Positions 1 through 64,000 of a stretch of DNA of 64,000 bases are shown here, one piece after another; position 1 is the first letter of the stretch, and each line of letters opens with the position of its first letter. The stretch is from Hyphomonadaceae bacterium (GTDB lineage: Bacteria; Pseudomonadota; Alphaproteobacteria; Caulobacterales; Hyphomonadaceae), in the NCBI GenBank assembly GCA_022844475.1, contig JALHLR010000002.1, forward strand, positions 1 through 64,000. The letters are read 5' to 3'. The notes beneath the pieces were generated by a model. It had not been told where the DNA came from. It made no database searches and worked only from the letters and a program-made list of their open reading frames with translations. The position numbers and the translations under genes are program-made.

Positions 1-184
1 CCACGAGGCCTCGCTGGAGCGGCGGAGTGATAGAGGGCACCAGAAGCGGCACAACGTGAAGGCTGGAAGGCCGAACAGGCATCAGGTAGCGGAGCAAGCT
101 GAAGACCAACGACAACGTCAACAGGTTAACCTGTGACTCCCGACGCGGCCAACTTGTTCTGATTCACGGCCCCTGGGGGGCCGG

Positions 185-272
185 TGGTGGAGGGGACTGG
201 ATTCGAACCAGTGTACGCAGTGAAGCGGGCAGATTTACAGTCTGCTGGAATTAACCACTCTCCCACCCCTCC
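185..272 (-). tRNA. tRNA-Tyr (anticodon GTA), CCA encoded
   Basis: Minus strand reads GGAGGGGTGGGAGAGTGGTTAATTCCAGCAGACTGTAAATCTGCC...GGTTCGAATCCAGTCCCCTCCACCA: paired acceptor stem, anticodon loop CTGTAAA, T-loop GGTTCGAATCC. Confidence 0.95.
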
Positions 273-351
273 AGGGCCGAGCGCGACGGCTTGACGCCGC
301 CGCAGATGAAGCCGAAACGAACCCCGGCCTCACAGCGGAGCGCGTCTTATA

Positions 352-1410
352 GTGACGAAGGATCGACCACGCAACCGGGGTGGAAACGCTGGAAAATCAG
401 GTGGTTTTCGCGGATCGCGCGAAGGCGGCAAGCCGGTGGAGCGTCAAACCCGCCGTGATGGCGAGCAGGCTGGGCAACCTGCCGGCGAAAAGCCCTGGAC
501 CCGTGGACGGCCCGAGCAAAGGCGCGATCAGGGGCCCTCCAGCGACCAGCGAGGGGCTCGCCCACCCCACAAGGACAGCCGCCAGCACAAACCCGCGTTT
601 GATCGCCGCGAGGCAGCCTTCGAGGAGAATGGCGAAGTCTGGATATGGGGACTGCATGCCGCCGGAGCCGCACTCAACAATCCGCTGCGCAAGATCAGCG
701 TCGCCTACATCAGCCCTCGCGCGGCCGAACGCAGCGGACTTGATCTGAATGCACTTCCCCGTTTCGCGCATCTCATGGAGCCGCGCGACATCGACATGAA
801 ACTGCCACCCGGCGCCGTGCACCAGGGCCTGGCCGTTCGTTGCCGCCCGCTGGATGGGATCGACATCGCCGACGCCGCCATGCGGCCGGAGCAGACGCTG
901 GCGATCCTCGACCAGGTGACCGACCCGCAGAATGTCGGGGCCATCTTCCGCTCGGCTGCTGCATTCGGAGTCAGCGCGGTCGTGATGCAGACGCGCAACG
1001 CACCAGCCGCCGGCGGCGCGCTGGCGAAGGCTGCGGCCGGAGCGATTGAGGTGGTGGACGAGGTACGTGCGGTCAACATCTCGCGCGCGATCGACGCGCT
1101 GACGGATGCGGGATGGAATGTCGTCGGACTCGATGGTTCAGCCGAGCTGACGCTGGATCAGGCGATTGCCGGACCTGAGCCTGTTGCGATCGTCCTGGGC
1201 GCCGAGGGCGCTGGCATCCGGCATGGCGTCGCCAAGGCATGCACGCGGCTGGCGCGGATTCCGATGCAGCCGGGTATGGAGAGCCTAAACGTGTCCAACG
1301 CCGCGGCCATCGCCTTCTACGAAGCGATGAAGCGCAAGGGCATTGTTCCGCCGCCGGCTGCCGCCCGCCTGCCTGAGGATGACGGTGGATTCGACGGCGA
1401 AGCCGACTAG
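352..1410 (+). CDS. rlmB: TrmH/SpoU-family RNA 2'-O-methyltransferase (RlmB-like)
   Basis: C-terminal SpoU motifs: DQVTDPQNVGAIFRSAAAFG, VLGAEGAGIR, SLNVSNAAAIAFYE; GTG start. Confidence 0.88.
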   Translation: MTKDRPRNRGGNAGKSGGFRGSREGGKPVERQTRRDGEQAGQPAGEKPWTRGRPEQRRDQGPSSDQRGARPPHKDSRQHKPAFDRREAAFEENGEVWIWGLHAAGAALNNPLRKISVAYISPRAAERSGLDLNALPRFAHLMEPRDIDMKLPPGAVHQGLAVRCRPLDGIDIADAAMRPEQTLAILDQVTDPQNVGAIFRSAAAFGVSAVVMQTRNAPAAGGALAKAAAGAIEVVDEVRAVNISRAIDALTDAGWNVVGLDGSAELTLDQAIAGPEPVAIVLGAEGAGIRHGVAKACTRLARIPMQPGMESLNVSNAAAIAFYEAMKRKGIVPPPAAARLPEDDGGFDGEAD

Positions 1411-1440
1411 ACTTGTTGTCGACCTGAGGAGACGCGGATC

Positions 1441-2427
1441 ATGCGCATTGCAGTCGCTATCGTGCTCGCCCTGATCGCCGTCGGGGCAGCGGCCGTCTGG
1501 GGCATTGGCCAGTTCGGCTCGACATCGACTGTCGTCAGCATTCCACGCGAGCCTGTGGTGCGTGAACCGCAAGTCGTCGCTGCGACGACACCACCACCCC
1601 AGGCGCCCCAGACGCGGACGACGCCCGCGCCTGCTTCGACGCCAACTGCGCCGAACGAACCAGCGGCGGAACCGACTGCTCCGCAACCGGCAAGCCCGCC
1701 AGCGGTTAGCTTCCGCTCCACACTTGCCGAGCAAGGCGAGCCGCTCCCGAGCGCGCCTGCGGCCGCCCCCACGAACGCAGTGACGCCGCCGCCCTCCACG
1801 ACGGCGCCGGCCGAACAGCGGGTGTCGCCGCAACAGGCGGGCGTTTCGCAGGCTGCTGCGCCAAGTGGGCTGGAGACGCAGTTCAAGGCGCGGCGCGTAA
1901 CGTACAACAGGCCGCCGGAGAAGCTGGCGCTCAGCAAACCGGTGGACGTGTCGCTCGTCGTCAATGCGACGAACGACGAAGCGGCGGGCCGCGAGGCGCT
2001 CGAAGGATTCAAGGGCGAGATCGTCGAGCGTGATGTTGAACTTTCCGACACGGTCTCGGCGCAGCTGACGGGCGTCGGTTTCGACATCACCTCACAGACG
2101 GTCGAACGGCAGCGGCTTTCGGGCAAAACCGTGAACCGCTGGCAGTGGCGGGTGACGCCGACGGAGCCGGGACAGCACACGCTGATCCTCGAAATTTTCG
2201 GCTACGCGACCGGCTCGCTCGATGCCGAACCGCTGGACGCCTATCGCGACGTGATCACGGTGGAGGTCGAGCAGATCGACCAACTCGTCAGCTGGGCCAG
2301 AGGCGTGCAGCCCCTGTTTGCGGTGCTGGCGGCGCTCGCCGGCATCGGCTCAGCTGTGTTCGCCTTCCTGCGGTTCAGGGAAGAGAAGAAGCAGGCCAAG
2401 GCGGCAACACGGAAGCCGGAAGCGTAA
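1441..2427 (+). CDS. Hypothetical membrane-anchored protein with Pro/Ala-rich linker and C-terminal TM
   Basis: N-terminal signal/TM, PTAPNEPAAEP low-complexity region, C-terminal hydrophobic segment LFAVLAALAGIGSAVFAFL. Confidence 0.7.
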   Translation: MRIAVAIVLALIAVGAAAVWGIGQFGSTSTVVSIPREPVVREPQVVAATTPPPQAPQTRTTPAPASTPTAPNEPAAEPTAPQPASPPAVSFRSTLAEQGEPLPSAPAAAPTNAVTPPPSTTAPAEQRVSPQQAGVSQAAAPSGLETQFKARRVTYNRPPEKLALSKPVDVSLVVNATNDEAAGREALEGFKGEIVERDVELSDTVSAQLTGVGFDITSQTVERQRLSGKTVNRWQWRVTPTEPGQHTLILEIFGYATGSLDAEPLDAYRDVITVEVEQIDQLVSWARGVQPLFAVLAALAGIGSAVFAFLRFREEKKQAKAATRKPEA

Positions 2428-2430
2428 GGC

Positions 2431-3807
2431 CTATCTCAGCAGCTCCCTCGCAGCCGCTGTCATCGCCTTGACGCCGGCCGCAATCGTCGGATCGGCATCA
2501 GGCGCGAACTCGGATGAGTGGAGTGCCGGGAGCGGTTTGGCGCCGGGCTTCTGTGCTGCGTCGAACTTGTCCTGCGCTACCGCGCCGATCCAGAGCAGCA
2601 TGATCGGGATTTTTTCCGGCGTACGGCCATAGCGGGCGAAGTCTTCGCCGCCCATGCTGGGCGTTGCGGTGTGGATCGCTCTGGCGTCGAACTCCTTGCG
2701 CAAGGCGCCCGTGACGCGCGCAACAAGAGCGGGATTGTTGTAAAGCGACGGCGTGGCATCGGCGCGTATGCGCATCTCGATCGCCGTGTCGGGGTCCAGG
2801 CCCGCCGCCATGGCCTCGGCGCGGGCGATGCGCTCGATGCCCTTCAGCAGTTTTTCGCGCGTGGCGTCCGCAAACGAGCGGACAGTCAGCTGCATGTTCA
2901 CTTCGTCGGGAATGATATTGTGCTTGAAGCCGCCATTGAGCGCGCCAACTGTCACAACGCCTGCGTCATCGGGCGCGATTTCGCGCGAGACCAACGTCTG
3001 CAGCGTCGTTACGATGCGGGCGGCCGTTACGATGGGGTCCTTCGTGTCCTGAGGATAGGCGCCATGCCCGCCGACGCCGATGACCTTGATGTCGACGCTG
3101 TCGACATTCGCCATGACGTAGCCGGAACCGACGCCAAGCTCACCGGCGGGAAGCGCGGCGTTGTCGTGCAGGCCGATGACATGATCCGGCCTGGGGAAGC
3201 GCGTGAACAGGCCGTCCTCGATCATGCTGAGCGCGCCGAGGCCGATCTCTTCGGCCGGTTGGGCAATCATCACCAGAGTGCCCTTCCACTCGGTTTTGCG
3301 AGCGACGAGATCGCGCGCGGTTCCGATCCAGATTGTCATATGGAGGTCGTGTCCGCAGGCGTGCATCACGCCGGACTCTTCCCCGCTCCACGCCATGTCC
3401 CGCACCTTCGAAGCGTAGGCGAGACCAGTCTTCTCGACGAGCGGCAGCGCGTCCATATCGGCGCGGATCATCAGCGTCGGCCCGGGGCCATTCTCGAGCA
3501 CGGCGACGAAGCCATAGCCGCCGACGCCGTCCTGGATCTTCCCATAGTCCTTCAGCGCGCGTGCCTTGACCCATGCATCGCCAAGGCCCGTCGTCACCTT
3601 GAAGCCGAGCCGCTTCATCTCCGCAGCGAGGATCGCGGAGGTGTTCTTCTCCTGGAAGGACAGCTCGGGGTTGGCGTGCAGGTGCTCATAGAGCTGGCGA
3701 AGCGTCTTGCCTTCGGCCCTGAAAGCCGGCTGGGCGGCGGCCGGTTGCGGCGCCGATGCACATGCGGCCAGCAGGGACATGCCGAGTGCGAGAATGGCCT
3801 GCTTCAT
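2431..3807 (-). CDS. M20-family amidohydrolase/peptidase, lipoprotein
   Basis: Lipobox LLAACAS; motifs RADMDALPL, MHACGHDLH, PAEEIGLGA, MGGEDFARY. Confidence 0.88.
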   Translation of the reverse strand: MKQAILALGMSLLAACASAPQPAAAQPAFRAEGKTLRQLYEHLHANPELSFQEKNTSAILAAEMKRLGFKVTTGLGDAWVKARALKDYGKIQDGVGGYGFVAVLENGPGPTLMIRADMDALPLVEKTGLAYASKVRDMAWSGEESGVMHACGHDLHMTIWIGTARDLVARKTEWKGTLVMIAQPAEEIGLGALSMIEDGLFTRFPRPDHVIGLHDNAALPAGELGVGSGYVMANVDSVDIKVIGVGGHGAYPQDTKDPIVTAARIVTTLQTLVSREIAPDDAGVVTVGALNGGFKHNIIPDEVNMQLTVRSFADATREKLLKGIERIARAEAMAAGLDPDTAIEMRIRADATPSLYNNPALVARVTGALRKEFDARAIHTATPSMGGEDFARYGRTPEKIPIMLLWIGAVAQDKFDAAQKPGAKPLPALHSSEFAPDADPTIAAGVKAMTAAARELLR

Positions 3808-3877
3808 CGTAGGGCTCCCGTTTGGGCTTGTGTAGCGGGGACCCGTTGTCTCGTCGACAGGCGCGTAACGGGCGCGA

Positions 3878-5425
3878 TCAGGTAATCAGCGCATAGTCCA
3901 TGTCGAGTTCATCGGCCGCCTGTTCAAGGCGGCGTTCGACGGATTCGGAGACCAGCGCGCGATAGGTGGGCGTCACTTTCAGCGTCAGCGTGTCGCCATC
4001 GCAGGTCAGCCGCGCATGCTTGAGCAGATCGGCGGAGCGTCCGGAGAAATCGGCGGCAAGACGCATCAGGGCGCCGAGAGCGCGCGCCTTACCTGCCGTG
4101 TTCACGTCGAGAAGCTTCTCGCTGACATCGTTGCGAAGACCGCGTTTGAAGCGCGAGGCGACGGCCAGCGCGAGGGCTGCCCGGTCGCGATGGTTGAGGC
4201 CGGGCAGCGGCGCGCGCGCCACGAGATCGAAGGCGAGATCTGCGCGATGGTCGGGGTGCAGCAGGGCGCCGATGTCGACGAGGCGGCAGGCGGCGGCGGA
4301 CAGGCGCGCATTCAGCGTGTAGGGCGCAGCCTCGCCCGCCCAGTCCGCCAGCGCGCGCCCGAATTCGGAAGCCTGCTCGTCTGCGATCAGCGCATCAAGG
4401 CCTGCATCCAGCGGGTCTTCCTGGCGTTCCGCCGGATCGAGGCTGTCGAAGATGATGCCCTCACGCACGCCATAGGACGAGATCATCACTGACTTGAACT
4501 TGCCGATCTCGATCACGTTCTTCAGCACGGTGGCGGCATAGGGGATCGTGATGGCGCGCTTGCGGGCGACCTCCTGCAGAAGCTCCGCATGCTTCTTGCC
4601 AGCCAGCACATCGCCGAGAAGCTTGAGGAGGTCCGCTGCGTCCATCTCATAGTTCTGCAGCATGTGCAGCGGCGCGCGGGTCAGCTCCATGTGCATCGTT
4701 CCGATGGCGCGCCATGCGCCGCCAACAGCGAAGAATACGTCGCCGGACTTCTTCAGCTCTGGCGCGCCGGAAAGGACTTCCTTCGCGCGCGCATTGATCT
4801 TGTCCTCGTTAAAGGCGCCGCCCGTGTCGAGCGCGAGCGGTCCGAGCGGATAGGTCGAACCGGACTCATACCGCCCGCCCACCAACCGCGCGAGTTCGAG
4901 GCTGGAGCCCCCGAGGTCGCCCACCACGCCATCGACGCCCGGGGTGCCGGCAAGCACGCCCTCTGCCGCAAAGCGCGCTTCGTCGCCGCCGGTGAGGACC
5001 CGAAGTTGCAGGCCCGTCTCCTTCTTCACACGCTCCACGAATTCCTTGCCGTTCGATGCGTCGCGAACGGCTGCGGTGGCGAAGGGGAAAAGAGCCTCGA
5101 CCTTCTGTGCGCGCGTGATCGATGCGAAGCGCGACAGGGCGGCGATCGCGATCTCGACGCCTTCGGCATTCAGCTCCCCTGTCGCTGTGAGTCCGCGGCC
5201 AAGCCCGGCGAGCACCTTCTCGTTGAAACGCGGCTGCATGGCGCGGCCACGCACATCATAGACGACGAGGCGAACGGAGTTGGAGCCGACGTCCATCACG
5301 CCGACACGCCGCCAGCGAATGGGCTTGCCGGACGTTTTTGATCTGGCTGGTGAAGTCACCGTCATTCGCCTAGCCCGACCATATGGCCTGATCCCGTGCA
5401 AACAGTCCCGTTGACACAGGGACAT
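3878..5425 (-). CDS. ppx: Ppx/GppA-family exopolyphosphatase
   Basis: MDVGSNSVRLVVYDV, GVVGDLGGSSLELARL, FAVGGAWRAIG; adjacent to ppk1. Confidence 0.9.
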   Translation of the reverse strand: MSLCQRDCLHGIRPYGRARRMTVTSPARSKTSGKPIRWRRVGVMDVGSNSVRLVVYDVRGRAMQPRFNEKVLAGLGRGLTATGELNAEGVEIAIAALSRFASITRAQKVEALFPFATAAVRDASNGKEFVERVKKETGLQLRVLTGGDEARFAAEGVLAGTPGVDGVVGDLGGSSLELARLVGGRYESGSTYPLGPLALDTGGAFNEDKINARAKEVLSGAPELKKSGDVFFAVGGAWRAIGTMHMELTRAPLHMLQNYEMDAADLLKLLGDVLAGKKHAELLQEVARKRAITIPYAATVLKNVIEIGKFKSVMISSYGVREGIIFDSLDPAERQEDPLDAGLDALIADEQASEFGRALADWAGEAAPYTLNARLSAAACRLVDIGALLHPDHRADLAFDLVARAPLPGLNHRDRAALALAVASRFKRGLRNDVSEKLLDVNTAGKARALGALMRLAADFSGRSADLLKHARLTCDGDTLTLKVTPTYRALVSESVERRLEQAADELDMDYALIT

Positions 5426-5444
5426 AGGCCGGGATTCGCCGGCG

Positions 5445-7649
5445 TCAGGCCCTGGGCTTCAGCTGCGGCGGCGTGGTTAGCCGCAGCGCGCTACCTCTGC
5501 CAGACAGGCTGGGGTTTTCAAGGAAGTAATCGTGCGCCGAGAAGGCCTGGCGACCCTTGCCCGTCGCGTTACGCACATAGCGTCCATCGGGACGCAACGT
5601 CCAGCTTTGCGCGCGGTCATTGAGATTCGCCAGCATGATCTGGTCGAGAACCTGATTGTGGACGGTGGGATTCTTGATCGGTGTGAGCGCCTCGACACGC
5701 CGGTCGAGATTTCGCTGCATCCAGTCGGCCGAAGTTATGAACACCTTTGCTTCGTCGGACGGCAGCCCTGCCCCGTTGCCGAAGCAGACGATACGCGCAT
5801 GCTCGAGGAAACGGCCCACCATCGAGCGAACCTCGATGTTCTCCGACAGGCCCGCGACGCCAGGCCGCAGACAGCATATTCCCCGGATGACGAGCTGGAT
5901 CGACACGCCAGCCTGGCTTGCCTTGTAGAGCGAGTCGATGATGGTCTCGTCGACGAGCGAGTTCAGCTTGGCCCAGATCTGCGCAGGGCGCCCTGCCTTC
6001 GCGTGGGCGATCTCGTCCTCGATAAGCTGGATCAGGGTCGCCTTGAGGTTAACCGGCGAGATGGCCATCGACTCCATCTCCTTAGGCTTGGAATAGCCGG
6101 TGACGAAGTTGAACAGGCGGCCGGCATCGCGGCCAATCTTCTCGTCGGCGGTAAACAGCGAGAGGTCGTCATAGATGCGCGCGGTGATCGGATGGTAGTT
6201 GCCGGTGCCGACATGGGTGTAGGCGCGCAGGCTGCCCTGCTCGCGGCGGATCACGAGCGAGACCTTGGCGTGGGTCTTGAGATCGATGAACCCGTACACG
6301 ACCTGGACGCCGGCGCGTTCGAGATCGCGCGCCAGCCGGAGGTTGGCTTCCTCGTCGAAGCGCGCTTTCAGTTCGACAAGCGCGGTGACGTTCTTGCCTG
6401 CCTCGGCAGCCTCGATCAGGGCGGCCACGATGGGTGAGTTCTTCGAGGTGCGATAAAGCGTCTGCTTGATGGCCACAACTTCAGGATCCCGCGCAGCCTG
6501 CAGCAGGAACTGGGCGACCACGTCGAATGACTCGTAGGGGTGATGGACAAGAATGTCCTTCACCCGGATCGACGCGAAGATGTCGCCATTGTGCTCACGC
6601 ACGCGTTCGGGGAAGCGCGGTTCAAATGGCCGGAAGACGAGATCGGGGCGGCCGTCGACAATCAACTCCTTGAGCTGGTTCATGCCCATGATGCCTTCGA
6701 CCTCGGCGACATCCATAGGCTCCGCGCCGATTTCCTCGATGAAGAATGCCTTCAGGCTTTCAGGTGCGCTGCGATCGATCTTGAGTCGCACGATACGGCC
6801 GCGGCGGCGCTGCTTCAGCAGGATCTCGAATTCGCGGACCAGGTCTTCCGCCTCTTCCTCGATCTCGATGTCGCTGTCGCGGATGACGCGCAGCATGCAA
6901 CGTCCCTTGGACACGCAGTCAGGGAACAGCATGTCAAGGAACAGTGTGATGACGTCTTCCAGCGCGATGAACCGGCGCGCCTTCGGCGTCTCCGGCAGCT
7001 CGATGAAGCGCTCGACATGGGTGGGGATCGGTACCAGCGCGACCATCTTGGCCTTGTCGCTCGTGCGGATCAGCGAGAACCCCACCGCGAAGCCCTGGTT
7101 CGGCAGGAATGGAAACGGGTGGGACGGATCAATGGCCAGGGGCGTCAACACCGGGAAGACGCGCTCCATGAAGCGCAGGCGCAGCCATTCGGTGTCGATA
7201 TCGGAAAGCTCGTCTGCATCGACGACGGCGAGACCTGCCCGCTTCATTTCGGTGCGGATATCGGTCCAGATGCGCTGCTGTTCAGCCATAAGCTGGCCGG
7301 CCTCGGCGCCGATGCGCTGCAGCTGCTGCGTCGGCGTGAGGCCGTCTGACGAAACGCGCGTAATGCCGGTGCGCGCCTGCTGGCGAAGGCCCGCGACGCG
7401 GACCGAGTAGAACTCATCAAGGTTCGAGGCCGAGATCGACAGGAAGCGCAGCCGCTCCAGCAGTGGATGGCGACGGTTCTCCGCCTCCTCCAGCACGCGG
7501 CTGTTGAACTGCAGCCAGCTGAGTTCGCGGTTGAAGAAACGCTCGGGAGAGTTCACCAGCGGCGAGGTAAGGCCGGGTGCATTGCGGCTCGCCGGCGCGC
7601 TTTCGCGCACACGTCCACGCTTCGCTTTCTCAGCTCGGTCTGCCATCAT
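5445..7649 (-). CDS. ppk1: Polyphosphate kinase 1
   Basis: [81 protein letters not shown]. Confidence 0.96.
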
Positions 7650-7736
7650 CGCCCAGTGTCTTCGGCCGGTCTGACGCCAGCCATGAAGAACCTGATTACC
7701 ATCAACTTGTTACGGATCATTTGCCAGACAGGCAGA

Positions 7737-8432
7737 TCATCCCGGATCCATGTCGAGCGCCAACAGCACCGCCCGGGCCGACCGCAACCCCTCGGCCCTG
7801 CCCGGCGTACGGGCAATCTGGTCGGCGACCCGCCCGACCGCCTCCCACGATGGCTCCATCCGGCGCGCAAGGTAAGTGACGGATTCTTCGGGAATTATCA
7901 GGTGCCTCAGGGCGCACTCCTCACGCAGCCGGGCAGCGAGGGTCTCATCGTCAGGCGGGTCAATATGGGCGACCGGCATGGCCGCGAGACGGGAGCGGAG
8001 GTCGGGCGGGGTCGTGAACCATCCCACTGGCTCGGTTCGGCCAGAAAGAAGTACGGGCACGCCACGGTCACGGCACAGGTTAAGCGCCGCAAACAACCCC
8101 ATTGCCGCTGCCGGGTGGTCGGCGTCATCCACCGCGAGGGCGGATACGGACAGCCGCGCAATCTCATCGATTTCCGCGGCGGCCAGAGCTTCGCCGGTGA
8201 CAAAGGCTGCGCCTGCATCCTCCGCCCACATCCGCAGCAAGCGCGTCCGACCGGCTTGCGCCTCGCCAACCAGCGCCATCTGTCCACCCGGCCAGAGCCG
8301 CCAGCGACGTATCGACGTCACAGCACTCGCGTAGGACCCTGACCCGATCAGAGGCCGGCTCTCTGGGTCTGCCTTGGGAAAGTCGAGGAACAGCTGGCCG
8401 GCGTGCCGGCTGCCGCCCGATGCGCCTGTCAT
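7737..8432 (-). CDS. hdaA: DnaA-related AAA protein, HdaA-like replication inactivator
   Basis: QLFLDFP N-terminus, degenerate Walker region, IDDADH-like AVDDADH, domain III-like C-terminus without the DnaA domain IV; start overlaps upstream DUF2066 stop by 4 nt. Confidence 0.75.
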   Translation of the reverse strand: MTGASGGSRHAGQLFLDFPKADPESRPLIGSGSYASAVTSIRRWRLWPGGQMALVGEAQAGRTRLLRMWAEDAGAAFVTGEALAAAEIDEIARLSVSALAVDDADHPAAAMGLFAALNLCRDRGVPVLLSGRTEPVGWFTTPPDLRSRLAAMPVAHIDPPDDETLAARLREECALRHLIIPEESVTYLARRMEPSWEAVGRVADQIARTPGRAEGLRSARAVLLALDMDPG

Positions 8433-9466
8433 GGCGCTCCCGTCGCCTGAAGCACCCAGCCGCCATTGGCGCTGGTCAGTTCAACGCCGCGCGAACGGAG
8501 GTCGGACTGCAGCTGCTCGGGACTGCCCGCATAGTTGAAGGTGATGTCGGCGCCCGCGACCGAGATTGACTCAACATCGAGATCCCGCACCAGTCGCGAG
8601 GACTCGAGCCCCTTCCGAATGCGGGTCCACTGCTGCAAGTCAGCGAAATTTGCCACCAGCGATACGCCCGTCGAGCCGGTGGACCGGATGACGGAAGATG
8701 CCTTCCATGCGCGTTCCATCTCGCCCACCGCACCGGACTGAGCCGAGCTGAGGCTCACGAACGGTCCGACGACGCCGATGGTGGGGTTGGGCACGGTGGC
8801 GCGCATGTCGGTGAGCCGCACATAGTATTGCGGCCCCTGCATGTACGCCTCGGCGATGACACCGCGAGCTGCACCTGTCGCAGTCAGTTCACTCTGGACA
8901 TCCGCAGTCGTCGGGCGCTGCGACCAGGCGCGCGTCGAGGCGACATAGGGCGCCAGCGAGGTCTCATCAGCCTTGCCGGCCGATCCCGCAACCCACTGCG
9001 AAGCCCAGTCACTGGCGTTCACATTCGCCGCCGCGACCGGAACGACCAGCGCCAGCGCCGCCTGGTTGTCGACATAGGGAACGCCGCGCAGGTCGAGGTA
9101 GGCGCGCACGCGTTCTTCATCGAACGTCCAGGTGACCACGCCGGTCGCACGGATGCCGCCCGACACGGACGAACTCTTCATCTCGCCCTGGTTCTGGTAG
9201 CTGCGATAGAGCTGTGCAACTGCCGAGGCTTCGATCGGCTGGGCGGCGCGGGCACGGTCTTCCGGCAGCGTCAGCCTGTTGATCAGACGCTGGGCGCCCG
9301 TAAGGCGGGCCTCGTTCCTGCCCTGCAGGCTGGCGTCGGCGGCCGAGGGCGCCACGCGATCAACCACAAGGTCCTTCACCCTGTAGACGGAATTCTGGGC
9401 AAAAGCGGCGCCCGCCGCGGCGGCGGATACAGCAAGGACTGCAACGAATCTGGCGATTTTTCTCAT
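8429..9466 (-). CDS. DUF2066-like exported protein
   Basis: Signal peptide MRKIARFVAVLAVSAAAAGAAFA; synteny upstream of hdaA; ORF start trimmed to 9466. Confidence 0.7.
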   Translation of the reverse strand: MRKIARFVAVLAVSAAAAGAAFAQNSVYRVKDLVVDRVAPSAADASLQGRNEARLTGAQRLINRLTLPEDRARAAQPIEASAVAQLYRSYQNQGEMKSSSVSGGIRATGVVTWTFDEERVRAYLDLRGVPYVDNQAALALVVPVAAANVNASDWASQWVAGSAGKADETSLAPYVASTRAWSQRPTTADVQSELTATGAARGVIAEAYMQGPQYYVRLTDMRATVPNPTIGVVGPFVSLSSAQSGAVGEMERAWKASSVIRSTGSTGVSLVANFADLQQWTRIRKGLESSRLVRDLDVESISVAGADITFNYAGSPEQLQSDLRSRGVELTSANGGWVLQATGAP

Positions 9467-9569
9467 GACGGGCAGTCGTATCAGCGCCTTCCGGCAACTT
9501 AAAGGCAGGTTGTGCATGATCGCTTTGTCATGCTGGCGATAACTGCACGGATCGTGTTAGTGCCCGCGC

Positions 9570-10601
9570 ATGAGCGGTGAAGATTCCAGCAAGCCCCTGA
9601 CCTATCGCGATGCAGGCGTCGACATCGACGCAGGCGATGCGCTGGTGGATGCCATCAAGCCGCTGGCGGCTTCAACCCGCCGTCCCGGCGCTGACGGCGC
9701 GCTCGGCGGTTTCGGCGGGTTGTTCGACCTGAAGGCTGCAGGGTTCAAGGACCCCGTGCTCGTTTCAGGGACGGATGGTGTCGGCACCAAGTTGATGCTG
9801 GCCTTCGCCACCAACCGGCACGAAACGATCGGCATCGACCTCGTCGCCATGTGCGTCAACGACGTGCTGGCCCAGGGCGCCGAGCCTCTCTTCTTCCTCG
9901 ACTATTTCGCGACCGGAAAGCTCGACGCTGGCACAGGCGCAAAGGTTATCACAGGAATCGCCGAGGGGTGCCGCCAGGCAGGCTGCACGCTGGTCGGCGG
10001 CGAGACGGCAGAGATGCCGGGAATGTACGCGCCGGGCCACTATGACCTTGCAGGTTTCGTGGTCGGCGCGGTCGAACGCCCCGACATCCTTCCGAAGACG
10101 GACGACATGAAGCCGGGCGACGTTCTCGTGGCGCTTGCCTCCTCCGGCCCGCACTCGAATGGGTATTCGCTGATCCGCCGCATCGTCGAGCGCACCGGGC
10201 TCGCGTGGGAAGATTGCGCGCCATTCGACGAGAAGAAGAAACTCGGCGAAGCTCTGCTCGCGCCTACGCGTATCTATGTGAAGTCGCTTCTACCCCTGAT
10301 CCGCAACAAGCGCATAAAGGGCCTCGCCCACATTACCGGCGGCGGCCTGACCGAGAACACGCCGCGCATGCTGCCGGATCATCTCGTCGCGAAAATCGAC
10401 GACAAGGCGTGGACGCTGCCGCCCGTGTTCGACTGGCTGCAACGCGCAGGTTCCGTTTCCGACGCTGAGATGCGGCGCACATTCAACTGCGGCGTCGGTA
10501 TCGTTATGGCGGTTGATCCTGTCGTGGCGCAACCGCTGATGGAGCGCCTGATCGACCAGGGCGAAGAGCCGTTCGTGATCGGCGAGCTTGGCGCAGCGTG
10601 A
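9570..10601 (+). CDS. purM: Phosphoribosylformylglycinamidine cyclo-ligase
   Basis: [64 protein letters not shown]. Confidence 0.97.
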
Positions 10602-11242
10602 CGCGGAAGCGCCTCGGCATTCTCATCTCCGGACGCGGCTCGAACATGGAGGCGCTGCTCAGGGCTGCGCTTGATCCGGCGTGGCCGTGCGAGCCTGCGC
10701 TGGTGCTGTCCAATCGGCCCGACGCAGGAGGCCTCGACAAGGCGCGCAGCTATGGCGTTCCCACTGCCGCAATCGACCACAAGATCTATGGCAAGGACCG
10801 CGAGGCTTTCGAGCGGGCTGTCGATGCCGAGCTGCGCAATGCGGGAGTTGAACTCGCTGCCCTCGCCGGCTTCATGCGCGTGCTGACGCCGTGGTTCGTG
10901 AACGCGTGGGCCGGGCGGCTGATCAACATTCACCCCTCACTTCTACCGCTCTATCCCGGCGTCGACACCCACCAGCGCTGCCTCGACGCAGGCGACGCGG
11001 TGCATGGCTGCACGGTGCACCAGGTGACGGCTGGCGTGGACGAGGGTCCGGTGATCGGATCAGCCGAAGTTGACGTCATGCCCGGCGATACGTCTGACAC
11101 GCTGGCCGCCCGCGTCCTCAAGGCCGAACACCTGCTTTATCCGCGCTGCCTCGCGGCAGTTGCGCGAAAGGGCGGAACGCGTGCGCGCGAAGATATTGTA
11201 AGCGATGGCGTGACGGTGCGTCTCTACGCCCCGCGTGGTTAG
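10598..11242 (+). CDS. purN: Phosphoribosylglycinamide formyltransferase
   Basis: [60 protein letters not shown]; overlaps purM stop by 4 nt. Confidence 0.97.
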
Positions 11243-11622
11243 GCTTTGCTCTCGCGCACGAACTGCAGCCCCGCCACACCCCAGGTCTGCCAGGTCACAT
11301 AGGCCCAGCGGCTCGTCCCCTGCGCTGTCAGCTTGACGCGATCCGGCAGGTAGGTGCTGCGCACGAACTCGATCCGTGCGCCAGTCTCGCTGATGTTCTT
11401 GACCACCACGTCCATCCGCTCGCCGGTCTGGAAGCTGATCGTGCCGGGACGCCAGGCATCTACCCGGATCGCCCGCTTGCCGAACTTCTGCACGGCGACG
11501 CGCTCAGGCGCGAACGCCGGGGTCGCGGCGATGCGCTGCATGCGCTGCGAGAGCGTCGCGGAGAGTGGTGTCTGTTTCCTGCCCAGCATCGTCGACTCCA
11601 GAGTCGGATCTTGTTGCGCCAC
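11239..11622 (-). CDS. PilZ domain protein
   Basis: VVVKNISETGARIEF; start may be 11589 (MLGRK). Confidence 0.75.
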   Translation of the reverse strand: MAQQDPTLESTMLGRKQTPLSATLSQRMQRIAATPAFAPERVAVQKFGKRAIRVDAWRPGTISFQTGERMDVVVKNISETGARIEFVRSTYLPDRVKLTAQGTSRWAYVTWQTWGVAGLQFVRESKA

Positions 11623-11835
11623 AGCGCAAGCCGCGTGCCGGTCCGGAGCCCGGCGCGCGGCCGCTTGCCCCTCGCAAGCGTCAGGCTGGCATCAGCTTGG
11701 TCGCCGTTTTCTGCCACACCGCCCGGCATGCGGCGCAGAACGGAGCAGTTCGCCTGACCGATGAAGCCGTTAAGCATGACCCACTCCGTGGCCGTCCTCT
11801 GGACGGGCCGGGCAAGTCGCGGCTACCTAACGACC

Positions 11836-12732
11836 ATGACCCACGCTTCCGAAACCTCCCTGATCGAAGCCCGCAAGGCCCGGGCAGTCGCCTGGTTCCA
11901 GCAGCTCCAGACCGACATCATCGGCCGCTTCGAGGCGCTTGAGGAGGCCGCCGGCCCGCCGCTGTACAAGGGCGCTGCCGGCCGATTCGAAAAGACGCCC
12001 TGGAAGCGCGGCGATGGCTCGAAGGATCTCGGCGGCGGCACAATGGCCATCATGAAGGGCCGGCTTTTCGAGAAGGTCGGCGTGCATGTCAGCTGCGTCT
12101 ATGGCGAGTTCGCGCCGGAATTTGCAAAGACCATCCCCGGCTCGGACGCTTCCGGCGGCAGGTTCTGGGCTTCGGGCATCTCGCTGATCGCCCACATGGT
12201 CAATCCACGCGTACCGGCGGTGCACATGAACACGCGCATGCTGGTCACCTCGGAGAGCTGGTTCGGCGGCGGCGCGGACCTCACGCCCCTGCTCGACTAC
12301 CAGCGCCAGCAGGACTTCCCCGACACAATCGAGTTCCACGCCGCCATGCAGGCCGCCTGCGACGCGCATCCGCCCGTCGACTACGCCGCGATGAAGAAGC
12401 ACTGCGAGGAATACTTCTACCTGCCCCACCGCGACGAACCGCGCGGCATCGGCGGCATCTTCTACGACCGCTACAATTCAGGTGACTGGGAGAAGGACTT
12501 CGCGTTCACGCAGGATGTCGGTCGCGAGTTCGCGAAGGTCTATCCGGAGATCGTCCGCAAGCGGATGGCCGAAAGCTGGTCGCCCGCCGAGCGCGAGGAA
12601 CAGCTGATCCGCCGCGGCCGCTATGTCGAGTTCAACCTCCTCTACGACCGCGGCACGACGTTCGGCCTGAAGACCGGCGGCAATGTCGCCAGCATCCTCT
12701 CGTCCATGCCGCCCGTGGTGAAGTGGCCTTAG
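11836..12732 (+). CDS. hemF: Oxygen-dependent coproporphyrinogen-III oxidase
   Basis: [67 protein letters not shown]. Confidence 0.97.
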
Positions 12733-12766
12733 AACGACCGGACGGCCGGACAATCCAGCTTCGCGA

Positions 12767-13963
12767 TCAGACCAGTCGAAGCAACTCCTCCCGCCCGAGC
12801 GAAAAGTCGCTCGAAATCCACGCCTCCTCAGCCGTCTTCAACGCTTTCCCCACCATCGGACCAGTGGCAAGGCCAGCAGCAAGCAGGTCGGCGCCTGTCA
12901 GCGGCATCGTCGGCGACGACCAGCTGCCTGCGGCGGACAGGACCGTCCGCCAGTGCGCCGCGCCAGAGCCCGCAAGCGCCAGCGCTGCGCGATCCTTCAC
13001 AACCTGCACGCCAGACCTGTAGATTGCCGCCCTTATCTGCGCCGGGGTTGCCCCTTCCAGGGCACTCTGGTCGCCGGCCGCGCGATTGAGCCTGTAACGC
13101 TCTTCGTTCGACAACTTCAGCCGATTGCTCACCTCGCGAACGGCTGCTTCATCCTTCCAGAAGAGGGCCAGCATGCGCTGCATCGGATCAGGGGCAACAC
13201 CATCGTCGCGCGCCGTCGTCACAAGCCTGTCGAGCAGGTCCAGTCCTTTCGCCTCCGGGAACAGCTGCGCCAGCACGCCGCTCGCCTCCATCGCCCGCAG
13301 GGACGGCATGGGCTGCGGCGCCGCGAGCAGCTTCTTCGTCTCCATCCAGATCCGCTCGGCGGAAATGCCGGCCAGCCCAGCGCGTAACCGTCCGCACGCC
13401 TCCAGCCCAGCTGCATCCGGCGCCTCGCGCGCGTACCAGGCCTGAAAACGGAAGAAGCGGAGGATGCGGAGATAGTCCTCGCGGATGCGCGTGTCGGGAT
13501 CGCCGACAAAAACGATCCGGCGCGCGGTGACGTCATCGAGGCCGCCGCCAGTGGGATCATGCACCGCGCCCTCGCGATCAACGTAGAGCGCATTCATCCG
13601 GAAGTCGCGCCGCTGCGCGTCCTCGGACCAATCTGTCGTGAACGCCACCACAGCCCGCCGCCCGTCCGTCTCGACGTCGCGCCGCATTGTCGTCACCTCG
13701 AACGGCTTGTGATCGGCGACCACGGTCAGCGTGCCATGCTCGATGCCGGTGGGGTGAACCGCGATGCCTTCGGCGCGCATCACCTGCTCCACCCGATCAG
13801 GCGTCAGCTGCGTCGCGATATCGATATCAGCAACAGGCTCGCCCAGCAGGGCATTTCGCACGCACCCGCCGACGAACCGCGCGCAACCTGGCTGCGCTGC
13901 TTCCAGCGCATCCATTACCCGCTGTGCGGCGATCATCCAGGGCTGGGGCGCCAGCCGGTGCAT
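12767..13963 (-). CDS. CCA-adding/poly(A) polymerase-type tRNA nucleotidyltransferase
   Basis: RFVGGCVRNALLGEPVADIDIAT, RRDFRMNALYVD, DPDTRIREDYLRILRFFRFQAWY. Confidence 0.94.
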   Translation of the reverse strand: MHRLAPQPWMIAAQRVMDALEAAQPGCARFVGGCVRNALLGEPVADIDIATQLTPDRVEQVMRAEGIAVHPTGIEHGTLTVVADHKPFEVTTMRRDVETDGRRAVVAFTTDWSEDAQRRDFRMNALYVDREGAVHDPTGGGLDDVTARRIVFVGDPDTRIREDYLRILRFFRFQAWYAREAPDAAGLEACGRLRAGLAGISAERIWMETKKLLAAPQPMPSLRAMEASGVLAQLFPEAKGLDLLDRLVTTARDDGVAPDPMQRMLALFWKDEAAVREVSNRLKLSNEERYRLNRAAGDQSALEGATPAQIRAAIYRSGVQVVKDRAALALAGSGAAHWRTVLSAAGSWSSPTMPLTGADLLAAGLATGPMVGKALKTAEEAWISSDFSLGREELLRLV

Positions 13964-13966
13964 GGA

Positions 13967-14311
13967 TCAATTGCCCGTATCGCGCGGCGCAACCGGCGCC
14001 TGCGACGGGGTGATGGTTGTGGTGTTCTCGCCGCCCGGCAGGGCGGCCTGCGCGCAGTCGACCTCTTTCGGCGGCACGATGCGGCCTTCCGCGTCATATC
14101 GCACGGGGTCGTAGCACTTCTCCGTCTCGCGCGGCTGGAAGATGGCGGGCAGGATCAGCCCCAGCACCGCGATCACCCCGCCGATGATCACCAGCCGGGT
14201 CAACGGCCAGCGATCCCGCACGCGCAGGTCCCGCGAGGCGGCCCGATAGACCAGGAACACCGCGAACGGGATGAGGAAGAGCAGGAGTTCGATCAGGATA
14301 CGCTGGGTCAT
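13967..14311 (-). CDS. Small membrane protein (DUF6111-like)
   Basis: Two hydrophobic segments; between the CCA enzyme and NUDIX genes on the same strand; short intergenic gaps. Confidence 0.65.
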   Translation of the reverse strand: MTQRILIELLLFLIPFAVFLVYRAASRDLRVRDRWPLTRLVIIGGVIAVLGLILPAIFQPRETEKCYDPVRYDAEGRIVPPKEVDCAQAALPGGENTTTITPSQAPVAPRDTGN

Positions 14312-14322
14312 GCTTGTCCGGG

Positions 14323-14949
14323 TCAGGCGCCATAGAGGCGGTCATAGAGGGATTTCAGAATGCCCGCCGTGGCGCCCCATATATAGCGCCCGTTGTGCGG
14401 CATGGCGTAATAGGCGCGCAAGACCCCCCTGTATTCCTTCTCGTGACGTTCATGGTTGGCCGCGTCCATCAGGAAGCTCAGCGGCGTCTCGAAGACGTCG
14501 GCAACTTCGCGTGCATGGGGAACCGGAACAAAACCGTCCGGCAGCAGCCCCACGAATGGCGCGATCGCAAATCCGCTGCCTGTGAGGTAGGTATCGCCCT
14601 GTCCCAGCAGCTTTACGCTCGCCTGATCGACGCCGACCTCCTCGTGCGCCTCGCGCAGGGCCGCCTGCAGCGGCGTCTCCCCGGGCTCGATCCGGCCGCC
14701 CGGGAAGGCCACCTGCCCCGCATGGCTCGCCATCGTCTCAGGCCGAAGCGTCAGCAGCACGCTGAAATCCTCGCCTCGGTCAATCAACCCGACCAGGACA
14801 GCCGCACGCCGATAGACACCGCCCGGAGGCGCGCGCCAGTCGGGGTTCAGGTCATAGTCTGTCCGCACGGGCTCATCGAAGGTTGCATCCATCGATTCCA
14901 GACGATCGGCCGCACGCACGAGAAAGTCCTCTTTGGAGCTGAAAGTCAT
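14323..14949 (-). CDS. NUDIX hydrolase (CoA pyrophosphatase-like)
   Basis: GRIEPGETPLQAALREAHEEVGV Nudix box with VAFPGG upstream. Confidence 0.88.
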   Translation of the reverse strand: MTFSSKEDFLVRAADRLESMDATFDEPVRTDYDLNPDWRAPPGGVYRRAAVLVGLIDRGEDFSVLLTLRPETMASHAGQVAFPGGRIEPGETPLQAALREAHEEVGVDQASVKLLGQGDTYLTGSGFAIAPFVGLLPDGFVPVPHAREVADVFETPLSFLMDAANHERHEKEYRGVLRAYYAMPHNGRYIWGATAGILKSLYDRLYGA

Positions 14950-14952
14950 GGG

Positions 14953-15540
14953 CTAAGCCGTTTTGCCTACTGGAAACCGGATTCCCGAGGACGCCACGCT
15001 CATCGTCGCCGCCCCTGCGTCCTGCTCGGCCCAGCTGACCAGTTCGTACCAGGCCGTCCGCGCCAGCCTCGCCTCCAGCCCGCCGCGCACCCGGACATAG
15101 GTCGACGGCTCGCCGGTCCCGGCATCCGTCTCGACACGGAGCGGATGGTCGGCGTCAACTGCCACGACATCGCCCACATTGGTCGTGACCAGTATCACTT
15201 GATGTCCGCCCGACTCATGCCGGTCCACCCGAACCCCGAGAAACGGGGAGTCCTCCACCTTCACCACCACTTTTTCGTGAGGGGTTACGAGGTAATGCCC
15301 GTCGGGGTCCCGCCGCAGGATCGTCGAGAACAGGCGAACGAGCTTTTCCCGGCTGAACCGCACGCCATCCTGCCACCAGGAGCCGTCGCGGCGGATTTCC
15401 AGGCCGATGTCCCCGCAATGGTCGGGGTTCCACAAATGCACCGGAGGCAAGGAACGGGGCTTTTCCAAACCCGCTTCCACCTGCAAGGTGGAAACCAGCT
15501 CCGCAAGCGATATGGCGTTCGGGGCAATCGCGTTCGACAT
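14953..15540 (-). CDS. DUF1285-like protein
   Basis: VHLWNPDHCGDIGLEIRRDGSWWQDGVRFSREKLVRLFSTILRRDPDGHYLVTPHEKVVVKVEDSPFLG. Confidence 0.8.
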   Translation of the reverse strand: MSNAIAPNAISLAELVSTLQVEAGLEKPRSLPPVHLWNPDHCGDIGLEIRRDGSWWQDGVRFSREKLVRLFSTILRRDPDGHYLVTPHEKVVVKVEDSPFLGVRVDRHESGGHQVILVTTNVGDVVAVDADHPLRVETDAGTGEPSTYVRVRGGLEARLARTAWYELVSWAEQDAGAATMSVASSGIRFPVGKTA

Positions 15541-15578
15541 GGGCGGCTCGGCTCCGGGTTCGCCTCACAGATAGGTAA

Positions 15579-16595
15579 ATGCGCAGCATGAGTGAAGCCG
15601 GTATCGCCAACGCTCCCACCCAGGACATCGTCAAGGAAGCTGACGCCGCTGTGCAGCTGCTGGCCCAGGTCCGCGCCGAGATCGGCAAGGTCGTGTTCGG
15701 GCAGGAGCGCGTCGTCGAACTCGTGCTCGCCACCATCCTTGCGGGCGGCCATGCCCTGCTGATCGGCGCCCCGGGCCTAGCCAAGACCAAGCTGGTGGAG
15801 ACCACCGCCCGTGCGCTTGGCCTCGACTGGGGCCGGGTCCAGTTCACGCCAGACCTGATGCCGTCCGACATCCTCGGCTCGGAAATCCTCGACGAGAGCG
15901 GCGGCGGCGGTCGCGCCTTCCGCTTCGTGAAGGGTCCGATCTTCACCAGCCTGCTGATGGCTGACGAGATCAACCGCGCCTCGCCCCGCACCCAGTCCGC
16001 CCTGCTGCAGGCGATGCAGGAGCGGCATGTCACCGTCGCCGGCGCCAGCTACGACCTGCCCAAACCGTTCCACGTCCTCGCCACGCAGAACCCGATCGAG
16101 CAGGAAGGCACCTACCCGCTGCCGGAAGCGCAGCTCGATCGTTTCCTTCTGAAAGTCGACGTCGACTATCCGGACGCCGAAACAGAACGCCGCATCCTCG
16201 TCGAGACGACAGGCATGGGCGACGCCGTCGTCCGTCCGGTCCTCGACGCCGAAAAGCTGATTGCGCTCCAGTCGCTTGTCCGCCGCATGCCTGTGCCAGA
16301 GACTGTGCTCGAGGCGATCCTCCGCCTCATCCGTTCGGCGCGTCCGGAGCAGACCGATCATCCACAGGTCAAGAAGCGCGTCGACTGGGGTCCGTCGCCG
16401 CGCGCCGGTCAGGCTCTCATGCTCGCCGCCCGTTCGCGAGCGCTGCTGCGAGGCCGTCTCGCCCCGTCGCTCGACGATATCGAGGCTCTGGCCGAACCCG
16501 CGCTCGGCCACCGCATGGCGCTGGCCTACGATCCGACCGGCCAGGGTGGCACGCTGTCGGCGCTGATCCAGGAACTTGCCGCCAAAGCCGCCTAA
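15579..16595 (+). CDS. MoxR-family AAA+ ATPase
   Basis: GAPGLAKTKLVE, LLMADEINRASPRTQSALLQAMQE, TQNPIEQEGTYPLPEAQLDRF. Confidence 0.95.
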   Translation: MRSMSEAGIANAPTQDIVKEADAAVQLLAQVRAEIGKVVFGQERVVELVLATILAGGHALLIGAPGLAKTKLVETTARALGLDWGRVQFTPDLMPSDILGSEILDESGGGGRAFRFVKGPIFTSLLMADEINRASPRTQSALLQAMQERHVTVAGASYDLPKPFHVLATQNPIEQEGTYPLPEAQLDRFLLKVDVDYPDAETERRILVETTGMGDAVVRPVLDAEKLIALQSLVRRMPVPETVLEAILRLIRSARPEQTDHPQVKKRVDWGPSPRAGQALMLAARSRALLRGRLAPSLDDIEALAEPALGHRMALAYDPTGQGGTLSALIQELAAKAA

Positions 16596-16615
16596 CGCCT
16601 TCAGGACCTCCCCAC

Positions 16616-17491
16616 TTGCCCCAGGCGCCACTCTCGCAACTGAAAGCCGAAGCCGCCGCACTAGCCGGCGACCTCGGCACGCTGACGACGCGCGCCCGCG
16701 CGGCGAGCGCAGCGCACCTCGGCTCCGCCGGGCGACGCAAGGCCGGCATGGGCGAGAATTTCTGGCAGTACCGCCGCCACACCACTGAAGACAGCGTCGA
16801 GCGGGTCGACTGGCGCCGGTCCGCGCGCGAGGAAAACCTCTTCGTCCGCGAGACAGAACTCGAAACCGCGCGTACGTTCCTGTTCTGGTGCGACCCCAGC
16901 CCCGGCTTCAACTGGTCGAGCGCAGACAGCGCGCCGCTGAAGGCCGACCGCGCCCTTCTTCTCTGTATGGCGCTCGCCGGCGCACTTTCCCGCTCAGGCG
17001 AACGTTGTGGCGCACTTGGCGGCGGCCGGAGCGCAGTCTCGGGGGCGCGCGCGCCCTCGCGTGTCGGCGAGGACATCCGCAACTTCAAGCCCGACCTCCC
17101 TTTCCCGAAGCCGCCGCGCGACACCGCCGCAGCGGTGATCTGCAGCGACTTCTACTCGCCGCTCGAAGAATGGCGCGCGCGCCTCTCGCCCGTCGCCGCC
17201 AAGTGCCGCGATGGCGTTCTGCTGCAGGTCTGCGACCCGATCGAGGAGGCCTATCCCTTCAACGGCCGCGTGCGATTTTTCCGCCCCGGACAGGATCGTG
17301 AGCGCCTGATCGGCCGCGCCGAGTCCATCCGCGAGGGCTATCTCGACAAGTTCGCCAAGCGCCGTCAGGACATGACAGATCTCGCCGCCGAGCTCGGCTG
17401 GCGCTTCGTCTCCCACGTCACCAGCGAAGAAGCGCGCACGCCGCTCGGCAAGCTGGCCTACGGCTTCGAGCTGAGCGGGGTCGCCGCTTGA
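16616..17491 (+). CDS. DUF58 domain protein
   Basis: Follows MoxR; GMGENFWQYRRHTTEDSVERVDWRRSAREENLFVRETE. Confidence 0.88.
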   Translation: MPQAPLSQLKAEAAALAGDLGTLTTRARAASAAHLGSAGRRKAGMGENFWQYRRHTTEDSVERVDWRRSAREENLFVRETELETARTFLFWCDPSPGFNWSSADSAPLKADRALLLCMALAGALSRSGERCGALGGGRSAVSGARAPSRVGEDIRNFKPDLPFPKPPRDTAAAVICSDFYSPLEEWRARLSPVAAKCRDGVLLQVCDPIEEAYPFNGRVRFFRPGQDRERLIGRAESIREGYLDKFAKRRQDMTDLAAELGWRFVSHVTSEEARTPLGKLAYGFELSGVAA

Positions 17492-20220
17492 GCCTGGGTC
17501 CGTTTCTTTTTCTCCAGCCATGGGCGCTGCTGGGCCTGATCGCATTGCCGCTGCTCTGGCTGCTGCTGCGCGCCACGCCTCCCGAGCCCAAACGTTTTGC
17601 GCTGCCCTCACTCGCGCTGCTCGAAGACCTGAAGCCCGAGGAAGAGACGCCCGCCCGTACGCCGTGGTGGCTGCTCCTCCTGCGGATGATCGCGCTCGCC
17701 CTCGCCATCCTGGGCTTCGCGCGCCCGACCTGGGCGCCGAATGCACAGGTCAACACCATCGGCGGCACGCTTATCGTCGTCGATGATGGCTGGACCAGCG
17801 CCGAGCGCTGGCGCGATATCATCCGCACCGCTACGGCCGCCGTCGATGAAGCCTCGCAGGATGGCGGCGGCGCCATCCATGTGATGTTCACCGCGCCCCG
17901 CGACGTCGCCCGCGACCCGTCCGAAGCGCTCGACGCTGAATCCGCGCGCCAGTTGCTCCGCAACGCACGCCCCGCAGCGTGGCTGCCCGATCGCAATGCA
18001 GCGCTTGAGCAGCTCAACGCAACGCCGCTCAAGCCCGGCCGCATCGTCTGGGCGACCGACGGCTTCGACCATGACAGCGCCGCCGCTTTCTCGCGCGCGC
18101 TCGCCTCCAAAGCCGCCACCGACGTCCGCATCAACCGACCGAAGAACGCCTTCGCCATCACCTCGGCAGACTCCTCCGCCGAAGGCGCGCGCGTCGCGGT
18201 GGTTCGCTCCACCACCGAGCCTGGCGTCACCGCTGACATCATTGCCGAAACGGCGGAAGGCGCCTCAATCGCCTCGACCCGCATCGCATTCAGCGGCGGC
18301 GACACCGCCGCCGAAGCCGCCTTCCCCATCCCTGCCGCCGCCTTGAACCGCGTCGCGCGCTTCCGCATCGGTGGATCGCCGTCAGCTGGCGGTGTCTGGC
18401 TGTGGGACGACACGGCCCGCCGCCCGCATGTCGGCCTCGCCGACACGCGCGACGAAGCCCAGCCGCTGCTCTCGGAACACTACTACGCCCGCAAGGCGCT
18501 CCAGCCCTACGCACAGCTCACCGAGAAACGCCTAGGCGACCTGCTCGACGCCCCGATCGACGCCATCATCATGGGCGACCGCGGCACCATCGATCAGGCG
18601 ATGAACGATCGGCTCACCGCTTGGATCGAGAAAGGCGGCGTGCTCATCCGCTTCGCCGGCCCGCGCCTCGCCGCACAGGAAGGCGCGCTGACACCCGTCG
18701 CGCTTCGCCCCACATCGCGCTCGCTCGGTTCCTCCCTCTCGTGGGAGACACCGCAGCGCATCGCCGACTTCCCGAACACCTCGCCCTTCTTCGGCATCCC
18801 GCGTCCAACCGACACCGCCGTGCGCCAGCAGGTGCTCGCCCAGCCCTCGTCCGAACTTGAAAGCCTCACCTGGGCCAGGCTTGAAGACGGCACGCCGCTG
18901 GTCACCGCCCGCCGCATGGGTCGGGGCGAGTTGATCCTCTTCCACGTCACCGCAGACCCCGACTGGTCCGACCTTCCCTACACCGGCGCCTTCGTCGAGA
19001 TGCTGCGCCGCTCTGTCGTTTCGGGCGGCGAGCGTTCCGGCCCCGCAGCGCTTGGAACAGAAGGCACGCTGACGCCGACGCGCGTCCTTGATGGCTTCGG
19101 CGTCCTGTCGCCGCCACAATCATCCGCCATGCCCATCCCCGCAGCGACCTTCCTGACGACCCGCCCGGGGCCAGCCACCCCGCCGGGCCTCTATGTCGGC
19201 CCCGGCGGCGAGCGCGCCCTGAACGCGGGCGCGCCCGCGCCTGGGGCCTTCAACGACTGGCCCCCAGAGGTAAGCGTGACGGAGCAGGCACAGATCATCG
19301 AACGGGCAGGTCTCGGCGGCTGGATGCTCGCTCTCGCCCTCGCCATCGTGGCGGCCGACCTGATCATAGCGCTCGCCTTCGCCGGACGCCTGCCGCGCCT
19401 GTGGGGCCGCAAGGCCACCGCTGGGTTCGCGATCTTCTTCCTCGCCGCCGCGACACTCACCCTCGCGCCGGGCGCCCACGCGCAGGCATCCGACCAGCTC
19501 GCCCGCGAAGCCGCGGCGAAACTGCGCTTCGCCTACATCAAGACCGGCGACCGCCGCCTCGACGACACCACGCGCGCCGGCCTGTTCGGCCTCTCCTACC
19601 AGCTCGGCCTGCGCACCTCCGTCGAGCCCGACCTGCCGCACGGCGTCGACCCCGCACGTGACAATCTCGAACTATACCCGATGATCTATTACGCTGTGCC
19701 GCGCGATGCGAAGCCGTTCTCGGCCGCTGCCGTCGCCAGGATCAACGGCTATCTGCGCTCCGGCGGCGCCTTCATCGTCGACACGCGCGATGCAGCCCCC
19801 GGCCGCGATGTCTCCGCCGATCTCCAGCGCCTGCTCCAGGGCATCGACGCGCCACGCCTGCAGCCCGCGCCCGCCAACCACGTCCTTACCAAGAGCTATT
19901 ACCTGATCCGCTCCTTCCCCGGCCGCCTCAACGGCCGCCTCTGGATCGAAAGCGGCGCGCTCGACCGCGACAGCCGCCGCGGCGATGGCGTCTCCGGCCT
20001 TTTCATCGGCGGCTCGGACTGGGCCGGCGCATGGGCGATCGACCAGAACTCCGGCAAGCCCCTGCTCACCATGGATGGCGGCCCGCAGGCGCGCGAGATG
20101 GCCTACCGCTTCGGCATCAACCTCGTGATGTACATCCTCACCGGCAACTACAAGGAAGACCAGGTTCACATCCCCGATCTGCTTGAACGCCTCGGCACCT
20201 CGCGCGACAGGGCCGACTGA
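17488..20220 (+). CDS. BatA-like membrane protein with C-terminal DUF4159-like region
   Basis: N-terminal FLQPWALLGLIALPLLWLLLRATPP; C-terminal LRFAYIKTGDRRLDDTTRAGLFGLSYQLGLRTSV; overlaps DUF58 stop by 4 nt. Confidence 0.85.
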   Translation: MSLGPFLFLQPWALLGLIALPLLWLLLRATPPEPKRFALPSLALLEDLKPEEETPARTPWWLLLLRMIALALAILGFARPTWAPNAQVNTIGGTLIVVDDGWTSAERWRDIIRTATAAVDEASQDGGGAIHVMFTAPRDVARDPSEALDAESARQLLRNARPAAWLPDRNAALEQLNATPLKPGRIVWATDGFDHDSAAAFSRALASKAATDVRINRPKNAFAITSADSSAEGARVAVVRSTTEPGVTADIIAETAEGASIASTRIAFSGGDTAAEAAFPIPAAALNRVARFRIGGSPSAGGVWLWDDTARRPHVGLADTRDEAQPLLSEHYYARKALQPYAQLTEKRLGDLLDAPIDAIIMGDRGTIDQAMNDRLTAWIEKGGVLIRFAGPRLAAQEGALTPVALRPTSRSLGSSLSWETPQRIADFPNTSPFFGIPRPTDTAVRQQVLAQPSSELESLTWARLEDGTPLVTARRMGRGELILFHVTADPDWSDLPYTGAFVEMLRRSVVSGGERSGPAALGTEGTLTPTRVLDGFGVLSPPQSSAMPIPAATFLTTRPGPATPPGLYVGPGGERALNAGAPAPGAFNDWPPEVSVTEQAQIIERAGLGGWMLALALAIVAADLIIALAFAGRLPRLWGRKATAGFAIFFLAAATLTLAPGAHAQASDQLAREAAAKLRFAYIKTGDRRLDDTTRAGLFGLSYQLGLRTSVEPDLPHGVDPARDNLELYPMIYYAVPRDAKPFSAAAVARINGYLRSGGAFIVDTRDAAPGRDVSADLQRLLQGIDAPRLQPAPANHVLTKSYYLIRSFPGRLNGRLWIESGALDRDSRRGDGVSGLFIGGSDWAGAWAIDQNSGKPLLTMDGGPQAREMAYRFGINLVMYILTGNYKEDQVHIPDLLERLGTSRDRAD

Positions 20221-20222
20221 TC

Positions 20223-22268
20223 ATGATGGATGCATCCCGCCTCGGGTTCGACCCGCTCATCCCCTGGATCGCACTGTTCGTGCTCGCCGGCGGTGCCTTC
20301 GCGCTCTGGGGCGCCTATGTCGTCTATCGCGGCAAGGCCTGGCTCTTCCGCGCCCTCGCCCTCACCGTCCTCACCCTCGCCCTCGCCAACCCGCTCTGGA
20401 TCGAGGAACAGCGTGAACCGCTGAAAGACGTCGTCGCCGTCATCATGGACCGTTCGGAAAGCATGAACTTCCGCGGCCGCACCGAAACCGCCCAGGCCGC
20501 CTACGAAGCGCTGCGCCGCGACCTCGAAGCCGACGAGAACCTCGAACTCCGCATCGCCGAGACGGACCCCGGGGCCGATGGCACCGACATGTACATCGCG
20601 CTGCAATCAGCCCTTTCGGATGTCCCGCGGGATCGCATCGCCGGCGCCGTGATGATCACTGACGGCCAGATCCACGACATCCCGGAAGATACCTCAGACG
20701 CTGTCCAGCTCGGCCCGGTCCACGCAATGATCGTCGGCGGCGACGACGAGATCGACCGCAATATCGAGATCCAGTCCGTCCCCTCCTTCTCCATCATCGA
20801 CCAGCGCGTCGAGATGCGTGTGCGCGTCAACGACCCAACCGCAGAGACGGTCGAAGTCGGCGTCACCATCAATGGCGAGCAACAGCCCAGCCAGACCATC
20901 CGCGTCGGCGAGCCGCAGATGATGCCGTTCACCCTGCGCAGGCGCGGCGAGAACCTGATCGTGCTGTCGGTCGACGGCATCCCCAACGAACTGACGCTCG
21001 CCAACAACCTCGCCTCAGCCCGCATCTCCGGCGTGCAGGACCGCCTTCGCGTGCTTCTTGTCACAGGCGAACCCCACGCCGGCGCCCGTGTCTGGCGCGA
21101 CCTGCTGAAGTCGGACCCTGCCGTGGACCTCGTCCATTTCACCATCCTTCGTCCGCCCCACAAGTCCGACAACGTGCCGACCGAAGAGATCGCGCTCATC
21201 GCCTTCCCGAAGGCCCAGCTGTTCCGCGAAAAACTCAACGAGTTTGACCTCGTGATCTTCGACCACGAACTTCGCCCCGCGGTGCTCGAAGAAGCCTATC
21301 TCAATCGCGTCGCACGCTATGTCGAACAGGGCGGCGCGCTGCTCATCGCCTCGGGCCCGCCCTATCCCGGCGCCTACATGCTCTACAACACGCCCCTCGG
21401 CGGCGTGCTGCCTGGCCGCGCAACCGGCGAGATGGTCGATGGCCGTTTCATTCCCCAGCTGACAGCACTGGGCAAGCGCCACTCCGTCACCGCGACGCTC
21501 TCCACCGAAGGCTGGGGTCCGTGGATGCGCTACATGAAACTCGAACAGGGCAATTCCGAAGCCCTGATGCAGACGCCCAACGGCTCGCCCCTGCTGCTGC
21601 TCAATCGCGTCGGCAAGGGCCGTGTGGCCAGCGTGATGTCAGACCAGCTGTGGCTCTGGGCGCGCGGCTATGAAGGTGGCGGCCCCTACGCCGAACTCAT
21701 TCGCCGCACGGCGCACTGGCTGATGAAGGAACCCGAACTCGAGGAAGAACTTCTCACGCTGGAAGCCGGCGCTTCAGCAGAAGTGAAGGCTCGCCTCCAG
21801 ACACTGTCGGACTCGCCCCCGCCGCTGAAGATGCTCGGCCCGGACGGCGTCGAAGTCGAAACGCCGTGGACGCTGGTCTCGCCCGGCATCTACCAGGCCG
21901 CAACGCCCGCCTCTGAACTCGGCCTTTATCGCGCGACCAGCGGCAAACTCAACGCCGTCACCCTGCGCGGCCCCACGCACCCGCGCGAATATCTCGACCT
22001 GCGCGCCACGACGGAGAAGGTTCAACCGCTCGCCAACGCCACGCTCGGCGGCGTCTACCGCCTCGGCGCCGACGGCACGCCCAACATGCCCCGCCTGCAG
22101 CGCGTCGGCGAGCGCGGCCCCGCCGCCGCCGCCGACTGGTACGGCCTCCGCCGCCGCGAAGCCTACGCTGTCCGCGCGACAGAGAGCACGACGCTGCTGC
22201 CAGGCGTCGTAGGCATGCTGCTGGCCTGCGCGTTCATGATGCTCGCATGGCGGCGCGAGGGGCGTTGA
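20223..22268 (+). CDS. Large membrane protein with VWA/glutamine-amidotransferase-like regions
   Basis: VVAVIMDRSESMNF VWA-like motif, class I GATase-like segment, C-terminal TM; terminal gene of MoxR operon. Confidence 0.8.
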   Translation: MMDASRLGFDPLIPWIALFVLAGGAFALWGAYVVYRGKAWLFRALALTVLTLALANPLWIEEQREPLKDVVAVIMDRSESMNFRGRTETAQAAYEALRRDLEADENLELRIAETDPGADGTDMYIALQSALSDVPRDRIAGAVMITDGQIHDIPEDTSDAVQLGPVHAMIVGGDDEIDRNIEIQSVPSFSIIDQRVEMRVRVNDPTAETVEVGVTINGEQQPSQTIRVGEPQMMPFTLRRRGENLIVLSVDGIPNELTLANNLASARISGVQDRLRVLLVTGEPHAGARVWRDLLKSDPAVDLVHFTILRPPHKSDNVPTEEIALIAFPKAQLFREKLNEFDLVIFDHELRPAVLEEAYLNRVARYVEQGGALLIASGPPYPGAYMLYNTPLGGVLPGRATGEMVDGRFIPQLTALGKRHSVTATLSTEGWGPWMRYMKLEQGNSEALMQTPNGSPLLLLNRVGKGRVASVMSDQLWLWARGYEGGGPYAELIRRTAHWLMKEPELEEELLTLEAGASAEVKARLQTLSDSPPPLKMLGPDGVEVETPWTLVSPGIYQAATPASELGLYRATSGKLNAVTLRGPTHPREYLDLRATTEKVQPLANATLGGVYRLGADGTPNMPRLQRVGERGPAAAADWYGLRRREAYAVRATESTTLLPGVVGMLLACAFMMLAWRREGR

Positions 22269-22277
22269 AGTCGTTGC

Positions 22278-22790
22278 TTACCGCGGCACGCCCAGCATGC
22301 CCGCCAGCTTGCCCGCCCGCTCCGACAGGTCACGGATCAGTACGCGCTTCTGGTCAACCGGGCCCGGCAGCTGGAATCGCCCGTCCGCCGATTTGAACCC
22401 GAAGCGATCATAGTAGTCGAGATCACCCACCAGGATCACGGCGGCATAGCCCTGCTCGCGGCACACGCCGATCGCACGCTCCATCAGCTTGAACGCGACG
22501 CCATTGCCACGCCGGCGCTCGGCCACAGCGATCGGTCCGAGGAACGCCGCGCGACCCGTCTCGCCCACGGTGACCGGCCAGACGCGCACGACGCCGGTCA
22601 GGCCCTCGCTGTCGACCGCGACAAGGCTCGCGTCGACAATCTTGCTGTTGCCCTCGCGCAGGCGCTCGGCCGTCTTGGCGAAGCGGCCGGGGCCGAACAC
22701 GTCGTCATACAGCGCCTCGACGGCGACAGCATGCTCAGGCGCATCGAGCGAAATGGAATAGGCGGGGATCGTGGCGGCGGGCACAGACAT
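22278..22790 (-). CDS. GNAT-family N-acetyltransferase
   Basis: LGPIAVAERRRGNGVAFKLMERAIGVCREQGYAAVILVGDLDYYDRFGFKSA; ORF track start (23777) is overextended, real start ATG at 22790. Confidence 0.88.
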   Translation of the reverse strand: MSVPAATIPAYSISLDAPEHAVAVEALYDDVFGPGRFAKTAERLREGNSKIVDASLVAVDSEGLTGVVRVWPVTVGETGRAAFLGPIAVAERRRGNGVAFKLMERAIGVCREQGYAAVILVGDLDYYDRFGFKSADGRFQLPGPVDQKRVLIRDLSERAGKLAGMLGVPR

Positions 22791-23051
22791 GGGGCCAAGG
22801 CTCCGAAGACGAGAGTGACGAACCAACGACCGCAGCCTCTCTCTTTTGAGATCAGCCCAGGTCAGCTTGTCACCGCTGGTCGCCGTCTTCCCCCCAAACC
22901 CATTTAAGGAATCGGGGGCCCTTCGCGCAGCCGGTTTTAGGCGGGTGCAAATAGGATCACTTGCCCCCCTGCGCAAGAAAAATTGTGGGACGGGGTTTCT
23001 CTGGACGGCCGCGCCGTGCTGATTAACCGGAAAAATCAGGAGGAAACTTCC

Positions 23052-23969
23052 ATGGGTGTGCTCGAAGGCAAGGTCGTCCTCGTCACTGGCGGCGGCAACG
23101 GCATCGGCAAGGAGACCGCACTTCTCCTCGCACGCGAAGGCGCGAAGGTCGTGGTCAACGATCTCGGCGGCGGCCTCACCGGCGGCGATGAAGGCTCGGC
23201 CGGCCCTGCCGAACAGGTCGCCCGCGAGATCCGCGCCGCTGGCGGCGAGGCGGCCTCCAACTCCGACAGCGTGGCCGACTACAAGTCCGTCCAGCGCATG
23301 ATCGAGCAGGCGAAGGACACGTTCGGCGGGCTGCATGCGATCGTGAACCCGGCCGGCATCCTGCGGGACGCAATGTTCCACAAGATGACCGAGGAGGACT
23401 GGGACAAGGTGATCGCCGTCCACCTGCGCGGCTCGTTCAACGTCACACGCGCCTCGATCGAACTGTTTCGGGAACAGAAGGATGGCGCCTACGTCCTGTT
23501 CACCTCCACCTCCGGGCTGATCGGCAACATCGGCCAGGCCAACTATGCCGCCGCCAAGATGGGCATTGTCGGCCTTTCCCGGATTGTCGCGATGGAGGGC
23601 GCCCGCAACAATGTCCGCTCCAACGTCATCGCCCCCTTCGCCTGGACGCGCATGATCGCCTCGATCCCGATCAAGGACGAAGCCAGCGCCCAGCGTGTTG
23701 GCCGTATGCGGGACGCCATGCGGGCCGATCAGGTCGCCCAGCTGGCCGTCGCCCTCTGCGCCGACAGCGCGAAACACGTCACCAGCCAGATTTTCGGCGT
23801 CCGGGGCAACGAGATCGTCCTGTTCGACCAGCCCCGCCCGATCCGCTCCCTGGCGGACCTGACAGGCTGGAATCCCCAGAAAATCCTCGACACCTGCCTC
23901 CCGGCCATGGCCCCGGATTTCTTCAGGCTGGACGCTTCGGCCGACGTCTTCCCCTACGACCCGGTCTGA
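23052..23969 (+). CDS. SDR-family oxidoreductase (MFE-type hydroxyacyl dehydrogenase-like)
   Basis: AGGAGG SD; VTGGGNGIGKETALLLAREGAKVVVNDLGG, YAAAKMGIVGLSR. Confidence 0.93.
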   Translation: MGVLEGKVVLVTGGGNGIGKETALLLAREGAKVVVNDLGGGLTGGDEGSAGPAEQVAREIRAAGGEAASNSDSVADYKSVQRMIEQAKDTFGGLHAIVNPAGILRDAMFHKMTEEDWDKVIAVHLRGSFNVTRASIELFREQKDGAYVLFTSTSGLIGNIGQANYAAAKMGIVGLSRIVAMEGARNNVRSNVIAPFAWTRMIASIPIKDEASAQRVGRMRDAMRADQVAQLAVALCADSAKHVTSQIFGVRGNEIVLFDQPRPIRSLADLTGWNPQKILDTCLPAMAPDFFRLDASADVFPYDPV

Positions 23970-23972
23970 CTG

Positions 23973-24001
23973 AAAAAAGTGCCCGGCGGGCGTACTTTTT
24001 T
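23973..24001 (+). terminator. Candidate intrinsic terminator hairpin (A/T-flanked)
   Basis: AAAAAAGT GCCC GGC GGGC GT ACTTTTTT immediately after SDR stop. Confidence 0.65.
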
Positions 24002-24203
24002 GGAAGCGCCCGCCGGGATTTATAGTTTAGAAAGCGTTCCGTCCGCAGATCGTATGCGGAGAGGTCGTCAGCTTGCTTCCGTACACGAAAACGCCCGGAA
24101 AACGTGAGGTCCGGCCCTGCCGGGCCGCTCGCGCCGGCGCGCCGGGACAACGGCCATCCCGGGGGATTGGCTGATGGGCGATAGCGGCGGGACCCTCTGG
24201 TCT

Positions 24204-25235
24204 ATGAGCACGAAGAGCCGACAGCCCTGGTGGTCCTTCCTGCCGGACGACGAACTGCTGCAGATGCGGCTCAAGGACCTCAACCTGTCGATCGAGGGCA
24301 CCTGGCTGCAGGCCTGTGTGAAGACCCTCAATGGCGAGCTGAAACGCCGCGGCCTCGTTCAGGCACACGCCTGGATTTCCGACGAATGGTTCAGCCCGGA
24401 CACGACACCTGGCATCGCAATTCCCTTCTATCTCGCCCATCCCCGCCTTGCCCGCCTCGAACGCAAGATGTTCAAGGACGTCGAAGGCGGCACCCAGCGC
24501 CAGGCCATGCAGATCCTGCGGCACGAGGCCGGCCACATCGTCCAGCATGCCTACGCCCTGCATCGCCGCCGCAAATGGCAGGACACCTTCGGCCGGTCGT
24601 CGACCGCCTATCCGGAAAGCTATCGCCCGAACCCGAACAGCCGGAACTTCGTGCAGCATCTTCCCCGCTGGTACGCCCAGAGCCATCCGGACGAGGACTT
24701 CGCCGAGACCTTCGCCCTCTGGCTCAGCCCGCGCGTCAACTGGCGTCAGCGCTACGCCGAATGGCCCGGCGCCCTCGCCAAGCTCGAATACGTCGACACC
24801 CTGATGGGCGAAATCGCTGGCACAAAGGCGGGCCTTACCCGCCGCCTCGAAGTCGACCCCGCCCATCGCCTCAACCGTACCCTGGCCGAGCACTACGAGC
24901 AGAAGCTCGCCTGGTATGCCGTCGATACCGACACCCGCTACGACAAGGATTTGCAGCGGATATTCTCAGCCGACCCCCGGCATGCCCACCGACCCACGGC
25001 CTCATCCTTCATCCGAAGCAATCGCACCCGCATCCGTGAAGCCGCCTGGCGTATTTCCGGCGCCTACCAGCTGGCGCTCGACAACACGATTGACCTGCTT
25101 GCGAGCCGCGCCCGTGCTCTCAAGCTCAGGTCGGCGGGACGCGAACACGAGCTCCGCAACGCCATGGTCCGCCTGCTCAACAACAAGGTCGTTCACCAGC
25201 TACACGCCTCGCGAAGGCAGTGGTTCGCGGTATGA
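24204..25235 (+). CDS. Putative zinc metallopeptidase
   Basis: HEAGHIVQHAY (HExxH) with downstream DEDFAETFALW acidic motif; start at MSTKSRQPWW. Confidence 0.8.
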   Translation: MSTKSRQPWWSFLPDDELLQMRLKDLNLSIEGTWLQACVKTLNGELKRRGLVQAHAWISDEWFSPDTTPGIAIPFYLAHPRLARLERKMFKDVEGGTQRQAMQILRHEAGHIVQHAYALHRRRKWQDTFGRSSTAYPESYRPNPNSRNFVQHLPRWYAQSHPDEDFAETFALWLSPRVNWRQRYAEWPGALAKLEYVDTLMGEIAGTKAGLTRRLEVDPAHRLNRTLAEHYEQKLAWYAVDTDTRYDKDLQRIFSADPRHAHRPTASSFIRSNRTRIREAAWRISGAYQLALDNTIDLLASRARALKLRSAGREHELRNAMVRLLNNKVVHQLHASRRQWFAV

Positions 25236-26254
25236 ATCCGCTTCGCATCCTCTGCCTCGCCCATCCCGACCTGGTTCCTCCCGACAACATGGAGGAGCTG
25301 TCGGAGAAGGAAGCCTACGTCTGGAAGACGGAATACGACGTCATGAAGACGTTGCAGGGCAACGGACACGAAGTCCGCATGCTCGGCGTCCAGACTGAAC
25401 TCTCGCCAATCCGCGATGCTGTCGAGAACTGGAAGCCGGACATCGTCTTCAACCTGCTCGAGGAATTCCACGGCGAGACGCTGTACGCCCAGAACGTCGT
25501 CAGCCTGCTCGAACTCCTGCGTGTTCCCTATACAGGCTGCAATCCCCGCGGCCTTATGCTGGCGCGCGGCAAGGACCTGTCGAAAAAGCTCCTGAAGTAT
25601 CACCGCGTGCCGGTGCCCGCTTTCGCCGTCTTCCCGATCGGCGTGAAGGTTCATCGTCCCGGCCGCCTCAAGTTTCCGCTGATCGTAAAGAGCCTGTGGG
25701 AAGATGCCTCACTCGGCATCGCACAGGCCTCGATCGTGGACACAGACGAGAAGCTGGCCGAACGCGTGGCCTTCATTCACAAGCGCCTCAACACACCCGC
25801 GATCGCCGAAGAGTTCATCGACGGCCGCGAGATCTATGTCGGCTGCCTCGGCAACGATCGCGTTCAGGTGCTGCCCGTCTGGGAGCTGAGCTTCTCCAAT
25901 CTCGCCGACGGCGCCCACGCCATCGCCACCGAGAAAGTGAAGCACGACCCGATCTATCAGGAGAAGCGCGGCATCCTGCAGGGACCTGCGGAGAACCTGC
26001 CGCCGAACGTCGTCACCAAGATCCGCGCGCTGGCCAAGCGCATCTGCCACACGCTTGAACTCGACGGCTATTGCCGGATCGACTTCCGCCTGTCGAAAGA
26101 CAACGTTCCCTACTTCATCGAGGCCAACCCGAACCCGGAGATCGCCTCAAGTCAGGAATACGCGCAGGCCGCGCTGCATGCCGGGGTCAGCTATGCAGAC
26201 CTGCTCAACAAGATCGTGGCGTTCGGGCTGAAGCGTGCAGGCGTCGAGGTCTAG
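25232..26254 (+). CDS. ATP-grasp ligase (D-Ala-D-Ala ligase-like)
   Basis: FNLLEEFHGE, PYTGCNPRGLMLARGKDLSKKLL, FPLIVKSLWEDASLGI, DGYCRIDFRLSKDNVPYFIEANPNPEI; overlaps peptidase stop (ATGA). Confidence 0.88.
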   Translation: MNPLRILCLAHPDLVPPDNMEELSEKEAYVWKTEYDVMKTLQGNGHEVRMLGVQTELSPIRDAVENWKPDIVFNLLEEFHGETLYAQNVVSLLELLRVPYTGCNPRGLMLARGKDLSKKLLKYHRVPVPAFAVFPIGVKVHRPGRLKFPLIVKSLWEDASLGIAQASIVDTDEKLAERVAFIHKRLNTPAIAEEFIDGREIYVGCLGNDRVQVLPVWELSFSNLADGAHAIATEKVKHDPIYQEKRGILQGPAENLPPNVVTKIRALAKRICHTLELDGYCRIDFRLSKDNVPYFIEANPNPEIASSQEYAQAALHAGVSYADLLNKIVAFGLKRAGVEV

Positions 26255-26256
26255 CC

Positions 26257-27561
26257 TCACCCGCTGGGATCGTCATCCACCGGCTCGGCCTTGCGGACCA
26301 GCACCTTGTCGACACGGCGACCGTCCATGTCGACAACCTCGAAAGTCAGCATGCCCTGCTCGATCTTGTCGCCTTCCTTCGGCACCGCGCGCATCAGGTG
26401 CATCACCAGACCCGCAACAGTTGAATAGCCTTCGTTGTCGTTGAGGCCCCTGACGGCCACCAGCTGCTCGAACTCATCGACCGGCGTCATGCCGTCGACC
26501 AGCCAGCTGCCATCGTCGCGCAGCACGGGCGGCGACAGGGCGTCCTCGTGATCCAGCGCATCGTCACCGGCGATCGACTCCAGCAAGTCGGTCGCCGTCA
26601 CCAGCCCAAGCACCGAACCGTACTCGTCGGACACGATCGCCATGCGGACAACATTGCCCTTCATGGCGTCCAGCAGGCGCAGAACCGGCATGGTCTCCGG
26701 CACGAAGAGCGGCGTGTGCATCACGGCGGTAAGGTCGATCTTGCCGGTCTGGGCCAGGTGCAGGAACAGCTCCTTCGCCTGCACGATGCCGACAATCTCG
26801 TCCGCGTCGCCCTTGGCCACGGGAAAGCGCGCATGGCCGCTTTCGCGGATTTCCTTGAGCAGTTCCACCCGGTCCTGCTCCGGATCCAGCCACACCATTT
26901 CGGTGCGCGGCGTCATGATGGTCTTCACCGAACGGTCACCAAGGCGCATCACGCCCTGGATCATCTCCCGCTCTTCCTCTTCGATCACGCCGGCCTTCTC
27001 GCCTTCGACGATGAGGGAATGAAGCTCCTCCTCGGTGACGTCCTCCTGCCGCGTCCGGTTCAGGCCGAAGATCGTGAGGAAGCCTTCCGTGATGAAGCGC
27101 AACAGCCAGACCAGCGGCGAGGCAGCCCGCTCAATCAGCGCCATCACCGGCGCCATTGCAGCAGCCAAAGGCTCGGGCGCGGCAAGGGCGATCCTCTTCG
27201 GGATCAACTCGCCGAGCACAAGCGACAGAAAAGTCGTGAAGACGATCACGATACCGAACGCAATCGCAGAGGCGTGAGGCTGAACCGCAGGATGCAGACC
27301 CGCCACCCACGGCGCGAGATCATCGGACAGCGACGTCGCGCTGTACGCGCCTGCGATGACGCCGATGGCCGTGATGCCGATCTGCACGGTGGACAGCAGC
27401 TTCGAGGGGTCGTCGAGTAGTTTCAGTGCGACTTTCGCGCCGACATTGCCCTTCTCAGCCATCGCCTTCAGGCGCGGCCGGCGGGATGAGACGATGGCCA
27501 TCTCCGACAGCGCGAAAACGCCGTTGAGCAGGACAAGGAAAAAAAGGATCGCGAGTTCCAT
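26257..27561 (-). CDS. HlyC/CorC-type CNNM/CBS domain membrane protein
   Basis: LFFLVLLNGVFALSEMAIVSSRRPRLK, IMTPRTEMVWLD, LVTATDLLESIAGD. Confidence 0.93.
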   Translation of the reverse strand: MELAILFFLVLLNGVFALSEMAIVSSRRPRLKAMAEKGNVGAKVALKLLDDPSKLLSTVQIGITAIGVIAGAYSATSLSDDLAPWVAGLHPAVQPHASAIAFGIVIVFTTFLSLVLGELIPKRIALAAPEPLAAAMAPVMALIERAASPLVWLLRFITEGFLTIFGLNRTRQEDVTEEELHSLIVEGEKAGVIEEEEREMIQGVMRLGDRSVKTIMTPRTEMVWLDPEQDRVELLKEIRESGHARFPVAKGDADEIVGIVQAKELFLHLAQTGKIDLTAVMHTPLFVPETMPVLRLLDAMKGNVVRMAIVSDEYGSVLGLVTATDLLESIAGDDALDHEDALSPPVLRDDGSWLVDGMTPVDEFEQLVAVRGLNDNEGYSTVAGLVMHLMRAVPKEGDKIEQGMLTFEVVDMDGRRVDKVLVRKAEPVDDDPSG

Positions 27562-27765
27562 AGGCTCCGCGGCCAGGAAGGCCGTGTGCTTTCGCACGCC
27601 GCAGGGCGCGCGAGACGGACCTTTTGCGATACTTGCCGCCAGCGTTCAACAGCCTGCAATGGCCTCGGCCAGAGCTATCTAACGAAAAACTACATGAATT
27701 CAGCGGCGTGACCTCAATCTGCGAATTTCGTCTCCCACCCGCACATGTCGCCAAAACCGTTGAAA

Positions 27766-27783
27766 ATAGGATATCTTTCCTAT
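27766..27783. promoter_or_regulatory. Candidate operator dyad ATAGGA-N6-TCCTAT
   Basis: Perfect 6-bp arms immediately upstream of the S24/HTH regulator gene. Confidence 0.45.
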
Positions 27784-27815
27784 AGCTAGGCATGACGTCC
27801 TACCCGGAGCCTGTC

Positions 27816-28433
27816 ATGCAGCACACTGATATGTGGAAAGCGATCGACTCGCTGGCCGACCACCATGGCCTTTCCACCTCCGGCCTCGCCCGCCGCGCAG
27901 GGCTGGACCCCACGGCCTTCAACAAGTCCAAGCGTGTGACGCCGGACGGTTCGCCGCGCTGGCTGTCGACGGAAAGCCTGTCGAAGGCGCTGCAGGCCGT
28001 GGGCGCTTCGCTTGAAGACTTCGCCGCGCTGGCGGAGGGCCGGCAGGGCCACACCGCCCCTTTGCTGGGCTTCGCCAAGGCCGGCAGCGACGGCTATTTC
28101 GACGACGCTGGCTTTCCGACCGGGGACAATTGGGAAGAGGTCCGCTTCCCCGGCCTCGAGACCGAGAATGTCTACGCGCTCGAAATCAGCGGCGACTCGA
28201 TGGAGCCGGTCTATCGCCGAGGCGACCGCATCGTGGTCGCGCCCGGCGTCGCTGTCCGCCGCGGCGACCGCGTCGTGGTGCGCACAAGGAAAGGTGAGGT
28301 CCTCGCCAGGGTGCTCGGCCGCCAGACCGAACGCATGGTCGAGCTGATCTCCCTCAATTCCGCCGCCGACCCGCGTGAGCTTCCCCGTAACGACCTCGCC
28401 TGGATGGCGCGCATCCTGTGGGCGAGCCAGTAG
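27816..28433 (+). CDS. HTH/S24-family (LexA/CI-like) transcriptional regulator
   Basis: N-terminal HTH GLSTSGLARRAGLDPTAFNKSKR; C-terminal YALEISGDSMEPVYRRGDRIVV. Confidence 0.88.
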   Translation: MQHTDMWKAIDSLADHHGLSTSGLARRAGLDPTAFNKSKRVTPDGSPRWLSTESLSKALQAVGASLEDFAALAEGRQGHTAPLLGFAKAGSDGYFDDAGFPTGDNWEEVRFPGLETENVYALEISGDSMEPVYRRGDRIVVAPGVAVRRGDRVVVRTRKGEVLARVLGRQTERMVELISLNSAADPRELPRNDLAWMARILWASQ

Positions 28434-28435
28434 CC

Positions 28436-29257
28436 TCACGCGCCAGCCAGAGCCCGCATCGCCGCCGCTGTCTCGGCGTTGGCCGGAAAGAAGGCTTCCA
28501 GGCACAGTTCCGAAAGCGTCACATCCGCAGGCGTTCCGAAGATCGTTGTCGTCGTTATGAATGACAGCAGCTGCGATCCAACCTTGAGTTCGAAGTTCAA
28601 TGCGATCGCATCGGCCTCGTTGCGCTCGCGCCGCGGCGCGGGCGGAGCGGCATAGGCAGCCAGCTCCTTCTCCAGAGCGATCAGCTTCGGATCGCACGTC
28701 GCTTCGATCTGCTGGCCCAGCCGCCAGAGCACGTGCGCCTTCCACTGGCCGAGGTTCACGATACTCTTCGCCAGCCCCCCCGGATGCAGCGACAGGCGCA
28801 GCACATTCGGCTGCCCCTCCAGCAGCGACCTGTCCTCCACCAGCGACAGAAGCGGCGCCACCGAAGCGTTCGCCATGAGCAGATTCCACCAGCGATCCAC
28901 CACCAGCGCCGGATTGGGCTCATGCCCTTTCAGCACAAGCTCAACCGCAGTACGCGCCGCGGCCATCGACGGATCCGACAACTTCCGTTCCGCGAATGCA
29001 GGCGCGAAACCCGCCGACAGGAGCACCACATTGCGCTCGCGCAGCGGCAGCTCGAGATGCTCGCAAAGTGTCTCTACCATGTCGCGCGAGGGCGACGACC
29101 GGCCGCTTTCCACGAAACTCAGATGTCTCTGCGAAACGCCCGCCTCAAGCGCCAGGTCGAGCTGGCTCATGCGCCGCCGCGCGCGCCAGTCCCGGATCAG
29201 ATCGCCCACGCGATTTGGCTGGGAGGAGGGGCGAGTGGAGACTGCCTGATGTGTCAT
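28436..29257 (-). CDS. MmyB-like HTH transcriptional regulator
   Basis: LIRDWRARRRMSQLDLALEAGVSQRHLSFVESGRSSPSRDMV; VVDRWWNLLMAN ligand-binding region. Confidence 0.9.
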   Translation of the reverse strand: MTHQAVSTRPSSQPNRVGDLIRDWRARRRMSQLDLALEAGVSQRHLSFVESGRSSPSRDMVETLCEHLELPLRERNVVLLSAGFAPAFAERKLSDPSMAAARTAVELVLKGHEPNPALVVDRWWNLLMANASVAPLLSLVEDRSLLEGQPNVLRLSLHPGGLAKSIVNLGQWKAHVLWRLGQQIEATCDPKLIALEKELAAYAAPPAPRRERNEADAIALNFELKVGSQLLSFITTTTIFGTPADVTLSELCLEAFFPANAETAAAMRALAGA

Positions 29258-29433
29258 GCCCGGGAGAATAACCGGCGGAGCGGCTAACCTCCATTACCTC
29301 CGGCGTAATCGACGGCACTACCGGTCTCGCTCAACTTCGCCGCATCAGAACAGGCCAGGCAGGAGCGCGCCATGCCCGTCCCCGCCACTTCCCACGCAGA
29401 GCTCTGACCCCTGCGACCATCCGCTCAACCTGC

Positions 29434-29463
29434 TCCCCCGGGTCTCGGGCCGGGGGATTTTTT
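29434..29463 (+). terminator. Rho-independent terminator
   Basis: TCCCCCGG-GTCTCGGG-CCGGGGGA followed by TTTTTT. Confidence 0.75.
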
Positions 29464-29528
29464 GTCGCGCCTGTCGGTTGACCGCAAACCCGGCCGTCCT
29501 CGATACACAACGCCAACAGGAGCCCGAC

Positions 29529-30239
29529 ATGAAACGCGCGCTGACCGCAACCATCGCGACCCTGCTGCTCACGACCGCCAGCTGTTCGCCAGGCGAACCC
29601 GCTCCCGCCGCAGGCGCACCTGAAACTGCTCCGGTCGAGACTGCCGCGGCCTCCGTGCCAGCCGCTCCCGACGTCTCGAAACTTCCCGCCGGCGCCTACA
29701 AGCTCGATCCCTCACACGCGACGCTCGTCTTCAAGGTCAACCATCTCGGCTTCTCGAACTACACAGCGCAGTTCCGCAAATTCACCGCCGACATGACGCT
29801 CGATCCGGCCCGCCCCGAAACCGCTACGCTGGTCGCAACTGTCGACCTAAAGTCCCTCGACATCCCAGCGCCGCCCGCCGGCTTCGTCGACGAACTCCTG
29901 AGCGATACCTGGCTCGGCGCATCGATCACGCCGCAGATGAAATTCGAATCCACCAGCGTCACGCGCACCGGCCCCGCCACCGCCGACATCGTCGGCAACC
30001 TCACGCTGAAAGGCGTGACGAAACCCGTCACCCTCCACGCCACCTTCAACGGCGGCTACGAAGGCCACCCGATGGACCCCGCGGCCCGCCTCGGCTTCTC
30101 GGCGCACGGCACGCTCAAGCGTTCCAACTTCGGCATCGACATCGGCATCCCGGCGCCAGGCTCAACAATGGGCGTGTTCGATGAGGTCACGATCGACATC
30201 GAGACTGAGTTCACGGGACCGGCGCTGGCGCCGGCATAG
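29529..30239 (+). CDS. YceI-family lipoprotein
   Basis: Lipobox TTASCS; YKLDPSHATLVFKVNHLGFSNYTAQF, LTLKGVTKPVTLH; start trimmed from 29256. Confidence 0.92.
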   Translation: MKRALTATIATLLLTTASCSPGEPAPAAGAPETAPVETAAASVPAAPDVSKLPAGAYKLDPSHATLVFKVNHLGFSNYTAQFRKFTADMTLDPARPETATLVATVDLKSLDIPAPPAGFVDELLSDTWLGASITPQMKFESTSVTRTGPATADIVGNLTLKGVTKPVTLHATFNGGYEGHPMDPAARLGFSAHGTLKRSNFGIDIGIPAPGSTMGVFDEVTIDIETEFTGPALAPA

Positions 30240-30513
30240 TCTTGCAGATCACCCGTTCGGACTGCCATCAGCCGATCCATCACAATCCGCACGCGCGCCT
30301 CAGGCACGGGAATCGTCATCCTTGCCGCCGCCTCACGCAGATAGCGCGCGATTCCTCGCGCGGGGGGGCCGCCTGCAACAGCTTCACAAGCTGCCACGCA
30401 TAGCTGTCGTACTCGTCCAGCGGCACGCCGGATCCGATCGGGTCCCAGTCGACATGCAGGATGGCCCGCACCTGCTCGAAACGCGTGCGCATCAACCGGC
30501 CGCGCTGGCTCAC
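30236..30513 (-). pseudogene. Small conserved-looking protein with apparent frameshift at a C7/G7 tract
   Basis: Frame 1 MRTRFEQVRAILHVDWDPIGSGVPLDEYDSYAWQLVKLLQAA continues only in another frame as IARYLREAAARMTIPVPEARVRIVMDRLMAV. Confidence 0.6.
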
Positions 30514-31304
30514 AGCATCGCCTGCGCCAGCCGCTGCGCCGCATCGCTATCGCCGACCAGAGCTTCCGACAGCTGCTGCGCTCGCGCCTGCATCACCTGC
30601 TCGACATGATCCGACGCCGCCGACTCCAGCGCGCGATCGAGCGCTGCACGAACCTCAGGCGTCTTGCCCTTGAGATCGAGAGCGGCGAGGGCGCGGGCGT
30701 ATTGCCAGTGCACGCCGATATCGTCCGGGGCAAGCGCCCGGGCCTTGTCATAGTGGCTCCGGCCGGACTCAGTGCTGGCGCCAAGCATCCAGGCGCCGAC
30801 GGCGCCACCGCGCCGCACAACTTCAAGATTCCACACCGCCAGAAACCCATGCGCATAGAAATTGCCGGGATCGGCCTTGAGCACGTCTTCGGCCAGCCTT
30901 TTGCCCTTCTCGCCAAAGCCGGCGCTCCATGCCGTCATCACGTCCATGTCCCGGCTCTTCAGCGACAGCGCGATGGCGAGCTGGAGCCGGCCCTCCTCAT
31001 GCTCGGGATCGAGCCGCAGGGCCGCCTCCGCGTCCCTGACCGCCCGTTCCACCACGCGCGCATCCGGGCGTGCCGAACCGGTCATGCAGTACGCCAGCAG
31101 CGCACGGGCGGCGAAAGCCAGGTCGTCCGCGCCCGCCGCCTGTTCCGCCAGCGCGGCGGCCTCCAGATAGTCGCCACGCGCATAACGCTCCGCCAGCATT
31201 GGGGACGTCGGGTGGGGGAAGGCCGGACTAACCGCGGAAAGTGCGATCGCAAGGGCGCAGAGCCCGACCGCAACACGTTTGAATGCGCCAGCTTTTTCGC
31301 GCAT
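30510..31304 (-). CDS. Exported TPR-type repeat protein
   Basis: Signal peptide; ADPGNFYAHGFLAVWNLEVVRRGG, SGRSHYDKARALAPDDIGVHWQYARALAAL. Confidence 0.75.
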   Translation of the reverse strand: MREKAGAFKRVAVGLCALAIALSAVSPAFPHPTSPMLAERYARGDYLEAAALAEQAAGADDLAFAARALLAYCMTGSARPDARVVERAVRDAEAALRLDPEHEEGRLQLAIALSLKSRDMDVMTAWSAGFGEKGKRLAEDVLKADPGNFYAHGFLAVWNLEVVRRGGAVGAWMLGASTESGRSHYDKARALAPDDIGVHWQYARALAALDLKGKTPEVRAALDRALESAASDHVEQVMQARAQQLSEALVGDSDAAQRLAQAML

Positions 31305-31402
31305 GAAGGGATTCCCGAACCTCAAAATGCAGGATGCGCCCAGCTTCCCACTTGCGCAACGGCCCAAACTCAGGCGCTTACTGCGCGCAAGGAGCCCTGC
31401 AC

Positions 31403-31840
31403 TTGCGCCGCCTCGCCAGCCTTGCCCTGATCGCCCTCGTGGCCGCGTGCGAAGCCCCCGTGGACGACACAGCCACGCCCGCCGCCGAGTTGCCCGATAC
31501 CGACACCAATGCCTTCCGTGCCGAGGGGACAGAGGAAGAACGCGCTTATGCCGGCGAATGGGCGATCGACTCGAACGCCTGCAACAATCAGCGCGAAATC
31601 TGGACGATTGAACAGACCCGCATGGGCATGAAGCGAGAGCGTTTCTGCCATTTCGAGCGGATCAACCAGTCCGCCGGCGACAACGGACAGGTCTGGTCAG
31701 CCAGCGCACGCTGCGTCGCGCGCGGGCAGTCGAGCACGGATTTCGTCTTCTTCCGCGTGAACCCCAGCAAGCTCAAGATGCGGGTCACGATCAACGACAG
31801 CGAATCCATCGAGCTGATCCGCTGCCCCATGCGGACCTGA
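31403..31840 (+). CDS. Hypothetical lipoprotein
   Basis: LIALVAACEAPVDD lipobox, probable TTG start. Confidence 0.6.
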   Translation: MRRLASLALIALVAACEAPVDDTATPAAELPDTDTNAFRAEGTEEERAYAGEWAIDSNACNNQREIWTIEQTRMGMKRERFCHFERINQSAGDNGQVWSASARCVARGQSSTDFVFFRVNPSKLKMRVTINDSESIELIRCPMRT

Positions 31841-31842
31841 GC

Positions 31843-33438
31843 CTAGCCTCGCGCCAGCGACTCCCGGATCAATTTCGCCGACTCCTTCACGCCATACAGC
31901 GCGACAAAGCCGCCAAAGCGTGGGCCCTGCGACTGACCGAGGCAGACCTCATAGATCGCGGTGAACCACGTACGCAGCGGCTCGAACTGCCGCTCCGTCC
32001 CGACAGCAAACACCATGGTCTGCAGGCTCTCGCCATCCAGCGGTCCGTCCCAGCTTTCGAGACGGGACGCGAGGTCCTCCAGCGCCGCGCGCTCCTTCTC
32101 ATCAGGTGCACGATACTTTTTTTGCGGCCTTACGAAGTCCGCATAGTATTTCAGCGCATAACCGACGAGATGGTCCAGCAACGGCTCGGTTTGCGGTGAG
32201 GCATCAGGCGCTTCGCGGCGGATGAAGCCCCAAAGAACATCCTTGTTGGACGCATTGGCCGCCGAGACGAGGTTCAGCAGCATCGCGAAGGACACAGGCG
32301 ACGATTTCGCCGGCGGCGCGCCGCCATGTATGTGCCATGCCGGATTTTCCAGCTGCTGCTCCGGCGTCTGTTTCCCATAAGCGTCGAGGAACTGCAGATA
32401 CTCGTCGACGGTCTTGGGGATGACGTCAAAGTGGAGCTTCTTGGCGGTGCGCGGCTTCTGAAACTGATACAGTGAGAGGCTTTCCTCAGGCGCGTAGGCC
32501 AGCCACTGCTCGACCGAGATGCCGTTCCCCTTGGTCTTCGAAATCTTCTCGCCCTTCTCGTCGAGAAACAGCTCGTAGACGTAGTGCAGCGGCGCGGGGA
32601 CGCCGAGGATCTCGCAGATCCGGTCATATACCCCCATATTCGCCTGGTGGTCCTTGCCGAACATTTCGAAGTCGACGCCAAGAGCCGCCCAGCGCATGCC
32701 GAAGTCCGGCTTCCACTGCAGCTTCACATGGCCGCCCGTGACGGGGACGGTCGTGTCCTCGCCATTCTCATCGACGAAGGTCACCGTGCCCGCCTTGGCG
32801 TCCACGGCCTTCATGGGCACGTAGAGCACGCGCCCCGTCGTCGGCGAGATCGGCAGGAATGGCGAGTATGTTTCCCTCCGCTCGTCGCCCAGCGTCGGCA
32901 GCATCACCTTCATGATCTGATCGTACTTCTCCGCCGCGCGCACCAGCATCGCGTCGAACCGGCCGGACTTGTACAGCGTCGTCGCCGATGCGAACTCGTA
33001 CTCGAAGCCAAAACTGTCGAGGAAGGCGCGCAGCCGCGCATTCATGTGCGCGCCATAGCTTTCGTGCGTCCCGAATGGGTCGGGCACGGACGTCAGCGGC
33101 TTCTGCATGTATTCCCTGAGCGCTTCAGGATTCGGCACCGTGTCCGGAACCTTGCGCATGCCGTCCATGTCGTCCGACACGCAGATCAGCCGCGTCTTGT
33201 ACGCGCCGCCCATCAGCGCCTCGAACGCGCGTCGTACCATGGTCGTGCGCACCACTTCACCGAACGTGCCGATGTGCGGCAGGCCCGAAGGGCCATAGCC
33301 TGTCTCGAAGATCACCGGCGCATCCTTGGGACGCCCGGCCTTCTCCAGCTTCTCGATCCGCGCCTTGAGCTCGCGCGCGAGCTCAAACGGCCAGGCCTTG
33401 GCGGCTTCTGCGATGGCTGCGACAGACGCGGTGGACAT
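31843..33438 (-). CDS. lysK: Class I lysyl-tRNA synthetase
   Basis: [21 protein letters not shown] (HIGH motif HIGT), [17 protein letters not shown] (KMSKS-like). Confidence 0.95.
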
Positions 33439-33464
33439 TTTGGGGCGACTCCTGACCGCCCCGC

Positions 33465-34220
33465 CTATGCGCGGCGGCGGGCAGGGTCAAGCACAGGCTG
33501 CCGGACGCCATCCGGCGCCAGACTGTCCCGCCCCGCGAGGTAAACGCCGTCGCGTCCGATGACGCCAGCGAAGAGGTCCGTCGGGAACAAGGACGTGAAC
33601 GCCGCATCCAGCACATTCAGCCCGCCCGTCAGCGCGCCATAGGCCGGCATCACGAGCCGCGCTCCGTCCGTCGCGAAACAGCGCCCGCGCACGGATCGTC
33701 CACTCCGGCCGACCACGCGTGCGCATGGATGCAGGTGTCCGGCGACCTCTCCAGCAACATCGCCCTCAGAGGGGATGTGCCGAAACGTCAGCGGCCCGAT
33801 CGTCGCCTCGACAGCCGCGCGCCCGCCAAGGTCTTCGGGCGGATTTGGATCGTGATTGCCCTCTATCCAGACCCAGTCGCACGCCCCTGTCATGCGGCGC
33901 AGGCTCGCGACATCATCCGCCGCCATGCGTGGCCGCGCCCGCCGATCGTGGAAACTGTCGCCCAGCGAGATCACCGTCCGGGGCGAGAAGACCTGCATCA
34001 ACCGTCCGACACGCGCCAATGTCTCGCGCGTGTCATAGGGCGGAAGCATCTGTCCACGCGCCGCATAGGATGACGCCTTCTCGAAATGCAGGTCGGACAC
34101 AACCAGGACCCCCGGCTCCTCCCACCAGAGGGCGCCGCATGCCAGGGCGCGCACCCGCTGGCCAGCGAGCACAAGCACGAGACCTGAGGTTTCTGCGGGG
34201 CTTGTCAGTCTGGGCAGCAT
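33465..34220 (-). CDS. pdeM: Ligase-associated DNA damage response endonuclease PdeM-like metallophosphoesterase
   Basis: [59 protein letters not shown]. Confidence 0.9.
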
Positions 34221-34332
34221 GCGCGGGACCCTGTCGCCGGTCGGCCGCTACGTCAACTGGACACGCAGTCTTCAACTGCCAGGGCATCCCACTTCCGGCG
34301 AATGTGCTAGAGTCGATCTCGCGAACACGGGG

Positions 34333-34626
34333 ATGAACATGCGCTCCTTCATCTGTCTCTTCATCATGGTCGCGGCGACCGCGGCATCCGGATGCAGCAC
34401 TGTCCCGCATGTCACCCGCGAGCGAACGACAATGAGCGTCGCCGACATTGAGGCCGAGGGTCTTGTCTGTCGCAAGGACCGCCAGCCAGACACCAACATC
34501 CCGCGCACGATCTGCGCGTCGGAAGAGGCATGGGCCGCGTTCGACGAACGCCGCCGCCATGAGACCGACGACCTGCTGGCCGAAGGCCGGAAGGCCACGA
34601 ATGGTGGATGGTTCCAGCGGGACTGA
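34333..34626 (+). CDS. Small lipoprotein
   Basis: MVAATAASGCSTVPH lipobox; VCRKDRQPDTNIPRTICASEEAWAAFDERRR. Confidence 0.65.
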   Translation: MNMRSFICLFIMVAATAASGCSTVPHVTRERTTMSVADIEAEGLVCRKDRQPDTNIPRTICASEEAWAAFDERRRHETDDLLAEGRKATNGGWFQRD

Positions 34627-34694
34627 CATTCAGCAGATCAGAGCTCTCCCGTTCGCGACGCCTGCCGCAGCGGCGTTGATGCTGAAACCGGGCG

Positions 34695-35000
34695 ATGCTA
34701 TCGACGCGTCATCGCGCTCCGGATGGGACAACCAAATTGCGTACAGCGCTCGCCACAACTCTCCTTGCAATCTCGGTCACCCTGGCCGGATGCGCCTCAG
34801 CGCCTGCCGGACAGCAAGTCGCATCGGCAGAAGCGCAGCCAGGTGAGGCCGCTTCCAGCGACAGAAGCTGCCGGACCGTACGCGTCACCGGATCAACCCT
34901 GCCGAGGCGGGTATGCAAGACCGCGGCGGAGTGGGAACGGTATGACGCAGATTTCGCCAACTCCGACGCTTCCTATCGGACCGACCCGCAGTTTCAGTAG
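34695..35000 (+). CDS. Small lipoprotein, related to preceding gene
   Basis: ISVTLAGCASAP lipobox; SCRTVRVTGSTLPRRVCKTAAEWERYDAD; start uncertain (TTG 34737 possible). Confidence 0.6.
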   Translation: MLSTRHRAPDGTTKLRTALATTLLAISVTLAGCASAPAGQQVASAEAQPGEAASSDRSCRTVRVTGSTLPRRVCKTAAEWERYDADFANSDASYRTDPQFQ

Positions 35001-35044
35001 TTTCTTCGTCACGGGCCAGTCAGGCGCCGTTGCGGGCCACTGGT

Positions 35045-37513
35045 CTAACTCATCGCATCCCGCACCAGATCATCCTCCGCTTCGCGCAGGATAGCCTCGG
35101 CCGCGTCACCAGAGAACACGGGCTCCTTGCCCATCTCCAGCATCACCGGCACGGCGAACGGCGATATCTGCTCCAGCTTTGCATGCACGATCTTGCCCTT
35201 GAAGCGCTTCAGCGCCTCGCCCAGCCGGCGGATGTCAAGCAACCCGTCTCCCGCGTCCTGCCGCGCTGCCTGCAGCAGGATGTGATCCGGCTCATGTGAT
35301 CGCAGCACGTCGTAGATCAGATCGGTCGAGAAGGTGATCTGGCGCCCGGTTTTCTCGTGTTTCGGCATCCGCCGCTCGATCAACCCGGAGATAAGGGCAT
35401 TGGTCCGGAAGGTCCGCTTCATCAGCGCGCTCTCGTCCAGCCATGCATCCAGATCGTCGCCCAGCATGTCCTCATGGAACAGCTGGTCGAGGTCTTCGCC
35501 CCGCATGTCCTCCATTGCCCATACCGCCAGCGCGTACTCCGAGGCGACAAAGCCAAGCGGCTTCAGCCCGGTCCGCTCCAGCCGCCGCGTCAGCAGCATA
35601 CCCAGCGTCTGATGCGCCAGCCGCCCTTCGAACGGATAGCAGACGAGGTAGTGCCGCTCGCCGCGTGGAAACGTCTCCACGAGCAACTGGTCCGCGGCAG
35701 GAATGATGGACTTGCGCTCCTGCACCTCGAACCATTCGCGAACCTGGTCGGGCAGGTGCTTCCATCCCTCGCGATCATGCACGATGCGACGCACCCGCTC
35801 AGCCAGAAATGTCGTCAGCGGAAACTTTCCGCCATTGTAGCTTGGGATGGCCGGGTCCGGATCAAAGGTCTTCGTCACCAGCGCTTCAGTGTCCGACACA
35901 CCCTCGAACCGCAGCACCTCGCCGGCAAACAGGAAAGTGTCGCCCGGCGTCAGCATCTCGAAGAAATACTCCTCCATCTCGCCAAGCTTGCGTCCCGGCC
36001 GCATCAGCCGCTTGTTCTCGGAAGCCTTGATGAACGAGACCATCCGCACCGAGATCATAGGGTCTTCGACGATCACGCCGACATTCATGCGATGCTGCCG
36101 CCGCACTTCGTCATTGCGCGCGCGCCAGACATTGTCGGGAAACCGCACGATCCGCCGGAAGCGGTCGTAGGTCTTCAGCGCATAGCCGCCGGTGGCGACC
36201 AGATCGACGACGCGCTCCCAGGTCTCACACGCAAGATCGGCATACGGCGCCGCCAGCCGCACTTCATCGTAGAGCCGCACCGCGTCGAAGCCTTCGCCGC
36301 ATGCGCGCGCCATCACATGCTGCGCCAGCACGTCGAGGCCGCCACACCGCAGACCACCGCCGTCCAGCTCCCCCGCCGCGACCGCCTCAACCGCCGCACG
36401 GCACTCGAGCACCTCGAAGCGATTGCTCGGCGCAAGCAGCGCGCGGCTCGGCTCATCCATCCGGTGATTCGATCGCCCGATCCGCTGGATCAACCGCGAC
36501 GAGCCTTTCGGCGCGCCCATCTGCACCACCAGATCGACATCGCCCCAGTCAATACCCAGATCGAGCGTCGACGTGCACACCACCGCCTTCAGCTTGCCCG
36601 CCGCCATGGCCGCTTCGACGCGTTTGCGCTGCTCGAGATCCAGCGAGCCATGGTGCAGGGCGATGGGCAGCGAGTCCGCGTTGACGCGCCACAGCTCCTG
36701 GAACGTCATTTCGGCCTGACTGCGCGTGTTGACGAACACCAGCGACATCTGCGCGCCCTTGATCGCGTCATAGACCTCGCGGATGTTGTGCCGCCCGGAA
36801 TGCCCCGACCACGGAATGCGCGCTTCCGAATCCAGCACGGTGATGTTCGCCTGGGCGCCGCCCATATGCCGGATCACTGGTGTGTCCGGTCCCATCCAGC
36901 GCGACAGCGCCTCCGGATCTCGCACCGTCGCCGACAGCCCGATATGCCGCGCAGCCGGCGCCCATACCCGAAGCGTCGCCAGCCCAAGCGCCAGCAGGTC
37001 GCCACGCTTGGTGCTCGCGATCGCATGCACCTCGTCGACGATCACTGCACGAAGATCACAGAAGAACCGCTGCGCATGCTCCGATGCCACCAGCAGCGCC
37101 AGCTGCTCCGGCGTGGTCAGCAGGATATCCGGCGGCCTGGCCCGCTGCTGCTGCCGTCGCGAAGCCGGCGTGTCGCCGGTTCGCGTGTCCATCGAGATGT
37201 CGAGAGCCATCTCCTCGACCGGCCGCCCCAGATTGCGCGCGACATCAGTCGCAAGCGCCTTCAGTGGTGAAACATACAGCGTATGCAGTGCAGGATGCAC
37301 ACGCGGCGGTGTCTCCGCCAACTCGATCAGGCTCGGTAGGAATCCCGCCAGCGTCTTGCCGCCGCCTGTCGGCGCAATTACCAGCCCGCCTTGCCCGCGC
37401 CGCGCCGCCTCGATCAGATCTGCCTGGTGAGGCCGCAGAGTCCATCCACGCATGGCGAACCAGGCGGCGAAGCGGGCCGGCAACAGGCTGGGCGGATTGG
37501 GATCGTCGGCCAT
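35045..37513 (-). CDS. Ligase-associated DNA damage response DEXH helicase (Lhr-like)
   Basis: APTGGGKTLAGFLPSLIEL, VIVDEVHAI (DEVH), VFVNTRSQAE, GRSNHR; start at MADDPNPPS. Confidence 0.93.
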   Translation of the reverse strand: MADDPNPPSLLPARFAAWFAMRGWTLRPHQADLIEAARRGQGGLVIAPTGGGKTLAGFLPSLIELAETPPRVHPALHTLYVSPLKALATDVARNLGRPVEEMALDISMDTRTGDTPASRRQQQRARPPDILLTTPEQLALLVASEHAQRFFCDLRAVIVDEVHAIASTKRGDLLALGLATLRVWAPAARHIGLSATVRDPEALSRWMGPDTPVIRHMGGAQANITVLDSEARIPWSGHSGRHNIREVYDAIKGAQMSLVFVNTRSQAEMTFQELWRVNADSLPIALHHGSLDLEQRKRVEAAMAAGKLKAVVCTSTLDLGIDWGDVDLVVQMGAPKGSSRLIQRIGRSNHRMDEPSRALLAPSNRFEVLECRAAVEAVAAGELDGGGLRCGGLDVLAQHVMARACGEGFDAVRLYDEVRLAAPYADLACETWERVVDLVATGGYALKTYDRFRRIVRFPDNVWRARNDEVRRQHRMNVGVIVEDPMISVRMVSFIKASENKRLMRPGRKLGEMEEYFFEMLTPGDTFLFAGEVLRFEGVSDTEALVTKTFDPDPAIPSYNGGKFPLTTFLAERVRRIVHDREGWKHLPDQVREWFEVQERKSIIPAADQLLVETFPRGERHYLVCYPFEGRLAHQTLGMLLTRRLERTGLKPLGFVASEYALAVWAMEDMRGEDLDQLFHEDMLGDDLDAWLDESALMKRTFRTNALISGLIERRMPKHEKTGRQITFSTDLIYDVLRSHEPDHILLQAARQDAGDGLLDIRRLGEALKRFKGKIVHAKLEQISPFAVPVMLEMGKEPVFSGDAAEAILREAEDDLVRDAMS

Positions 37514-37605
37514 CAACCGAACATAGGCCGGGCGACAGAACAGGTTAAGGCGCCCCGCCCGGTCTTTAACCTTTTGATAGCCATGTCGGCGCAACATCCT
37601 TCCTC

Positions 37606-38436
37606 ATGACCGTCTCGATCCGCGCATCGCTCCTGCTCAGCGCCCTCGCCATGGCGGGTGTGACGGCTGCCTTCTCCGCGCCCCCTTCTGAAGACCACGC
37701 CACGCCGCCCGCGGGGCCCACTGCATCGAGCGTTTCCGACACCAAGTCAGCACCTCACACTGCGCATTGGAGCTATGGCGGCGAGGGTGGGCCCGACCGC
37801 TGGGGCGAGCTCGCCCCCGAGAACAAGCCCTGCGCCATCGGCGGCCAACAATCGCCCATCGATCTCACACGCCCGCTGACCGCCAGCCTGGACGTCCCGG
37901 TCGCACGCTGGTCGCCGGCGAACGGCGCGCAGGTCGTCAACAACGGCCACACGCTGCAGGTCAATATCACCAGCCCAGGCAGCCTCCAGCTCGACGGCAA
38001 GGACTATGCCCTAAAGCAGTTCCACTTCCACCACCCATCCGAACACACGATCGACGGCAAGTCCTTCCCGCTCGAAATCCACTTCGTCCATGCCTCCCCC
38101 GACGGAGCTCTCGCTGTGATCGGCGTCATGGTCGATGGCGGCGCGGTCAATCCGGCGCTCAATCCCATCTGGGCCGTCGCGCCGGCGAAAGAGGGGACAG
38201 CCGAAGCCGCCGGCGAGGTCAATCTCGACGCCTTCCTGCCGGAGGGCTCCAGCCTATATCGCTACGAAGGCTCGCTCACGACGCCACCTTGCTCCGAGAC
38301 GGTGCACTGGACGGTGATGTCCACGCCGATCACGGCCTCGCCAAGTCAGCTCGCTGCCTTCGCCCAGCTCTTTCCCATGAATGCGCGCCCCATTCAGCCG
38401 CTCAACCGCCGCTTCATCCTCAAGACGTCTGGCTGA
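37606..38436 (+). CDS. Alpha-type carbonic anhydrase
   Basis: HWSYGGEGGPDRWGEL, QQSPIDL, LKQFHFHHPSEHTIDGKSFPLEIHFVH, LTTPPCSETVHW. Confidence 0.96.
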   Translation: MTVSIRASLLLSALAMAGVTAAFSAPPSEDHATPPAGPTASSVSDTKSAPHTAHWSYGGEGGPDRWGELAPENKPCAIGGQQSPIDLTRPLTASLDVPVARWSPANGAQVVNNGHTLQVNITSPGSLQLDGKDYALKQFHFHHPSEHTIDGKSFPLEIHFVHASPDGALAVIGVMVDGGAVNPALNPIWAVAPAKEGTAEAAGEVNLDAFLPEGSSLYRYEGSLTTPPCSETVHWTVMSTPITASPSQLAAFAQLFPMNARPIQPLNRRFILKTSG

Positions 38437-38842
38437 GCCGCCACTGCGACGCGCGCCAGAGCCAGGGCGCCGTAGCGAACACGAACACACCGAACACTGT
38501 CAGTCCGATCAACACCCAGTTGAAGCCGTACTCGAATGTCGGGAACTGAGTCCAGTTGACGACCAGCGTCGTCGCCATCGTCGCCACACCCAGCGCCACA
38601 CCCGCGCGCGGATGCGCCAGCATCAGCCAGAATACCATCAGGTCCACGGCGCATACGGCAAACCAGAACCACACAGCCCAGGCCGGCGCCGGACCGTGAT
38701 ACAGCAAGCTTCCATTCGCCCACAGCCAACCGAAATGCGACACGCACCCGAACACGAACCCCCATGCCAGACCAACGCGCACACGATCGGCGGCGTTCAT
38801 CTGCGCCGCCCACGCACCCGCCATCTGAGCGAGCCATCTCAC
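38420..38842 (-). CDS. Small polytopic membrane protein (terminal gene of lipid/isoprenoid-like operon)
   Basis: 140 aa with about four hydrophobic segments; start overlaps upstream stop by 4 nt. Confidence 0.75.
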   Translation of the reverse strand: MRWLAQMAGAWAAQMNAADRVRVGLAWGFVFGCVSHFGWLWANGSLLYHGPAPAWAVWFWFAVCAVDLMVFWLMLAHPRAGVALGVATMATTLVVNWTQFPTFEYGFNWVLIGLTVFGVFVFATAPWLWRASQWRLSQTS

Positions 38843-40254
38843 GCCAGCATCTTCCTGAGCTGCGCATAGTCGGCCTTGGAGTTGTGCCGTTTGTCCATCG
38901 GCACCTCTTTCACGAGCACGACTGCCATATCGCCCAGCACCCTCGCCCGCACCGAAAGATCCGAGGCGTTCAACCCATCTCCCGCGAGCGCAAGCCGCGC
39001 CCGCCCTTCATCCGCCAGCAGCGCCGCCTGCTGCACGCCGGGCCAGCTCAGCGCCGCCGTCTCGACCGCAAACGGAAACAGCCCGGCGCTTGCCGCTTCG
39101 CGCCGCCCCAGCAGCCACAGCCGCCCATGTTCATCGATCCGCGCAGCATCGCCAGTGCGATGCCAGAGCACGCCATCATGTACCGACTTGGTCGAGACAT
39201 CATCCGCTGGATCAAGATAACCGCGGTTCACATGCGCGCCCGCGACGAACACTTCATGGTCGCGCAGCCCGACCTCGATTCCGGCGATCGGCTTGCCAGC
39301 CAGCAGCCCTGCGCCTTCCGCCATCGCGCGCCAGTCCGCCTCTGAAATGTCTTTCAGCTCCAGATGCGCAATCGGCTCTGCTTCCGTCGAACCATAGACG
39401 GCATGAATCGCCGCATTCGGCGCAGCCTTTGCAGCGGCGCGGAGCAGGTTGGGATAGACCGGCCCGCCACCCGTGAAGACCGCATCCAGCTGCCCCATCG
39501 GCGCAGCACCCTCCACAATCCGCGCGACAACGGCCGGCGGCGCAACGATCCTGTTCACGCGATGCTGCGATATCTGCCGGCGCAATCTTGCGCCATCCAG
39601 CCTGGCCGGCCGCGTCAGCTTGCCCGCCGGGATCACGCTCGTCGCCCCCGCCGCCAGATTGGAGAGGATGAACACCGGCAGCGAGATCAAATCCACATCG
39701 CCAGGCTTTGTCCGCCGCAGGTCTTCCAGCAACCGATGCTGCAGCATCAGGAAGTCTGCCGAGCGAACGATACCCTTCGGTCGCCCGGTCGATCCCGATG
39801 TGAACGTGATCAGGGCAGGCGCGTCCCCCGGCAGATGCGCCAGCGGATCACGCGCCACCGCATCATCATCGAAATCGGGCAGCACCGTCAGCTGCCGCAA
39901 TTCCGGAAACAGCATACGTACCACATGCCCGATACCAGCTGTCGCAATTGCCTTCGGTTGCACCATTTCAACCGCGACGCGCAAGCCCTTCAGCCCCGCC
40001 GCAGGCTCCGGAAACATCGCAACTGCGCCGAGCCGGAAAACCGCCAGCAATGTCTCGTAAAGCTCAACCGAGACGCCACGCGCGATAAGCACGACATCAC
40101 CCGCGCCGACGCCGGCGCGCGCGTACGCCAAAGCCCGGATCGCGGACGCCCGTGCGAGCTGCGCATACGTCGTCGGCGGCCCGTCGGCGGCGATGATCGC
40201 CACAGCATCCGGCCGCGCCTGCGCCTGCGCGAGAAACGTCCCGACGAGATTCAA
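38839..40254 (-). CDS. AMP-binding (ANL) acyl-CoA synthetase/ligase-like
   Basis: LITFTSGSTGRPKGIVRS, YGSTEAEPIA, WHRTGDAARIDEHGRLWLLGR, C-terminal NSKADYAQL lysine. Confidence 0.9.
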   Translation of the reverse strand: MNLVGTFLAQAQARPDAVAIIAADGPPTTYAQLARASAIRALAYARAGVGAGDVVLIARGVSVELYETLLAVFRLGAVAMFPEPAAGLKGLRVAVEMVQPKAIATAGIGHVVRMLFPELRQLTVLPDFDDDAVARDPLAHLPGDAPALITFTSGSTGRPKGIVRSADFLMLQHRLLEDLRRTKPGDVDLISLPVFILSNLAAGATSVIPAGKLTRPARLDGARLRRQISQHRVNRIVAPPAVVARIVEGAAPMGQLDAVFTGGGPVYPNLLRAAAKAAPNAAIHAVYGSTEAEPIAHLELKDISEADWRAMAEGAGLLAGKPIAGIEVGLRDHEVFVAGAHVNRGYLDPADDVSTKSVHDGVLWHRTGDAARIDEHGRLWLLGRREAASAGLFPFAVETAALSWPGVQQAALLADEGRARLALAGDGLNASDLSVRARVLGDMAVVLVKEVPMDKRHNSKADYAQLRKMLA

Positions 40255-41084
40255 AGCCGCCCGCCCCAGAGCGCATAGCGCCGGAATACCTTGCCGCCTG
40301 TCCTGTCGCTGTGCGTCACCGAAAGATTGCTCTCGTGCATCAGCGCGTGAATCACCTCCCCAAACCCCCGCGCCTGCGCCCGCGCATGAAACGCATTGGC
40401 CAACATCGACCCGCCACCCTTCACGCGCGATGCATACGTCTTGAGGATCACCGTCTTCGTCCGCGGCCCCTCGACAAGATTGGGCACAGCAAAGAGAAAC
40501 CCCTTCAACTCGCCTGCCTCATCCTCAAGCAGCAAGACCAGTTCGGGGTCGACCGCTGGCAAGACAGGCCGATAGCTCGCCAGAAAGTCTTCGAGCGCGA
40601 TTGGTTGATAAAAACGATTGTCCGCGAACGCCGCCAGCGACAGGGCATGAATGCGCGTCAGATCCTGTTCGGCCCGCAACGGGTCGAAATTGCACACACG
40701 CAACCCTGCAGGCGCCGTCGTCGCAGTGGCGGGCACATCCGCCGGCCGAACCGCCGACACATAGCGCGACACCACCGAAAGCCCCGACTGCTCGAACGCT
40801 TCCACATGGTGTGCAGGGTCTGATGGCTCCATCAGGAATGGCGCACGCCCATCACTCTCGATCACAAGCCGATGCTTTCCCCAGGTATTCCCATCCATCG
40901 GCCCAAGCACGGCGCCGAATCCCTCGGCCTTCAGCCCCACCATCGCCTCGCGTATTGCCCGCGCTCCTGCTTCCGCAGTCTCGCAGCTGAACTCTCCGAG
41001 CGCTGCCGTACGCAAGCCCTCCAGCGATGGGGCGTCGCGGAAGATTCCGAGCCTGGCGCCATGCACCTGGAACGACTCTGTCAT
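40251..41084 (-). CDS. GNAT-like protein
   Basis: GPMDGNTWGKHRLV, ALMHESNLSVTHSDRTGGKVFRRYAL; overlaps next gene by 4 nt. Confidence 0.65.
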   Translation of the reverse strand: MTESFQVHGARLGIFRDAPSLEGLRTAALGEFSCETAEAGARAIREAMVGLKAEGFGAVLGPMDGNTWGKHRLVIESDGRAPFLMEPSDPAHHVEAFEQSGLSVVSRYVSAVRPADVPATATTAPAGLRVCNFDPLRAEQDLTRIHALSLAAFADNRFYQPIALEDFLASYRPVLPAVDPELVLLLEDEAGELKGFLFAVPNLVEGPRTKTVILKTYASRVKGGGSMLANAFHARAQARGFGEVIHALMHESNLSVTHSDRTGGKVFRRYALWGGRL

Positions 41085-42418
41085 GGCGGCGACAGCGGCA
41101 AAACGATCAGACCCACAAACATGCACACACCACCAAGCACAAGCCACGGCCGATCATAGTCCCGGCGCCGCAGGAACCATCCGACCAGTGCGATGCCGAC
41201 AATGCCGAAAAGCCCAACCAGCGTAAACAGAAGCGCCGGCTCGCTCTGCGCCTCCGCCCAGTAAGTGCGGATCGACATGGCGCCCCAGGCAATCACAACC
41301 GCAATCGCGGCTGACCAGACGCTCCTTGCAAAGCGCGCGGCAATGCCCGCCGCCAGCCCTGCGAAAGAGAGATTGAAGCCATGGATCGTATCCATGCGCG
41401 CCACATGACTCACGACAAAATACAACAGCGCAATCGCCGTCACCACGACAAGCAGGTTCAGCGCATCATGGGGCGGTCTGTCCGGCTTGCGGATGCTCAG
41501 CGCGGCAATGTAGGTCGCCACCGCAACGGCCGGGGTCACGACGCTTGTCGGCTCGGCGAAGATCGCAATGCAGAAGAACAGCGTCGACCCCACGGCGAGG
41601 AAATGCCTCTCCTCGCCCGATCGATGTCGCGCCACGAGCAGCAGGGCGATCAGCAGCAGGAGGAACATCGTGGCAAGCGCCGCCAGCCCGGCGGCGCCCA
41701 TGTAGAGCAGGTTGGAGAGCAGGAAGTAGAGGCCCAGGGGGATGAACAGATTGTCCAGCCCACGCCAGCTGGCCGCTTCAAGCAACGCTCCGAACACCGC
41801 TGTGATGAAGGCCAGTAGAACCGCCTCGCCGCGCCCGATATCCGTCAACATGAGGAACGCGATCAGCGAGAGCAGCCAGGCGGTCATGGCGAACGCGACC
41901 ACACCCTCGACGCTCTTCTTGCCGTCCTCGACCTCGAACACCCGCCGCCCATAGCGGGAGCCGACCAGCGCGCTCGCTGCGTCGCACAGCGTCAGCACCA
42001 GGATCGGGAGGATGTAGAGAATGTCCCCCGGCGGGGCCTTCTGGTGCATCGTTGTCGAGATGAAGTGTCCATCCTTCAGCCAGAACAACAACGCCACAGC
42101 GACCGCAAAAAGCAGCTCGCCATAAGACTTGCGCGCCACCGCATGCAGCCCGCCGCCAAGGCTCTGACGCGCCACCCCACGCGCGGCCACGAAAACGAGC
42201 AGGGCCAGCGCACACGTCGCGCCAACTTCCCAGGCTGCGTCGAACACGTATGGGAAGGTGAGGCAGTATAGCCCGAGGCTGATATGCACCAGCTTGCGCC
42301 CTACCTCGGGATCAAGCCGCGCCAGCTTCGCCAGCCGCGACACACTCCACAGCACGCCCGCCAGCAGGATCACAGACCCCGCGATCTTCCCCGCGCTGAG
42401 CAGCAGCGCCTCGTTCAC
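41081..42418 (-). CDS. Polytopic membrane protein, SEC59/DGK1/VTE5-type polyprenol/phytol kinase-like
   Basis: GRKLVHISLGLYCLTFP, LTLCDAASALVGSRYGRRVFEVEDGKKSVEGVVAF (KSxEG motif); many TM segments. Confidence 0.75.
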   Translation of the reverse strand: MNEALLLSAGKIAGSVILLAGVLWSVSRLAKLARLDPEVGRKLVHISLGLYCLTFPYVFDAAWEVGATCALALLVFVAARGVARQSLGGGLHAVARKSYGELLFAVAVALLFWLKDGHFISTTMHQKAPPGDILYILPILVLTLCDAASALVGSRYGRRVFEVEDGKKSVEGVVAFAMTAWLLSLIAFLMLTDIGRGEAVLLAFITAVFGALLEAASWRGLDNLFIPLGLYFLLSNLLYMGAAGLAALATMFLLLLIALLLVARHRSGEERHFLAVGSTLFFCIAIFAEPTSVVTPAVAVATYIAALSIRKPDRPPHDALNLLVVVTAIALLYFVVSHVARMDTIHGFNLSFAGLAAGIAARFARSVWSAAIAVVIAWGAMSIRTYWAEAQSEPALLFTLVGLFGIVGIALVGWFLRRRDYDRPWLVLGGVCMFVGLIVLPLSPP

Positions 42419-43512
42419 GTCACGGTCTCAATCACGAAGTCGGAATAGAAGAACGCCTTGTCCAGCGGCTTCAGCTTCGCCTCCAGCGCAGTATCCGTCG
42501 TCACACGATCAGCCAGTGAAGCAGGCACGCGCCGCGGCGCCATCATGTTCCAGTAGGCGATACGCGCGCCTGGACGAGCCGCCGCGAGAATACTCGCATA
42601 GGCTTGTTCATGAGCCCGCGGCGACATGTACTCGAAGATATCGGAGAGGTTGAACGCATCCGCCTTCACGCCTTCCTCCGCCAGCGTCTCCACAGTGCAG
42701 AGCCGCACCTCGAGCCTGTCCAGCCGATCACGTATCGTCTCGAACCGCTCCAGTTCCAGCGCACGCGGCAACGCCTCGCCATGGCAGCCCTTCAGGATCC
42801 AGTGGAGGTAGGGATTCATCGACGGATCCTGTTCCACCAGCGCCTTGCGCGTCAGCCGCGCCACCTGCGCCGACGGCCCGCCCTCGACATGATCGAAAAA
42901 GGCAGGATCACGCCCCAATCGCCCCATGACGAAGCGCGAGAAGAAAACCTTCACCAGCGTCCGCCAGCCCCAGATGTTCCAGCTCCTGTCGTAGAACGCA
43001 CCGCGCGCATCGGCCTCGCGCGGACGCAGCAGCGCGTCGATCGTGTCCTTGTTGTGCACGAAGGGCAGAACCCATTCGCGGAAGGTACGGAAGTACCGCT
43101 CGAACTTGCCGACGCCACCGACGCCATATGTGGCCACATCCTCCTTGATCGCTGCCCAGAACGCCTGATCTTCATCCGAGAGCAGCGCTGCTGAATGCTC
43201 CAGCAGGTGCCGTCGCCGCCCGGAAGGCCGCGACCCCATCAGTTCGAGAAACTCCTCATGGCTGTGCGTCCGGTACATCGCCATGCGCATCCGGACGCAG
43301 GCCAGTTGCGTCGGGTTGAGGTCCACCGCGATGACGCGCTCCGCCCCTTCGGCCAGCAGCGCCAGCGCATTGTCGCCCGCTGAAGCGATCGACACGACTG
43401 TATCGTTCGGCCCGGGCCGCAATGCGGCGCACAGGATGTCGGCGTCTTCCCACGCCTGCGCGTAGCGGATGATGTCAAAGCTCGCGCGCTTTGCGATATC
43501 GGTCTCAGCCAT
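42415..43512 (-). CDS. DUF3419/BtaA-like SAM-dependent 3-amino-3-carboxypropyl transferase
   Basis: IRYAQAWEDADILCAALRPGPNDTVVSIASAGDNALALLAEGAERVIAVDLNPTQLACVRMRMA; FNLSDIFEYMSP. Confidence 0.85.
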   Translation of the reverse strand: MAETDIAKRASFDIIRYAQAWEDADILCAALRPGPNDTVVSIASAGDNALALLAEGAERVIAVDLNPTQLACVRMRMAMYRTHSHEEFLELMGSRPSGRRRHLLEHSAALLSDEDQAFWAAIKEDVATYGVGGVGKFERYFRTFREWVLPFVHNKDTIDALLRPREADARGAFYDRSWNIWGWRTLVKVFFSRFVMGRLGRDPAFFDHVEGGPSAQVARLTRKALVEQDPSMNPYLHWILKGCHGEALPRALELERFETIRDRLDRLEVRLCTVETLAEEGVKADAFNLSDIFEYMSPRAHEQAYASILAAARPGARIAYWNMMAPRRVPASLADRVTTDTALEAKLKPLDKAFFYSDFVIETVT

Positions 43513-43514
43513 CG

Positions 43515-46043
43515 CTAACTCCTGCTCACCCGCTCAACCGTACCCGACCCTCCGTCAAGCCGCACCGTATCGCCCGTCTTCAACCACTGCGTCACGCCCT
43601 TGAGCGACACCACGCACGGTACCCCCATCTCCCGAGCGACAATGGCCGAGTGCGAGAGCAGGGAGCCGCGCTCTGCGATCACGCCAGCCGCATTGGCAAA
43701 CACCGCGATCCAGCCCGGGTCGGTATGTCGCGCAACCAGGATCTCACCCGCACCCAACGCCTCGACGCGCGGGTCCTCGATCACGCGCACCTTCGCTGTA
43801 ACTACGCCGTTGCAGCATCCGAGCCCCTTGCGCATCTCACCGCCTTCGCCAGCTACAACGGCCTGCGCAGTCAGACCAGCCACGCCCGTCACATGCGCGC
43901 CCGATACGCTGAACCGCTCCGGCGGATCCGGCCGCGCAATCTGCCCCGCATGCTCCGCCGCCCTCAACCGCACCAGCGCCTTCAGGTCTTGCGTGATGCC
44001 GGCGCCCTCAACAGCTCCCAGCAGCTCCTCCACCGTCAGATTGAAGACATCGCGCGGCTGCTCCAGAACGCCAGCGGCCCGCAACCGCGCGCCAAGCGCC
44101 AGGAAAATGCGCCGCACGCGCCCGAACAGACGGGTTCGCTCGAACCGCAGATTTTCCCGATCCCGCACCCGCGCCTTCGCCCAGTCCACCAGCCACCGCG
44201 CCAGCACACGCTTGCCGAACTCGGGGATGAGCAAGTGCAGGTCCTGCTTCACACCCTGCGCTCTCGCCGCCTCACGCGAGGCGCCCGCTGCCGCTACAGC
44301 CATCAGCACCTGCGTTGGATCTTCATGCAGCGTCCGGCTCTCAAGCTTCAGTTCCTGCGTGCACCTGTCGCCGAACTTTCCGATATAGCGATCGAACGCG
44401 GCCCTCAGCTCCGGCGCCGCATCGACCGCTTTCCGGTCGCCCGCTGCAAAGCGCGCCACGACGTCCGGCCGATCGCGAACCATCGTTCCCATTGCACGGA
44501 TCATCTTCGCAGGCTCAGCCGAAACAATATCGCCTTGACCCATCAAGGTCGCAGACAGGTAAGCGACGCCTTCATCGCCCGCCCACCTGGTCATCGACTT
44601 CTGCGCCGCGCCGAACGCGATCATGCAGAGGAAATCGTTGACCAGCGGCGCATCCCACTTTGCCAGCAGACGCCTCTCCAGCAAGCGGTATTCCGCGGCC
44701 AGCTCCGTCGCCTGCATCGCATCGATCACGCCGTCGGGTTTCGCCAGCGCCGCATTCAGCCGCGCGTAGAATTCACGGATCGTCCCCTTTATCCGGACCT
44801 CATGCCAGGCCAGCCCCAGTCCCACGCGCGCAAGCTTGAGATTGTCGATGAACCGCTCCCATCCGCTCGTCGAGGGCGGGGCGATGCGACTTGCCATCTC
44901 CTCCGGCAGCGCCTCGGAGACGCCCATCATGCCTTCCATGAATTTCCGGTTCGCCTTGAACCCCGGAAACAGCGCCAGCGCACGATACCAGTTCAGCAGA
45001 TTGTAGTAGACCCGCCCATCCACACGCCCGAGCATGTTCTCGAACACCGCGCGATGTTCATCGACATCCGCCGCCGGCACACCCATCAGGCGCGAGAACG
45101 CTTGGTACACATGGCTGTAGACATACCGCGCAAACGAGAACGTCAGTGGCGATGTGACACCCGGATAGCTCTCGACGATGTTGGAGTTGTCCCAGATGGT
45201 CAGCTCTTCCGCGCTCTGCCCACGCGGTTCCTCCCCCTGCAGGGGGGAGGACAGAAGGGGATCTCTCTCAACGCCCCCCAGAGTCGTAATCGGCCGCGAC
45301 TGCAACATATGCAGCCCACGCGCATCGAACGCCCACTCGATATCCTGCGGCGACCCAAAATGCGTCGCTGCCCGCCGCGCCATCGCCGCGACTTCTACGC
45401 GCTCAGCCTGGCCCAGGACCGGCGCATCGCCCACCAGCTCCGCCTCAAGCGACGCCCCATCAGCGCCGATCCGGTAGTTGTCGCCGTCAGCCTCACCGCC
45501 CACAAGCTTGTCGGCCAGCCCCGCTATTGCACTGATCACCACCACGCTGAGATCGCCCGACACCGGATCCGCTGAAAACGCCACGCCCGCAGCGCGTGCT
45601 TCAACCATCACCTGAACCACGACAGCAGGCGGCTGCGGCGCGTCCGAAAGTCCATGCGCCCGGCGATACTGCGCCAGCGTGTCGCTGAAGCCCGACCGCC
45701 ACACCCTATGCGCCGCCGCCGCCACGTCGTCCGGCGCCACATTCAGCTCGGTCTCGAACTGACCCGCATGCGCCGAAGCCGCGCCATCTTCCTCACGCCC
45801 CGACGAGCGCACAGCCAGTCGCCCTGCCCCGCCTTGTACGGCGAGCGCCGCTAACCCCCGATTCACGTCTTCCCGCGCATCGGCCTTCAGACCATCCTGA
45901 TCGAAAGCCTCCGATGCGATCACGAAGAACGCAGGTACCGGAAAGGTCGCAGCCAGCTTCGCCAGTGCAGCGCCCTTGCCACCCGCCAGCACCGCGGACA
46001 TGGCGGCCTCACCCGTCAGGACATATCGGTGCGACTCGCTCAC
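43515..46043 (-). CDS. PEP-synthase/rifampin-phosphotransferase-like dikinase
   Basis: AGGKGAALAKLAATFPVPAFFVI N-terminal ATP-binding; mid-domain; C-terminal swivelling His domain AERGSLLSHSAIVAREMGVPCVV; no visible PEP-binding TIM barrel after it. Confidence 0.82.
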   Translation of the reverse strand: MSESHRYVLTGEAAMSAVLAGGKGAALAKLAATFPVPAFFVIASEAFDQDGLKADAREDVNRGLAALAVQGGAGRLAVRSSGREEDGAASAHAGQFETELNVAPDDVAAAAHRVWRSGFSDTLAQYRRAHGLSDAPQPPAVVVQVMVEARAAGVAFSADPVSGDLSVVVISAIAGLADKLVGGEADGDNYRIGADGASLEAELVGDAPVLGQAERVEVAAMARRAATHFGSPQDIEWAFDARGLHMLQSRPITTLGGVERDPLLSSPLQGEEPRGQSAEELTIWDNSNIVESYPGVTSPLTFSFARYVYSHVYQAFSRLMGVPAADVDEHRAVFENMLGRVDGRVYYNLLNWYRALALFPGFKANRKFMEGMMGVSEALPEEMASRIAPPSTSGWERFIDNLKLARVGLGLAWHEVRIKGTIREFYARLNAALAKPDGVIDAMQATELAAEYRLLERRLLAKWDAPLVNDFLCMIAFGAAQKSMTRWAGDEGVAYLSATLMGQGDIVSAEPAKMIRAMGTMVRDRPDVVARFAAGDRKAVDAAPELRAAFDRYIGKFGDRCTQELKLESRTLHEDPTQVLMAVAAAGASREAARAQGVKQDLHLLIPEFGKRVLARWLVDWAKARVRDRENLRFERTRLFGRVRRIFLALGARLRAAGVLEQPRDVFNLTVEELLGAVEGAGITQDLKALVRLRAAEHAGQIARPDPPERFSVSGAHVTGVAGLTAQAVVAGEGGEMRKGLGCCNGVVTAKVRVIEDPRVEALGAGEILVARHTDPGWIAVFANAAGVIAERGSLLSHSAIVAREMGVPCVVSLKGVTQWLKTGDTVRLDGGSGTVERVSRS
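45229..45251. repeat. Near-perfect palindrome TCCTCCCCCTGCAGGGGGGAGGA within CDS
   Basis: Read directly; arms complementary about a central CTGCAG. Confidence 0.7.
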
Positions 46044-47011
46044 GATGGCGGCAACGACATCAGCAGCGGTATCACGCCCAGCAGCAGGTAGTTTCCCAAC
46101 ACGAACACGGCCGTGCCGGTCTCCATCTGCTTGACCTGTCTCGCCGCCGGCGTCCCAGCATAGTCAATCGCAGTCCACGCCGCGAACATCGTCACGAGCA
46201 TCAGGCCGACGAGGACAACCACACCGGCATCCGACCGGACATTGATGAATGCCGACAACGCCAGCCCCGCCAGCACAAACGCCATCACCACAATGCCAGC
46301 TCGTTCCGCGCCCCACAGTCGCGAATACGTCTCGACGCCCTCGCGCTCCATCTCCGGCGCCCAGCTCTTGCGGGCAATCTCGATCACCGACCCGTTCACA
46401 AGCGACAGCAACAGAAACGCGCCCAGCGTCAGTCCGAAGCTTTCATGAAGCGCCGCGTCCGCCGGCAACCAGTCGCAAGCCGTCGCATAGAGATCGATCA
46501 ACGGCATGATCGCCATATGGCTCACCATGTAGATGATCGGCCGCTTCTTCAGCCAGGCGGGAACGAAGAACTCCTTCGTCATCACCGCCATCCAGGCCCA
46601 TACCAGCAGCAGAGGCCCAATCAGGCGCCAGTCCAGCGCAACCGTCAGCGCAATCTGCGCGACACCCACGCCGATCGCCACACCGCGCAACTCGGCCAGC
46701 TTCACCAGGCCACGCGGCACCGGCCGCTCCGGCCGGAACTTCGAATCGTCGGCATGGTCCTTGTGCTCGTCCGCCACGCGCAGCTGGAAGAAGAACCCGA
46801 ACAGCACCAGCACCGCGACGGCGAGCGCCATCAGGTTGGGCGCGTCGCCGCGCAGCAGGGCCGACAGGCAAACCGCCGAAGCGCCGAACGCCGCGATCAG
46901 CACGCCATGCTTCACGAGCGGAAAACGCTCCGCCTGATACGCCCAAAGCCGCGCGCCCAATCCCCTTGTGTCGGGCACGCGCGTGTCAGACCGTGCAACG
47001 GCCTCGCTCAC
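46040..47011 (-). CDS. UbiA-superfamily prenyltransferase
   Basis: FFFQLRVADEHKDHADDSKFRPERPVPRGLV Asp-rich motif; EIARKSWAPEMEREGVETYSRLWG second motif; polytopic. Confidence 0.82.
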   Translation of the reverse strand: MSEAVARSDTRVPDTRGLGARLWAYQAERFPLVKHGVLIAAFGASAVCLSALLRGDAPNLMALAVAVLVLFGFFFQLRVADEHKDHADDSKFRPERPVPRGLVKLAELRGVAIGVGVAQIALTVALDWRLIGPLLLVWAWMAVMTKEFFVPAWLKKRPIIYMVSHMAIMPLIDLYATACDWLPADAALHESFGLTLGAFLLLSLVNGSVIEIARKSWAPEMEREGVETYSRLWGAERAGIVVMAFVLAGLALSAFINVRSDAGVVVLVGLMLVTMFAAWTAIDYAGTPAARQVKQMETGTAVFVLGNYLLLGVIPLLMSLPPS

Positions 47012-48294
47012 GCCTTTCCTCGCGCCAGGTTCTTGTGTGCGCTCGCGAACTCATGCGCGCACAGCGCCCCGATGATCGACAGCTCGCCCGCAAGGCACAC
47101 CGCTGCGCACACCTCGCCGAATTGCCGCACATTCCCCGCGCCCTTGAGCCCCATGATATTCAACCCCGCGGACTGAGTTGGAAGCGCAGTGCCGCCGCCC
47201 ACCGTTCCGACGATGATGTTGGGCAGGGTCACGGATACGAACAGCCGGTCATCCTCGCGCAATTCGATGCGCGTCACACCGACCGCGCTCTCGGCGACGC
47301 AGGCCGCATCCTGTCCAGTCGCCAGATACAACGCGGCCAACCCGTTCGCATAATGACCCTGAACGCCGATAGACCCGGACATGACGCCCCCCAGCGCCGA
47401 CATCCGCCAGTACTGCTCCATCCGCTGCGGTGTGGTGTGCAGCTGTTTGCGAATCTGCTCGCCGGACAGCTCAACGGACGCCGTGACCTTGCGTCCACGT
47501 ACGCCCATGAACGACATCGCGGACGCCTTCTTGTCGCCTGACAGGTTCGCCTCGACGAACCAGTAGACTGGCTTGATGGGCGAGTGTTCCTCAATCGCCT
47601 TGCAGACCGCCTCGGTCGCGATGGTCACCATGTTCTGGCCGGCCGCATCCCCTGTGGTATAGCTGCAGACGAGATAGACATGATCGCCCTCGACGTGCGG
47701 GCTCAGCTCAACCAGCCTGCCGTGCCGCGTGGTGGTCTCCGCTGCCGCCTTCAACCTGTCGAAACTCCCGCACACCCAGGCAACGAACAGGCCAGCATCC
47801 GTGGTCGAAGCAAACGCAAAACCCGGCGAGCGATGGACACCCTCGGCCAGCGTGCCTGTCGTGCATCCGCCCACCGACGAGATCAGCCGCGCCCCGCGCC
47901 CATAGCTTGCCACCAGCGCCGCTTCACTGGTCGCGAGCGGCACATAGTAATCACCCTTTGCGAAAATGCCGTTCACCCGCAGCGGCCCGATGACGCCGAC
48001 CGGCAACCGCAACGTCCCGACATAATTCTCGATGTTGTGCTCGTACCGCTCAAGCTCTTCCTGGGCCCGCGCATCATAGAGCGCGGCCCTGTCAGCCTCG
48101 CTCGCACCAGAATGCCCGAGCAGGGTCTTCCAGTTCGCCGCGGTGAATGTCGCCTCGATATGCTTGGCAGGACGTATCCACGGCTTCAGAGGTGTCGACG
48201 TGTCGGGCCGCGTCCGCTCGGCAACCTCCGCCGACGTCCGTCCCGACAGCATCGCCGCGATCATTCGCCGGGCGGCATCAAAAGCGCTGGGCAT
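47008..48294 (-). CDS. Hydroxymethylglutaryl-CoA reductase, class I-like
   Basis: ENYVGTLRLPVGVIGPLRVNG, TSEAALVASYGRGARLI, TGDAAGQNMVTIATEAV, SGDKKASAMSFMGVRGRKVTA, YLATGQDAACVAES, VGTVGGGTALPTQS, HEFASAHKN. Confidence 0.93.
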   Translation of the reverse strand: MPSAFDAARRMIAAMLSGRTSAEVAERTRPDTSTPLKPWIRPAKHIEATFTAANWKTLLGHSGASEADRAALYDARAQEELERYEHNIENYVGTLRLPVGVIGPLRVNGIFAKGDYYVPLATSEAALVASYGRGARLISSVGGCTTGTLAEGVHRSPGFAFASTTDAGLFVAWVCGSFDRLKAAAETTTRHGRLVELSPHVEGDHVYLVCSYTTGDAAGQNMVTIATEAVCKAIEEHSPIKPVYWFVEANLSGDKKASAMSFMGVRGRKVTASVELSGEQIRKQLHTTPQRMEQYWRMSALGGVMSGSIGVQGHYANGLAALYLATGQDAACVAESAVGVTRIELREDDRLFVSVTLPNIIVGTVGGGTALPTQSAGLNIMGLKGAGNVRQFGEVCAAVCLAGELSIIGALCAHEFASAHKNLARGKA

Positions 48295-48330
48295 ACAGTC
48301 CCTTCAAATGCCGTCCCTGCGGCGTGACTG

Positions 48331-48360
48331 CATAGATCGCGGGATTTAGGGAAAACTCAA
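48331..48360 (-). promoter_or_regulatory. Possible sigma70-like promoter for the HMGR operon
   Basis: Minus strand TTGAGT-N18-TCTATG upstream of SD-like AAGGGA and ATG at 48294; weak consensus. Confidence 0.3.
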
Positions 48361-48445
48361 GGCAGAGGCAGGGTAGGTCTGCCGCAAAGCGGTAACCTTG
48401 CCTATGCGCATTCAAGGCGCTCGTGCGTCGCGCGCGCCAGCTTGC

Positions 48446-48991
48446 CTAGGCTGGCGGCTGGATCGGGAACACCAGCAGGGAGGTGTCATATCCCCAGCTC
48501 TTTATCTTGGCGACCAGCTCGTCGACCAGTTTCTGGCCAGGCTGCGGGTTGCGCGTGAAGATGTTCACCTCGCCAAAATCAGGCGTCACGGAGATGAACC
48601 AGCTATAGTCGTCGGCCAGCGCGGCGATCCAGGTTTCGCGGCTTACGAACAGGAAATAGTCGGCGCGAATCTTCGCGTTCGTCCCCGGGTCGAGGATGTG
48701 CCCCGTGCCTTCAACCACTTTCTCGGGACCGTCGAGCGTCTTGTCCCTGCACGAATCACGGACGTGTACCTGGTTGGGCTCGGTCTTGGGGGTGTAACGG
48801 GTGATGCCCGCCACGCATCCTTCAAGCAGCCAGTTCGGCCGGAACGCGATCTCATGCCATTGGCCCGTATAGAGCCGCGCGGCATCCACCCGTGTGACGG
48901 GCGGCGGTCCGCCTCCGGAACCAGGCGACGTGATGCAACCGCTCATCATGGCGGAGGCGGCGAGGCTGATGGCGAGGACAAACTGTTTCAT
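48446..48991 (-). CDS. Lipocalin-family lipoprotein (Blc-like)
   Basis: Lipobox AMMSGCIT; LYTGQWHEIAFRPNWLLEGCVAGITRYTP; YSWFISVTPDFGEVNIFTRNP. Confidence 0.78.
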   Translation of the reverse strand: MKQFVLAISLAASAMMSGCITSPGSGGGPPPVTRVDAARLYTGQWHEIAFRPNWLLEGCVAGITRYTPKTEPNQVHVRDSCRDKTLDGPEKVVEGTGHILDPGTNAKIRADYFLFVSRETWIAALADDYSWFISVTPDFGEVNIFTRNPQPGQKLVDELVAKIKSWGYDTSLLVFPIQPPA

Positions 48992-49076
48992 GCCGTACAT
49001 ACGCGCGAAGCCGTCAATTGGAGCACCTCGCTGCGAAAGAATTGGCTAACCGCCCGCCAGGGCACATATTTCCAGC

Positions 49077-50105
49077 ATGATCCGCCCCGAAGACCTGCTC
49101 TGCCCGACGCCAGGGGGCCTCTATTGCCCGCCCGGAGACTTCTTCATCGATCCGGTCCGCGGCGGTGTCGACCGCGCCGTCGTCACCCACGGCCACTCCG
49201 ACCACGCCCGCGCCGGCCACGGCGCCGTCCTCGCCACACCCGAGACCATCGAGGCGATGGCGACCCGTTATGGCGGGGAGTTCACGAAGTCACGCCAGTC
49301 TGCTCCCTATGGCGAGACCAACCGCATTGGTGATGTTGATGTGACGCTTCATCCCGCCGGCCACGTCATCGGCTCAGCCCAGGTCGAAGTTCGCTGGAAA
49401 GGCCTCACCATGGTCTGCACCGGCGACTACAAGCGCCGCGCCGACCCGACAGCCGCTCTCTTCGAAGTCGTCCCCTGCAATATCTTCATCTCCGAAGCGA
49501 CTTTCGCGTTGCCTGTATTTCGCCACCCGGACAGCAGGGGCGAGGTCGCAAAACTCCTCACCTCCATCCGCGCTTTCCCGGACCGCGCTCACATCGTCGG
49601 CGCCTACGCCTTCGGCAAGGCCCAGCGCGTCATCCGCGAACTCCGCGACGCCGGATACGGAGAGACGATCTATATCCACGGCGCCATGAAACAGCTTTGC
49701 GACATGTACGAGCGCCTCGGCGTCGATCTTGGCCCACTCGAATCCGCCACGCTGGAAAAGGGCCAGCGCAAGGACAACCAGAAGTTCGCCGGCAAGATCA
49801 TCGTCTGCCCGCCCTCCGCCACCGGCACGCCATGGGCCGAACGCTTCCCTGACCCCGTGATCGCCTTCGCCTCCGGCTGGATGAACATCCGCCAGCGCGC
49901 CAGGGCCGGGGGGATCGAACTCCCCCTGATCCTCTCCGACCACGCCGACTGGGACGAACTCACGCAAACTGTCACCGACGTGAACCCCGAAGAACTCTGG
50001 GTCACCCACGGCCGGGACGATGCGCTCGCCAGATGGGCCGAACTCAACGGCCGCAAGGCAAGGCCGTTGCACCTCGTCGGCTACGAAGACGAAGCGGGCG
50101 AATAG
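49077..50105 (+). CDS. Ligase-associated DNA damage response exonuclease (metallo-beta-lactamase fold)
   Basis: AVVTHGHSDHARAGHGAVLATPETIEAMATRYG, HPAGHVIGSAQVEVRWKGLTMVCTGDYKRR, LSDHADWDEL. Confidence 0.93.
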   Translation: MIRPEDLLCPTPGGLYCPPGDFFIDPVRGGVDRAVVTHGHSDHARAGHGAVLATPETIEAMATRYGGEFTKSRQSAPYGETNRIGDVDVTLHPAGHVIGSAQVEVRWKGLTMVCTGDYKRRADPTAALFEVVPCNIFISEATFALPVFRHPDSRGEVAKLLTSIRAFPDRAHIVGAYAFGKAQRVIRELRDAGYGETIYIHGAMKQLCDMYERLGVDLGPLESATLEKGQRKDNQKFAGKIIVCPPSATGTPWAERFPDPVIAFASGWMNIRQRARAGGIELPLILSDHADWDELTQTVTDVNPEELWVTHGRDDALARWAELNGRKARPLHLVGYEDEAGE

Positions 50106-50148
50106 CGCGCCTCTTTCCCGATCAGCCGGAGCACGGCATTACTGCCGC

Positions 50149-50883
50149 ATGCCCTACCGCACGCTGAACGCCGACAACATCGAAGCCACGATCGAGAAAC
50201 TGCACAAGCGGATCATGGAGCGCTTTCCGGATCGCGGCATCGGCAGGCTCTGCGCCGAACTGCTCACCGTCGCGCGCGAGGACAGGGAACGCCTGTCCTG
50301 GGTCTCGCGCCCCAACCTGCTGCTGCGCACCGGCGTCGGCGTCGCGATCCTGCTCGGCGCTGGCGGCGTGATCTGGACGCTCCTCAGTCTCGGCTCCCTG
50401 CGGGTCAGCAGCGACGCCGTCGACCTGATTCAGGGCGTCGAAGCCATCCTGAACATCGTGGCGCTGGCCGGGGCCTCGATCTGGTTCCTGCTCAATCTGG
50501 AATCGAACATGCGCCGCGACCGCGTGCTCGCCGACCTGCACGAGCTGCGCTCCATCGCCCACGTCGTCGACATGCACCAGCTGACCAAGGACCCGACCCA
50601 GCTCCTCAAGGAGTACACCTCGACTGCATCATCCGAAGTCCACCACATGTCCGAGCTGGAGCTGCTCCGCTATCTCGACTACTGCAGCGAAATGCTGTCG
50701 CTTACCGGCAAGCTCGCCGCCCTCTACATGCAGGACATGCGCGATCCCGTGATCATCGAGACGGTCACCGAGATCGAGGACCTCACCACCAGCCTCTCGC
50801 GCAAGATCTGGCAGAAGATCATGATTCTGCAGCAGTCCTCGCGAGACATGGGGCAGCACGCGGCGAGCGTGCATGGCGGATGA
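50149..50883 (+). CDS. Hypothetical membrane protein with coiled/helical C-terminus
   Basis: Two TM segments (VGVAILLGAGGVIWTLLSLG; ILNIVALAGASIWFLLNL); long helical tail. Confidence 0.7.
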   Translation: MPYRTLNADNIEATIEKLHKRIMERFPDRGIGRLCAELLTVAREDRERLSWVSRPNLLLRTGVGVAILLGAGGVIWTLLSLGSLRVSSDAVDLIQGVEAILNIVALAGASIWFLLNLESNMRRDRVLADLHELRSIAHVVDMHQLTKDPTQLLKEYTSTASSEVHHMSELELLRYLDYCSEMLSLTGKLAALYMQDMRDPVIIETVTEIEDLTTSLSRKIWQKIMILQQSSRDMGQHAASVHGG

Positions 50884-51472
50884 CCATCCCCGCATTTCGC
50901 GCGCCGAGCTGCGCGCCTGGCTGCATCAGAACCACAAGCGCACCACCAGCATCTGGCTCGTGACGTGGAAGAAAGCAGCTGGCGCACGCCACGTCCCTTA
51001 CAGCGACGTCGTCGACGAGGCGCTGTGCTTCGGCTGGATCGACAGTCTCCCGCGCAAGCTGGACGCAGACAGGACGATGGTGCGCCTTAGCCCACGCAAG
51101 CCCGGAAGCGCGTGGTCAGCCGTCAACAAGGCGAAGATCGAGCGTCTCGAGGCCGAAGGCGGCATGACGAAGGCGGGACTTGTCGCCATCGATCGGGCGA
51201 AGGCAGACGGCAGCTGGTCACGCCTCGATCCCATTGCAACGCTGTCGCCACCGCCTGATCTTGCAAAGGCACTCTCCGCCGTTCCCGCGGCCACACTCAA
51301 CTTCGAGGCCTTTCCGCCATCCGTTCGCCGCGCCATCCTTGAATGGATCACACTGGCGAAGACGGCGGAGACCCGCGCACGCCGCGTCGCGGAGACGGCG
51401 CGGCTGGCAGCCGAAAACATCCGCGCCAACCACCCGCGCCAGCCGAAGTCCGCCGCCAGAAAGGCGCGATAG
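50873..51472 (+). CDS. YdeI/OmpD-associated family protein
   Basis: KRTTSIWLVTWKKAAGARHVPYSDVVDEALCFGWIDSLPRKLDADRTMVRLSPRKPGSAWSAVNKAKIERL. Confidence 0.88.
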   Translation: MADDHPRISRAELRAWLHQNHKRTTSIWLVTWKKAAGARHVPYSDVVDEALCFGWIDSLPRKLDADRTMVRLSPRKPGSAWSAVNKAKIERLEAEGGMTKAGLVAIDRAKADGSWSRLDPIATLSPPPDLAKALSAVPAATLNFEAFPPSVRRAILEWITLAKTAETRARRVAETARLAAENIRANHPRQPKSAARKAR

Positions 51473-51494
51473 CCCCGGTCGCACCGGCGGCGCC

Positions 51495-53072
51495 CTACGG
51501 CGCGGGCGCCGACGGCAACGTATAGCCGACCGTCGCGCCGGGTCCGGGCGGAAGATCCAGCATCACCCATCCGACGGTCAGCGCCGTCCCAACGATCAGG
51601 ATCCAGATGGAATAGGGCAGCATCGTCGCCGCGAGACTTCCCAGACCGAAGTTCGGATCCCAGCGCTGGGCGAAGGTCAGGATCAGCGGGAAATACACCA
51701 TCAGCGGCGAGATGATATTGGTCGCGCCATCGCCAACGCGGAACGCCGCCGTCGTCATCTCCGGACTGATGTTCAGCAGCATCAGCATCGGGACCAGCAC
51801 TGGCGCCAGCAGCGCCCACTTCGCGCTTGCTGATCCGATCAGCAGGTTCACGATGCCTGTCATGACCACGATCGACGCCAGCAGCGCCGGCGCCGGCATG
51901 TTGGTGGACTTCAGGAAGTCCGCCCCGTTCACCGCGACGACCAGGCCGAGATTGGTCCAGTTGAACATCGCCACGAAGTGCGCCGCCACGAAGGCGAGAA
52001 CGAGATAATATGCCATGTCGCCCATCGATTGCGCCATCATCCGCACCACGTCGCGATGCCCCTTGATGCTCCCCGTGACAGCGCCATAGACCCAGCCCAT
52101 CGCGAGGAAGAGCACGAAGAACCCCGCCACCAGCGACTGCAGCAGCGGCGTCAGCTGGATCACCAGATTGTCGCCCTCAGAATTCATCAACGGCGTGCCC
52201 GGTCCCAATGTCAGGAACAGCCACAGCGCGACCACCGCCAGCCCGGCCAACCCCGCATAGCCCAGCGCCTTCCCTTCCTTCGCGCCATCGGTCGCCACCG
52301 GCTCGATCCCCGACGCCGCGCCGCCAGTCCATTTGCCCAGGCGCGGCTCGATGATCCTGTCGGTCACGAACCAGATCACCGGCAGGAACACGATCAGCAT
52401 CGCTGCGATGAACCACCAGTTGCCGGCGATGTTCATCGTCGCGTCCGGCGTGATCGTCTCCGTCGCCGCCTGCGTGATGCCGAACAGCAGCGCGTCCAGC
52501 TGGCCCGGCAACAGGTTGGCCGAGAAACCTCCGGACACGCCCGCGAACGCCGCAGCGATCCCCGCAATCGGATGCCGCCCCGCCGACGCATAGAGAACAG
52601 CCGCCAGCGGGATCAGCACGACATAAGCCGCATCCGCCGCCAGGTTTCCCATCATCGCCACGAAGGCGATCATTGGCGTCAGCAGGAAGGTCGGCGCGCC
52701 CTTCACGGCCCCGCGCATCGCCGCGCCGAACAGTCCCGTGCGCTCGGCAACCCCGGCGCCCAGCATCACGACCAGCACATAGCCCAGCGGATGAAAGTGC
52801 GTGAATGTCGTCGGCATCTCCACCAGCAGGCGGCGGATGTTGGCCGGATCGAAAATGCTCGACGCCTGCACCAGCACAGGCGCGCCCGTATCGTCCACAT
52901 TGACTGGATGCGGCACCTGCACGCCCGCCGCCGCCGCAATCGCCGAGATCACTGCGAGAATCAGGATCAGCCACAGGAAGATGAAGACCGGGTCGGGCAA
53001 CGCATTGCCTGTCCGCTCGATCCATCCAAGTATGCCCTTGGGGCGCGGCTGGTCGGCGGCGGCTTCGGCCAT
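51495..53072 (-). CDS. AbgT-family transporter
   Basis: GWIERTGNALPDPVFIFLWL, AGVAERTGLFGAAMR, GSASAKWALLAPVLVPML, polytopic; start trimmed to 53072. Confidence 0.92.
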   Translation of the reverse strand: MAEAAADQPRPKGILGWIERTGNALPDPVFIFLWLILILAVISAIAAAAGVQVPHPVNVDDTGAPVLVQASSIFDPANIRRLLVEMPTTFTHFHPLGYVLVVMLGAGVAERTGLFGAAMRGAVKGAPTFLLTPMIAFVAMMGNLAADAAYVVLIPLAAVLYASAGRHPIAGIAAAFAGVSGGFSANLLPGQLDALLFGITQAATETITPDATMNIAGNWWFIAAMLIVFLPVIWFVTDRIIEPRLGKWTGGAASGIEPVATDGAKEGKALGYAGLAGLAVVALWLFLTLGPGTPLMNSEGDNLVIQLTPLLQSLVAGFFVLFLAMGWVYGAVTGSIKGHRDVVRMMAQSMGDMAYYLVLAFVAAHFVAMFNWTNLGLVVAVNGADFLKSTNMPAPALLASIVVMTGIVNLLIGSASAKWALLAPVLVPMLMLLNISPEMTTAAFRVGDGATNIISPLMVYFPLILTFAQRWDPNFGLGSLAATMLPYSIWILIVGTALTVGWVMLDLPPGPGATVGYTLPSAPAP

Positions 53073-53176
53073 GCAATTGCTCCTGTCCCTGCACACACGC
53101 AGCAAGTCCGGCGTCGAACGTCAATGGGGGGGCGCGCGTAATCGTGGATACGAGCGGCAGGGATTCGCCCCATGCG

Positions 53177-53602
53177 TCAGGTGACGCGAAACTTTGCATC
53201 CGCCCGCGCGATCACGTCGCCGTCGGCGGTGACGAACGCCTGTGCAAAGCACAGCGTGCGCCCCGTCTTCACATACTGCGTATCGAACGCCACCCACTGG
53301 CCCAGCTTCGCCGCACCGATAAAGTCGATCGCCATCGACACGGTCACCAGCCCGCCCTCCGGCTTGCGCCCCGCCGCCGTCAGAACCTGTACGCAGCTCA
53401 GGCCCATCGCATTGTCCGCCAGCGCCGCGATCAGTCCGCCATGCACCATACCGCGCGAATTGGTGTGCGTGTCGCGCGCGTAGAGCCCGATGATCACGCG
53501 ATCGTTTGTCCGCTGCGAATAGAGCGGCTCCCACGGTTCTGTCAGCGGGGAGCGACGGAAATGGGGCTCGAACCCCTGTGGCGGAGCGGGCGATGTCATC
53601 AT
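53177..53602 (-). CDS. PaaI-type hotdog thioesterase
   Basis: DTHTNSRGMVHGGLIAALADNAMGLS; start trimmed. Confidence 0.88.
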   Translation of the reverse strand: MMTSPAPPQGFEPHFRRSPLTEPWEPLYSQRTNDRVIIGLYARDTHTNSRGMVHGGLIAALADNAMGLSCVQVLTAAGRKPEGGLVTVSMAIDFIGAAKLGQWVAFDTQYVKTGRTLCFAQAFVTADGDVIARADAKFRVT

Positions 53603-53751
53603 CTGTTCTCCTGGCCGGCCGCGTACGGGGCTGGACTGCACCGCCGCCATCTCTCCGGAACTTCATCCTCGATTGCTGGACGCAGTATGCGCAGGGTTTT
53701 ACCGTTCGCAACGCATCCGGCCACCAGATCGGAGCATCCAGGGAGAGAACA

Positions 53752-55371
53752 ATGAGCAACCAAATGCAGGGCAGCCGCCGCGCCATCCTCAAGGCATCCG
53801 TCGCCCTCATCGCCATAGGCGCAGGCGGTGGCATGGTCGCGGGATGCAGCAATGAAGCGCCGGCGCCCGCCGCCGCGGCCGTCGATCCGAACCCCGTGGT
53901 CACCACGACCCATGGCAAGGTCAAAGGCGCAATCGAAGACGGCATCGTCACCTTCAAGGGCGTCCGCTACGGCGCCGATACCGCCACCACCCGTTTCCAG
54001 GCCCCGCGCGCGCCAGAACCGTGGACCGACGTGAAGGACGCGCTGGCCTATGCCAGCTCCGCGCCCCAGCCTGCCTCCGGCGACGGCGGCGGGCTCTTCG
54101 CCTCATGGCGCCCCAACCCGCCGCTGCCAACGAGCGAAGACTGCCTCTTCCTCAATGTCTGGACGCCCGCCGCGGATGGCAAGAAACGCCCTGTCCTCGT
54201 CTGGTTCCACGGCGGCGGCTTCGCCACCGGCTCCGGCTCGTCCTACGCCTATGACGGCGTGCGCCTCGCCAGGCGCGGCGATGTCGTGGTCGTCACCACC
54301 AACCACCGCCTCAATCAGTTCGGCTATCTCAACCTGGCCGCCTATGGCGAGCAGTTCGCGGATTCCGGCGCCGTCGGCGCGCTCGACATGATCCAGTCGC
54401 TCGAATGGGTGCGCGACAACATCGCTGCGTTCGGCGGCGACCCCGCGAACGTCCTCATCTTCGGCGAATCCGGCGGCGGCTCGAAGGTCTGCACGCTGAT
54501 GGCGATGGACAAAGCCCAGGGTCTGTTCCACCGCGCCGTGGTACAGTCCGGCCCGCGCATCAATCACGCCCCGAAAGACACATCGGCCAAGGCGGCGGAC
54601 GAGGTGGTAAAGAAGCTCGGCCTGACGAAGGACACCATCGCCCAAATCCTCACCAAACCCGTGGCGGACCTGCAGGCCGCCGCCGAGGGCGTGCAAGGGG
54701 CAGGCTCCGGTCCGGTGCTCGACGGCCGCTCGATCACGCGCGATCCGTTCAACCCGGACGGCCCGCCGCAGTCGGCCAACGTTCCGCTCCTCATCGGCAG
54801 CAACCGCACCGAGGGCACGTCGCTCACGCCCGCCGACAGCCCGAACCATAGCCTCACCTGGGACACACTCCCCGCGGCCATCAAACAGGCCTTCCCCGGC
54901 AAGAACGAGAAAACGATCATCGACCTCTACAAGAAGAACCATCCAGATATCGAGGCGCCCGAACTGTTCTTCATGGCGACCGCCGACAACACCTTCTTCC
55001 GCGGCAGCGTCACCGTCGCGGACCGCAAGGCGCAGCAGGGCGGCGCCCCCGTCTTCTTCTACATGCTCGACTGGGAAACGCCGGTGATGGAAGGCAAGCG
55101 CTATGTGCCCCATGCGCTGGACATCGGCATGGTGTTCGACAACGTCGCCAAGTCGGAGTCGATGTCCGGCACGGGTCCCGAGGCACAAGCGATCGCCGAC
55201 CAGATGTCCGAGAGCTGGATCGCCTTCGCCCGCAACGGCGATCCGTCCAATCCGAAAGTGCCCGCCTGGCCAGCCTACAAGGCCGACGCGCGCAGCATGA
55301 TGGTCTTCCGCACGACCCCTGGCATCGAAGTCGACATCCGCGCAGCCGAGCGCGGAGCGACTGCCGCCTGA
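53752..55371 (+). CDS. Type B carboxylesterase with Tat-like/lipoprotein signal
   Basis: SRRAILKASVALIAIGAGGGMVAGCSNE; DCLFLNVWTP, VWFHGGGFATGSG, FGESGGGSKV. Confidence 0.94.
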   Translation: MSNQMQGSRRAILKASVALIAIGAGGGMVAGCSNEAPAPAAAAVDPNPVVTTTHGKVKGAIEDGIVTFKGVRYGADTATTRFQAPRAPEPWTDVKDALAYASSAPQPASGDGGGLFASWRPNPPLPTSEDCLFLNVWTPAADGKKRPVLVWFHGGGFATGSGSSYAYDGVRLARRGDVVVVTTNHRLNQFGYLNLAAYGEQFADSGAVGALDMIQSLEWVRDNIAAFGGDPANVLIFGESGGGSKVCTLMAMDKAQGLFHRAVVQSGPRINHAPKDTSAKAADEVVKKLGLTKDTIAQILTKPVADLQAAAEGVQGAGSGPVLDGRSITRDPFNPDGPPQSANVPLLIGSNRTEGTSLTPADSPNHSLTWDTLPAAIKQAFPGKNEKTIIDLYKKNHPDIEAPELFFMATADNTFFRGSVTVADRKAQQGGAPVFFYMLDWETPVMEGKRYVPHALDIGMVFDNVAKSESMSGTGPEAQAIADQMSESWIAFARNGDPSNPKVPAWPAYKADARSMMVFRTTPGIEVDIRAAERGATAA

Positions 55372-55544
55372 GACATCACAGCCTGTCGCCCCGGACAGCC
55401 GCCTTGCGGCTATCCGGGGCCCGTTTCCGAGGCGCCTGAACCTCTGCCGTTCGCGGATCTGTGTATGGGCGGGACTCACGACGTCTGGCGACAACCCCAG
55501 AAGCACTCTCGCTCCCGGCTGCCCGCCATCCTACATTGCCAGCC

Positions 55545-57182
55545 ATGCAATCCTTTGCCGCGCTTCTTGAACGGCTGGTGCTCACGCCGTCCCGCAACGC
55601 GAAGCTCCAGCTGATCTGCGACTACCTCCGCCACACCGGCGATCCGTCGCGCGGCTGGGCCATCGCGGCGATCACCGGCGACTTGAACATTCCCTCCGTG
55701 AAGCCTGCCGCCATCCGGGCCCTTGTCGCCGACCGTGTCGACCCCGTCCTGTTCAACCTCAGCTACGACTATGTCGGCGACCTCGCAGAAACCATCTCCC
55801 TGATCTGGCCGCAGCGCCCCGGCGCCAACCGCTCGCCCGCCCTCAACGAGGTCGTTGAGACGCTGATGGAATCCACCAGGGCGCAGGGCCTGCTTCTCGT
55901 CGAAGGCTGGCTCGACGCGCTCGACTCCAACGGCCGCTGGGCACTGTTGAAGCTCATCACCGGCGGCCTGCGCATCGGCGTCTCGGCCCGCCTCGCGCGG
56001 CAAGCCCTGGCCGACTATGGCACAAAAGCGGGGAACAAGGTCGAGGTGTCGGAGATCGAGGAACTCTGGCACGGCATGGCGCCGCCCTATCTCGATCTCC
56101 TGGTCTGGCTCGACAGCCGAGGCCCCAAACCCGTCTCAGGCGCGCTCTCCCCCTTCCGCCCACCCATGCTGGCCCACCCGCTCCTCAGCAAAGCCGAGCG
56201 CATCGAGGCGGCAGATCTCGACCCGGCCCTCATCTCCCCCAACGACTTCGCCGCCGAATGGAAGTGGGACGGCGTCCGCGTCCAGCTCGCAGCCGACAGG
56301 GACGTGCGCCGCCTCTACACCCGCAATGGCGACGACATCTCGAAGACTTTCCCCGACCTGCTCGAAGCGGCAAACTTCAACGCCGCCATCGACGGCGAAC
56401 TTCTCATCCGCTCCCCACAAGGCGGCGTCGCCTCCTTCAATGAGCTGCAGCAACGCCTCAACCGCAAGCTCGTCTCGCCCAGGCAGATGGCCGAGCGTCC
56501 CGCCATGCTCCGCGCCTACGACCTGCTGCAGGAAGGCGACGACGACCTCCGCCCGCTCGCCTTCGCCGAACGTCGCAAGCGCCTCGAACGCTTCATTGTC
56601 ACGCTCGACGATCCGCGCATCGACCTCTCACCCCTTGTCCAATTCACAGACGCCGTCACCCTCGACGAGCTGCGCCGCAACCCGCCCACCAACGAGATAG
56701 AAGGCCTGATGCTGAAACGCTGGGATGCGCCCTATGTCACGGGCCGCCCCGCTGGCCAGTGGTACAAGTGGAAGCGCGACCCGTATCTCGTTGACGCTGT
56801 GCTGATGTACGCCCAGCGCGGCCACGGCAAGCGCTCCGGCCTCTACTCCGACTTCACCTTCGGCGTCTGGCGCACGACAGGCGAAGGCGAGGAACTCACG
56901 CCCGTCGGCAAGGCCTATTTCGGATTCACCGACGAGGAACTCTCCACGCTCGACAGATACGTCCGCGACAACACGATCGATCGCTACGGCCCCGTCCGCT
57001 CCGTCACCGCCAACAGGGACACCGGCCTCGTCCTCGAGGTCGCCTTCGAAGGCCTCCAGCGCTCGCCCCGCCACCGCTCTGGCCTTGCCATGCGCTTCCC
57101 CCGCATCCACCGCATCCGCTGGGACAAACCCTCGCGGGACGCCGACCGCATCGAAACGCTGCAAGCGATGCTGCCGGACTAG
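55545..57182 (+). CDS. ATP-dependent DNA ligase (ligase-associated DNA damage response / cisplatin-response type)
   Basis: EWKWDGVRVQ nucleotidylation motif, DGELLI, EGLMLKRWDAPY, WYKWKRDP. Confidence 0.94.
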   Translation: MQSFAALLERLVLTPSRNAKLQLICDYLRHTGDPSRGWAIAAITGDLNIPSVKPAAIRALVADRVDPVLFNLSYDYVGDLAETISLIWPQRPGANRSPALNEVVETLMESTRAQGLLLVEGWLDALDSNGRWALLKLITGGLRIGVSARLARQALADYGTKAGNKVEVSEIEELWHGMAPPYLDLLVWLDSRGPKPVSGALSPFRPPMLAHPLLSKAERIEAADLDPALISPNDFAAEWKWDGVRVQLAADRDVRRLYTRNGDDISKTFPDLLEAANFNAAIDGELLIRSPQGGVASFNELQQRLNRKLVSPRQMAERPAMLRAYDLLQEGDDDLRPLAFAERRKRLERFIVTLDDPRIDLSPLVQFTDAVTLDELRRNPPTNEIEGLMLKRWDAPYVTGRPAGQWYKWKRDPYLVDAVLMYAQRGHGKRSGLYSDFTFGVWRTTGEGEELTPVGKAYFGFTDEELSTLDRYVRDNTIDRYGPVRSVTANRDTGLVLEVAFEGLQRSPRHRSGLAMRFPRIHRIRWDKPSRDADRIETLQAMLPD

Positions 57183-57796
57183 GTCACGAACTTGTCGCGG
57201 TTCTTGCCTCTCGCCGTCGCGTAGTGGCCCCGGATCACAGCAAGATCCTGCTCATAGTCCCCGCTCGGATAAACCACCGCCGCAAGGCTCACGCGCTTCG
57301 TCCCATAATCCAGCACGCTCAGCACGATCGGCACGCCCGCCGCCACCGCGATATGATAGAAGCCGCTCTTCCACTCACGTACGGCGCTGCGCGTCCCCTC
57401 CGGCGGAATCGCCAGCACCATTCGCTCGGAAGCCGCAAACGCATCCGTCATCACACGGACCACATCATTGCTCTGCGACCGATCGATCGGCACACACCCC
57501 AGCGCCTTGATCAGCCCCCCGAACGGCCCGCGCGTCAGGCTGGCCTTGCCCATCCAGCGCAGCTTCACGCGATAGTGCGCGGCCGTCGCCAGCATGTTGA
57601 GCCCATCCCAGTTCGAGGTATGCGGCGCCGCGACCAGAACAACCTTGTCCAGCGCCGGAAAGTCCCCGCACACCTTCCATCCGGCAAGCTTCAGATAGCC
57701 CCCGCCGATCCAGCGCACGATTTCAGAGCCGACGCCGGCGAATCTCGCAGGCCGCGCCGTCGAACCTTCAATAAGGACTTGCCTCGCCGCGCTCAC
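57179..57796 (-). CDS. Lysophospholipid acyltransferase-like (PlsC fold)
   Basis: VAAPHTSNWDGLNML, GKASLTRGPFGGLIKALGCVPIDR, IPPEGTRSAVREWKSGFYHIA. Confidence 0.9.
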   Translation of the reverse strand: MSAARQVLIEGSTARPARFAGVGSEIVRWIGGGYLKLAGWKVCGDFPALDKVVLVAAPHTSNWDGLNMLATAAHYRVKLRWMGKASLTRGPFGGLIKALGCVPIDRSQSNDVVRVMTDAFAASERMVLAIPPEGTRSAVREWKSGFYHIAVAAGVPIVLSVLDYGTKRVSLAAVVYPSGDYEQDLAVIRGHYATARGKNRDKFVT

Positions 57797-57999
57797 TGGC
57801 CTTTCGCACGCGGCGTACGAAGCGAGAGGAACAGCACGACCAGCCCGACGACCGCCAGCACCGCGCCGCGATACGACCAGTCAATGACGCCCGTCATGAA
57901 ACTGCCCGGGATCACATTGACCCCCTGGAAAATCCACACCACGCCCATCAGCACGCACAACGCCCCCACGATCGCGCCTGCAATCCTCAGATACTTCAT
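57793..57999 (-). CDS. Small membrane protein
   Basis: Two TM segments; overlaps acyltransferase start by 4 nt. Confidence 0.65.
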   Translation of the reverse strand: MKYLRIAGAIVGALCVLMGVVWIFQGVNVIPGSFMTGVIDWSYRGAVLAVVGLVVLFLSLRTPRAKGQ

Positions 58000-58124
58000 C
58001 CGCCTCTCCCGTTGCGCGCACCCTAGCAGAACCCGACCCCGCGTCACGGCCCCATCACGGCTTTGTATGCAACCGGCAGCGTGTTAGTTTTCCCTCGACC
58101 GGCAGAAGCCGAAGGGGACGAACC

Positions 58125-58598
58125 GTGCAGCAGACGATGCGCAGATTATCTCTTGCGATCACGTTTGGCGTGATGCTCGCCCTCTCGGCCTGCGCCTCAT
58201 CCTCTCCGTCAGCGCCAGCGCCAGCGGCCCCCAGCGCCCCCGCTCCGCTCCCGGCCCCCGCCTCTGACCCGCGCGCCACGCCCAGCGCCGATACACTCAG
58301 CCAGTATCGCGCATGGATCGCATGGGCCCGCCGCCAGCACCCTTACGAAGAATCCGAAGCACGCATGTACGCCGTGATGATGTGCGAGTCCGGCGGCCGC
58401 CCCCTGATCGCGAATCCCGCAGGCCCCTACACCGGCCTCTTCCAGTACAGCAACGCCACCTGGAACGGCGCCTGGAATACCTATCGCGACCGCGGCGTGA
58501 AAAGCGCCGAAGCGCAGATCATGGCGACGGCTCTGGCGTGGAGCCTCAACATGCAATCCCACTGGGGCTGCTACCGGAAGACCGCCGCAACGCCGTGA
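58125..58598 (+). CDS. Lysozyme/transglycosylase-like lipoprotein
   Basis: Lipobox LALSACAS; MMCESGGRPLIANPAGPYTGLFQYSNATWNGAWN. Confidence 0.7.
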   Translation: MQQTMRRLSLAITFGVMLALSACASSSPSAPAPAAPSAPAPLPAPASDPRATPSADTLSQYRAWIAWARRQHPYEESEARMYAVMMCESGGRPLIANPAGPYTGLFQYSNATWNGAWNTYRDRGVKSAEAQIMATALAWSLNMQSHWGCYRKTAATP

Positions 58599-58670
58599 CG
58601 ATCGCCCCCTTGGGCCTCCCGCGATTCCGGCATAGTCACCACCCTGTCGCCTCAACAGCCCGGACCACGC

Positions 58671-59840
58671 ATGAATTTCCAGCAGCAGCTCTACGACTTC
58701 CAGCTCTGGGCGATGGATTTCCACGGCCCCACCCAGAAATGGATGTGGTCCACGATCGCCCTCCTGCTCGGTTACGCCATCGGCCTCGTCATCGCGCGCG
58801 TGCTGAGCTTCATCGCGAACAAGCTGTCGGGGCTGCGCCACGGGAAACCCACCGAAGGCGAGCAGAAGACAGCCGACCATGTCATGGTCGACATTCTCGG
58901 CGCCCTGATCCGCGCCCTTTCGCTGCTGATTGCCTGCGTCATCGTCGCAAACCTCCTGTTCGGATATCCGCTGCAGCAGGCCGAAGCGCTCGGCATCGCC
59001 TCCGTCCGCGGCCTCGCCATCCTTGTCGGCGTCTGGTTCCTCGGCTCATGGCTGGGCTCGCGCGTCCGCAAGTTCGGACACAAGCTCGGCCGCGCAAACG
59101 CCGGCAGTGAAACGCTGTTCACCTTCCTCGGCGCCGTCGTCCGCTTCGGCGCCTTCGCCGTCGGCCTCATTGCGGCGTTGCAGCAGTTCGGCTTCGACAC
59201 TGCCTCACTTCTCGCCGTCGTCGGCGCGGCAGGTCTCGCTATCGCACTGGCCCTGCAGGACACGCTGAAGGCCGTCGCCGCCGGCGTCGTCATCGCCGTC
59301 TTCCGCCCCTACAAGATCGGTGACGTCGTCCGCATCGCCGGACAGGACGGCACGGTCGCCGACATCACGCCCTTCACCACTGTCCTCAACACGCTCGATA
59401 ACCGCGAAGTTGTCGTCACCAACGACAAGGCATGGGGCGACGTCATCATCAACTCCTCCGCCCGCTCGCTGCGTCGCCTCGATCTGCTTTTCTCGATCGA
59501 CTACGGCGACGACATCGACAAGGCGCTGCACCTGATCTCCCAGATCCTGACCAACGACAGGCGCATCCGCAGCGAGCCGCCGATCTGGGTCAAGGTCACC
59601 GACCTCGCCCAGTCATCAGTGGACATCCGGGCCCGCGCCTGGGTGTCGAACAGCGACTGGTGGGACACGCGCTGCGACACAATCCGCGATGTCAAACTGG
59701 CGTTCGACCGCAACGGCATCACGATTCCCTACCCGCATCAGGTTCACGTCGACAAGCCGGCCCACGACCGCACGCCGCCCCAACTGCAATTGCCTGACGA
59801 CGAATTCCGCCCGCCCCGTGGACTTGAGCCGACAGACTGA
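58671..59840 (+). CDS. MscS-family mechanosensitive ion channel
   Basis: AVVGAAGLAIALALQDTLKAVAAGVVIAVFRPYKIGDVVRIAGQDGTVADITPFTTVLNTLDNREVVVTNDKAW. Confidence 0.95.
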   Translation: MNFQQQLYDFQLWAMDFHGPTQKWMWSTIALLLGYAIGLVIARVLSFIANKLSGLRHGKPTEGEQKTADHVMVDILGALIRALSLLIACVIVANLLFGYPLQQAEALGIASVRGLAILVGVWFLGSWLGSRVRKFGHKLGRANAGSETLFTFLGAVVRFGAFAVGLIAALQQFGFDTASLLAVVGAAGLAIALALQDTLKAVAAGVVIAVFRPYKIGDVVRIAGQDGTVADITPFTTVLNTLDNREVVVTNDKAWGDVIINSSARSLRRLDLLFSIDYGDDIDKALHLISQILTNDRRIRSEPPIWVKVTDLAQSSVDIRARAWVSNSDWWDTRCDTIRDVKLAFDRNGITIPYPHQVHVDKPAHDRTPPQLQLPDDEFRPPRGLEPTD

Positions 59841-59875
59841 TAGCGTCTCAGAGGTTGCATCAGGGAAAGGAAGCC

Positions 59876-60331
59876 ATGGCCAAGCCCCGGCCAGACGACC
59901 GCCAGGTCCCGGCAAAAGTCACCGACGCCACATTCGAGCCGGTGTCCGAGGCTGATCCCTACCGGGAGTCCGATGAGCGTGGACATCGCGCCCGCCTGCC
60001 GCTGTCGTTCTCCGGCCGCATGTTCAATGTCGGATGGAAAGGCTGGACACGCCTGGTCATCGTTTGCGTCATCGTCGGCGCCGTGTTTCAGGCTGGCGGC
60101 TTCAATCCGTTCGCTCCCGGCTTCACCATCGGCGGCGGTCTGGGCCAGATCGTCAACGGCGTCATCAACATCGCTGGCTGGGCAGCTCAGAATGGCGGCC
60201 TGCCGCTCCTGCTGGGCGCGATTGCCGTATTGCCCTTCTGGCTGTTCTGGCGCGCGCTCGTGACGCTCTTCAACCGCGACAAGCCGCCCGGCCCTGACGA
60301 CCGCATCCTTCCGCGCGAGCGCAGGAAGTAG
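59876..60331 (+). CDS. Hypothetical membrane protein
   Basis: Central TM segments; downstream of mscS. Confidence 0.65.
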   Translation: MAKPRPDDRQVPAKVTDATFEPVSEADPYRESDERGHRARLPLSFSGRMFNVGWKGWTRLVIVCVIVGAVFQAGGFNPFAPGFTIGGGLGQIVNGVINIAGWAAQNGGLPLLLGAIAVLPFWLFWRALVTLFNRDKPPGPDDRILPRERRK

Positions 60332-60470
60332 TCACACGCAATCTAGGTACGGCACGGTACAATCCACAGGATCTGTATTGTGATCGCAACAATCCCGTTG
60401 ACCCACCCGGGCTTCACGACATTCTTGTGACACTTCCGGCCCGTCCCCCCAACCCAGGGCCGAGAGATAT

Positions 60471-60494
60471 GGGGCGCCGGGCAACCGGCGCCCC
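60471..60494. other. Stable hairpin with GNRA (GCAA) loop
   Basis: GGGGCGCCGG-GCAA-CCGGCGCCCC, perfect 10-bp arms. Confidence 0.75.
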
Positions 60495-60644
60495 TGATCG
60501 TTTCTGGCCCTTGCTGCGGGCGCCCCAACGCCGCGCCGCCGGCCCCAAATCCCTGCGCGTCGAGGTAGATTTCCCGTTTCGCGGTGCATACGATCTTCCT
60601 CGCTGAAGCAATTCTTGACGCCTGCACCCAGGAGCTGAGCCCAG

Positions 60645-61766
60645 ATGCAGTCGTTCAGCATCGCCCGCGCAACCGAACTACTGGAGTCGTCACTCTTCAC
60701 GCCGGACGATCTCCCGCACACGCTCGAGGCGGTCGCGCGCGAGATCGGCTTCGACCATTTCTGCCTCGTGCACTCCGAGCTCGACAACCTGACCTTCATC
60801 GCGTCCGAACACAGCCTCGACGCGCTGAATGCCTATGCCCACGGCGGCTGGCGCGAAGTTGATTACCGCGCTGCCAACGTGAACCACACGCCCGACGGAC
60901 GACTCTTCCTCGATCACCTGGCGGTGCCCGATGAATCGCGCACAAGCTCGGCAATCTACAACGAACTCTATGTACCGAAGCGCATGGCGTACTTCGCAGG
61001 ATGGCGCTTCGCCGTGGACGGAGACACCTGGATCTATTCGCTGGCCCGCGCAGAGGACAAGGGCCCCGCCGGGAGTGCCGATGTCGACATGCTGACCGGG
61101 CTCGCGCCCTTCGCCAACCGTACGCTCCTGATGGCGCGTCACATGCGCGAGGTACGCGTCCGGGGCATGCTCGACGGGCTCGCGTGCGCACATTTCGCGG
61201 CGCTCATCCTCGACAGCGATGGCAAGGCGCAAGCTGCAACGCCTTCCGCCGAGTCGATGCTCGGCTCCGAGATCGACATCCGCTCGGGAAGCCTGTGGGC
61301 ATCGAACGGCAGCGCAAACGAGGCACTCGGCCAGCTTGCATCACGCGCGCGTAGCGGCCTCATCGAAGGCGTCGCGCAAGACATCGTCATTCGTCGCACC
61401 GATGGCCGCAAGCCGATCCTGGTCCAGCCGATCCCGGTGCGCGGCGTGGGACTGGACGCGCTGCCCGGCGCGCGCATCCTCGTGATGCTCACCGACCTCG
61501 ACGCAAACACCACCGCGACCGCCGCGGAACTCGAACGCCTGTTCGATCTTTCGCCCGCCGAGTCACATGTCGCCACCCTGCTCGGCCAGGGCCACGACCC
61601 GTCCGAGATTGCGCGCCGCCGCAATGTCGCTGTCGATACCGTTCGCGGCCAGCTGAAAAGCATATTCCGCAAGCTCGGCGCTGGCCGCCAGAGCGATGTG
61701 GTGAGCCTGCTTGCCCGCCTGCCTGGATCGCGCCGCAAGCCAGACGATCCGGGAACGGAACCCTGA
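60645..61766 (+). CDS. LuxR-type HTH transcriptional regulator
   Basis: C-terminal FDLSPAESHVATLLGQGHDPSEIARRRNVAVDTVRGQLKSIFRKLGAGRQSDVVSL. Confidence 0.9.
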   Translation: MQSFSIARATELLESSLFTPDDLPHTLEAVAREIGFDHFCLVHSELDNLTFIASEHSLDALNAYAHGGWREVDYRAANVNHTPDGRLFLDHLAVPDESRTSSAIYNELYVPKRMAYFAGWRFAVDGDTWIYSLARAEDKGPAGSADVDMLTGLAPFANRTLLMARHMREVRVRGMLDGLACAHFAALILDSDGKAQAATPSAESMLGSEIDIRSGSLWASNGSANEALGQLASRARSGLIEGVAQDIVIRRTDGRKPILVQPIPVRGVGLDALPGARILVMLTDLDANTTATAAELERLFDLSPAESHVATLLGQGHDPSEIARRRNVAVDTVRGQLKSIFRKLGAGRQSDVVSLLARLPGSRRKPDDPGTEP

Positions 61767-61776
61767 GCCGACCTTA

Positions 61777-61797
61777 CAGGTTTGTCAGGTAAACCTG
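61777..61797 (+). terminator. Candidate stem-loop/terminator after LuxR gene
   Basis: CAGGTTT-GTCAGGT-AAACCTG followed by CAGCTTTT. Confidence 0.45.
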
Positions 61798-61974
61798 CAG
61801 CTTTTCTGGCCGAAGAGATCGTCCGCACCCGGAACAACTGCAACCTCTGAAGCGTTGGACAATATCTGGGTCGCGTGTGCGCCTCCGTGCGCGCACGCTG
61901 CCCGGACGTCTACGTTTCCAAACGCGACGCCGCTCATCCGGGCGATCGTCAGCATGTTCAAGAGGATCCACGAA

Positions 61975-62316
61975 ATGTCTTGGCTGAAGAATCATGCCGC
62001 CAGCGCTCGTGCCATCGCCATCGTCGCCCTCGGCGGCCTGGCCCTCGGCGCCTGCGCCACCAATCAGTATGTCGATGAAAAGATCGCCATGGTGAACTCC
62101 CGCATCGACCAGACCGACGCTCGCGTCACGGCCGCCGCCCAACGCGCCGAAGCCGCCAGCTCGGCAGCGCAGGCCGCCGCCAACGACGCCCGCGCCGCCA
62201 ATACCGCAGCGCAATCCGCCGCCACCGACGCCCGCACCGCCAACCAGCGCGTCGACCAGCTCGGCGGCCGCGTCGACACGATGGAACGCGGTCCCACACG
62301 CACGCCGCGGGGTTGA
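61975..62316 (+). CDS. Alanine-zipper/Lpp-like lipoprotein
   Basis: Lipobox LALGACATNQYVDEKIAMVNSRIDQ; Ala heptad-like coil; alternative start 61954. Confidence 0.75.
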   Translation: MSWLKNHAASARAIAIVALGGLALGACATNQYVDEKIAMVNSRIDQTDARVTAAAQRAEAASSAAQAAANDARAANTAAQSAATDARTANQRVDQLGGRVDTMERGPTRTPRG

Positions 62317-62419
62317 CCCTTGTGTCACTGAGTGATCAGTGAACTCCACGGATCGAGCCGGGTGCGCGAGACTGCACCCGGCTCTTTCGATACATGCCGA
62401 CAGACAATGGAGCGCCGCC

Positions 62420-63139
62420 ATGCGTAACGCGTTCACAAATGTGTTCAGCGCCGTCGCGCTCTCCGCCGGCCTCACCCTCGCAGCGCCCATCGCCCTCACC
62501 GCAACCGCGCAGGCGATCGACGAGATCGATCCCGCGCAGCCGATCGCCGATGAGGTCGTCAATCTCGCCGCATGGGTAATTGCTGCTGGCGACAATCGCG
62601 GCCTGCCCTTCGCCGTCGTCGACAAGGAAGCCGCCCAAGTCCTCATCTTCGGCGCCAACGGAAAGCTTCGCGGCCTCGCCCCCGCCCTCATCGGCTCCGC
62701 CGTCGGCGACGACAGCGCCCCCGGCGTCGGCGACCGCGAGCTCAAGGACATCCCGATGAAGGACCGCACCACGCCCGCCGGCCGCTTCCTCGCCGCCTAC
62801 GGCCCCGCCGCCGGCAAGCAGCGCGTGCTCTGGGTCGACTACGAAACAGCAGTCTCCATCCATCCGCTCGCCGAAAACAGCGCGCCGAAGGAAAGGCGGA
62901 GGGAGCGCCTCGCCTCGCTCGATGCTCAGGACAACCGCATCACCCACGGCTGCATCAACGTCTCGCAGACTTTCTACACGTCGGTCGTGAAGCCAACCTT
63001 CGAAAAGGGCGGCGTCTTCTATGTCCTCCCGGATACCAAGACGATCCAGGCGGCCTTCCCCGGCTACGACCAGCGGATCTTCGTGGCCTCCGCGACAGAA
63101 GCAAACAAGACGGCAAACGCCAGCCTTGTCGCGCGCTAG
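62420..63139 (+). CDS. L,D-transpeptidase (YkuD-like)
   Basis: RTTPAGRFLAAYGP, VSIHPL, NRITHGCINVSQTFY. Confidence 0.88.
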   Translation: MRNAFTNVFSAVALSAGLTLAAPIALTATAQAIDEIDPAQPIADEVVNLAAWVIAAGDNRGLPFAVVDKEAAQVLIFGANGKLRGLAPALIGSAVGDDSAPGVGDRELKDIPMKDRTTPAGRFLAAYGPAAGKQRVLWVDYETAVSIHPLAENSAPKERRRERLASLDAQDNRITHGCINVSQTFYTSVVKPTFEKGGVFYVLPDTKTIQAAFPGYDQRIFVASATEANKTANASLVAR

Positions 63140-63477
63140 TCCAGCGCCTTCTCGTCCCGCTCACCTGTGCGAATTCGTACCACCTCGGTAAGCCCGGAAA
63201 CAAAAATCTTCCCGTCCCCGATCTTGCCCGATCCCGCCGCCTTCTGGATCGCCTCGATGACCGCCTCCGCCATACCGGACTGCACCGCGACGTCGATCCG
63301 GATCTTCGGCACCTCGGCCACCGCATACTCGTTCCCGCGGTAGAATTCCGTCTGCCCCCGCTGCCGGCCAAAACCCTGGACCTGTGTCGCCGTCACGCCC
63401 GACACGCCCAGCTGCGTCAGCGCCTCGCGCACCGCCTCATAGCGATGGGGCCGGACGATCGCCGTGATCATGCGCAT
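63136..63477 (-). CDS. P-II family signalling protein
   Basis: MRMITAIVRPHRYEAVREALTQLGVSGVTATQVQGFGRQRGQTEFYRG; KIGDGKIFVSGLTEVVRIRTGERDEKAL; in-frame upstream extension to 63756. Confidence 0.92.
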   Translation of the reverse strand: MRMITAIVRPHRYEAVREALTQLGVSGVTATQVQGFGRQRGQTEFYRGNEYAVAEVPKIRIDVAVQSGMAEAVIEAIQKAAGSGKIGDGKIFVSGLTEVVRIRTGERDEKALD

Positions 63478-63819
63478 CGGGTGCTCCTGTTCATGCTGCA
63501 GCCCCAGATAGACCAGCCTGCGGATCGCCTCGGACCGGCTGGGCAGGTCCTGCTGTCCACGCCGCCAGTCATCGACATCCCGGCCAAAACTGGCCGAAGC
63601 GACGAGCTGGATGCGCTGGTCGAGCTTTTCCTCGTCACTCAAAAGGCCGGTCTCCTGTTCGGGGGTTATCCCTAGCAAGTTACACACCTGAAGCCAACGC
63701 CCTGATTCCTTATGCGCAGTTAACCGTTCTGCCAGCGGAAATCCGCGAAGCCTCAACGGTTAAATTACCTTGTCGGTTTACCTTGATCCCAACTCAGAAT
63801 GGGTGGTCACGGCAGCCTG

Positions 63820-64000
63820 ATGTCAGACGAGCGCACGATTTCCCCGGATCTGCTGAAGCGCATGAAGGTCCTTATCGTGGACCCCAACGCCTTCATGCGC
63901 GGCGTCGTCGCCGACAGCCTGCGTCGCCTCACCATTACCAACATCAACGCCACCGCCAACGCCGTCGAGGCCTTCTCCGTCGGCCGCACCTTCAAGCCCG
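63820..64000 (+). CDS. Response regulator receiver domain, truncated by window edge
   Basis: KVLIVDPNAFMRGVVADSLRRL. Confidence 0.7.
   Translation, partial: MSDERTISPDLLKRMKVLIVDPNAFMRGVVADSLRRLTITNINATANAVEAFSVGRTFKP

Follow-up and report, generated by a model that had tools for sequence, protein, structure and literature searches.

The window, a stretch of 64,000 nucleotides that forms part of contig 2 in the 3.17 Mb draft genome (78% complete) of a Hyphomonadaceae bacterium, contains eight open reading frames on the minus strand at 38420-48294 (Table 1). The ORF coordinates confirm the close packing reported in the initial annotation, with six junctions being 4-nt overlaps and one a 2-nt gap. 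The starts within these overlaps are mostly GTG or TTG, so that the ATGA-type of the initial annotation is to be read as NTGA. The VTE5/GNAT overlap exists only with the GNAT start codon placed at the ATG at 41084, while a longer GNAT ORF begins at 41147.

Table 1. Genes and gene junctions of the operon, with positions in the window
Feature	Position	Strand	Evidence or type
Gene 1: HMGR-like reductase	47008..48294	-	PF00368, 364.8 bits
Gene 2: UbiA-family prenyl/alkyl transferase	46040..47011	-	PF01040, 39.6 bits
Gene 3: RPH/PigC/RedH-type dikinase-like phosphotransferase	43515..46043	-	PF01326 and PF00391
Gene 4: DUF3419 (BtaA-related) putative SAM aminocarboxypropyltransferase	42415..43512	-	PF11899, 199.6 bits
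Gene 5: VTE5/SEC59-like putative lipid-alcohol kinase, membrane	41081..42418	-	Sequence motifs
Gene 6: tandem-GNAT N-acyltransferase-like protein, ATG at 41084	40251..41084	-	AlphaFold model
Gene 7: AMP-forming acyl ligase, PRK09274/OleC neighbourhood	38839..40254	-	PF00501, 132.2 bits
Small membrane protein, 140 aa, accessory	38420..38842	-	No Pfam match
HMGR/UbiA junction	47008-47011		4-nt overlap
UbiA/RPH junction	46040-46043		4-nt overlap
RPH/DUF3419 junction	43513-43514		2-nt gap
DUF3419/VTE5 junction	42415-42418		4-nt overlap
VTE5/GNAT junction	41081-41084		4-nt overlap
GNAT/AMP-ligase junction	40251-40254		4-nt overlap
AMP-ligase/membrane protein junction	38839-38842		4-nt overlap

The conservation of this locus was analyzed using a GNAT protein alignment as bait, which was scanned against one genome per species in 84,980 species. 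Altogether 361 relatives were obtained, and the best 80 of these, found in 78 loci, were studied with all of their proteins mapped. Co-occurrence of the homologues beyond this genome, on which the initial annotation had made its proposal depend, was found: all seven genes from HMGR to AMP-ligase are present in 60 of the 78 loci, and 58 of these 60 complete loci share the same order and strand, the remaining two being rearranged (L070 and L110). Most incomplete loci end at contig edges and agree with the operon order where they are readable. Such collinearity in other genomes is not due to chance. The eighth gene, encoding the small membrane protein without a Pfam match, was rejected as a core component, as it occurs in only 10 of the 78 loci, all of them close relatives. 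Thus, the proposed eight-gene unit is reduced to a conserved operon of seven genes: HMGR, UbiA, RPH-like, DUF3419, VTE5-like, GNAT and AMP-ligase.

The operon was found in Rhodobacterales, Hyphomicrobiales, Sphingomonadales, Dongia, Halomonas and other gammaproteobacteria. Its hosts include Yoonia, Loktanella, Thioclava, Roseibium, Bosea, Devosia, Chelativorans, Sphingomonas, Dongia and Halomonas, as well as one Granulosicoccaceae MAG and one Legionellales MAG. When the order was searched, four further genomes proved to encode an HMGR orthologue linked to genes of the cluster; one of these genomes belongs to a different family, and its orthologue has 52% identity. Three MAGs of Verrucomicrobiota and betaproteobacteria (L113, L118 and L119) have the genes split between contigs: one contig has the later genes and another the operon-type HMGR, which is adjoined by UbiA in two of these MAGs. 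In Roseinatronobacter sp. S2, the genes from UbiA through AMP-ligase lie on a plasmid and are annotated with generic names only; HMGR was not seen in this stretch, and its expected position spans the start of the record. The pairwise distances of the seven genes are correlated (Spearman 0.61-0.88), and in the HMGR tree Halomonas is nested beside Chelativorans, which indicates lateral transfer. When 385 genomes of the class were sampled, a close DUF3419 relative turned up in a single further genome, and the operon is therefore rare and scattered. Collinearity, correlated distances and an open-access literature without a description strongly support the initial proposal of a genuine pathway, inherited as a unit and apparently not described before, and we regard it as very probable that the operon encodes one.

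The PF00368 match of the HMGR-like protein covers the full-length domain, whereas its score against the TIGR00533 equivalog model is 319 bits, below the cut-off of 441.8. We tallied residues, in human numbering, in 62 operon HMGRs aligned with plant and archaeal HMGR sequences. The catalytic tetrad of Glu559, Lys691, Asp767 and His866 is kept in 61 to 62 of the 62 proteins, the one exception being a gap, and Arg590, Asp690, Lys692 and Asn755 are kept in every row covering the respective site. In the human enzyme, the HMG pocket is formed by S684, K735, N755, D690 and K692 together with the catalytic residues (PMC7503714). Two of these positions are replaced in all 62 operon HMGRs: Ser684 by Glu (61 proteins) or Asp (one), and Lys735 by Ala, Ser, Thr or Gly. 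The Lys735 column adjoins a one-residue gap, and the neighbouring columns contain no Lys in the rows shown. The operon HMGRs form a single clade (support 100/99), and the Verrucomicrobiota and betaproteobacterial copies also have Glu at the Ser684 position. A second, non-operon HMGR-like family from the same order (~40% identity) keeps Ser684 in 24 of 25 members and has also lost Lys735. Loss of Lys735 by itself does not necessarily imply a changed substrate, and it is Glu or Asp at position 684 that is the signature of the operon clade. No shared neighbours were found for this second family, and it was excluded as a part of the system. From these pocket residues we infer a change of substrate in the operon HMGRs, which probably act on a compound other than HMG-CoA.

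Isoprenoid pathway genes were sought by family searches in 22 genomes, comprising 21 named operon genomes and the window's own, with controls matching in the expected genomes. HMG-CoA synthase was detected in none of the 22, and neither was a mevalonate kinase over the cut-off, with weak matches in three genomes. IspH of the MEP pathway is present in all 22 and Dxr in 18; the four without Dxr are Hyphomicrobiales, an order for which a DXR-like substitute is known. The window's own draft genome, at 78% completeness, has a single HMGR gene. HMG-CoA lyase scores over the cut-off in 17 of the 22 genomes and gives only weak matches in the other five, and HMG-CoA can therefore exist in most hosts. 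The canonical mevalonate pathway is rejected on these counts. Together with the altered pocket, they argue against the role in mevalonate and isoprenoid supply that the initial annotation had implied, and the operon HMGR very probably does not feed IPP synthesis. An altered pocket in hosts without the mevalonate pathway suggests that this enzyme probably has a job not yet known for its family.

The families recognised at first reading stood at different levels. HMGR, UbiA, PPDK_N with PEP-utilizers, DUF3419 and AMP-binding domains scored over their Pfam cut-offs, GNAT was supported by fold and relatives, and VTE5/SEC59 by motifs and one weak CTP_transf_1 match. UbiA lies just over its cut-off (34.2), is weakly similar to geranylgeranylglycerol-phosphate transferases, and carries the Asp-rich motif ADEHKDHADDSKFRPERP and ERxGVETYS; the strict Asp-rich pattern occurs in 44 of 64 orthologues. 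The RPH-like protein contains the ATP-binding domain first (residues 58-256) and the phosphohistidine domain last (765-834), with the motif LSHSAIVARE and the His motif in 67 of 70 orthologues. It resembles RPH, PigC and RedH with all NCBIfam equivalogs below cut-off. Its top PDB matches carry the label phosphoenolpyruvate synthase, and it had been called PEP-synthase-like; however, PPDK_N and PEP-utilizers were the only domains found in the Pfam search, and the absence of the C-terminal PEP/pyruvate-binding domain PF02896 rules out this function. Assignment of gene 5 to the VTE5/SEC59-like kinases is suggested by the motifs RKxVH and K[ST]xEG, each found in 72 of 75 orthologues, and by a weak CTP_transf_1 match in one of 43 members (1.5e-4). 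Its AF2 model (pLDDT 88.9) gave no significant PDB fold match with Foldseek.

The DUF3419 protein has the motif YAxxWED in all 74 orthologues and no match in a PDB search. Although the GNAT protein of the window is without a Pfam match, Acetyltransf_1 is matched by 19 of 53 aligned members, and the AF2 model (pLDDT 93.9), with the tandem GNAT MAB_4324 and the mycothiol synthase MshD as top PDB matches, predicts a tandem-GNAT fold for the gene 6 product. The AMP-ligase scores 245.8 bits with PRK09274 and 131 bits with the OleC-type model, and the catalytic-Lys motif DxRHx[SA]K is conserved in all 73 orthologues.

Additional genes were observed around some of the loci. About ten Rhodobacterales loci have a divergent sulfotransferase and a P450 upstream of the operon, and an MMPL transporter adjoins the genes in L110 and L119. 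A variant locus (L134/G430) has the arrangement RPH-DUF3419-UbiA-GNAT followed by a phosphatidylserine-decarboxylase-like gene, whose product would fit removal of the carboxyl from the aminocarboxypropyl group. The G430 variant gave no HMGR match, and on its contig neither the VTE5-like protein nor the AMP-ligase was matched, so that the steps of these three enzymes can perhaps be separated from the other genes. The neighbours observed around the loci suggest that the product is a lipid.

Our preferred reading is that a self-contained, lineage-hopping operon makes an amphiphilic alkyl- or prenyl-conjugate with a SAM-derived aminocarboxypropyl group, the HMGR being repurposed; the order of steps aside, we assign to it a probability of about 60%. 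The AMP-ligase would activate a carboxylic acid, and the HMGR-like enzyme, repurposed from HMG-CoA, would use NADPH to reduce an acyl thioester, giving a primary alcohol. Phosphorylation of this alcohol, first to the monophosphate and then to the diphosphate, would fall to the VTE5-like and RPH-like enzymes, in the manner of VTE5 and VTE6 with phytol. UbiA would move the resulting (or an MEP-derived) prenyl or alkyl diphosphate group onto an acceptor, DUF3419 would add the 3-amino-3-carboxypropyl group, and the GNAT would acylate the amine. The aminocarboxypropylation, prenyl transfer and acylation are putative activities deduced from family membership. This order uses every enzyme, and its exact sequence is doubtful. 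An extended version, which we rate at slightly short of an even chance, would have the product represent a wholly undescribed bacterial lipid class, with the HMGR-fold enzyme reducing another acyl thioester without any link to mevalonate, perhaps an amine-bearing one to match the pocket Glu. We know of no HMGR family member that reduces a non-HMG acyl thioester outside the mevalonate pathway.

Two other readings were considered. Mevalonate might serve as a building block, made by the HMGR from HMG-CoA of leucine breakdown, converted by the ligase to mevalonyl-CoA and transferred by the GNAT to the aminocarboxypropyl amine, in the way that fungal SidI and SidF form and transfer mevalonyl-CoA in siderophore synthesis. 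All three enzymes are at hand, HMG-CoA lyase over cut-off is available in 17 of 22 hosts, and R590, D690, K692 and N755 are kept; however, no operon HMGR retains S684 or K735, five hosts lack any match over cut-off to HMG-CoA synthase or HMG-CoA lyase, and the RPH-like and VTE5-like enzymes are left without a clear role, which makes this reading unlikely. An archaeal- or betaine-like membrane lipid appears rather improbable. Here UbiA would form an ether on glycerol, similar to DGGGP synthase, followed by CTP activation by the VTE5-like protein, a homoserine headgroup from DUF3419 and acylation by the GNAT, with the HMGR as an auxiliary. The similarity of UbiA to geranylgeranylglycerol-phosphate transferases, the CTP_transf_1 match of one VTE5-like orthologue, the BtaA-related DUF3419 and the MMPL neighbours are consistent with such a lipid, but the UbiA matches are weak, the operon has no GGGP synthase or glycerol-phosphate gene, and the RPH-like enzyme and HMGR are left unexplained.

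Ordinary mevalonate supply for isoprenoids would account for a full-length class I-like HMGR with an intact catalytic tetrad; it is nevertheless very improbable in hosts that uniformly have IspH and have no HMG-CoA synthase and no mevalonate kinase over cut-off. Compact bacterial genomes are commonly tightly packed, so that a run of unrelated housekeeping genes could in principle be brought together by accident. The probability of this is close to nil given the collinearity across classes, the correlated distances, the scattered distribution, the nesting of the Halomonas HMGR beside Chelativorans and the plasmid copy.

No description of the seven-gene set was found in the open-access literature, and such an absence is weak evidence because only open-access papers were covered. 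The operon thus combines known enzyme families in an apparently undescribed pathway that matches no described one we can name. HMG-CoA reductase is treated as a marker of the mevalonate pathway. If our reading is correct, an HMGR clade with a remodelled pocket in MEP bacteria would mean that a textbook enzyme has a new function, and would caution against calling pathways from HMGR alone; a new substrate would be a categorical novelty for HMGR. Culturable isolates such as Thioclava indica DT23-4, Yoonia maritima and Bosea psychrotolerans carry the seven-gene unit, so that a new class of lipid or meroterpenoid can be looked for directly.

Among known systems, class I HMG-CoA reductase shares with the operon HMGR the full-length domain and E559, K691, D767, H866, R590, D690, K692 and N755; the operon enzyme differs by Glu or Asp in place of S684, a small residue in place of K735, the TIGR00533 score below cut-off, the separate clade and hosts in which the remaining mevalonate pathway is missing. 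BtaA, the SAM:diacylglycerol aminocarboxypropyltransferase, belongs to the same Pfam family over its full length and has the WED and SAM-region motifs in common with the operon DUF3419 protein. However, BtaA-like loci of the class, at about 25-35% identity to this protein, have a BtaB-like methyltransferase ORF following them (recognised by eye), whereas no BtaB methyltransferase is found among the seven genes of the operon. The tandem GNATs MAB_4324 and MshD share the fold of the operon GNAT at about 16-17% identity and no pathway. OleC and PRK09274 acyl ligases are the nearest NCBIfam models to the operon ligase, yet these scores are below cut-off and the operon has no other ole-type gene. 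Rifampin phosphotransferase RPH, PigC and RedH have the ATP-binding, middle and phosphohistidine domains and no PEP-binding domain, as does the operon protein, which differs in its scores below cut-off, its partners and presumably its substrate. The plant VTE5-VTE6-HPT route of phytol salvage for tocopherol has in common with the operon a lipid-alcohol kinase and a UbiA transferase; the operon is not a member of that system, having no VTE6 (DUF92) and adding a reductase, a ligase, DUF3419 and a GNAT.

The gene immediately upstream of the operon HMGR, on the same strand, encodes a lipocalin-domain lipoprotein, and a lipocalin gene likewise adjoins the operon in close relatives; its product is possibly a lipid-binding partner. 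In Rhodobacterales, the operon is adjoined by a conserved pair of genes for a sulfotransferase (PF13469) and a cytochrome P450, which are probably tailoring genes.

Operon-associated and related features in the window and in loci (L) from other genomes
Feature	Location	Strand	Remark
Lhr-like DEAD helicase	window 35045-37597	-	DEAD_assoc match
Lipocalin-domain lipoprotein	window 48446-49000	-	PF08212 match
MBL-fold nuclease-like ORF	window 49077-50105	+	recognised by eye; no Pfam match
Lipocalin gene, close relative	L033 12554-13108
Second-family HMGR-like gene, example	L036 9092-10261
RPH-DUF3419-UbiA-GNAT-PSD-like decarboxylase	L134 6810-13658		variant cluster
Sulfotransferase/P450 pair	L089, L091, L094, L097, L098, L103, L104, L105, L107, L111		upstream of operon
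Sulfotransferase/P450 pair	L053		downstream of operon

The variant cluster belongs to a host from another alphaproteobacterial family, in whose genome no HMGR match was found. In the single-contig genome of Hyphomonas sp. ih12 (L035/L052), the HMGR and RPH ORFs are each broken by apparent frameshifts, reflecting either sequencing error or recent decay.

Many genomes of the order to which the window belongs (L007-L031) encode a second HMGR-like family with ~40% identity to the operon HMGR. The position of the HMG-pocket residue Lys735 (human numbering) is occupied by Ser in 25/25 sequences and by Lys in none, and no conserved neighbours were seen among seven loci examined. This family represents a further HMGR paralogue.

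Within the window, the operon is bracketed by the Lhr-like helicase and MBL-fold nuclease-like genes. Since such genes are frequently grouped together, along with a DNA ligase gene, the two may once have been neighbours that insertion of the operon separated.
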